The position numbers and the translations under genes are program-made. The notes below the pieces were generated by a model. That model worked only from the letters and a program-made list of their open reading frames with translations. It ran no database searches and was not told the DNA's origin. A DNA stretch of 27,359 nucleotides from a virus, in IMG/VR virus record IMGVR_UViG_3300030102_001340, positions 1-27,359 of that record; one strand, given 5' to 3'. Positions 1-27,359 of this stretch are shown piece by piece (positions within the stretch are counted from its first letter, which is position 1; each line of letters starts with the position of its first letter).

Positions 1-85
1 AGCGATCAGACACCATGTTTATCAAGTGACACAGGTCGTCATTGCTGAGCGAGTTTGCGATTTCCAATAGGTCTTCTGTTTTCAT
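1..85 (-). CDS. Small helical protein, 3' end cut by window edge
   Basis: Only the first 28 codons are inside the window; the rest lies beyond position 1. The peptide starts MKTEDLLEIANSLSNDDL and looks like a short amphipathic helical domain. I do not recognise it. Two ATG codons sit side by side (88-86 and 85-83). The second was chosen because the Shine-Dalgarno GGAG is 6 nt from it but only 3 nt from the first. The gene is the sixth in a leftward run of very small genes and follows the first stop-codon hairpin (100-113) directly. Its start block, GGAGAAGATGATG, is the same as at two other genes of the run. Confidence 0.6.
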   Translation of the reverse strand, partial: MKTEDLLEIANSLSNDDLCHLINMVSDR

Positions 86-99
86 CATCTTCTCCTTAT

Positions 100-113
100 G
101 CCGCTTATGCGGC
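100..113 (-). repeat. Stop-codon hairpin 1 (GCCGC-ATAA-GCGGC)
   Basis: A perfect 5-bp GC stem closes a 4-nt loop that holds the TAA stop of the 76-residue gene. The upstream arm codes for Ala-Ala, giving the C-terminal end NEAA. The Shine-Dalgarno AAGGAG of the next gene begins two bases past the hairpin. No U-tract follows, so it is not an intrinsic terminator. It belongs to a family with 353-368 and 888-901. Confidence 0.75.
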
Positions 114-335
114 TTCATTTTGTTTAGCTAAGCACCGCTTGCAATCTGCTGCCCAGATGCTGTCGCCTTCAATTTCGTAGGCGTCTGCTTCTGAAGGAAC
201 TTGTCTACCGCAAAGCGTAGTCTTGCCGTCATCACTCACTAGATGAGTTTTGGATAAAGATCCAAGATGGTCATAGTAGGGCGCAACCCATTTCGCCCAG
301 CGTATTGCTTCATCAGCGTGTGCGATATCGTTCAT
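105..335 (-). CDS. Small putative zinc-binding protein (76 aa)
   Basis: The protein has a His followed by Cys residues: KTHLVSDDGKTTLCGRQVP, then ADCKRCLA near the C-terminus. This H-x(n)-CG-x(n)-C-x2-C pattern fits small treble-clef or ribbon zinc-binding proteins of phages and actinobacteria, from memory of such families and not from a search. The N-terminal 40 residues are aromatic-rich (AIRWAKWVAPYYDH). It ends in NEAA, an ending shared with two unrelated neighbours, and the stop codon lies in a hairpin loop. The start was placed at the second ATG of an ATGATG doublet (335) because GGAG is then 6 nt away. The function is unknown; nucleic-acid binding or an anti-host role is possible. Confidence 0.7.
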   Translation of the reverse strand: MNDIAHADEAIRWAKWVAPYYDHLGSLSKTHLVSDDGKTTLCGRQVPSEADAYEIEGDSIWAADCKRCLAKQNEAA

Positions 336-352
336 CATCTTCTCCTAGTTAG

Positions 353-368
353 GGCCGCTTACGCGGCC
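353..368 (-). repeat. Stop-codon hairpin 2 (GGCCGC-GTAA-GCGGCC)
   Basis: A perfect 6-bp stem closes a GTAA loop. In RNA this is GUAA, a GNRA-type tetraloop, and its UAA is the stop codon of the 79-residue gene. The arm codes for Ala-Ala (protein end TIEAA). GGAG of the next gene lies about 7 nt downstream. No U-tract follows. Confidence 0.8.
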
Positions 369-598
369 TCTATTGTTTTGGCGAGGTTGCCCTTCTGGGT
401 ATAAATTAAAACTCGCTTACCTCGAGCTGGACCACACGCAGTATCGAATGCGTAAATCATTGCGTCTTCGACAGCGTGTTTCTTTAAGTCGCTATGGCCT
501 AACCATTCCCAAGAATCTCGCTCCACGTTGTCGCCCTTAATCTCCCAATATCGGTACTCGCGATTCCAAGTTACTTTGATGTCGTTCCAGATTTTCAT
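359..598 (-). CDS. Small hypothetical protein behind promoter/leader A (79 aa)
   Basis: The protein starts MKIWNDIKVTWNREYRYWE. It is rich in Trp, Tyr and charged residues, has no membrane segment, and is not recognised. An open frame continues upstream to 700, but 601-689 aligns without gaps to the non-coding leader at 1642-1730, so the upstream codons are promoter sequence and ATG 598 is preferred. GGAG is 11 nt from this ATG. An ATG at the usual distance instead reads ATG-ACG-TAA, and that stop overlaps the real start as TAATG. The protein ends in TIEAA with the stop inside hairpin 353-368. It is the first gene of the second transcription unit of the accessory run. Confidence 0.7.
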   Translation of the reverse strand: MKIWNDIKVTWNREYRYWEIKGDNVERDSWEWLGHSDLKKHAVEDAMIYAFDTACGPARGKRVLIYTQKGNLAKTIEAA

Positions 599-689
599 TA
601 CGTCATCTTCTCCGTTCTTGTCGAGCACCATTACCCGACAAGGAAAGTATCTCAAAAATAACCCTTGGTGTCTACAACTAGTTGCAACT
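599..689 (-). promoter_or_regulatory. Promoter/leader module A
   Basis: This 89-bp stretch aligns gap-free with 1642-1730 (66 identities by hand count). Reading leftward it holds two 10-bp units, AGTTGCAACT (689-680, itself a palindrome) and AGTTGTAGAC (679-670). A -35-like TAGACA (674-669) follows, then a 17-bp spacer and a weak -10-like GATACT (651-646). Next is a 10-bp hairpin with a 6-nt loop (642-617), AAC, and GGAG (613-610). A start predicted from the -10 would fall near 639, inside the first hairpin arm. The hairpin could therefore act as DNA or as RNA, or the -10 call may be wrong. The module begins right after the stop of the upstream gene. Confidence 0.6.
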
Positions 690-875
690 TTATGTAACAT
701 CAGGCGGGTTGATGACTCCTTCTTGAATCAAGTGTTGAGCGGTTCGACCGAACCATCCTTGCAGATTCCAAGCCAAGCCAGTTTCGACCAAGTGCTGCCA
801 CGCTTCGATTACTTGGTCTTCGTTCTCAGCCTCGACAAAACCCTCAGCTATTCCTATCGCTCGAAAATTATCCAC
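690..875 (-). CDS. Small conserved-type phage protein, GTG start (61 aa)
   Basis: Begins MDNFRAIGIAEGFVEAENED and continues with a helical segment containing WQHLVETGLAWNLQGWFGR. I recall similar AIGIAEGF...AWQ.L..TGLAW.LQGWFGR proteins among phage small genes, but know no function for them. An in-frame ATG exists at 926 but would overlap the upstream gene by more than 30 bp. The GTG at 875 has an excellent GGAGG (885-881) 5 nt upstream, so it is the chosen start. This is the one gene of the run with neither the ATGATG start nor the Glu-Ala-Ala end. Promoter module A begins directly after its TAA. Confidence 0.75.
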   Translation of the reverse strand: MDNFRAIGIAEGFVEAENEDQVIEAWQHLVETGLAWNLQGWFGRTAQHLIQEGVINPPDVT

Positions 876-887
876 GTCTTCCTCCGA

Positions 888-901
888 GCCGCTTACGCGG
901 C
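888..901 (-). repeat. Stop-codon hairpin 3 (GCCGC-GTAA-GCGGC)
   Basis: A perfect 5-bp stem closes a GUAA (GNRA-type) loop containing the stop codon of the 157-residue gene. The arm codes for Ala-Ala (end NNGEAA). GGAGG of the following GTG-start gene is only 2 nt past the stem. No U-tract follows. The sequence GAGGCCGCGTAAGCGGC is the same as in hairpin 2 although the two genes are unrelated. Confidence 0.8.
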
Positions 902-1366
902 CTCCCCATTGTTTATGAACTCCCACTTGACCTTGGCGTTCTCAGCCAGTTTGCTTGCGGCTATGTCTTTGAGGTAAACACTCACCCAGTAAGCGTCTGT
1001 CTCAAACCAGTTATCGACCTCGCAAGACTGATACTCCCAGCACTTGATCATGTTGTAGATATCGTCGGCTCCGAGCTGGCAGCATCCGACGCCACTAATC
1101 AAGCTTTGACTGAAACCGTCTGTGCTGTACTTCAGGTTTGACAGGCATTCTTCGATAAAGATGAACTCATCGAAATCGATTGTGTTTTCGCCGTACCTTG
1201 CAACCAAGCTGTCGATGTTTGCTTGAGCAAGCAGAGCAACCAATTTTTTCGGATCGGTGTCTATCGGGCTTTTGGTCGAACAATTGTAAGCGTGATTGAA
1301 CTTGTTGTTTTGGGCGAACTTCACAATCTCAGCTATGTGGTCCGCGTTTACTAAATATGCACTCAT
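893..1366 (-). CDS. Hypothetical accessory protein with MSAYLVN start (157 aa)
   Basis: The protein begins MSAYLVNADHIAEIVKFAQ and has a Cys-rich centre (GVGCCQLGADDIYNMIKCW, then EYQSCEVDNW). Proteins starting MSAY(L/I)V and containing CxEYQSCE occur in phages, plasmids and cyanobacteria as an uncharacterised group; this is from memory. Its mix of helices with conserved Tyr, Cys and Trp suggests a small globular cytosolic protein. The start is the second ATG of the doublet 1369/1366, 7 nt from AGGA. Codons upstream of it read through a region with three hairpins and are unlikely to be coding. The protein ends in NNGEAA with the stop in hairpin 888-901. Function unknown. Confidence 0.75.
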   Translation of the reverse strand: MSAYLVNADHIAEIVKFAQNNKFNHAYNCSTKSPIDTDPKKLVALLAQANIDSLVARYGENTIDFDEFIFIEECLSNLKYSTDGFSQSLISGVGCCQLGADDIYNMIKCWEYQSCEVDNWFETDAYWVSVYLKDIAASKLAENAKVKWEFINNGEAA

Positions 1367-1443
1367 CATCTTTTCCTTAGTTGGTTTTCCAAGACGCCTT
1401 GCGGCGTTTCGGCTGGTTACCATCCAGCCTCGTCAGTTGGAGT
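1367..1443 (-). other. Structured intercistronic region with three hairpins
   Basis: The 77 nt between two small genes hold three inverted repeats in a row: GGCTGG/CCAGCC with a 7-nt loop (1411-1429), ACGCC/GGCGT with a GCAA GNRA-type loop (1394-1407), and TTGG/CCAA with an AAAA loop (1381-1392). AAGGAAAAGATGATG follows. No U-tract is present. The region probably folds as part of the polycistronic mRNA and may control processing or translation of the 157-residue protein. Confidence 0.6.
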
Positions 1444-1644
1444 TTAGATCGCCCTGACATTGTCAGGGCTGTAGAATCCTTCGGTGTCTCTGATTTCGTT
1501 GATCGCCTTGATTCTTTTTTTGGTGAAGCCCGTGATTGTTCCATACACGGGGAACCAACCGTCATCGTCTAAATTGCTAGGCGAAACGAAGTTTTTGCAG
1601 TTGAGAACCACCCTTTGCCCAATTTTGTAGTTTTGGTCTTCCAT
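1444..1644 (-). CDS. Small SH3-like-barrel candidate behind promoter/leader B (66 aa)
   Basis: The sequence MEDQNYKIGQRVVLNCKNF, then PVYGTITGFTKKRIKAI and TEGFYSPDNVRAI, alternates short beta strands with turns. From memory this resembles small phage proteins with a KOW/SH3-like barrel (G.I.GFTKKR.K...Y..P.NV). No catalytic residues are visible. The start is the second ATG (1644) of an ATGATG doublet, 6 nt from GGAG. The last codons overlap an 8-bp inverted repeat (1451-1469). The C-terminal end is VRAI. The gene is the first one behind promoter module B and precedes the structured region 1367-1443. Confidence 0.7.
   Translation of the reverse strand: MEDQNYKIGQRVVLNCKNFVSPSNLDDDGWFPVYGTITGFTKKRIKAINEIRDTEGFYSPDNVRAI
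1451..1469 (-). repeat. Inverted repeat at the end of the 66-residue gene
   Basis: GCCCTGACA-T-TGTCAGGGC on the + strand gives an 8-bp stem with a 3-nt loop. It sits 4 nt inside the stop codon. Like the three stop-codon hairpins it marks a gene end, but its sequence differs and the stop is outside the loop. No U-tract follows. Confidence 0.6.
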
Positions 1645-1743
1645 CATCTTCTCCGTTTGCGTCGAGCCTCATTGCCCGACACAGATATAATGCCAAAAAG
1701 TGACCCCTGTGTCTACAACTATTTGTAACTAGTTGTAACTATT
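1645..1743 (-). promoter_or_regulatory. Promoter/leader module B
   Basis: Second copy of the module at 601-689, aligned over 1642-1730. Leftward it has three 10-bp units: AGTTACAACT (1740-1731), AGTTACAAAT (1730-1721) and AGTTGTAGAC (1720-1711). TAGACA (1715-1710) follows, then a 17-bp spacer and a -10-like CATTAT (1692-1687). Next come a 10-bp hairpin with a 6-nt loop (1683-1658), AAC, GGAG (1654-1651) and ATGATG. It starts immediately after the oxygenase stop codon. One more 10-bp unit than module A suggests a different number of binding sites for the same regulator. Confidence 0.6.
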
Positions 1744-2460
1744 TTATTGGGACCAAAGCTCAGCGTTATCAATGATTCGCGCTTGGTCGTACAGCCAAAA
1801 CACTAATAGGTAGCGGTCACCAGACTCAACGGGCAGTCCTCGATGCAGGTTAGTAAAGCTTGGGAAGATCAGCGCGTGGCCGGTGGGTAACGGGTTCAGT
1901 ACCCCGTAATTGTGGAACTCAGTGCCGCCGCCTTTGTAATCGTTAGTGTTGAGCGGCACAACGACTGAGATATCGGACGAGTGATCGTGATGCCAAGCGC
2001 CCTGCTTTTTGTCTTTGATGTTGTAGTTGGCAATCTGGATCGACGCAATGTCCGCACAATTACGCTGATATAAGGCCCAAAATATCGGATTCAGGACGTT
2101 TTGCACGACAAACCACATAGACCTATACAGTTCTGGAACATGCTCTCTTAGGACGATTTCAGGGATCTGACGCAGCACATCCTCTTGGTCATTCGGCTCA
2201 AACGGTATTTCTTTTTTCATGTGGTCGATCTCTTCTACCAACATTTTGCAGAACTGCCGGCGAAAGAGCGGAACCTTGAACACGCCATCGAAGCTTTTCT
2301 TGACGTGGTCCATCACCGGCAGTCGGCGCAGATCCTCACGTCCCTGCTGCGCGCGGTATCTCGCAATCTCAGGCAGTGTCTCTTGAACCGACGTGTACAA
2401 CGGTTGGTTGACCATCCAATGACTTTGAATTGAAAGCATGTAATTTTTGAGCTGATACAT
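1744..2460 (-). CDS. 2-oxoglutarate/Fe(II)-dependent oxygenase
   Basis: A 238-residue protein of the prolyl-hydroxylase-like 2OG-Fe(II) superfamily. It would couple 2-oxoglutarate decarboxylation to hydroxylation of an unknown substrate. The iron ligands are visible: H157-x-D159 in GAWHHDHSSDIS and H206 in FPSFTNLHRGLPV. R216 in GDRYLLVFWL is the expected 2OG carboxylate anchor. The strand motif YKGGGTEF (175-182) and GHALIFPSF (194-202) are typical of the double-stranded beta-helix core. Such enzymes are common in aquatic phages, and their targets are mostly unknown. Its start faces the RHH gene across 61 bp. No clear Shine-Dalgarno or leftward promoter was seen. Promoter module B begins at its stop. 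Confidence 0.85.
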   Translation of the reverse strand: MYQLKNYMLSIQSHWMVNQPLYTSVQETLPEIARYRAQQGREDLRRLPVMDHVKKSFDGVFKVPLFRRQFCKMLVEEIDHMKKEIPFEPNDQEDVLRQIPEIVLREHVPELYRSMWFVVQNVLNPIFWALYQRNCADIASIQIANYNIKDKKQGAWHHDHSSDISVVVPLNTNDYKGGGTEFHNYGVLNPLPTGHALIFPSFTNLHRGLPVESGDRYLLVFWLYDQARIIDNAELWSQ

Positions 2461-2464
2461 AGAG

Positions 2465-2493
2465 TTGCTAATGTTTGCAAACAGGCATACAAT
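2465..2493 (+). promoter_or_regulatory. Sigma70-like promoter with internal palindrome (candidate operator)
   Basis: -35 TTGCTA (2465-2470), exact 17-bp spacer, -10 TACAAT (2488-2493). The spacer contains the perfect 12-bp palindrome TGTTTGCAAACA (2472-2483). Its placement would block polymerase if bound, which fits autoregulation by the RHH protein encoded about 30 bp downstream. It also lies within 61 bp of the divergent oxygenase start. Confidence 0.65.
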
Positions 2494-2521
2494 TTAACAC
2501 AAATGAGTAGAGATTTGACCC

Positions 2522-2749
2522 ATGGCACAAACAGAAATATCGCCTGAGACCAACGCACAAGGCCGTAGTCCTCGACGCAGCTTGGCGGTGGATGACGAGA
2601 CGTTCGACACTTTGGATAACATTTGTGAAGAGCGTGGCTGGACGAAGATTGAAGCTTTGAAGCGTCTTATCAATCGGGAGAAAGACAAGATCGCGCGAGA
2701 AAAGCAGCTCGAGGAGATGGATGAAGAACGGGCCTACAGCAGACCATGA
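2522..2749 (+). CDS. Ribbon-helix-helix (Arc/CopG-like) DNA-binding protein
   Basis: A 75-residue protein. After a polar N-terminal arm, RRSLAVDDETFDTLDNICEE fits an RHH strand (about 20-23) and helix A (25-38). RGWTKIEALKRLINRE gives the turn and helix B (41-53). A charged C-terminal tail follows. RHH proteins bind palindromic operators as dimers through the paired strands, so residues R18, R19 and S20 are candidates for base contact. The palindrome in its own promoter is a natural target. It is one of only two rightward genes here, and its stop overlaps the next start as ATGA. The Shine-Dalgarno is weak. It could be the regulator of the early/late switch, or an antitoxin-like protein, although no recognised toxin is adjacent. 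Confidence 0.7.
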   Translation: MAQTEISPETNAQGRSPRRSLAVDDETFDTLDNICEERGWTKIEALKRLINREKDKIAREKQLEEMDEERAYSRP

Positions 2750-2991
2750 AGCTGTTTAAAAAAGAGGCGTCAGTCCCTCAGAGTTACCGCCCAGTGCTTG
2801 AAGCAACCGAAGTGCTAGAGTTGTTCGCCCGTATGACTTTGCACCAACAGGCGGCTCTCCTGCGCCTTATGAGCCGCAACCTCATGATTGAGATCGATGA
2901 CGAGGTCAACATGGGCTATGACTTCGATTATAACGTCGCAGGCGCGATGATCGTCGCTCGACCCGCAGAGATAGAAATCGAGAAGATCTAA
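2746..2991 (+). CDS. Small protein co-transcribed with the RHH gene (81 aa)
   Basis: Begins MKLFKKEASVPQSYRPVLEA. A helical core EVLELFARMTLHQQAALLRL (about 22-42) is followed by an acidic stretch (IEIDDEVNMGYDFDYN). I do not recognise the family and see no nuclease or toxin motif. The ATGA overlap with the RHH gene implies translational coupling and a shared role, perhaps as a partner or co-regulator. Its TAA overlaps the TAG of the leftward 795-residue gene (2988-2991), so the two transcription units collide with no space for a terminator. Confidence 0.65.
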   Translation: MKLFKKEASVPQSYRPVLEATEVLELFARMTLHQQAALLRLMSRNLMIEIDDEVNMGYDFDYNVAGAMIVARPAEIEIEKI

Positions 2992-5375
2992 ACCAGTCCA
3001 GCGATACCTGACCGCCTAGCTGCGATCTCTCGATCAGCAGCGCGTGGCAGTACAGTCGGCCCAAGCAGTGATGGGTCACCCATTGGTGCTGCTGGTGTTA
3101 CAGGAAGATCCTCGAAGATCGGCATGTCGATGGAGGATTGTGGGGGTTGCATTTGCTCCAACTCTCTCGTCATTCGGTCAAGATCTTCAGGCGTCGCTTC
3201 ATACTCTTGCCGCCCAGAAGTTTCTTCTTGAAATTTTTCAATTCCAGCTTCTCCTGCGCGTAACCCAGCTTGACCCCTAAACCGCATCGCTCCAATACTT
3301 TTCTGGAATTCTTTGTTGTTCAAAATCGAAAAAGCGTCTTCAAACAATTCGTCGGATTTTGGGTCGTCTAACAACACACTTACCAATTTATCGTAATACG
3401 CCTCGCGTTGCTTTTGAGCCAATCTCTTCAAATACTCATCACCGACTTGACCAGTGTAAACTCGTGGCCCAGTTCGTAACGCTGTCAACAATATTTTTTT
3501 CGCGTCATCAGAGATCCCTGCGGCTTGAGCGCCCAAAGTTTCTTCCAAAGCAGTAAATGGTTGAGTCTGGGAGCTACCACGAGGCACCAGATTGAAAGCT
3601 CTATCCATGAAACCAAGCATTTTCTCAAAAGTTTCAAATTCTTCTGGCTCCAATAGCTCTTGCATCATGGCTTTGTTTTTTGGAGCTGCGAAAAATCTTT
3701 GGAAGCCGGGTACGCCTTGTTCGACAGTCTGTACCTTTGTAAATTGATCAAGCTTATCGTTGATGTAAAACTTTTTAACGTCCTGCCATACTTCAGGGTC
3801 TTGAGCCTGAAGGACTCTTTTGGCGTTCCGCATGGATCGCACAGATATGTCGGGGTCGAAAATTTCTTTGATCGATTTGGCAACGCTTTTGTCGGCACCC
3901 TCAAAAATTTTGGACATTCGACCAATCGCAGACCGCTCAGTTGCTTGCAAGTTTGGTTTGGTTGGATCAAATACCCGATTGGCTAAGTCATACAGCGGGT
4001 CTGCTTCTTTGAGTAGTTTTGTGACTTCTTCGCGAAACCCGATAACCAACGGCGCGTCCGTAGTTCCTAGACTATCTTTTACAACTTTTTCCATGTCCGT
4101 TGTTCTTCGGTCATGGATATCCATGATGTTGGTCAGAGGCACTTCTACTTCGACCTCTTGCATCAAAACTTCGCCTTGATTTCCAATCTTGGGGAGACCT
4201 TGTGCGTCCAAAATTGGCCGCTCTTCAATTTTAACTTCCATAAGAGCGCGTCGGAAAGCAGTAGCGGCGTCTCGTGTGGACTCTGGTGCTTTAGTGTTTG
4301 CGATAACTTGATCTAATCTCGCTACTAAATCTGAAGTGTCAACTGGAACCTGCTCAGGGTTTTCGCGAATGATGTTATATAATTTTGTCGCCCGATCTGT
4401 CCGACGCCGCGTCAACTCTTTCATCGCCTCTTTAGCAGCAGCAGCTACTCGCTCTGCGGGAGAGCCAAATGATTTGCTTGCAAGAGAGCCTATTGAGTCG
4501 GCAAAAACATTTATCGCTTCTCGCGCTTTTTGAGCACGAGAACCATACATCTGTTGGATTCTAACGATCTGCGGTTGGCGGCTTAGAAAATACTGAAGCT
4601 GAACACCCAAAGCACCAGAAGCAACATCTGCTGCCTCTGCTGGGGTCAATTTGAAGCCCATCTTTGCTGCTTCGTCAATCGTTCCCTGAACACCCGCTCG
4701 TAAATTGACTAGATACTTCAACGCCTCTTCGCGGCCTTTGAACTTCGTAAACAGGTTCCTGACTGGACCCTGCCCGAAAGGGATTGCTGAGAAGGCAACT
4801 GACAAGCCCAAATCTTTCGCAGCAGCTAGCTGCTCTTCTGGGGGAAGATTGTAAAATTGGTCTATTAAAAGCCCTCTAGCGCCCCTCACTGCTGCTCCCG
4901 TCGTAGCAGCCCCAGTTGCCCCGCCAAACATGGTCGTACCCAAAACAATGCCGGATAACGCAAGAGGATGTTTGACTGGGGATCTTTGCGCTAATTTTAC
5001 GCCTTGCTCGAAGCCTTTCTGTCCGCCTTTGATGGCTCCAGCCATGTCTGCAACAATCGTGGTCGCAGGTGCAATATTTGGGTACAGATATTCGTCAAGA
5101 ACGCTTGCATCTTCAGGTCGCTCAAACTCCCTTTGCAGCTCACCGGCATCGTCCCGATAAAAGATATCGCCATCTATCATCTCGTATCGATATGCCGCAA
5201 GCGGATCGTCTGGGAAACGCTCAGACGCTAGAAACTCAAGCATTGTGTTGTCGTCAAAAAACAACGACGATTTGGCTTTTCGTAAACCGTAGTCAGGGTC
5301 ATCTGCCTGTTGTTGCTCAGCCCTCTTGCGCTTCAAAAAGTCAATTTGCGCTTGGTAATCTTCCATCGCAGACAT
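2988..5375 (-). CDS. Probable internal virion (ejection) protein (795 aa)
   Basis: Largely helical and charged throughout, with one glycine-rich hydrophobic stretch at about 138-167 (ALSGIVLGTTMFGGATGAAT) that could insert in a membrane. The N-terminus (YQAQIDFLKRKRAEQQQ) looks like a coiled coil. The C-terminus ends AADREIAARRSGIAGLV, a tail I recall from other marine phage virion proteins. It is the last gene of the late operon, after three similar large proteins. This matches the position of the ejected proteins of P22- and T7-like phages. No lytic transglycosylase or peptidase motif was seen. It starts 2 nt after the previous stop. The role is inferred from position and composition. Confidence 0.6.
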   Translation of the reverse strand: MSAMEDYQAQIDFLKRKRAEQQQADDPDYGLRKAKSSLFFDDNTMLEFLASERFPDDPLAAYRYEMIDGDIFYRDDAGELQREFERPEDASVLDEYLYPNIAPATTIVADMAGAIKGGQKGFEQGVKLAQRSPVKHPLALSGIVLGTTMFGGATGAATTGAAVRGARGLLIDQFYNLPPEEQLAAAKDLGLSVAFSAIPFGQGPVRNLFTKFKGREEALKYLVNLRAGVQGTIDEAAKMGFKLTPAEAADVASGALGVQLQYFLSRQPQIVRIQQMYGSRAQKAREAINVFADSIGSLASKSFGSPAERVAAAAKEAMKELTRRRTDRATKLYNIIRENPEQVPVDTSDLVARLDQVIANTKAPESTRDAATAFRRALMEVKIEERPILDAQGLPKIGNQGEVLMQEVEVEVPLTNIMDIHDRRTTDMEKVVKDSLGTTDAPLVIGFREEVTKLLKEADPLYDLANRVFDPTKPNLQATERSAIGRMSKIFEGADKSVAKSIKEIFDPDISVRSMRNAKRVLQAQDPEVWQDVKKFYINDKLDQFTKVQTVEQGVPGFQRFFAAPKNKAMMQELLEPEEFETFEKMLGFMDRAFNLVPRGSSQTQPFTALEETLGAQAAGISDDAKKILLTALRTGPRVYTGQVGDEYLKRLAQKQREAYYDKLVSVLLDDPKSDELFEDAFSILNNKEFQKSIGAMRFRGQAGLRAGEAGIEKFQEETSGRQEYEATPEDLDRMTRELEQMQPPQSSIDMPIFEDLPVTPAAPMGDPSLLGPTVLPRAADREIAARRSGIAGLV

Positions 5376-5377
5376 AG

Positions 5378-6892
5378 CTACATTTCCTCAATTTGCGCCA
5401 ATAACACGTCTTTTTGCTCTCTGCTCAAATCGGGGTTGTCTTCAATAGACTGTCTCAGAGCCTCTGGCGTCATCGCGCTTACAGACTCTGCATCGGCTCG
5501 ATTACGACGCTCTTGATCGGTTTGAAATTTTTTGAACCTTGATTCAATTCGGTCATAGTCTCCGTAGAATTTTTTGCCTTTAGCATCTGCTTTTGCTTTC
5601 GCTATGAACTGTTTGTCCTCTTCAGTCAAAAACAAATCTTTTTTGTCCGCTCGCCATTGACGCTTCCATTGTCCCATGTGGCCTCGCACTTGTGTGCCGT
5701 CCAACTTGCGGTTTTGTTTTCGCGCCTCTTCAGTGAACCGGCTCAACTCTTCCGTATATGCGTTGACAAACTCTTGTTTTTTTAGAGCCGCACGTCGCTG
5801 TATATCAATCGAGCGCAAAAACCCTTCGTAAGTTTGACCCAGAAATGGGGCGCTTTCTTTGAACAACTCCATTTCTGCGTTTGAGACTGCGCCTTTTGTT
5901 TGAGATACATTGGCCAAAGCGAATCCGATAGTGATAGTCGCTAACGCCTCTTGTTTACCGACCTTGCTTAAATCAACACCCAACCACGGCAACATCGGGC
6001 CAAAAAACTGTCTGAAAGGTAAACTTATTTGATCAAGACGACCAAAACCCTCTTCGCCCAAATCTCCCGCGATAAGCTCAGCCTGCGTCAAATTGTCTAA
6101 TTGGGCGAATGCCTTATCTGCTATTTCATTTAACTCAGTTTGCTCTTTGCTGACAGCCTTGGCGTCTTCCTTACTCAAAGTGGTTTCGGCAGCTTCGTCT
6201 GGCAAGTCCGAAACGACCACTGGGTTTTGGGTGCGCAAGATTCTCTGAAGTTCCTTACCTTGAGATTTTTTATCAAAGCTACGCGTAATTTTCCTGCCTG
6301 TGAATTGACCCTCTGCGTCCACCTCGTCATACGACAAAGTAACTAAATCCGCATCGCCAAAATTTTGATTTTGTATCATATCCATAGCGAATTTTTGAAT
6401 TCGCTCTTCTGCTTTACGCTCGTCTTCCATGGCCAATTTCGCGGCCTCTAACGCAATAGCCTGACGTTGCTTTCGGCGCTCGTCTCGATCCGCTCTCATG
6501 CGTGCAGAAAAAGTATTGAATCCTGCGGCTATACCGGGAAACGCTCCAGCGGTCGGAGGTTGCGACATGATCCCTGCGCCCAAATCACTTAGCAGATCGT
6601 AAAAGGACAGCTTATCGGGTGGCTCGTACAAACCTTTTAGCCGCTCTTGATATCTAGCAGACTGAGTTTCGTAATTTACAGGAGACAACGCTTTCGTAAG
6701 CATTCTCAGGTATTCGCCATTGAGGGACGGAGGCGCTTGTCTGATATCTTCTTGGTCATCGGCGAACTGCGTCATATCTAATGGCTTCAGGCCGGTGCTG
6801 GTCGAATAGTCTTCAAAAACATCAACATTATTGATGCCTCCGTCCTGAAACCCTTTTATCTGCTCTTCCATTTGCGCCCTCGATATGGCCAT
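5378..6892 (-). CDS. Probable internal virion protein (504 aa)
   Basis: Starts MAISRAQMEEQIKGFQDGG. Its first seven residues are identical to those of the major capsid protein. A small hydrophobic region, LGAGIMSQPPTAGAFPGIAA (about 104-123), is followed by a long charged helix (RADRDERRKQRQ...). The second half contains TITIGFALANVSQTKGAVSN followed by AEMELFKESAPFLG, a pattern I associate with large internal virion proteins of marine podoviruses (from memory). The C-terminus is helical and acidic. The start overlaps the upstream stop as TGATG. No enzyme motif is visible. The ejection role is inferred from its place between other candidates. Confidence 0.55.
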   Translation of the reverse strand: MAISRAQMEEQIKGFQDGGINNVDVFEDYSTSTGLKPLDMTQFADDQEDIRQAPPSLNGEYLRMLTKALSPVNYETQSARYQERLKGLYEPPDKLSFYDLLSDLGAGIMSQPPTAGAFPGIAAGFNTFSARMRADRDERRKQRQAIALEAAKLAMEDERKAEERIQKFAMDMIQNQNFGDADLVTLSYDEVDAEGQFTGRKITRSFDKKSQGKELQRILRTQNPVVVSDLPDEAAETTLSKEDAKAVSKEQTELNEIADKAFAQLDNLTQAELIAGDLGEEGFGRLDQISLPFRQFFGPMLPWLGVDLSKVGKQEALATITIGFALANVSQTKGAVSNAEMELFKESAPFLGQTYEGFLRSIDIQRRAALKKQEFVNAYTEELSRFTEEARKQNRKLDGTQVRGHMGQWKRQWRADKKDLFLTEEDKQFIAKAKADAKGKKFYGDYDRIESRFKKFQTDQERRNRADAESVSAMTPEALRQSIEDNPDLSREQKDVLLAQIEEM

Positions 6893-8727
6893 CAGACGGC
6901 TCTCTGCGGTTGTCCGTAGAAATTACCCAAGGCACCTAATGTCGATAAGCCCGTCCCCAAACCAGCCTGTAACGCGCTTGGCGGGGGTGTAAACGACGTT
7001 TGCGTCTGACTGAACCCAGCGGGTGCCATCTGCACAAACGGCATCAAGGCTTGGTATTGGGCCAACGGAGCTTGTTGTGCCTGCAGCAGCCCTGCTCTTT
7101 GAGCATCAAGCTCACGCTGCCGCTGCTGCTGTTGTTGAGCGCCTATACCGCCAAGTTGTGCAACGTCTGCGGCAGTAGCTTGCTGAGCCTGTGACCCCAG
7201 ACCCGTCAGGAATCCACCAAAACCCTGTCGGGCTTGTTGCAGTGTCTGGCCTGCTGCAGCCTGTTGTTGGCCTATCTGCCCAAACTGCGCGGCTTGCTGC
7301 CCCGCAATCCCCATTGCCTGCTGCCCTGCTTGCGCTCTCGCGCCAGCCGCTTGCTGCCCCAAAGCGCCGAGCTGTTGACCTAGACCTGTGCCGGCTTGGA
7401 ATCTTTGCTGTGCTTGCTGACCCAGCTGACCCGCTAGTTGCTGCTGAGCACCCAATCCTTGCTGCGCTGTCTGGCCCAGCTGCTGGCCTAGAGCCTGCTG
7501 ACTCGCAAGCTGTTGCTGTGCGGTCTGTTGAATCAGGTTACCGAACGCAGAGCCTGCACCAAGTTTTTGTTGGGCCGCTTGTGATAGCTGACCCGACAAT
7601 CCTGTTCGCGCGCCGTATCGTTGACCGCCTAATGACGCCAACCCTGATGCTGCAGATCTTGCGGCTTGTCGCGCTCTTTCGTCCTCGCCTATAGCCGTTT
7701 GCTGCGCCCTCTGGAAGCCTGCAGAGCGTAGTCCGCCTACCTCCTTAGCCAACCCCCTACCCAGCGCCTCTGCTCGCTCAGCGGCTGTCAGACGCGCTCT
7801 GGAGCCGAATGCAGACTCTCCACCCGTTTGAATGTCCCTTGCTCTTTGAGCGATGTCCGACTGCGCTAGTCCTTTGAGTGCGTCCTCAATGCTTTGCTGA
7901 ACCACGCCCTCTTCATAGGGGTCAAAATACTTTGAAGTTGCCTCAGCGATATCGAAATCGCCGGTTGTACCGCGTAGTAACCGCTCAGACTCACGCAGTC
8001 CCTGCGAAAGCTCCTCTGCGCCTATGGCTCCGATTCCTACCGCATCAGTGACATCTCGCCCGAACTCATCGTATACCCTGCGACCTTGCTGACGTGCGCG
8101 CGCAAGATCCATGCCGAACTGGTCTGCCGCTTGACGACCAAGCTGCTCTTGTTGTCCAAGCTGCTGGGCGAACCTGCCTACTGCTCCAGTCTGGAACCCT
8201 GCGAGGTCAGCTAAATCACCCCGTAGTCGTTCTTCTGCGGTCAGTGCTCTGCCTCGTGCCTGCTCGACGCCTGTCAAAGCATCTAGCAAACCACGGTCAC
8301 GTTGATCAAGTGCGAAGCGCGCACCCGATTGGATTTCTTGCAACGCTCGCGCTTGTGCTAAGGCTTGGTCCGTCAGACCGCCTTCCAGCGCACCAATCCC
8401 AGCTCTTGCCTGCTGCGCGGCTTCTTGAATGAACGGTTGCTGTACCCCTACCGCTTGTCGCGCGAGTTGTGCTGCGCGAATCTGGTCCGGTGTGAGACCG
8501 GCAATCTCTTGGGGTATGACGAGCGGACGACCTTGATCGTCAAAGAAAACACGCTCAGCGGCTCTGAACGCGCCCGGTATGAACCCGCCTTCACCCGCCA
8601 ATCCAAACAATAGTTGTTGCGTGATTGGGTCAAGCTGACGGTCGGAGCGTTGAATAGACTCAACGAACGGTAACTCTGGAGACCCAGTGACGGCCTGATC
8701 AGGTATTTCAGTGGTCGCTTCTGCCAT
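6892..8727 (-). CDS. Gln/Ala/Gly-rich internal virion protein (611 aa)
   Basis: Residues 1-340 are a mixed helical region. It contains FDPYEEGVVQQSIEDALKGL and TGGESAFGSRARLTAAER (about 268-318), which I recall as a conserved segment of virion proteins in marine podoviruses. Residues about 360-545 are low complexity, dominated by Q, A, G and L in loose 7-11-residue repeats (GQQLGQTAQQGLGAQQQLA). The end is Pro/Gln-rich. Such segments may form extended helical bundles inside the capsid or in the ejection channel. GAGGA lies 7 nt before ATG 8727. It sits between two other ejection candidates. The Q-rich part produces long meaningless open frames on the other strand. Confidence 0.6.
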   Translation of the reverse strand: MAEATTEIPDQAVTGSPELPFVESIQRSDRQLDPITQQLLFGLAGEGGFIPGAFRAAERVFFDDQGRPLVIPQEIAGLTPDQIRAAQLARQAVGVQQPFIQEAAQQARAGIGALEGGLTDQALAQARALQEIQSGARFALDQRDRGLLDALTGVEQARGRALTAEERLRGDLADLAGFQTGAVGRFAQQLGQQEQLGRQAADQFGMDLARARQQGRRVYDEFGRDVTDAVGIGAIGAEELSQGLRESERLLRGTTGDFDIAEATSKYFDPYEEGVVQQSIEDALKGLAQSDIAQRARDIQTGGESAFGSRARLTAAERAEALGRGLAKEVGGLRSAGFQRAQQTAIGEDERARQAARSAASGLASLGGQRYGARTGLSGQLSQAAQQKLGAGSAFGNLIQQTAQQQLASQQALGQQLGQTAQQGLGAQQQLAGQLGQQAQQRFQAGTGLGQQLGALGQQAAGARAQAGQQAMGIAGQQAAQFGQIGQQQAAAGQTLQQARQGFGGFLTGLGSQAQQATAADVAQLGGIGAQQQQQRQRELDAQRAGLLQAQQAPLAQYQALMPFVQMAPAGFSQTQTSFTPPPSALQAGLGTGLSTLGALGNFYGQPQRAV

Positions 8728-8729
8728 GA

Positions 8730-10400
8730 TTAAGTCCTCGCGCCTGCGAAATCACTGAATAGGTCCATCATGTCGTACATCAGTGCGGTTCCGCGATCTC
8801 GGTCTTCTTTTTTGTTGGGCGTAAGCGTGATGATTCCACCATCGCCTTTAGTCATGTCGAACGCCCCTGCGCCTCGCACAGCCCTGCCTGTCATCACAAA
8901 CTCGCCATCGGAAAGCATAGCTGGTACATCGTCAGACGTTTCAGTGCCGGGTCCGTTGATGTCCCCATTCATGCGCTCGAAGTCTTCGGTTGCTACGTTA
9001 CCGCCTTCGGCGTAACGCATGGGCATCACCATTCCACCGTTCATCATGCCCTGTGTCGCTTGTTTCATTGTTGGTCTCCCCCCGGAGAGCTGGGGCATAG
9101 TCCCCGCCGGCAGCAGGCCAAACTCCTCGGGGGAAGGCCGCTCTTTACCCATGCGTCTGGCGATCTCTGCTTCAATGTTGTATCGGCCAGCCGCATCCAT
9201 TTGCGTCAGGGGTGTGAGCGGAACGCCTCTTCGGTTTTTTGCTTCATCGTAAGCAAGCTTTCCAAGAAGTGCTGCTATTCCTGCCCCGCCCAGACCAATT
9301 CCGCCGCCTTCACCGCCACCGATATTTGTAAGCGAACCTATTAAGCCCTTTCCGCTTGGATCTAAACCTAACTTATCGTCTAAAAATGAGAGGATCGGAT
9401 TGCGTGTAGCCTGAGTGCCACCACGACCTACAGTTTTGAATATCTCCTCCGCTGAAAGACCTTGATTCGATAGTTTTTCAAAGTCCTGCAGTGTTATCCC
9501 CGCTTGCTCTAAGGCTTTTATCTTGTCTGCATTACTTAAATTTAAGTATTGCTCTTGAGTCATTCCCTTCGGCAACCCACCAGCGCCTCCACCAAACAAA
9601 CTGCCGATTCCAGATTTTACTCCTGATCCAAGCGCCTTAAATTTGTCAAAAAAACCTAAATCTGCAAAGCCTCCTTCCAAACCAGAAACAGCCTTGCCTC
9701 CAACGCTGCCCAGACTACCGATACCTCCTAAGAACTTGCCTGTGCCATATCCGCTTAGACCTCCCGCTATTGCACCTTTCAAACCCTTACCAGCAGCAAG
9801 ATTAGTCGCAGCCCCTATACCAGCGGCCACTAAAGGACCAACGCCCGGAATGAAATTAGCAAGCGGTCCAGCAATCGGAGCCACTTTCTTCACAACCTTT
9901 TTGAAGAACTTTCCAATCTTCTTCAGGAAAAACTCTTCCAAACCTGTGTTGGCGTTCAACGACGCGATGCCCATACCGACCACATATCGCTCTGGATCGA
10001 GGTCTAACTCGTTGAAGCGGCTCTCCACCGTAGCTTCAAATTGCGGGTCATCGAACATCTCAGCGGGTAACACGACCTCACCGGGTGTCAGGTGAGCAAG
10101 CACTGAATCCCCGTTACGTCCCTGTGCAGCAAGTTCTGCCGCTAAGTCTGCCATCGGCGCTTGAGCAGCCGTTCGAGTTTTTTCCGCTAACGCGCGCGCA
10201 ATGTCGGCCTCTTCAGGCGAGTCTGCAGTGTCTGCCGCCATCATGAATTCGTCTATAGCTGCGCTGGCAAGTTGTGCATCCTGATTGGGTGCCATAGCCG
10301 TCGACATGGCGTCTACCTCTCCACCTGCCTGCATACCCATCGGCGGCATAGGATCATCGCCCATGAGGTTTTGGATTCTCTGTTGAAGCATCTGGTTCAT
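8730..10400 (-). CDS. Gly-rich virion protein with membrane-active segment (556 aa)
   Basis: Two similar motifs flank the protein: GDSVLAHLTPGEVVLP (97-112) and SDDVPAMLSDGEFVMTGRAV (489-508). They resemble the D.V.A.LT.GE.V segment I know from phage tape-measure and internal proteins. Between them, KKIGKFFKKVVKKVAP (160-175) and a long Gly/Ala-rich hydrophobic region (176-275) suggest an amphipathic, membrane-active part. Met/Gly-rich linkers follow. This fits an ejection protein that helps DNA cross the host envelope. The gene starts with an ATGA overlap after the 103-residue gene. No catalytic motif was found. Confidence 0.6.
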   Translation of the reverse strand: MNQMLQQRIQNLMGDDPMPPMGMQAGGEVDAMSTAMAPNQDAQLASAAIDEFMMAADTADSPEEADIARALAEKTRTAAQAPMADLAAELAAQGRNGDSVLAHLTPGEVVLPAEMFDDPQFEATVESRFNELDLDPERYVVGMGIASLNANTGLEEFFLKKIGKFFKKVVKKVAPIAGPLANFIPGVGPLVAAGIGAATNLAAGKGLKGAIAGGLSGYGTGKFLGGIGSLGSVGGKAVSGLEGGFADLGFFDKFKALGSGVKSGIGSLFGGGAGGLPKGMTQEQYLNLSNADKIKALEQAGITLQDFEKLSNQGLSAEEIFKTVGRGGTQATRNPILSFLDDKLGLDPSGKGLIGSLTNIGGGEGGGIGLGGAGIAALLGKLAYDEAKNRRGVPLTPLTQMDAAGRYNIEAEIARRMGKERPSPEEFGLLPAGTMPQLSGGRPTMKQATQGMMNGGMVMPMRYAEGGNVATEDFERMNGDINGPGTETSDDVPAMLSDGEFVMTGRAVRGAGAFDMTKGDGGIITLTPNKKEDRDRGTALMYDMMDLFSDFAGART

Positions 10401-10708
10401 GATATGGTCACCGTCACTGCACCTACCGCGCTCGTAATTGTTTGGCCTGTCGGATACGTCTGATGGCTATACAGGTCGCGGAACTGAGTGCCATCGAAAG
10501 CTTGATGAATCCCGTTTGTAGTATTAAAGATAATCGCCCCTGTAGCAAACTGAAGTTCGCTGATTTCAGTTGCATTGAAGTGCGGTGAAATGTTGATATC
10601 GACCGCTGAGAGGTTCAATTCCAACACCCGAATCATGCGATTGAACACATCCGACGATACTGTTTCGCCCTGTGCGAGCGGCAGTCTCGTTTGTAATATG
10701 CTGCTCAC
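10397..10708 (-). CDS. Small tail-associated structural protein, GTG start (103 aa)
   Basis: Contains FATGAIIFNTTNGIHQAFDG followed by TQFRDLYS, a beta-rich segment I recall from small marine phage virion proteins. The N-terminus (LQTRLPLAQGETVSSDVFNR) looks helical. The C-terminus TSAVGAVTVTIS is beta-like. The start is GTG (10708-10706), overlapping the nozzle stop as GTGA with no good Shine-Dalgarno, so translation is probably coupled to the nozzle gene. Its place right after the nozzle suggests a tail-tip or fibre-attachment role. This is inferred from position only. Confidence 0.55.
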   Translation of the reverse strand: MSSILQTRLPLAQGETVSSDVFNRMIRVLELNLSAVDINISPHFNATEISELQFATGAIIFNTTNGIHQAFDGTQFRDLYSHQTYPTGQTITSAVGAVTVTIS

Positions 10709-12603
10709 CCACGTCGCCCACTGGGTTGGATATCAATGCGCGTCGAGCCTAGTCTCCACTTGTACCCGAGCTGGTTGTCTGCTGTGTTGTCGTCATCTGA
10801 CTCAAACCTGAACACGACTTGTCGCGCGCGGCTACGCACGTTACTGAACGTACTCGTTGGCGTGACCTGAGTGGTCGAGTCTGTTGTGAGAGATTGGCCG
10901 GGGAAGTCTCTTCGTTTCAAAACGATGTTCATGGCAGGGGTGTTGGTGGCACCAGTATCCTGCACAAATTTCATGTCTGGGATGATTTGTTTTACAAAAC
11001 TGAACGCCTCTCCTGAGCTTATGTCCAGATCACCCGACTCGATGAATACACCAGACATTGCGGAGTCGTTGTCGTTGTAGCCTTGCTCGTGCTCGAAAAC
11101 GCAGTTTGAGCTGGACGTTTTCGCAGTCGCTAACGGTTGGTCCTCGATGCCTGCGTCTAGCCATGCGTATCTGATCAAACTACCAATCGACCAGTGGTTC
11201 TCCTCGTAATTGTAAATGACGTAACGGCTGACCTCGCCTGTATCGTCCTCAATACTTGGATAGAAAAACCAGACCTCGCCATATTCTGAGTTCACACCCA
11301 TGTGGCACTTGAACGCTTGGCCAAGGTCGAGATCGTTGAAGACATACTCTTGCACTTGGCACGGCAGCTTTTGCACTGATCCGTTATAAAAATAGAATCC
11401 AGTTTTGCTGGCGAAATAGACGCCATTCGGCGCGTTCGCTGCGGCCTTTGGCCCAATCAGTCCAGCGCCTTCGTTGACGAGGTTGATAGCAAACGTGAGC
11501 GGCGGACCTATGAAGTTCATCGAATAAAGCGATGTGTCAGTCCAAATCAGAATCTCTTGTCTGCTCTTGATGCCGCCAACGATGAACGACCCGCTACTCA
11601 ACCTCACAGAGCCGGCGCTATTGGTGGCAGTCGGCAAGAAATCTAGCTCATTTTCTGAGTCACTGAACGCGACCAACATAGGATCAACCGTGCCGGTACG
11701 AGACCCGCTCGAGAGGGGATCAGAGCCTAAAACGATCAAATGTCTATCGGTTTCAGACGTGATGACCTGCAGCCCAACAGTCGGGACGCCAGTAGCGCCA
11801 GTGATACCAGACAACTCCACCGCCCTTACACTCGTGCCGCTGTTTTCTAACCAGCGATAAATACCAGCCCCGCGCACGGCGATAATTAGGTTTTCACCGA
11901 AATTGTCATGTGTCCAAAGGCGGAGTTGGTTGACGGCGCTAATCGCTGACGCAGAACCAAAGCCTCCTGCACCCCAAGTGCCTAAACCCCAACCTGCAGA
12001 CGCGACGTAAGTATCTAAGCCTACGTTGATCTGATAGGTGCCAACGACACTGCTGCCGCCGTTACCGCTGTCGCTTGCATTTGCTGTGACGGTCGTACCG
12101 CTCGTATCTTTTGCTGTGATCGTGTAAGCGTTGGCGTTAGTGACCAAATCGATTTGGTATTCTTGGTTGAGCACGTCGGCGGTTACGTTCCCGCCCAAAG
12201 ACACTGCCCCACTGAAGGTAACAAAATCTCCGCTGACTGCTCCATGGCTGGTGTCGGCGACTGTAATCGTGCTGCTGCCGTTTGTGGCACTGAAGGTTAC
12301 GTCACCTGCGCTAGTGGTAGACCGAATCGGAGTAACATCGTTATACGAGAAACCCTCTTCGATGTAATATTTGAAGGTCGTGCCAACGCCCAAAAAACGA
12401 GTGCCGCCCAGCGAGATCCACGAGTGCAAAGCACGGCCAGTGCCAAGATAACTGTTCGATCCGAGCTTGAGCCAGCCGCCTACTTTTTCAACACGACCTT
12501 TGCGGAACCGAACAAGGTTTGCGTCTACCCAGCCGCCTTTCGCGCTGTAGTCGGTGGATTCCTTGTTGACTCCGGGCTGAAACTCGAGGGTTTGCAGCGC
12601 CAC
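10705..12603 (-). CDS. Tail nozzle protein, P22 gp10/T7 gp12-like beta-propeller
   Basis: A 632-residue, beta-rich protein. It opens with ALQTLEFQPGVNKESTDYSA and LVRFRKGRVEKVGGW, a start typical of phage tail nozzle or stabilisation proteins, as I recall. The repeated blades carry short W/F/Y strands (NLIIAVRGAGIYRWLENSG; EILIWTDTSLYSMNFIGPP; GVYFASKTGFYFYNGSVQKL; VSRYVIYNYEENHWSIG). An inserted Ser/Thr/Gly-rich domain at about 95-190 (DVTFSATNGSSTITVADTSH) resembles the small beta module often labelled FCCH-like in phages. The nozzle closes the short tail and contacts the adaptor ring. Its position downstream of connector genes agrees. I did not run a profile search. Confidence 0.65.
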   Translation of the reverse strand: MALQTLEFQPGVNKESTDYSAKGGWVDANLVRFRKGRVEKVGGWLKLGSNSYLGTGRALHSWISLGGTRFLGVGTTFKYYIEEGFSYNDVTPIRSTTSAGDVTFSATNGSSTITVADTSHGAVSGDFVTFSGAVSLGGNVTADVLNQEYQIDLVTNANAYTITAKDTSGTTVTANASDSGNGGSSVVGTYQINVGLDTYVASAGWGLGTWGAGGFGSASAISAVNQLRLWTHDNFGENLIIAVRGAGIYRWLENSGTSVRAVELSGITGATGVPTVGLQVITSETDRHLIVLGSDPLSSGSRTGTVDPMLVAFSDSENELDFLPTATNSAGSVRLSSGSFIVGGIKSRQEILIWTDTSLYSMNFIGPPLTFAINLVNEGAGLIGPKAAANAPNGVYFASKTGFYFYNGSVQKLPCQVQEYVFNDLDLGQAFKCHMGVNSEYGEVWFFYPSIEDDTGEVSRYVIYNYEENHWSIGSLIRYAWLDAGIEDQPLATAKTSSSNCVFEHEQGYNDNDSAMSGVFIESGDLDISSGEAFSFVKQIIPDMKFVQDTGATNTPAMNIVLKRRDFPGQSLTTDSTTQVTPTSTFSNVRSRARQVVFRFESDDDNTADNQLGYKWRLGSTRIDIQPSGRRG

Positions 12604-12609
12604 AGGTTA

Positions 12610-13038
12610 TCAAGCCAGTCGGATGATTGCGCCGGTAGCAGTCGGACTGGGGAAGACGACCGTAAAATCACCTGCCGTACTAGTCTTGTCTCCGCCAAAA
12701 TCTATCACCGCACAAGCCTTATCTGACTGCGTGTCGTTATAGATCATGCATCCGCGCGCCGTAACAGTTGCGTTAGAGAACGTCAAGTCGGAGAAGTCAC
12801 ATACGGCTGTGGTTCCGCTTGTTGTTGGAGTGACTGAGGTCAAGGTTGATCCCCCAGACGTGTAATTCGTTCCGCTCGACTGACCCGTGGTCGTGAAAGC
12901 GGTTGTTGAAGCGCCCAAAGTAGCACTAGACGTGTAGAGCGCCAGCTTGAAAGAGTTTCCTGAAGACGCCGTAAAATTATGTGTTCCGACCAAAAGCTCT
13001 TGTTTGAAGCTGGTAGGAATTGCAGAGGTGATAGCCAT
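12610..13038 (-). CDS. Beta-rich virion protein (142 aa)
   Basis: Begins MAITSAIPTSFKQELLVGTH. It is dominated by Ser, Thr, Gly and Ala in short strands (FKLALYTSSATLGASTTAF). Very similar short proteins are frequent beside nozzle genes of marine phages, as I recall, and are presumed structural. GGGAG lies 7 nt before ATG 13038. The gene lies 6 nt before the nozzle gene. It could be a tail decoration or an adhesin-like accessory. No receptor-binding motif can be seen. Confidence 0.6.
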   Translation of the reverse strand: MAITSAIPTSFKQELLVGTHNFTASSGNSFKLALYTSSATLGASTTAFTTTGQSSGTNYTSGGSTLTSVTPTTSGTTAVCDFSDLTFSNATVTARGCMIYNDTQSDKACAVIDFGGDKTSTAGDFTVVFPSPTATGAIIRLA

Positions 13039-13039
13039 G

Positions 13040-13330
13040 TCAAAGCTCCCTAATTATTTTCGCCATCTCTTCATGGCCTTGACCTGCAAGCATTCCTTGC
13101 AGAGTCACCCGGTCAGAGGCGATGGCACTCTTCATCCCAAGCAATATTAGAGTATAAACTTGGTTTCTGAAAGCCTCGGCCTGCTGTCGAATATGCGGGT
13201 CTGCCTCTGCAGATATGCCTACAATTTTCTTGGTTGTCTCAGTCGCCCAGAACTCTACGTCATGACCACGATTATCGGTCGTTGAGACCATGACTTGGCC
13301 AAGCTGAAACCCTATCTGGTCGTTCATCAT
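13040..13330 (-). CDS. Small helical phage protein (96 aa)
   Basis: Contains GHDVEFWATETTKKIVGISA, then EADPHIRQQAEAFRN and a helical tail. From memory this combination (GH..E.WA...T.KI..ISA.ADPHIR.QA.AF) occurs in many marine phages as an unknown protein near tail genes. There are two possible ATGs (13330 and 13327). The first overlaps the upstream stop as ATGA and the second as TGATG, and AAAGGA lies directly before them. It is probably a structural accessory or assembly factor; no function is known to me. Confidence 0.6.
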   Translation of the reverse strand: MMNDQIGFQLGQVMVSTTDNRGHDVEFWATETTKKIVGISAEADPHIRQQAEAFRNQVYTLILLGMKSAIASDRVTLQGMLAGQGHEEMAKIIREL

Positions 13331-14049
13331 CCTTTATACGGCTCCGGTGCGCGAGGCACCTCAACAGTTTCTAAGTTATGTTTTTTGACCATCGAAGCAA
13401 GTTCTGATCGGTCGCAAATGACCCACTCACCTTGTGGATCAGGCATGGCTATTTTTGGATTTGAAAGTCGGTGATACCCGTACAAACGCTCTTCTAACCC
13501 TACGTTTTGGTCGAGCAGTGAGGATCGAGGGCTTACGCCGACCGTGATTTGGCTGGATATGCACTTGCAGATCCAGAACTCCAAACACGCCCTGCCTGCT
13601 TCGGCAAAATGCAGATTGTGCTTGTAGCTGAAGTCCATGCCGAATAGGTCTATGTGTCCGACCTCATTCCAAAGCGCAAAAGCGAGCGCATACGCTGTTG
13701 TGTTGTTCATATAAGCGCAGCGTTGATCTTTTATGACCTCTTCCAACGGATACTCGACCAGCGCAGGCACACGCTCATCCAATTCACAGGTATAAATCGG
13801 CTTGGTGTAGTTTGGTAACACACGGCGCATGACTTCGGTTTGATTACCGGCGTCCTCTGTGTCCAGAAACCTGCTTACGGGGTCGAGCATGAACACGCGG
13901 TCCAGCTCAAACACAGAAAGAGCAGAGTTTATGCCCCAAACCTCGTCCCACTGCTTGCTGTTCTCTACACCAATAACATAATCGATCTGAGACGCTCCCA
14001 GACCGATAATCGCTATTTTTTTGTCTTTCAGTTCTGCAATTTTTTCCAT
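13327..14049 (-). CDS. DUF115/MptE-like Rossmann-fold protein
   Basis: A 240-residue protein. A Rossmann-type start, KKIAIIGLGASQIDYV (10-25), is followed by WDEVWGINSALSVFELDRVF. A second motif is HIDLFGMDFSYKHNLHFAEA (132-151). These match the pattern of the DUF115/MptE-like group (from memory), which includes sugar-transfer-related and pterin enzymes. In phages the activity is unknown; a role in modifying virion or host surface glycans is possible. ATG 14049 was chosen over the in-frame TTG three bases upstream. It overlaps the adaptor stop as TGATG. An enzyme-like protein placed between connector and nozzle genes is unusual. Confidence 0.6.
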   Translation of the reverse strand: MEKIAELKDKKIAIIGLGASQIDYVIGVENSKQWDEVWGINSALSVFELDRVFMLDPVSRFLDTEDAGNQTEVMRRVLPNYTKPIYTCELDERVPALVEYPLEEVIKDQRCAYMNNTTAYALAFALWNEVGHIDLFGMDFSYKHNLHFAEAGRACLEFWICKCISSQITVGVSPRSSLLDQNVGLEERLYGYHRLSNPKIAMPDPQGEWVICDRSELASMVKKHNLETVEVPRAPEPYKG

Positions 14050-14699
14050 CAAGTCACACCAGTACGCAAAAGATCATATCGGTACTCGTCTCTTGTGCCT
14101 CGGCCCTCGCTCAGATTCTTCATCCGAGCTATGCCTTCTTTGAAACGAGCCTCGAAGTTACCAATCACGTCAGGTGCTTCTTTGAGGAAAATCGCTGCTT
14201 CGACAAGGGTGCCGTATAGCAACGGATCGGGGTGCTCTGTGCTCAACAAAGTTGTGCCTGAGTCTGCCCCTGCAGTCAGCGAAGTCGGTTTCGCAAGATA
14301 ATGCAATTCCACGGTGTACCCGCTGTCGGGGATTGGACTCAACTCAAAAGCTGAGTCGTCAAACTGCGAATAATATTTCGGAAACGCGGTTGTCGTAGTC
14401 GTCGGGCTGTACTGCTTGATGAACGAGGGATGCTTGAAATCGAGATAGTGATACTTGTTGTTACTATCAATGACAGCAAGAGAGAACGGCGCAAAAAAAT
14501 CAGTCGGCGTTGCCAAAAACCGATTGTTATTGCTAACCGTGCCTTGCACGTTTCGTCGCTGCTCTGGTAGCTGGACCATCTTAAAAATGCGGTCCTCAGA
14601 TTCAGTGATGAACGTGTTCAGGTTGTTATTGAACGTAGTCTCGTTGACCTGCAGATAATCCTGCACAGTCGATTTCAGCGTCGCTAAAGTGAAGCTCAT
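14049..14699 (-). CDS. Head-tail adaptor protein (SU10 adaptor-like)
   Basis: A 216-residue protein beginning MSFTLATLKSTVQDYLQVNE, then FNNNLNTFITESEDRIFKMV. A helical N-terminus is followed by a beta-rich middle (RFLATPTDFFAPFSLAVIDS; YSQFDDSAFELSPIPDSGYT) and a C-terminal helix pair. This is the layout of adaptor proteins that form a ring under the portal in short-tailed phages such as SU10; the family is recalled, not searched. The start overlaps the preceding gene's stop as ATGA. A second adaptor-like protein is encoded at 15022-15717. Confidence 0.65.
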   Translation of the reverse strand: MSFTLATLKSTVQDYLQVNETTFNNNLNTFITESEDRIFKMVQLPEQRRNVQGTVSNNNRFLATPTDFFAPFSLAVIDSNNKYHYLDFKHPSFIKQYSPTTTTTAFPKYYSQFDDSAFELSPIPDSGYTVELHYLAKPTSLTAGADSGTTLLSTEHPDPLLYGTLVEAAIFLKEAPDVIGNFEARFKEGIARMKNLSEGRGTRDEYRYDLLRTGVT

Positions 14700-15019
14700 G
14701 ACGTGGTTACCTCCACAGTTCCAACACTAGCAGTGATTGCAAATGTTTGCAAAGTTGTGCCTAATTTACCATCACCTACATTTGTGTAGACGGCGAAAAC
14801 AGTGCCGTCCTCGCCGTCGCTGGAAGGGTCCGGTCGGGCCTCTTTCAACGCTTGCGGATCGATTGGCGTTGGTTTTTTCATCAACTGTGGATGCTTCGGC
14901 GACCATTGGTCAGGACCGACCAACAAACCGTTCCACGTCTTTTTCATGTCCTTCAGGCGATACCGAAATCCCGTGATATCACAGATGCCGTAGGCGCGCT
15001 TGTTGCTTGCAAAAGCCAT
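14696..15019 (-). CDS. Small virion protein with degenerate zinc-ribbon-like N-terminus (107 aa)
   Basis: The N-terminus reads YGICDITGFRYRLKDMKKTW, then NGLLVGPDQWSPKHPQL (10-46). Related phage proteins, as I recall, have two CxxC pairs here (CDxCG... and VCPEC) before EPKHPQL. In this copy only C13 remains and the second pair is GPDQ, so it probably cannot bind zinc in that way. The C-terminal half (from about 70) is beta-rich and Thr/Val-rich. It lies between two connector candidates, 2 nt after one stop and with an ATGA overlap to the next gene, so it is likely a connector or tail accessory part. Confidence 0.6.
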   Translation of the reverse strand: MAFASNKRAYGICDITGFRYRLKDMKKTWNGLLVGPDQWSPKHPQLMKKPTPIDPQALKEARPDPSSDGEDGTVFAVYTNVGDGKLGTTLQTFAITASVGTVEVTTS

Positions 15020-15021
15020 TG

Positions 15022-15717
15022 TCAGGCAATGTTGTAGTTGCGGAGATCAGGGGCAACCCTGAAGCTGGCTCGCTCTTCGTCTTGTGACAGCGCACGAGTG
15101 AACTCCTCTTCATACAAGGTCTTCAGCATCTGCACCTTTTCAGGTGCTCGCTTCAGCGCCATGTAATAAGCCAAGCCTGCGGCCAAGCACGGGTAAAAAC
15201 GAAACGGAACCTCTAGGGTGTTTGCGCCCACGTCTGCGTCATCCATGCGGCTGAGCACATTGAGGTGTAAAACATAAGCACTGTTCTTGTCAGGCGCTGG
15301 CCAAACCGTCACTGTCGGTGAAAGCTTTTTCTGTATCAAAAACTGATTCGGCTTGCCGGTAGTGCTTTTGGTTGAAAGATGAGCGTATTCAGCTCGCGAC
15401 ATACGGCTCAGCGGGATATCGGTCACCTGACCGCCAAGGGTCTCTCTGACAAATACGTCGAGCACGTCAATCGTCGCTGTAGGGTTAGTCGAGTCGATTG
15501 TGTATTCAGTCGTGTCCTTGACCATCGTGATGGTCTTTTGGTTGACGGTCCACTGATTGAGTCCACGGTTTGCCCATTCTGCAAGCATCAAGTTCAGGGA
15601 GCGCGTGGCGCTCTTCAGGTCGTAACCAGTGCGAAGCTCCAAGCCACAACGCTCAAACGCCTCTTCAACGTAGTCGGCTACATCTAGCTCGAAATCTTTA
15701 CTACCGCTTGCCGCCAC
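15022..15717 (-). CDS. Head-tail connector, P22 gp4/adaptor-like (231 aa), GTG start
   Basis: The N-terminal helices DVADYVEEAFERCGLELRTG and LKSATRSLNLMLAEWANRGL resemble the portal-binding helices of P22 gp4-type adaptors. A beta region follows (TVNQKTITMVKDTTEYTIDS; VTVWPAPDKNSAYVLHLNVL), then a C-terminal helix with YYMALKRAPEKVQMLKTLYE. The GTG at 15717 has GGAG 7 nt upstream and overlaps the previous gene by 17 bp. Together with 14049-14699 it would build the gatekeeper and neck of a short tail. Assignment is by motif recall and gene order. Confidence 0.6.
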   Translation of the reverse strand: MAASGSKDFELDVADYVEEAFERCGLELRTGYDLKSATRSLNLMLAEWANRGLNQWTVNQKTITMVKDTTEYTIDSTNPTATIDVLDVFVRETLGGQVTDIPLSRMSRAEYAHLSTKSTTGKPNQFLIQKKLSPTVTVWPAPDKNSAYVLHLNVLSRMDDADVGANTLEVPFRFYPCLAAGLAYYMALKRAPEKVQMLKTLYEEEFTRALSQDEERASFRVAPDLRNYNIA

Positions 15718-16396
15718 TTTTTGTCTCCGCGTATAAGTTGTCGAACACTTGATTCACGTCGAGAGTGTAATCCAAATCGGACTTGCTGTAATGGATGTGC
15801 TGTGAAGGTCGGAAATCAGGAGCACCTTCGCCCGTCTCAAACCAAGCTGGATGTGTCACTCGAACTCTGTTATTCGGTAGTGCCACAATATTGCCAGTCC
15901 AAGGGCCAGCGTCCAACAATTCCAAAACGTGACTTTGTTTGTGTTGGGCGGGATCGTCAGCTATTTCATTCTCAGCGTAATCAACGGTAAAGAGATATTT
16001 TGCAGGATAGAACTCCCCGTTGATTTTGGCCAACCAAGGACACGGCGTAGCTCGGTCCAATACATACACCGCGTGATTATGGCTCGAGCAGTCCCACGGC
16101 TGACACGCCCAAACAGGCATCGGCTCTGGCCATTCATCTAGCGGAGTATCACCAACTAGCGCAGTGATAGGCATCCTTGCCCACATCGCACCGCCCAAGA
16201 CGTTAGGCTCGTTGTCATCATCGTAGGTTTCAGCGCCAGTAAAGATAACTTGGAAGCTCAAACACCGCGTCGGCATGGTCGTAACAGCAATAACCATGGC
16301 GTGAACAAACTCGCCATGGTATTTCTCATGATTGTGCGTGTACTCCTTTCTCACCCACGCCTTGAAGTGTGGGATGTTACTTTGGAGGTACGCCAT
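15701..16396 (-). CDS. Hypothetical virion-region protein (231 aa)
   Basis: Begins MAYLQSNIPHFKAWVRKEYT. The middle is rich in Trp, Pro and His: EWPEPMPVWACQPWDCSSHN followed by HAVYVLDRATPCPW. Similar proteins with PVWACQPWDC...H.V...D exist in aquatic phages as unknowns (memory only). The paired Cys and His residues could bind metal, but no enzyme family is recognisable. No membrane segment or signal peptide is visible. It begins 2 nt after the basic repeat protein's stop and overlaps the connector gene. Position suggests a structural or assembly role. Confidence 0.55.
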   Translation of the reverse strand: MAYLQSNIPHFKAWVRKEYTHNHEKYHGEFVHAMVIAVTTMPTRCLSFQVIFTGAETYDDDNEPNVLGGAMWARMPITALVGDTPLDEWPEPMPVWACQPWDCSSHNHAVYVLDRATPCPWLAKINGEFYPAKYLFTVDYAENEIADDPAQHKQSHVLELLDAGPWTGNIVALPNNRVRVTHPAWFETGEGAPDFRPSQHIHYSKSDLDYTLDVNQVFDNLYAETKSGGKR

Positions 16397-16398
16397 CC

Positions 16399-16686
16399 CT
16401 ATCGACCGTACAATCCGCTGTTCTTGCTAGACGGCTTTCTCATTCCACCCTTGGCTGCACCTTTCGCCCTCATAGCCCCGCCTTTGGCTGCACCTTTGGC
16501 CTTCATAGCCCCGCCTTTCGAGTACCCTTTGGTTTTCATCATGGCACCTTTTTTAGCTGCGCCGCCATTCTTCATCCCGCCGGGCTTGTTCATGGCTTTC
16601 TTGCCGCCCATAGCGCCGCCTTTGGTGCTCATCTTACTGGTCATTTTTCCGCCTCTTCTCATACCTTTCGGTTTTCTTCCTGCCAT
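16399..16686 (-). CDS. Very basic Lys/Gly/Ala/Met repeat protein (95 aa)
   Basis: Begins MAGRKPKGMRRGGKMTSKMS and is almost entirely K, R, G, A and M. The C-terminal half has an 11-residue tandem repeat, KGGAM(K/R)AKGAA, matched by a 33-bp DNA repeat at 16451-16516. ATG 16686 was chosen because AAGGAG lies 8 nt before it; the longer upstream frame overlaps the previous gene and lacks such a site. It is probably disordered and DNA-binding, perhaps neutralising packaged DNA. Small basic proteins of this kind accompany virion genes in marine phages. No enzyme motif is present. Confidence 0.65.
   Translation of the reverse strand: MAGRKPKGMRRGGKMTSKMSTKGGAMGGKKAMNKPGGMKNGGAAKKGAMMKTKGYSKGGAMKAKGAAKGGAMRAKGAAKGGMRKPSSKNSGLYGR
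16451..16516 (-). repeat. 33-bp tandem repeat, two units
   Basis: Units 16451-16483 and 16484-16516 differ at only a few bases and encode KGGAMKAKGAA and KGGAMRAKGAA. The period is a whole number of codons, so copy number can change without breaking the frame. Confidence 0.75.
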
Positions 16687-16699
16687 TTTCTGCTCCTTG

Positions 16700-17059
16700 T
16701 TAAGATCGTGGTACTCGTGTTTGTTTTTGTTTCGATGGCATGATCGCACCGCAACCACGCGCTTGTATAGAGATAGCTCCGCCTCTTGCAGCAAAGGTTT
16801 TGACGTTTGTAGGCTTGCCACCTACGCCCTGCTTTTTCGCCCTTTTTCTTGTGACAGCAGACTTGATCTCACTCTTGCTCATTCGAGCAGCGGTGGCTGC
16901 TGGGACACATTTCGGATATTTTCTTTTACGGTCTTTTTCGAGTTTCGATCTTCCACATTTCTCGAAGCCGCCACCCTTTTTGGGCGCACCAATGTCTACC
17001 CAGTTGCCCTTGCTGCCTTTGCCGAACCACTCAGTTAATCCGCCCTTTGTCTTAGCCAC
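16700..17059 (-). CDS. Basic small protein with ARGxG tail, GTG start (119 aa)
   Basis: Begins MAKTKGGLTEWFGKGSKGNW, then VDIGAPKKGGGFEKCGRSK and RKRKYPKCVPAATAARMSK. From memory this is a domain of unknown function found in cyanophages and other marine viruses (WVDIG.PKK.G....CGR...KYPKC.PA). The last 28 residues, RGGAISIQARGCGAIMPSKQ and so on to TRVPRS, closely resemble the end of the upstream gene product. GTG 17059 is chosen because the family start is MAK...; it overlaps the upstream stop by 8 bp. An earlier in-frame start would overlap by more than 50 bp. Two conserved Cys could bind metal. Role unknown, possibly virion-associated. Confidence 0.65.
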   Translation of the reverse strand: MAKTKGGLTEWFGKGSKGNWVDIGAPKKGGGFEKCGRSKLEKDRKRKYPKCVPAATAARMSKSEIKSAVTRKRAKKQGVGGKPTNVKTFAARGGAISIQARGCGAIMPSKQKQTRVPRS

Positions 17060-17522
17060 GGGGAACTCTCGTTTTCTTTTGTTTGCTGGGCAACACGCGA
17101 CCAAAGCCTCTGGCTTGTATCATCACTGACCCACCGCTACTCATTTTCTTTGCCATGCTTTTCGCTATCGCAGTGCCACGAGCACGCTCGTACTTGCTTA
17201 AACGACCATCTTTGTTCAAGTCGCTTTTCTCAGGGTCTAGGGTTACTTGACCGCCCGTAGCGCCCTTGTACTTTCCGCCCATGCGCTTGTACTCCTGCAC
17301 CATCCAACCATTTGCATAAGCGGACGGATATACATCGAACTTTGCTTTAGCTTTTGCCTTTGCTTTCCGATACAGCGAAGGGTTTGCGACATTGTCAGGC
17401 ACATCGCTTGCAGATCCGCCCTTCTTCAGCTTGATGGTTTCCAACGTCTTTGCTTGCTTTGCGTGAGTGTTGCTAGCTTTTTTCAGACCTTTGATTACCT
17501 TGTTAAGTTTTTTTTGGGCCAT
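17052..17522 (-). CDS. Basic protein with EF-hand loop and ARGxG tail (156 aa)
   Basis: Three parts are visible. The N-terminus is Lys-rich (MAQKKLNKVIKGLKKASN). A middle domain reads NPSLYRKAKAKAKAKFDVYP, then NGWMVQEYKRMGGKYKG. A canonical 12-residue EF-hand loop follows, D101-x-N103-x-D105-G106-x-L108-S109-x2-E112, within DLNKDGRLSKYERARG. The C-terminus is SGGSVMIQARGFGRVLPSKQ followed by KKTRVPRG. Single EF-hand or dockerin-like loops with this surrounding are known from marine phage small proteins, in my recollection. ATG 17522 was preferred to GTG 17525 because AGGAG is 7 nt away. An A8 run lies just after the start. Calcium binding is likely; the role is unknown. Confidence 0.65.
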   Translation of the reverse strand: MAQKKLNKVIKGLKKASNTHAKQAKTLETIKLKKGGSASDVPDNVANPSLYRKAKAKAKAKFDVYPSAYANGWMVQEYKRMGGKYKGATGGQVTLDPEKSDLNKDGRLSKYERARGTAIAKSMAKKMSSGGSVMIQARGFGRVLPSKQKKTRVPRG

Positions 17523-19246
17523 CACCGTGCTCCTATACCATATTGGTTCGCCAAAAACTGGTTGCCGCCAGCCATCGGTAACGTCCTTGCTGGCAATTCG
17601 CGATTTGCGGAGATCACTGCTGCTTGGGCAGCTTGCGTTGCAGCAGGGTTTATCGTAGCGACACCGCCTGCCACAGCAGGGGGAGGCGCTAATGCCTCCG
17701 GTTGACCAGTGACCGCTCGACTTTGTACGTTTGTTTGTGGAGCTACGAACGATGCACCTGTCTGGTCGAACCCGCCTTGGCCCATCTCGCTGCCGATACC
17801 GGGATCAAAAAACGGCGTAGCGCCCATCGCAGCAGCGCCCTCAGTAGTTGCCACTCCAGTGCTACCGCCAGTGTAAGGCGTACCGTCTGCGCTGATACCA
17901 GCCGAAACATTCGGGCTAACAGTGCTTGGAAATCCGCCTAAGATGTCCTGTGCGATTTGTTGACGCAGGGCGTCTACGTCGATCTGTTGCTGCTGAGGTA
18001 TTTCTCCACGGAGCTGCTCAATCTGTTGAGAAATAGGATCGATGGCGCTTGTTATCGCTGCTTGGCGCTGTTGCTCGATTTGAGCAGGATCAAGCTGAGC
18101 CTGCTGCAAGCTCTGAATCCTAGACTCCAAGCCTTCGCGTTGCCTTTGACCGCTTTGCAATGCCTCCTCGACCAATCGGCCAGTGGCTTGGTAATCGCCT
18201 CTCAATGCCTCAAGATCTTCAGCAGTAGCGCGTCCTTGCAGGGCTGCTTCCAAATCTTGTTGCGTTATGCCAGCCGCCTCAAGTGCAGCAATCTGCTGTG
18301 CAAGCTCTGCTCGTTCTGCGCCAGCAGTGGCGACGAAATCCTGACTCTGACTCGTTATGTCGTCAATTCGGCTCTGTATTTCATCCAGCGGTAACGCGCC
18401 GACCTGATCTTTCAAAGTGCCAATCTGACTTTCTAACTGAGAGACAAGCTGGTCTCTTTCACCCCTCAACAACTCAGTTTGTGCTGCCGTTTCTGTTTGC
18501 ACCGACTCTGAAACTGAAGCAAGCTCGTTGTTCAGTGAGTCAATTCGTTGCTGCAATAAATCAGCGGATGCTTTTTGATCGTCAGAAAGAGTCGCCTGTT
18601 GCTCCGCTAAGTCGGCTCTAATCTCTGATTGAATAGTTCCCAAATCGTCGTTCAAGCCAGAGATACGGGTAGTCAGGTCGCCGATAATGGAGCCTTGACG
18701 GTCCTCCAAATCTCCAAGTGCCGTAGTCTGAGCCTCAGCAACGCGCTGTTGTGACTCGGCTAATTCTGCTTTCGCTGTATCGATATTCTGCTGGAGCTGG
18801 TCAACAACCGTTTGTTGTTGCGCGCGAATATCTGCTCGCTCCTGCAGACCTTGGTCTCGTAAAGCTTGAGACTCTGTAGCTATTGATTCTTTGACTCCAG
18901 CTAGACGATCTTCAAGCGCCTTTACGACGCGAGATCGTTCTGCCGCTTCTGCCTCTTGAGCGGTCGACGTTTCTGCCTGTAAAGCTTCGCGTAAAGACTG
19001 CAAAGCAGACTCTCTTTGTTCTTGCTGGGCAGTTTCTTGCTCTTGTAATAACCGCCTGAAATCAGCCGCTTGGTTTTGTGCGGGATCGTCTGCAAAATCC
19101 AAAGTCCGCAAAGTAGGCGTCGTGGGCGTTGGACCTGCGCCTCGATCAAAGACTGGACGATTAAGCAAAAAGTCCTGCAGCCCTTGATATGGGGAAGTTT
19201 GGCTGGCGTACTCCGCCGCTGCGCGATCTAGTTCTGATTCAGCCAT
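17522..19246 (-). CDS. Long coiled-coil virion protein (574 aa)
   Basis: Residues about 60-430 are an almost unbroken heptad-rich coiled coil of E, Q, L, A and R (for example LQSLREALQAETSTAQEAEA; LVSQLESQIGTLKDQVGAL). A flexible Gly/Ser/Thr/Pro-rich C-terminal part (about 435-574) ends NQFLANQYGIGAR. There are no Cys residues and no membrane segment. Such a rod, encoded within the virion cluster, could be an internal or ejected protein, a fibre shaft or an assembly ruler. I do not recognise a family. It starts 5 nt after the 97-residue gene's stop. Its stop overlaps the next start as TGATG. Confidence 0.6.
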   Translation of the reverse strand: MAESELDRAAAEYASQTSPYQGLQDFLLNRPVFDRGAGPTPTTPTLRTLDFADDPAQNQAADFRRLLQEQETAQQEQRESALQSLREALQAETSTAQEAEAAERSRVVKALEDRLAGVKESIATESQALRDQGLQERADIRAQQQTVVDQLQQNIDTAKAELAESQQRVAEAQTTALGDLEDRQGSIIGDLTTRISGLNDDLGTIQSEIRADLAEQQATLSDDQKASADLLQQRIDSLNNELASVSESVQTETAAQTELLRGERDQLVSQLESQIGTLKDQVGALPLDEIQSRIDDITSQSQDFVATAGAERAELAQQIAALEAAGITQQDLEAALQGRATAEDLEALRGDYQATGRLVEEALQSGQRQREGLESRIQSLQQAQLDPAQIEQQRQAAITSAIDPISQQIEQLRGEIPQQQQIDVDALRQQIAQDILGGFPSTVSPNVSAGISADGTPYTGGSTGVATTEGAAAMGATPFFDPGIGSEMGQGGFDQTGASFVAPQTNVQSRAVTGQPEALAPPPAVAGGVATINPAATQAAQAAVISANRELPARTLPMAGGNQFLANQYGIGAR

Positions 19247-19251
19247 TTATA

Positions 19252-19545
19252 TCACCAGTTTTTACACGACCAATAGGATGCTGCAAAAACATCCTTTTTC
19301 TTTTCTACCGCATCGCATGAGTGGCGAGCGCGAAATGATTTGCGTCGAGCCGGTTCATCTTTTTTGATTGACATCTTGGGGTCGCCGTAGCGCACAATCT
19401 TTACCTGATCGCCTTTTTTGGCGAGAACCGCAAACTTCTTGTTCTTGCCGGGCGTTCTTTTTTGCTTGTTATAACCGGGGAAAGACTCACCTCGGTAGAT
19501 GAGTCGTCCCGATTTTGTGCGTTTCACGTCAGACGTATCAGCCAT
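19252..19545 (-). CDS. Small basic protein with RHSCD...YWSCKNW end (97 aa)
   Basis: Contains NKQKRTPGKNKKFAVLAKKG, then VKIVRYGDPKMSIKKDEPAR and RARHSCDAVEKKKD, ending AASYWSCKNW. From memory, proteins with KKFAVL...RYGD....RR..F.ARH.CD....YWSC are found in cyanophages and other marine viruses, without a known function. The Cys and His pair may bind metal. ATG 19545 overlaps the upstream stop by 8 bp. It belongs to a set of small basic proteins encoded near the coiled-coil gene. Confidence 0.65.
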   Translation of the reverse strand: MADTSDVKRTKSGRLIYRGESFPGYNKQKRTPGKNKKFAVLAKKGDQVKIVRYGDPKMSIKKDEPARRKSFRARHSCDAVEKKKDVFAASYWSCKNW

Positions 19546-19942
19546 AGGACTTGATAAGCTCCAAAATAATCATGTATGTGTCTCCACTGGAGTGACCGAC
19601 CGTTGTGAAATCCAGATCACCAGTTTTACCGGAACCGGCATTATTCGGTATACCAGAAAAATCACTGTAGTCGTGGTAACCGTTCGAGTCTTCACTCAAG
19701 CCGATTGCCAACACATTTGTGCTCGCGTCAAACTCAATTTTCACAGACATGCCTGTACACTGCCACCAGATACGGTTTATCTGAACACCAGAACAGGCAA
19801 CTCCGCGCGAGTTGTTGGTCAACGCAGACACATCAACCTTTTTTACTGCCGATTCACCTGTGCCATCAGAGGCGTTGGTGAATTTCAAAATGGCGATTCG
19901 CTCACCATCCTGAATTGTTTGGCTCGTTACAGCATCCGCCAT
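19538..19942 (-). CDS. Probable beta-rich virion protein (134 aa)
   Basis: Begins MADAVTSQTIQDGERIAILK and continues with strands and turns (FTNASDGTGESAVKKVDVSA; RIWWQCTGMSVKIEFDAS). I recall similar proteins close to capsid genes of marine phages and take it to be structural. GGGGG lies 9 nt before ATG 19942. A 10-nt gap separates it from the upstream gene. It is possibly a capsid-surface or tail part. No enzymatic feature was seen. Confidence 0.55.
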   Translation of the reverse strand: MADAVTSQTIQDGERIAILKFTNASDGTGESAVKKVDVSALTNNSRGVACSGVQINRIWWQCTGMSVKIEFDASTNVLAIGLSEDSNGYHDYSDFSGIPNNAGSGKTGDLDFTTVGHSSGDTYMIILELIKSYG

Positions 19943-19952
19943 AATTCACCCC

Positions 19953-20663
19953 CTATAGTTCAGTCGAGGCAGTGCGCTCTTTCAAAGCAGTAATGTAGTC
20001 CACGGTCATGACTTTCGCCGCTGCTGCTCCGTTTTGAATGCCAAAGCTGACAGTAAGCTCTTCGTCATCGGGTGCGTTCGTAGCCACGACAGTGCCTACC
20101 TCTACATTGTTCTGATAGACGTGAAACAACTGGTCCTTCGGATCAAATACAAAACCAACGGTCATGAACGTGTCGTCGGCCATAGCCGTTGGCAAGTCTA
20201 GAGTTGATTGAGTGCCATCCTTTTCAACGATGAATTGCAACGTAGTGCTGCCATCGGTCAACAGAAAGAATACGCCGTCGCTAACGTCGAGTGGCGATGT
20301 GTCAGTAATTTGTAGACCGATTACCACGTCACTGGCGTCAGCGTCAGAAGTCTTGAATCTTGAGTTGAAGGCAAGCTGCTTGCCAGACTCGAACTTGAAT
20401 CCTTCTTTTACAAGCTGCAGAAAGTCGTTGTCATTATCTGCGTCGTCGTTGGTGATTACCAAAAGTCCACCGTCTCCGTCACCCAAAGCCTCAGAAGCGT
20501 TTCCAGAGCCACCCTCTGTCGTGGTGATGGTCCAGTCGCTTGCCAAGTATGTGTCGAAGTCGTTGTGATAGACATGGTACTTCGCAGGAGCAGGCATCTT
20601 CAATCTGCCTAAAGTGCCGCTAGCGGCTACGTTGGTAACCCCGCTTGTGAAATGAGTCGTCAT
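19953..20663 (-). CDS. Lectin-like jelly-roll virion protein candidate (236 aa)
   Basis: Begins MTTHFTSGVTNVAASGTLGR. The rest alternates long beta strands: QLAFNSRFKTSDADASDVVI, then GLQITDTSPL, DGVFFLLTDGSTTLQFIVEK and DQLFHVYQNNVEVGTVVAT. This strand order and the Asp-rich turns suggest a concanavalin-type sandwich. It is the first gene after the capsid terminator, with AAGGAG 8 nt before ATG 20663. A capsid decoration or glycan-binding part is plausible. The fold is my reading, not a search result. Confidence 0.55.
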   Translation of the reverse strand: MTTHFTSGVTNVAASGTLGRLKMPAPAKYHVYHNDFDTYLASDWTITTTEGGSGNASEALGDGDGGLLVITNDDADNDNDFLQLVKEGFKFESGKQLAFNSRFKTSDADASDVVIGLQITDTSPLDVSDGVFFLLTDGSTTLQFIVEKDGTQSTLDLPTAMADDTFMTVGFVFDPKDQLFHVYQNNVEVGTVVATNAPDDEELTVSFGIQNGAAAAKVMTVDYITALKERTASTEL

Positions 20664-20685
20664 AACAGTTCTCCTTGTTGAACCA

Positions 20686-20706
20686 GTAATCAGCCTATCT
20701 GATTAC
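20686..20706 (-). repeat. Perfect inverted repeat upstream of the 236-residue gene
   Basis: GTAATCAG and CTGATTAC (8-bp arms) around a 5-nt loop, between the capsid terminator and the next gene's Shine-Dalgarno. It could be an RNA hairpin protecting the 5' end of read-through or processed mRNA, or an operator. No convincing promoter was found beside it. Confidence 0.6.
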
Positions 20707-20742
20707 CATTTGACTCTTTCAGTTTAGGTGAATAACAGGCAC

Positions 20743-20770
20743 AAAAAAAGGGGGCTAATGCCCCCCTTTT
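20743..20770 (-). terminator. Intrinsic terminator after the major capsid gene
   Basis: On the leftward strand AAAAGGGGGGC-ATTA-GCCCCC is followed by seven T. The stem has 6 GC pairs, one possible G-U pair and four A-U pairs. It starts 11 nt past the capsid stop. It is the only strong intrinsic terminator seen in the late genes and probably sets capsid mRNA above downstream mRNA. Confidence 0.9.
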
Positions 20771-20781
20771 GAACGACAGGA

Positions 20782-21699
20782 TTACGCCCCTTGTGAGCCG
20801 TAAATTCCCCTCCAGTCGGAAAACCCGAATGAATATCGTTCGCGCGCTTTATACCTGATGTTACCTGTTGTAAAGTCAGGCTCCATGCTGGTCTCCATCG
20901 GCGTGCGCTGAAACATCTTCAAGCCTTCGCCAGCGTCGGTAACGCTAGTGAGCAAGAAGAATGCATCTGGGTCAGTCAGATAATGATTGACCGTGTAGCC
21001 GCCGGGCAGTACGCCAGTGTTGCGAATAGCATTGATGTCGTTGTCCGCGGTGCCAGAACGCAAAGTAGAGTTCAGGATACGGTCTGCAACGAATACAAGC
21101 TGAGGCGGAACAACAAGCTTAGTCGCTTGAACCGAAATGGTCAGACCTTTGTCATCGGTGAACGTACTGATGTCAATCAGCGCATCTTCCAAAGACGTTT
21201 CGTTTAGGTCAGCCATCGTGGTAGCGCGGTTGGCCGCTGTGCCACCACCCGCAAGCGGGTGTGCTGTATTGATCAACGATACCCCGTCACCTCCAGTGAA
21301 CGAGCTGCTGAAAGCGTTGTTGAGCACGTCTGCGCCTTTCACCTCTTTGGTGTTAGCCATAGATCGAGCCAATGCCTTCACATACCGCTTACCCAAGCTG
21401 TCGTAAAGATTGTCTTCGACTGCTTCGTCCGTGAGCGCAAATGCTAACGATATTGTATCGTGGGTATATCGAGCAGAGAATGACTCTGAAGCGTTGTCAA
21501 AGACTACGCCCTGTCCTTCTGTCTTCACAGGCGCTGTGCCGAATCCGGTGATTAACACCTCTTCCTCGAAGGCGCGCTGAGAATCCTCTAATGCAAACAG
21601 TTCCTCATACTCGCGGTCATAAGAATCGTAGCTCATGCCAAACAATGCGTTTAGGCCGGGTTCCAATTCTTTCGCTAATTGTGCGCGTGAAATTGCCAT
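20782..21699 (-). CDS. Major capsid protein, HK97-fold type
   Basis: A 305-residue protein. Features typical of the phage major capsid group near Mu gpT are INTAHPLAGGGTAANRAT (143-160), KLVVPPQLVFVADRILNS (194-211) and the final VNHYLTDPDAFFLLT...RERYSFGFSDWRG (237-298). The N-terminus starts MAISRAQLAKELEPGLNALF. It shows no long cleaved delta domain and no protease gene lies nearby, so a separate scaffold (22791-23756) probably guides assembly. The gene is followed by the strongest terminator in the window, as expected for the most expressed late gene. Assignment rests on motif recall and on the order portal-chaperone-scaffold-capsid. Confidence 0.8.
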   Translation of the reverse strand: MAISRAQLAKELEPGLNALFGMSYDSYDREYEELFALEDSQRAFEEEVLITGFGTAPVKTEGQGVVFDNASESFSARYTHDTISLAFALTDEAVEDNLYDSLGKRYVKALARSMANTKEVKGADVLNNAFSSSFTGGDGVSLINTAHPLAGGGTAANRATTMADLNETSLEDALIDISTFTDDKGLTISVQATKLVVPPQLVFVADRILNSTLRSGTADNDINAIRNTGVLPGGYTVNHYLTDPDAFFLLTSVTDAGEGLKMFQRTPMETSMEPDFTTGNIRYKARERYSFGFSDWRGIYGSQGA

Positions 21700-21711
21700 T
21701 ACCTAGCCTCC

Positions 21712-22299
21712 TTATGCCAAGCCAGCGCCTTTGACACCCATGATATGGTTCTGAATCACAACCATTACATTGGTGTTGGCGCTTGCAACGTCTGAGTTAT
21801 CGGGATCTTGGCTGATATCGATAGCCTTGAGCGGTAACGTCGTGGTGGTAGCACCAGTGGTTACGTCAAGCTCCACGTTAGATCGGCCAGATGCGGTGTC
21901 GCCCGTTGTGGACTGATCGACAATATCGAAGTTCCCGAACAAATCTGCTACGGGGAAGGTATCGTCGGCCTGAACCTCAAAGACTACGTCAGGATCATCG
22001 ATTACGAACGCGATGATGTCTGCAGCAGCGATTGAGCCGGGATAATGATTTTTAAACACTTGCTCACCAGAGGTGGGGTCTGTGTACTGTACTCCGTTGA
22101 ATACCCCAATTACGGGGACAGTTGAAGAGGCGGCAGCTCGTCCTACAACGCCAGCAGTCAATTGCTTCACCAAGTCGCCTTGGAAGATCGCACCAGACTG
22201 GTTGTTCGCGATACGATAACGAGATTGACCTCCACTGTATGGAGCGCCACCCATCATGCGGGAGGGCTTTAAACCGAAAGCGGCATCTTTGTTAGCCAT
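21712..22299 (-). CDS. Probable capsid decoration or stabilising protein (195 aa)
   Basis: Begins MANKDAAFGLKPSRMMGGAP, then SGGQSRYRIANNQSGAIFQG. A beta-rich body follows (VPVIGVFNGVQYTDPTSGEQ; VVFEVQADDTFPVADLFGNF). Proteins of this sort directly upstream of major capsid genes are frequent in marine phages (from memory) and are presumed to sit on the capsid surface. It lies 12 nt before the capsid gene. It has no helical scaffold character, so decoration is the favoured reading over scaffolding. Confidence 0.6.
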   Translation of the reverse strand: MANKDAAFGLKPSRMMGGAPYSGGQSRYRIANNQSGAIFQGDLVKQLTAGVVGRAAASSTVPVIGVFNGVQYTDPTSGEQVFKNHYPGSIAAADIIAFVIDDPDVVFEVQADDTFPVADLFGNFDIVDQSTTGDTASGRSNVELDVTTGATTTTLPLKAIDISQDPDNSDVASANTNVMVVIQNHIMGVKGAGLA

Positions 22300-22311
22300 T
22301 TTTTGGTTCTC

Positions 22312-22791
22312 CTAAGTTTTGCCAAAAGTTACTCGGCTGTCCCTTTGCGGATCATACTTAACATAACGGGAGTCACCACGAGTCTCGTTGAACATCGTGT
22401 TGTCTAACGCCTCTTTGGCTTCCTGAGTTTTATCCGAATAATATTCGTTACGCTCTTGCACCGTTTCGTTTGGTATCTTCGCAAGCAACAACCCTTCGTT
22501 ATAGACAACCCCTGCGTGCCTGCCGTCCCTATCCATTGTCGGAACGGTGTCTTGCCATTCGGGCGGCAGATCGGTCGCTCTCACAAGCTCCCATCCTTCT
22601 CTGACGCGACGGCTGACATTTGATCTGTCCTCCGTCCCAAGCATCGATTCTCGTATCCACCGATAGGTATAACCCGGCGGGGGAGGCGGTGTATCTAGCT
22701 TACGCACTGGTTGCCATGGTCGTCGCCGAGCTTCTTTATCGTGCGCTCCGGCATCACGCGATGAACGAGTGTTTTGTTTACTTTCTGACAT
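22312..22791 (-). CDS. Capsid-cluster accessory protein with Pro run (159 aa)
   Basis: The N-terminal third is polar and basic (MSESKQNTRSSRDAGAHDKE). It leads to TPPPPPGYTYRWIRESML and then NVSRRVREGWELVRATDLPP. I recall PP.GY.YRWIR...D..NV..R...GWE.V as a conserved unknown of marine phages near capsid genes. The acidic helical C-terminus ends RVTFGKT. ATG 22791 was chosen: AGGAG lies 8 nt before it and it overlaps the scaffold stop as TAATG. An upstream in-frame start would overlap the scaffold gene by 58 bp. It may be a head-assembly or minor capsid factor. Confidence 0.65.
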   Translation of the reverse strand: MSESKQNTRSSRDAGAHDKEARRRPWQPVRKLDTPPPPPGYTYRWIRESMLGTEDRSNVSRRVREGWELVRATDLPPEWQDTVPTMDRDGRHAGVVYNEGLLLAKIPNETVQERNEYYSDKTQEAKEALDNTMFNETRGDSRYVKYDPQRDSRVTFGKT

Positions 22792-23756
22792 TACGTTGAA
22801 CTCCTGTTTGCAACTTTCTGCTTTTCTTTGGCCACCACTTGGAGCCAACGCTCCTCACTCATGTTATGCGGCTTCAGACCTCGGAGTTTTTCGAGTTCGC
22901 TTTTTGAGAACTTAACACCGTCCGAACTGCCTCGTGTTTGTTGTCGCCCACTTGATGTGGTACTAGCAACTCTTTGCACGGCGGGTTGTCTAGTATTTGA
23001 TTCGACGGTCTCCGTACTGGCTTCCTCGCCAACACTAAGATTAGGGTAAACCTTGCGGACTCGCGAATCCAGTGCCTGATAGTAATCTTCAGAATCTGGT
23101 TCGTAGCCCTCGTTAATTAAATTGTAGTGAGTGAAATATGCAAACTGCGTGGCTTGCAAGTTCTCCTCATCTGATTGATCACCGTACCAAGGATTTTTTG
23201 AGTGCCAATCTTTAGCCTCTGGCGTTGGTTGCGGTGCAGCATCTTGCTGCGCAACCTGTTCTGGCTGGTAAGTCTGATAGTTTTCTTGTACTTGCGGTTG
23301 TACGGGCTGCTCTTGAGCCTGTCGAGTTTTCGCAACACGCAACTTTTCTTTCTGAATAGCAATGTCATTTTTGAGCGAGTCCGCTTTGGACATTAAGTCG
23401 GGATCGCCTGCTTGCACCGCTTTTCGATAAATATCGTCAACTTGCGCCTCTTTCGACTTCAGCGCCTCTTCTTCTTTTTCGAGAACGGTTGACTGTTGCT
23501 GTTGGGCAATCTGGCGGTATTGCTGGAGTTCTTGGTCTTTTTGTAGTGCTAGACGCTCAAACTGCTCTGCACGTTGTTCTGCAGCCCTAGTTTGTGCGTT
23601 AAGTTTATTGATTCGCTTTGAGACCCCTTTGGTGTAGGTGTCTAGCTCATCGTCGCTGTTGACCGGCGCGGCCTGTTCTTCTACGGGATCGTCGGTGATC
23701 TCTATTTGTAGTTCTGGTTCTGCCTGCTCTTGGTCTTGCGCTGTATTCTCAATCAT
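22791..23756 (-). CDS. Probable scaffolding protein
   Basis: A 321-residue acidic protein. A coiled coil (about 45-150: RINKLNAQTRAAEQRAEQFE; LVLQ-type heptads) follows an acidic N-terminus rich in E, D and Q. A Gln/Pro-rich linker comes next (QAQEQPVQPQVQENYQTYQP). A compact C-terminal segment reads SKSELEKLRGLKPHNMSEER, then WLQVVAKEKQKVA. Length, charge, coiled coil and position between portal and capsid are all typical of phage scaffolds. The C-terminal helix is a likely capsid-binding part. It is joined to the GroES-like gene by ATGA and to the next gene by TAATG. Confidence 0.7.
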   Translation of the reverse strand: MIENTAQDQEQAEPELQIEITDDPVEEQAAPVNSDDELDTYTKGVSKRINKLNAQTRAAEQRAEQFERLALQKDQELQQYRQIAQQQQSTVLEKEEEALKSKEAQVDDIYRKAVQAGDPDLMSKADSLKNDIAIQKEKLRVAKTRQAQEQPVQPQVQENYQTYQPEQVAQQDAAPQPTPEAKDWHSKNPWYGDQSDEENLQATQFAYFTHYNLINEGYEPDSEDYYQALDSRVRKVYPNLSVGEEASTETVESNTRQPAVQRVASTTSSGRQQTRGSSDGVKFSKSELEKLRGLKPHNMSEERWLQVVAKEKQKVANRSST

Positions 23757-24172
23757 AAAAAGCTCACAATGTCGTCGGGGTCTTCAATGGTGGCAATCAC
23801 TTCATCATCGTTGATGAGTCGGATCTCTTCACCGCCTTCGAGTTTCATTCGGCTTCCTGAGTATCGACCAATCAGAACCCACTGTTTCTCAGTGCACCAC
23901 GGCTCTTGTCCATACTTCTCTTTATCATTGTAACAAAGCGGCCCCATCTTGAGGACGTAAGCTACAACTGTTGCTAACGCTTCTCGGTCTATCGTCTCTT
24001 TGGTAAGAGCGATGCCGCCCTTGGATGTCATTCGCCCCTTATAAGGCAAAACAAGCATCCTCCACCCAGAAGGGTTGGGCATCCGGTCCATAATCGACAA
24101 GTCGATCAATTTGGGGTCCAACACTCGATCACTCGAATCGACGTAAACACTACCCAAATTTGTATTCGTCAT
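23753..24172 (-). CDS. GroES-like co-chaperonin
   Basis: A 139-residue chaperonin-10-type protein. The barrel part starts at WRMLVLPYKGRMTSKGGIAL (37-56). GGIAL corresponds to the GroES mobile-loop tip that docks to GroEL. EALATVVAYVLKMGP (64-78) and the final RLINDDEVIATIEDPDDI (118-135) match the closing GroES strands. An insert at about 80-97 (CYNDKEKYGQEPWCTEKQ) is longer than in bacterial GroES, as in some phage versions. No GroEL gene is present, so it would work with host GroEL to fold the capsid protein, as gp31 does in T4. It is coupled by ATGA on both sides, between portal and scaffold genes. Confidence 0.75.
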   Translation of the reverse strand: MTNTNLGSVYVDSSDRVLDPKLIDLSIMDRMPNPSGWRMLVLPYKGRMTSKGGIALTKETIDREALATVVAYVLKMGPLCYNDKEKYGQEPWCTEKQWVLIGRYSGSRMKLEGGEEIRLINDDEVIATIEDPDDIVSFL

Positions 24173-24357
24173 ACCTTGTTATCCTTGAAATACTGAGAAA
24201 CTTCTTGCTGAATCAAGTTTAACGCAGTTAGCTCTCCTTGCAACGATCTGTAATGTTCAATATCTCGTAGCAAACCGTCCATCATAGTGGTCTTTATGAG
24301 TTCTTGTCGCTCCTCAATCACACGTCGGATTTTGTCTGCTAGATCAATATCATCCAT
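24169..24357 (-). CDS. Small helical protein (62 aa)
   Basis: Begins MDDIDLADKIRRVIEERQEL and continues as two predicted helices (MDGLLRDIEHYRSLQGELTA, then LNLIQQEVSQYFKDN). It looks like a small coiled coil. Virion cores of marine phages often carry a protein of this size here, I believe, but its function is unknown. ATG 24357 overlaps the previous stop as TGATG. An in-frame TTG lies three bases earlier. It is coupled by ATGA to the GroES-like gene. An assembly factor is possible. Confidence 0.6.
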   Translation of the reverse strand: MDDIDLADKIRRVIEERQELIKTTMMDGLLRDIEHYRSLQGELTALNLIQQEVSQYFKDNKV

Positions 24358-24533
24358 CAATCGCGCTCGTGGAAATCAAAACCACGAGTAGCAGCACCTT
24401 GACCGCGCGCTTTGATCACGCGAACTGTGCCGCCTACAGTGCGACGAACAAGTTCTGGCATGGTAGTCGTCGTCTTGATGGTTTTTGTTGGCGAGGCCAC
24501 CTTCTCAACTCGACTCATATCTTTAGTCGTCAT
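24357..24533 (-). CDS. Tiny basic protein with ARGxG motif (58 aa)
   Basis: Read directly from the sequence: MTTKDMSRVEKVASPTKTIK, then TMPELVRRTVGGTVRVIKAR, and finally GQGAATRGFDFHERD. It is very basic in the middle. The ARGQGAATRG segment recalls the ARG(F/C)G tails of the proteins encoded at 16700-17522, and short marine phage proteins ending in ARG.GAA.RG. Both ends are fixed by overlaps: the start is in an ATGA with the upstream stop, and the stop is in TGATG with the next start. This makes it credible despite its size. The role is unknown. Confidence 0.65.
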   Translation of the reverse strand: MTTKDMSRVEKVASPTKTIKTTTTMPELVRRTVGGTVRVIKARGQGAATRGFDFHERD

Positions 24534-24844
24534 TTTTTCGTCCTTTTTGTTGTAGCTTTCTTTGCAGGCGTTTTCTTCGCTGTCGTTTTCTTTTTTGGTT
24601 TTTCTTCGGCCAGCGGCTCGGGTTCTGGCTCCAATACCGGCTCTGGTTCTGGCTGTGCTACAGGCTCCACCGGCGCTTCCCCTGAAATGCGTGATAGTTT
24701 TGCCATGATACGAGCATCGCTCGCAGCTTTTCTGGCTTGAGCCTCGGCCTCCGCAGCCTCGCCTGCCGCACGCTCAGCAGCGCGCGCCAAGCGTTTCATC
24801 GCCTTCAAGTCTTGTTGTAATTGTAGTTTGTAACTCGTTGTCAT
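24530..24844 (-). CDS. Small protein with Glu/Pro linker and histone H1-like tail (104 aa)
   Basis: The N-terminal helix is rich in Ala and Glu (KAMKRLARAAERAAGEAAEA, about 13-50). A negatively charged linker of PEPEP repeats follows (about 66-82). The end is strongly basic (KPKKKTTAKKTPAKKATTKR), as in histone H1 tails and Lys/Ala-rich bacterial DNA-binding proteins. DNA or membrane contact near the portal is possible, but nothing is proven by sequence. The start forms ATGA with the portal stop and the stop forms ATGA with the next gene. Confidence 0.65.
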   Translation of the reverse strand: MTTSYKLQLQQDLKAMKRLARAAERAAGEAAEAEAQARKAASDARIMAKLSRISGEAPVEPVAQPEPEPVLEPEPEPLAEEKPKKKTTAKKTPAKKATTKRTKK

Positions 24845-27354
24845 CGGCTTCCTCCAAATTTGGTTTGCAACTCAGTGAGTTTCAAGTTTGCCTGCTGCTG
24901 TAGTCGTTGCAGCGCGAGGTCTAGTTTGTCGTCTGATATCTCTTTCGACGTGTTGATTCTTTGCTTAGCGATTTCTGCCTCGAGTAGCTTCTCGCGTCTT
25001 CTCGACTCCTGCTTAGCCTCAAATTGATTCTGGTCCGCCGCAAGTTCAGCGCCACGCAGATCCAATTCTTGCTGTCGTATTTGAACCAGTGGGTCTTCTT
25101 CATCGCCTTGTCCGATTGAGATAAGCAACTCTTGCGTTAGTTGGGCCAAGATCGGCGCAGAAAATTGCTCAACGATCATTTGCAATTCTTGCATAGCCAT
25201 TTGCGCTTGATCGGGGGGCATTTGACCGCTCTGCATAGCTTGGTTGATTTGTTCCATCTGTTGAGTAACTTCTGGCGGCACCTGCTCTTGCGCAAGCTGC
25301 GCAGCGAGAAACTGCAAATGCTGCATCATGTGGCCGATAATCAGCCCCTGCAGTTGCGGGTTAGTCTTCACAACCTCTGTAAGAAACAACGAACGGTGCG
25401 CGTCGATGTGCGCCTGATGGTTTTGTGCCTCGAAAGCCATCGCGGGTTGACCCATCATAAACCCGTTATTCTCCAAGCCGGCGTCGATTGGCATCGGGGG
25501 TGGCGGTTCCTGCGGCGGCTGTAACAACGAATCGATGTCGTCTACGCCCAAGGCCGCGTACATGCGCCTGTACGCTTCATAAATACCAGTAGGTCCATGA
25601 ATTTCTGGGTTTGACTGCACCATCGTCAACAGCTCTTGTGCCATGGTGATGCGTTGACTCTGGCTGAATATGTTGGGGTCAGAAACAGGAATAATATCTA
25701 CACGCCCATCAAAGTCTTGACCTTTGACTTCTTGAGGGCCGCTGCCGGTTTGATACGGGTAAACCGGCGGCAGGAAGTCCGCAAAAACTTTCGCGAGCAA
25801 TTGAAACTCTATGCGCTGACTGTAGTGGAGTCGTTTGTGGATCGCAGACATGACCTTAGTGCCGCGCTCTAACAACGCGACTGTGGTGCCGACTGGCATG
25901 GCCTGATTCATGTCACCGACATTCATGTCGGCAATGCTTGCGAACCGTTTGCCTGACTCAACCAGCAATCCGAGAAGGCTCATCAGAACATTGCTCGGCT
26001 CCTTGATCGGCAAGGGGATTAAGTTTTCTCTGAGTGACGCTCCCGTTGTGTCAATGTCGCGGAACTCGCCGGGTTGCAGTGGATCATCCTCGTCGCGAAT
26101 CCTCATGCCTCGTGCTTTGAAGCCGGCAGGTAGATTTGCCAAAGTTCCAGCGTCGATAAGCTGGCGCAAAATGCTCGTGGATGCCTTTGCCAAACCGCCA
26201 ATCATATGACTGAGACCCAACCCATAGAAACCCAGCCCCGGCAAAAATTTATACTGCACAAAGTAATTTATCTTCTGCTTGAGTGGGTCGTCCTGCAGAT
26301 AGTTTCTTCTTATCGACAGAACCTGTTGGCTTGGCTCGTCAATCGTCACAATGTAAGGCAGCTTGAGTCCGGTAGGCTCTCCATCAGCGCCAACGTCTTC
26401 GTAACCGGGTATCTCTAGAATGGTGTGAACTTCATAGACTGTGCGATCTCGATCCTCAGAGTAGCTGGGCGACTGACCTTCGATTTCGTCAATCTCTTCC
26501 TCTATCTCGTCACGCGAAACATGATATGCACCACCCCTCAACTCTATATCTGCATAAAAACCGCTGAGTTGCTGTTTGCGTATCTCATTTTTGCTCATGC
26601 TCAGAACGTGCGTAACGCGCTCTGCGCTAGACAAATCAGTTGCCTCGTAAGGCACGACGAGGTCTTGTGGCTCAATGAACTTGCTCATCGCCTTGCTGAC
26701 TGCGGTGTCGAAATATACTTTCTTGAACGCACTACCTGCTAACGGCAAATAGAACAACAGCATGTCGAGTTCAGGGTCGTACTCCTGCATCACGTTCATG
26801 ATGTAGTAATTCATAAAGTCCTGAACACGCTCTGCTTGGGCCTCTACTTCTGCATTACGAGCACCGACGATTTCAGTTTTTACTGGGCCTTTTGCTGGCA
26901 GGAGTTCTTTATACGCCTGAGCCTGAAACTGTGTTACCGCCTCTGCAAGAATCGGATGAATGACACCAGTGGAGCCTTGAAACGGATTTGATCGAGATTC
27001 ATCGAACTTCATCCCCAGATATTTCAGACCATCGGTGAACGTCTTTTCCCACTCGGATCGAGAATCAATGTCGGCTTTGATCGAGGCAAGCACGTCACCT
27101 GCGAGACTAGACAATTCACTCTTGTCCAAACGGTCAACGAGGTTTTCGTTGAAATCCTCCACAGGGCTGACGCCAACAGGCGCGTCTATCTCATCATCCA
27201 CAAGGATTTGCTCTTCGAGCACAAGGATCTGCGCGGCTTCGCGGATTTGATCTTCTCGACTAGGTTCAGGAATGACCTCAACCTCATTACCCATAGGAAT
27301 GATGTCTGGATCGTCTGCGGTTCCCGCTTGCTGCTCTCTTCGCTCGATTGCCAT
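24841..27354 (-). CDS. Portal protein (P22-like podovirus type)
   Basis: An 837-residue protein that would form the 12-fold ring at the packaging vertex. Recognised segments are NYYIMNVMQEYDPELDMLLF (182-201), then LAGSAFKKVYFDT, LPGLGFYGLGLSHMIGGLAK (371-390), MPVGTTVALLERGTKVMSAI (486-505) and the following KRLHYSQRIEFQLLAKVF, and VSDPNIFSQSQRITMAQELL (557-576). These are shared by portal proteins of marine podoviruses, from memory. The long Q-rich helical C-terminus (about 650-837) matches the extended barrel or crown of P22-like portals. Bases 27356-27354 read TGA overlapping the ATG, which suggests a coupled upstream gene, probably terminase, outside the window. Confidence 0.85.
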   Translation of the reverse strand: MAIERREQQAGTADDPDIIPMGNEVEVIPEPSREDQIREAAQILVLEEQILVDDEIDAPVGVSPVEDFNENLVDRLDKSELSSLAGDVLASIKADIDSRSEWEKTFTDGLKYLGMKFDESRSNPFQGSTGVIHPILAEAVTQFQAQAYKELLPAKGPVKTEIVGARNAEVEAQAERVQDFMNYYIMNVMQEYDPELDMLLFYLPLAGSAFKKVYFDTAVSKAMSKFIEPQDLVVPYEATDLSSAERVTHVLSMSKNEIRKQQLSGFYADIELRGGAYHVSRDEIEEEIDEIEGQSPSYSEDRDRTVYEVHTILEIPGYEDVGADGEPTGLKLPYIVTIDEPSQQVLSIRRNYLQDDPLKQKINYFVQYKFLPGLGFYGLGLSHMIGGLAKASTSILRQLIDAGTLANLPAGFKARGMRIRDEDDPLQPGEFRDIDTTGASLRENLIPLPIKEPSNVLMSLLGLLVESGKRFASIADMNVGDMNQAMPVGTTVALLERGTKVMSAIHKRLHYSQRIEFQLLAKVFADFLPPVYPYQTGSGPQEVKGQDFDGRVDIIPVSDPNIFSQSQRITMAQELLTMVQSNPEIHGPTGIYEAYRRMYAALGVDDIDSLLQPPQEPPPPMPIDAGLENNGFMMGQPAMAFEAQNHQAHIDAHRSLFLTEVVKTNPQLQGLIIGHMMQHLQFLAAQLAQEQVPPEVTQQMEQINQAMQSGQMPPDQAQMAMQELQMIVEQFSAPILAQLTQELLISIGQGDEEDPLVQIRQQELDLRGAELAADQNQFEAKQESRRREKLLEAEIAKQRINTSKEISDDKLDLALQRLQQQANLKLTELQTKFGGSR

Positions 27355-27359
27355 CAGTA

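Follow-up and report, generated by a model that had tools for sequence, protein, structure and literature searches.

What could lead three unrelated small genes of one phage to end alike, each with its stop codon lodged in a GC-rich hairpin loop? The genes lie in a virus record of 27,359 bases, the whole of which is referred to here as the window; its middle and right part encodes the portal protein together with genes for head and tail, and a run of small genes, read leftward, occupies its left end. The original prediction saw in the hairpin a reusable punctuation cassette that ends one gene and starts the next, and allowed it a possible part in mRNA processing, stability, or translational re-initiation. 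From the sequence comparisons described below, the hairpin may be regarded, with a probability of about 0.6, as an RNA-level intercistronic punctuation mark which would end and insulate small operon genes, and whose positions would coincide with points of gene swapping.

Stop-in-loop hairpins and small genes of the window

The features at the left end of the window are as follows.

100..113, minus strand: stop-in-loop hairpin 1, GCCGC-ATAA-GCGGC; its TAA (105-107) ends the gene 105-338
353..368, minus strand: stop-in-loop hairpin 2, GGCCGC-GTAA-GCGGCC; its TAA (359-361) ends the gene 359-700
887..902, minus strand: stop-in-loop hairpin 3, GGCCGC-GTAA-GCGGCU with an outer G-U pair, core GCCGC-GTAA-GCGGC at 888-901; its TAA (893-895) ends the gene 893-1423
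105..338, minus strand: P0001, small gene of 77 aa, function unassigned
359..700, minus strand: P0002, small gene, ORF of 113 aa
690..875, minus strand: P0004, phrog_3908 / DUF7417, with a GTG start 11-12 nt after hairpin 3
893..1423, minus strand: P0003, small gene, ORF of 176 aa
83..95, minus strand: start module GGAGAAGATGATG after hairpin 1, of a gene that runs off the contig end
333..345, minus strand: start module GGAGAAGATGATG after hairpin 2, ahead of the next small gene

The three genes end in Glu-Ala-Ala-TAA with the TAA inside a GC stem-loop on the minus strand (100-113, 353-368, and 888-901), just as had been described. The stems are of 5-6 bp, the four-base loops are ATAA, GTAA, and GTAA, and the predicted folding energies in 24-nt windows are -9.9, -15.7, and -11.5 kcal/mol for hairpins 1, 2, and 3. 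The pattern GCCGCRTAAGCGGC has 3 exact matches in the whole record, which are the three hairpins and no others, and its reversed form has 0 exact matches across the 27,359 bases. With up to 3 mismatches, the 9 matches found against 4.8 expected are not unusual; hence the signal is carried by the exact copies. The next starts are ATGATG at 88, ATGATG at 338, and GTG at 875, and at all three sites a start with a Shine-Dalgarno sequence lies 11-14 nt beyond the hairpin, which bears out the predicted close spacing. A scan of positions 1-2600 for sigma-70-type promoters gave 3 sites against 3.1 expected, none overlapping the hairpins, and the Rfam scan of the window gave 0 matches above the curated thresholds, which a hairpin of only 14 nt may not be long enough to reach.

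The proteins had been called unrelated apart from their ends, and pairwise BLASTP accordingly finds no relationship among P0001, P0002, and P0003, the C-terminal EAA being among the weak hits in one pair. PHROG and Pfam searches place none of the three in a family, and P0002 has no relative among phage records. Two of the ORFs probably begin too far upstream, as judged from the sequence: an SD-led start is found near 598 for P0002 (ORF start at 700) and near 1369 for P0003 (ORF start at 1423).

The start module GGAGAAGATGATG occurs on the minus strand at 83-95, 333-345, 601-613, 1364-1376, and 1642-1654, ahead of small genes; three copies are exact and two have one mismatch, against 0.05 expected. 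It is a repeat separate from the hairpin, and its exact form is present at only 4 of the 130 hairpin junctions having a next gene. The module is reminiscent of the SAS of mycobacteriophages. The stretch 1372-1446 (minus strand), which separates P0005 from P0003, is predicted to fold into several hairpins, a GCAA tetraloop capping one of them (z -3.3), and a variant of it also follows an identical P0005 in another locus (L028/L577). A 2OG-Fe(II) oxygenase gene (phrog_61; 1744-2460, minus strand) adjoins the small-gene array.

Base pairing across the stop codon

Viral contigs were scanned with the motif GCCGCGTAAGCGGC, with GCGGCGTAAGCCGC, in which one C-G pair is exchanged for G-C across the stop codon, and with GCCGCGTAAGCCGC, in which the same pair is broken. 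Each scan comprises at least 120 loci among the matches listed, so that fractions can be compared between scans and totals cannot. A site was counted as having full context when it formed the in-frame end of an ORF of at least 40 codons and was followed by a start with a Shine-Dalgarno sequence within 60 nt. Among the matches listed, 97 of the 131 distinct motif sites end such an ORF and 69 have the stop and SD context (68 with a limit of 55 nt), as compared with 40/120 sites of the swapped form and 5/124 of the broken form. Fisher p values against the broken form are 1.5e-19 for the motif and 1.3e-9 for the swapped form in these listed matches, and they overstate independence because the sequences are related. 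Conservation of sequence alone is thereby rejected, the swapped arm retaining its context (40/120) where the broken arm does not (5/124). Some contigs carry several copies of the motif, for example five in L110 and three in L065. Eight copies of GCCGCGTAAGCCGC lie within about 210 bases of one locus (L495, 1754-1965).

A sample of 46 records was selected for protein relationship, with no regard to the motif; four contigs among them recur in the motif scan. The pattern GCNGCNTAAGCNGC, which leaves the stem and loop positions free, has 20 matches in 12 of these records; all 20 are paired (14 C-G, 6 G-C) and none is unpaired, and the reversed pattern has 1 match. The loops are GTAA in 16 and ATAA in 4, with a purine first in 20/20, a preference that could partly be codon choice. 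No match was found in the other 34 records, which may be incomplete. Of 447 junctions in portal relatives, 6 have a hairpin with a 4-nt loop at the offset that places the stop in the loop, as compared with 0-2 for any other offset; most junctions of these phages thus lack the hairpin. After removal of the query sites, the loci chosen by the motif and by the swapped form show no stop-in-loop peak (2/784 and 4/836 junctions, with at most 5 at other offsets).

The original prediction had named, as a test, whether the motif exceeds what Ala-Ala codon use would give at gene ends, and it passes. When ORF ends of the portal-chosen set carry GCCGC or GCGGC before the stop, the exact complement follows in 8/26, and either 5-mer stands after the stop in 17/4165 of the other ends. 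Likewise, the complement follows such ends in 7/9 cases in a second protein-chosen set (2/818 for other ends) and in 37/63 in a third set, enriched for one family (10/1887). Ends with GCTGC or GCAGC, over the three protein-chosen sets, have the exact complement after the stop in 0/39. The pairing does not extend to a general stem of any sequence, as beyond GCCGC/GCGGC (16 sites) there are 2 stop-in-loop stems with a downstream start among 2710 ORF ends. A scan with the loop left free (GAGGCCGCNNNNGCGGCC) is mildly informative: GTAA is found in 7/80 matches listed, all in loci known from other scans. In 110 further loci no loop is dominant (ATAA in 3/113), and these matches are presumably chance in GC-rich viruses. 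As compared across these contigs, the location of the stop in the loop and the selection for pairing both stand out; base pairing appears to be the conserved feature, and the RNA-structure part of the reading is well supported.

Retention of the hairpin ahead of a nearby cistron

By its own terms, the original prediction would be refuted if related genomes carried the same genes lacking the hairpin. Such homologues do exist: L623, L624, and L627 for P0001 (54% identical), and L322 (85%) and L323 (74%) for P0003, the hairpin being present in the P0003 homologue L321 (89%). In the one gene family followed in this respect, named A1, absences largely go with a changed context. Three hairpin-ended members were aligned and the best 80 of 157 relatives were taken by protein; one is truncated, and the other 79 give 55 distinct gene ends. 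At 23/55 ends the stem is perfect, its 5 bp enclosing a four-base loop that contains the stop, and in the family both arm forms (C-G and G-C) are present. Some other ends remain paired in variant form, such as GGTCGC-GTAA-GCGATT, where C-G has become U-A, and GGCCG-CATAG-CGGCC, where the register has shifted by one base with the stop still in the loop.

With at least 5 pairs taken as a hairpin, G-U pairs and register shift being allowed, the hairpin is present at 19/21 ends that have an SD-led start within 35 nt, at 6/15 with an intrinsic terminator within 45 nt, and at 4/19 of other kinds (19/21 vs 6/15, p 0.0024; vs all remaining ends, p 1.5e-5). These counts indicate that the hairpin is kept mainly where the next cistron is close. 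In nine terminator-followed ends lacking the hairpin, the coding arm is still GCCGC and the post-stop arm is altered or shortened. Stems with at least 5 contiguous pairs occur at 27/55 ends, as compared with 16.9 on average and 22 at most when the post-stop sides were shuffled 2000 times; slid pairings reach 0.6-0.8 at some single positions, because the arms are GC repeats. The A1 protein (L322, 3066-3899, and relatives) has no Pfam match, and its C-terminus reads DDDKFGF.KRPTKA followed by a short tail. Distant relatives are found in 472 phage records, Klebsiella and Microbacterium phages included; in 27 of these records the similarity spans 80% or more of the length.

Proposed role and competing RNA-level explanations

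In the proposed mechanism, the last two Ala codons would pair in the mRNA with the first five or six post-stop bases, and R-UAA (GUAA, more rarely AUAA) would form the four-base loop. A ribosome arriving at the stop would have to melt the stem, and after its departure the stem would refold between the finished cistron and the next Shine-Dalgarno sequence. The refolded stem would then shut the upstream coding RNA off from the new start site, and it could give the upstream cistron a protected 3' boundary. Modelled openness of the SD and start over 110 sites falls from 0.53 in the natural sequence to 0.48 when the hairpin pairs are penalised; the hairpin raises it at 49/110 sites and lowers it at 24, a small and mixed effect.

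Precedents from E. coli make both a termination or insulation role and a stability role plausible. In the parts of these sources that were available, structure before UAA in UAA-terminated genes is linked to clean termination (PMC4619774), hairpins such as that of galE block exonucleases and so stabilise 3' ends (PMC9239205), REPs can block exonucleases and, if no more than 15 nt from a stop, cause ribosomes to stall (PMC12306157), and terminators close to a stop are repressed by nearby ribosomes (PMC4824070). Both roles plausibly fit the comparative data, which do not separate them.

It is possible, though doubtful, that the hairpin is simply a 3' stability barrier, stopping 3'-to-5' exonucleases after cleavage or after Rho termination in the next gene, so that each gene has its own stable mRNA end. 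The galE and REP precedents favour this, as do the predicted stability of the short stems and the relaxation of the A1 hairpin where a terminator lies within 45 nt; the loss beside a terminator would fit 3' stability as well as insulation. Stability alone leaves unexplained why the stop should be part of the loop when it could precede the stem. A role in termination fidelity, where the stem would slow the ribosome before UAA, improve release, and prevent read-through into the next gene, is unlikely as the whole account. It agrees with the E. coli link between structure and clean termination and with A1 stop usage, TAA being found at 21/23 perfect hairpin ends and 12/32 others. However, UAA is also required for a GUAA loop, and fidelity does not explain why the post-stop arm is kept mainly when a gene follows closely.

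Intrinsic terminators and antisense tails

A terminator-like origin was weighed on both strands. In agreement with the claim that the hairpins lack a U-tract and are not intrinsic terminators, no T tract follows on the gene strand at any of the 3 window sites, and elsewhere a sense T tail is found at 1/110 internal hairpin sites. That the hairpin is a remnant or antisense intrinsic terminator is improbable. On the sense side, its support comes from the T tracts on some copies (9/212 sites overall, e.g. L027, and also L133, L146, and L240). On the antisense side, 2 of the 3 window hairpins score as terminator-like on the opposite strand only, and a T-rich antisense tail is present at 30/110 internal sites vs 10/110 control positions. 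Yet it is absent at 80/110, and the repression of terminators near stops by ribosomes in E. coli, as far as that source was available, also speaks against this explanation. An antisense-terminator role is possible for a minority of the hairpins. Three gene ends, in L133, L146, and L240, carry GCGGC-TTAG-GCCGC and then eight T, and resemble one another farther downstream; this is a terminator whose loop contains the stop and which is apparently common to different genes.

Since some copies are followed by a T tract or by a distinct terminator, the hairpin does not strictly end one gene and start the next. The predicted punctuation cassette thus holds as regards its reuse, the element recurring in many viral contigs between unrelated genes, and has to be loosened as regards the obligatory start.

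Turnover of neighbouring genes

Homologous upstream gene pairs were compared for the gene that follows, the controls being matched junctions that lack the hairpin but lie no more than 4 kb from one. The downstream gene is homologous in 2/30 hairpin-junction pairs vs 14/31 matched pairs (p 0.001), in loci of which many were chosen for carrying the motif and in pairs that are non-independent. The test anchored on the downstream gene is weaker (3/28 hairpin vs 12/39 matched, p 0.075). In one upstream family of six, the members are followed by six different sequences, including the T tract in L027. For the window's own genes, the P0002 homologue of L328/L591 (one record, 95% identical) has the same hairpin and a different next gene, and that of P0001 in L274/L580 (one record, 50%) has a swapped-arm hairpin with an SD and a different next gene. 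In L240, a P0001 homologue (52%) ends in a swapped-arm stop-in-loop hairpin, followed by eight T. P0004 is preceded by P0003 in the window and by an A1-family gene in L322, with a stop-in-loop hairpin at both junctions. From this sequence-level turnover of neighbours, hairpin junctions seem to coincide with gene-swapping points. Independent gene ends and starts that share a short hairpin would, we propose, make such junctions exchange points between phages.

A recombination joint with no RNA role, i.e., a repeat that merely travels with the swapped genes, is improbable: it would account for the non-homologous neighbours in 28/30 hairpin pairs and for the six different sequences after one family, but it predicts a single sequence, yet C-G and G-C forms both occur, even within the A1 family, and the broken form loses its context. 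Moreover, the A1 post-stop arm decays before terminators while the coding arm stays. Chance arising from Ala-Ala C-termini (e.g. a degron-like AA tail) and GC-rich codons is barely credible, for although Ala-Ala before the stop follows from the core sequence itself, the 3' arm lies beyond the stop and forms the exact complement far more often than background would give (0/39 for GCTGC/GCAGC), and the swapped- and broken-arm scans and complement counts contradict it.

The punctuation reading can tentatively be carried further. The hairpin might mark a gene-cassette system having no dedicated recombinase, in which the stop-codon loop makes small genes translationally self-contained and also serves as the swap joint. 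If one element is both RNA mark and joint, selection for the RNA mark would also build the exchange site.

Distribution among phages and hosts

Carriers of stop-in-loop hairpins are mostly uncultured phages. Relatives of the portal protein are encoded in at least 598 viral stretches, and its best match among phage records is that of pelagiphage HTVC023P (48.5% over 85%); megablast of window bases 1-25000 against phage records gave no match. Seven isolate stretches were examined: the complete C72C1 (OQ984150), 21 kb from Alteromonas phage R7M, and 50 kb in each of the other five. Among them the GCCGC form is present only in C72C1, where the end of the next gene forms a GGGGC-ATAA-GCCCC stem. 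In HTVC027P a single weaker candidate hairpin lies in a 39-codon frame, and no stop-in-loop hairpin was found in the stretches of HTVC023P, DSL-LC04, and R7M. In the roseophages CRP-902 (L443, ~13719) and CRP-901 (L678, ~13237), a hairpin resembling an intrinsic terminator, with GGGC as its stem, has the stop in its loop. When GGAGG was required to begin exactly two bases past the hairpin, bacterial and archaeal contigs totalling 257 billion bases had the module at 10 loci, which gives no sign of a common host feature; a motif common in host genomes is unlikely, as judged at this exact two-base spacing.

Significance and comparison with known systems

A stop codon that is itself the tetraloop would be a compact, testable RNA rule for gene separation in tightly packed phage operons. 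It may serve as a marker for locating swappable small accessory genes in uncultured phages, and it would supply a ready-made intercistronic insulator part for operon design. A search of the open literature, with most subscription papers and bioRxiv outside its scope, returned no account of stop-in-loop hairpins as phage gene punctuation, and the portions seen of PMC3014915, PMC8355165, and PMC2864571 contain no such case.

Among known elements, the PeSL (promoter early stem-loop) of T4 is a stem-loop joined to an early promoter. T4-type PeSLs stand between phage genes and, in the part of the source available, are linked with gene shuffling (PMC4503421). The present hairpin is like them in its location at gene-shuffling points (neighbour conservation of 2/30 vs 14/31, and 3/28 vs 12/39 when anchored downstream) and unlike them in that sigma-70-type promoters do not exceed chance, the loop is formed by the stop codon, and the next element downstream is an SD. 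In Cluster K mycobacteriophages, as far as the source was seen, SAS/ESAS are repeated motifs before many unrelated gene starts, with a suspected role in translation; about half of the SAS motifs have an inverted repeat just upstream, and the ESAS are 17-bp imperfect inverted repeats with a spacer of mostly 4-13 bp, next to the 13-bp SAS and linked to the downstream start (PMC3203893). Here too a repeated element lies between unrelated genes near the next start, whereas by stem size the hairpin (5-6 bp, with a 4-base loop) differs from ESAS, and it holds the upstream stop. REP and galE hairpins are likewise near gene ends inside operons, but they are described from bacterial chromosomes, downstream of the stop, while in the present case the 5' arm belongs to the coding sequence and the stop falls within the loop. 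With stop-overlapping intrinsic terminators the resemblance lies in the same hairpin bearing a T tract at the L027, L133, L146, and L240 ends, and the difference in the internal copies, which have no sense T tract (1/110 excepted). As compared from the parts of those sources available, none of PeSL, ESAS, and REP has a stop codon for its loop or base-pairs across the end of the coding sequence. The hairpin resembles the T4 PeSLs, the mycobacteriophage ESAS, and the REP hairpins, and matches none of them.

Follow-up and report, generated by a model that had tools for sequence, protein, structure and literature searches.

Why should two unrelated genes in one phage genome stand behind closely similar stretches of about a hundred base pairs? 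The question was raised by the window, that is, the whole stretch of 27,359 nt analysed here. It is a 27.4-kb virus contig with an SU10-type portal; the named phages closest to it by this protein include Pelagibacter phage HTVC023P and Roseobacter phages CRP-901/902, with 44-51% identity.

Anatomy of the repeated module

The initial annotation aligned positions 601-689 with 1642-1730 without a gap and counted 66 identities in 89 nt. The count is exact, and this pair is the top 89-mer self-match across the whole window; in dinucleotide shuffles of the first 4 kb (n = 20), the best self-match reached 43-46 of 89. A repeat search extends the pair to 598-698 and 1639-1739 (101 nt, 73% identity). 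The edges are sharp on both sides: measured in 10-bp bins, identity is down at noise level immediately beyond 598-700. The sense strand of both copies is the minus strand. Based on the repeat match and on conservation in relatives, the proximal copy A covers 1639-1741 and begins directly after the stop codon of a 2OG-Fe(II) oxygenase gene, while the distal copy B covers 598-700 and overlaps the stop codon of its upstream gene. The genes behind the two copies are indeed unrelated: copy A precedes a gene of 66-67 amino acids (1444-1647, minus strand), and copy B one of 79 amino acids (359-598, minus strand), which starts at 598, just beyond the interval first noted. Searches of the two open reading frames against Pfam and PADLOC placed neither in a known family.

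The four blocks named at the outset, namely the 10-bp repeats, TAGACA, the hairpin and the SD/start, are real. Copy A opens with three 10-bp direct repeats, AGTTACAACT, AGTTACAAAT and AGTTGTAGAC (1711-1740), the last of which overlaps the -35 element, and copy B with two, AGTTGCAACT and AGTTGTAGAC (670-689). The promoter of copy A (1687-1715) consists of TAGACA, 17 bp and a TG-extended CATTAT (TGg-CATTAT), and that of copy B (646-674) of TAGACA, 17 bp and a TG-extended GATACT (TGa-GATACT). A leader hairpin follows at 1659-1682 in copy A and at 618-641 in copy B. Each copy then ends in the SD/start block GGAGAAGATGAyG, which reads GGAGAAGATGATG in copy A (1642-1654) and GGAGAAGATGACG in copy B (601-613), where the gene's own ATG comes next, at 598.

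Both promoters have the layout of a sigma70 extended -10 promoter, with hexamers 17 bp apart and TGn before the -10. A scan with the -35/-10 consensus gave three matches against 3.1 expected in shuffled sequence; such matches are thus no commoner than in shuffled sequence, and what speaks for a promoter is its conservation and its placement. The TTTTG preceding the -10 is kept in 13 of the 13 close copies described below, and the copy A promoter as a whole is kept in relatives. From sequence of this kind we infer that the module has promoter activity.

Among 12 promoters taken from the wider group, self-similarity upstream of the -35 peaks at 10 bp, with a z-score of 9.5; this value overstates independence because the 12 promoters are interrelated and hand-chosen. 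This phased operator is likely bound by a phage or host regulator. As a lead, the best local candidate is a small ribbon-helix-helix-like protein encoded at 2522-2749 on the plus strand, tentatively named from a weak Pfam match and its neighbourhood. It is a lead only, since the family call lies below curated cutoffs (Pfam RHH_1, E 0.0048); its helices fit the ribbon-helix-helix fold, and structure-search matches were not significant. The gene is kept beside the oxygenase gene in most of the module-bearing group. Its predicted promoter (2465-2493, plus strand; TTGCTA-17-TACAAT) overlaps TTGC motifs 10 bp apart. We also note that the TTGC motifs by this gene (2465-2521, plus strand) resemble the operator repeats of the module.

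Copies in relatives and exchange of the genes behind them

A search with the oxygenase yielded 48 loci, and an iterated module profile search was run over all of them. Further copies were found in relatives, with the blocks kept. The full module occurs in 13 copies at seven close loci including the window, and diverged copies are also present in L028. The six further close loci were obtained by counting L005/L034 and L050/L056 once each, and all seven distinct loci are metagenomic contigs. The copies are confined to one island of 1-2.6 kb behind the oxygenase gene (1744-2460, minus strand, assigned by family search), which forms the conserved left border of the island. Pattern scans revealed no further contigs with the full module. 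A hairpin-only pattern matched several unrelated viral contigs, none of which contains a full copy according to the module HMM. The module pattern also gave three matches in bacterial genomes; these were judged to be chance and set aside, the best module HMM E value being 0.43. Named phages gave no DNA matches to the island, and the accessory genes had essentially no match in Pfam and PADLOC. Among relatives with 55-70% oxygenase protein identity, many hold a phased promoter of the TAGACATGGACACGG..TATAAT type at the same place, preceding yet other genes and usually without a hairpin.

The distribution of copies bears on the earlier likening of the module to phage early-promoter families. If the copies were early promoters for host RNA polymerase and the hairpin mattered little, the sigma70-like elements would fit, and accessory phage genes are in general often early. 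However, the 48.6-kb relative (L073) has two copies only, both inside the island and none elsewhere, and the island itself is located where the structural gene block ends. The likeness therefore holds only in part, as copies are confined to one accessory island and the genome-wide spread of such a family is not seen. We regard this explanation as unlikely, though it deserves some weight.

Two types of copy, A and B, can be told apart, and both predate the split of these phages. The proximal place is occupied by type A in the window, L073, L078 and L050 and by type B in L076, L004 and L006; the distal place, where a second copy exists, holds the other type. The segment from the spacer to the hairpin tracks type (89.5% identity within types vs 61.2% between them) and does not track position (73.1% at the same position vs 77.6% at different positions). 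Constant in both types are the operator core (about 95%) and the SD block (about 91%). Over 60 bp, the proximal type A module of L073 matches the distal one of L004 exactly.

Meanwhile, the genes behind the modules change. Simple ORF calls give 23 gene families in the seven loci, and almost every module is followed by a different gene. Family F0 is found after a type B module in L006 and after a type A one in L050; family F5 follows a module in L076 and has none in L006. DNA homology between the phages spans the oxygenase gene and the module and ends at the start codon. The gene behind the type A module of L004 (about 3358-4164, plus strand) encodes an N-terminus, MKILSFGGGVDSSAIL, that resembles PAPS-reductase/ATP-pyrophosphatase-type proteins, with no Pfam match at E 0.01.

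If the copies were two ordinary promoters, products of a single old duplication and passed on vertically, with gene turnover unrelated and the module taking no part in exchange, the age of the two types would fit, and functional constraint alone could preserve the blocks. However, the swapped places of the types and the presence of F0 behind both require recombination at or in the modules, and the 13-nt SD/start block is common also to genes without a module. Vertical inheritance of this kind is thus quite improbable.

The swapping of types, the differing genes and the end of homology at the start codon together indicate that the module is an exchanged expression cassette. Sequence comparison of the loci shows exchange on both sides of the module and probably within it, and we infer that it proceeds by homologous recombination at the conserved blocks. 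The proposal that a control module stands before several unrelated accessory genes is accordingly strongly supported, with 13 copies at seven loci before mostly different genes. Simple copying in front of genes is not the whole story, as two diverged types coexist and have changed places by recombination. The anatomy and conservation of the module, its confinement to the island, the swapping of types and the replacement of genes up to the start codon can be read from the sequences themselves.

We therefore consider it probable that the repeat is a portable promoter-leader-start expression cassette for plug-in genes, kept while the genes behind it are exchanged. In such a cassette, helically phased 10-bp operator-like repeats would overlap the -35 of a sigma70-type extended -10 promoter, and a protein, perhaps the neighbouring ribbon-helix-helix-like one, would bind them. 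The first nucleotides of the transcript would fold into a stem-loop, followed a few nucleotides later by a strong SD and the start codon, and the 5'-terminal hairpin may shield the mRNA from 5'-end-dependent decay (RNase E/RppH). The unit of about 100 bp would stay at fixed places of the island while the gene behind it gets replaced. The 21-bp operator/-35 core and the SD/start block would serve as short homologies for phage or host recombination, which could join a new gene or the other module type.

The leader hairpin and the promoterless linkers

Folding and pair conservation place the leader hairpin at or next to the predicted 5' end of the transcript; the predicted start, about 7 nt past the -10, coincides with the stem base. 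The two leaders in the window have predicted folding energies of -15.6 and -13.2 kcal/mol (z about -3.6). Across 15 copies, 95.8% of stem pair cells are standard pairs, vs 37-50% in slid controls, and the outermost stem pair alternates between G-C and U-A. In the proximal copy of L073 the stem is retained with a different 3' arm. A role of the hairpin as a terminator was rejected, as no U-run follows the stem. Most of the divergent relatives have the promoter but lack the leader hairpin, which the arrangement can therefore do without. By analogy with known 5'-terminal stem-loops, it likely slows 5'-end-dependent decay.

The conserved stem sits just ahead of the SD, as it would if the hairpin were a regulatory switch of translation, either an attenuator or a binding site for a small RNA or an RNA-binding protein. 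Yet the stem has no U-run, the folds show no alternative pairing over the SD, the loop sequence differs between types A and B, and L073 has a different 3' arm. Such a switch is, in our judgement, very unlikely.

The SD/start block reaches beyond the module. With at most two changes, GGAGAAGATGATG has 30 occurrences across the seven islands, almost all of them where a gene starts. In the window there are five such blocks, all in the island, vs 0.64 expected, and in the 48.6-kb relative none (at most one change) lies outside the island. Several of the genes that lack a module are preceded by linkers of other kinds, which hairpin and block scans located on the minus strand of the window. One kind is a hairpin, GCCGC-GUAA-GCGGC or GCAUAAGC, that holds the UAA stop codon of the upstream gene in its loop, so that the proteins end in ..EAA. 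It is found at 888-904 (GCCGC-GTAA-GCGGC in the DNA), at 354-370, followed by an SD/start at 333-345, and at 100-116, followed by an SD/start at 83-95. Read on the plus strand, 100-116 and 354-370 look like terminators for antisense transcription.

Another promoterless linker, at 1387-1442 (minus strand) between two accessory genes, is probably a type I hammerhead ribozyme, with cleavage predicted between 1393 and 1392. Its core is intact (CUGACGA, GAAA and GUC, matching CUGANGA/GAAA/NUH) and the three stems are present. When 1387-1442 was searched alone, Rfam Hammerhead_1 matched with E 0.002 and 22.1 bits, below the gathering threshold of 34; Rfam over 1-2800 at E<=1 gave no match, and neither did 12 relatives at the Rfam gathering threshold. 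The same element stands before different genes in L050, L006, L078 and L025/L026 and twice in L028, and its stems covary. Downstream of it lie a hairpin, TTGGAAAACCAA (1381-1392), and an SD/start (1364-1376). Cleavage would yield an RNA starting with UUGGAAAACCAA, with the small hairpin just ahead of the SD.

Tentatively, the island may be built from interchangeable linkers (promoter plus hairpin, hammerhead plus hairpin, stop-codon hairpin), all ending in the same SD/start block. Most accessory genes would thereby receive a hairpin-bearing mRNA end or junction directly before one ribosome site, by transcription start or by ribozyme cleavage, and the linkers would make up a natural kit of standard parts for plug-in genes. 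In L030 (about 6950-7060) and in L027, downstream of the oxygenase gene, a conserved and structured-looking stretch, CCCCGAAAGAGCGCGTTCCCGTCCGCG...GGCGGGACTAAT, precedes an SD; it may be another structured RNA linker. Sequence similar to this stretch also occurs in L073 near 16520-16560. In the same relative, a gene pair joined by the hairpin GCCGCGTAAGCGGC (5870-5886, plus strand) lies near a serine-recombinase-like gene (4246-5034, minus strand); these phages may be temperate.

The linkers also bear on whether the module serves a site-specific recombinase as its target, similar to att or attC, with its promoter appearance secondary. Gene exchange does stop at the module edge, and the 48.6-kb relative carries the recombinase-like gene just mentioned. 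However, the blocks read -35, extended -10, SD and start in the correct order and spacing, the promoterless linkers share the same start block, and gene exchange occurs at linkers without a module too. We give this explanation very little credence.

Relation to known systems and significance

The expression cassette proposed here recalls several known arrangements. Phage morons are accessory genes with their own promoter and terminator. As with morons, additional genes under a promoter of their own lie among conserved phage genes. Unlike in morons, the promoter unit is conserved while the genes change, no per-gene terminator is seen, and the clusters are polycistronic with special linkers.

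The PeSLs (promoter early stem-loop) of T4-type phages are described as mobile regulatory cassettes (Arbiol 2010, Comeau 2014, as cited in PMC4503421), and as short promoter and stem-loop units dispersed in a hypervariable region that are linked to the shuffling of small accessory genes among related phages (as summarised in PMC4503421). To judge from the title of Comeau 2014 (via PMC4503421), their stem-loop is a terminator combined with the promoter. The module resembles them in that a promoter unit recurs within a hypervariable region and is associated with accessory gene shuffling among relatives. It differs in that its stem-loop comes after the promoter, in the 5' leader, lacks a U-run and is not a terminator; in that it also carries an SD, a start codon and an operator-like 10-bp array; and in that its promoter is generic, sigma70-like and unrelated to T4. 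Since the stem-loop lies in the leader and is not a terminator, and since the present phages, with their SU10-type portal, are unrelated to T4, the module is not a PeSL.

Stem-loops at the 5' terminus stabilise mRNA, for example that of ompA (Emory 1992, as cited in PMC7509114). As in ompA, the stem-loop of the module is predicted to form the extreme 5' end of the mRNA, closely followed by a strong SD; unlike that of ompA, it belongs to an exchanged cassette, and stabilisation would be its presumed effect here. Hammerhead ribozymes flank single genes in prophages, with the processing of polycistronic phage RNA as their proposed role (PMC3088659). The present linker, too, is probably a type I hammerhead and lies between small accessory genes; in contrast to the prophage elements, each one here leads into a short 5' hairpin and then the standard SD/start block of the island, and it accompanies a promoter module with the same ending.

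Mobile regulatory cassettes, known from T4-type phages, would thus also exist, with a different architecture, in unrelated marine phages, and the cassette offers a simple rule by which newly arrived orphan genes could be expressed immediately. The possible set of interchangeable linkers, ribozymes included, is the more novel part compared with the cassette itself. The hammerhead linker, with its same hairpin/SD/start ending, suggests a role for phage ribozymes in making new mRNA 5' ends for plug-in genes.
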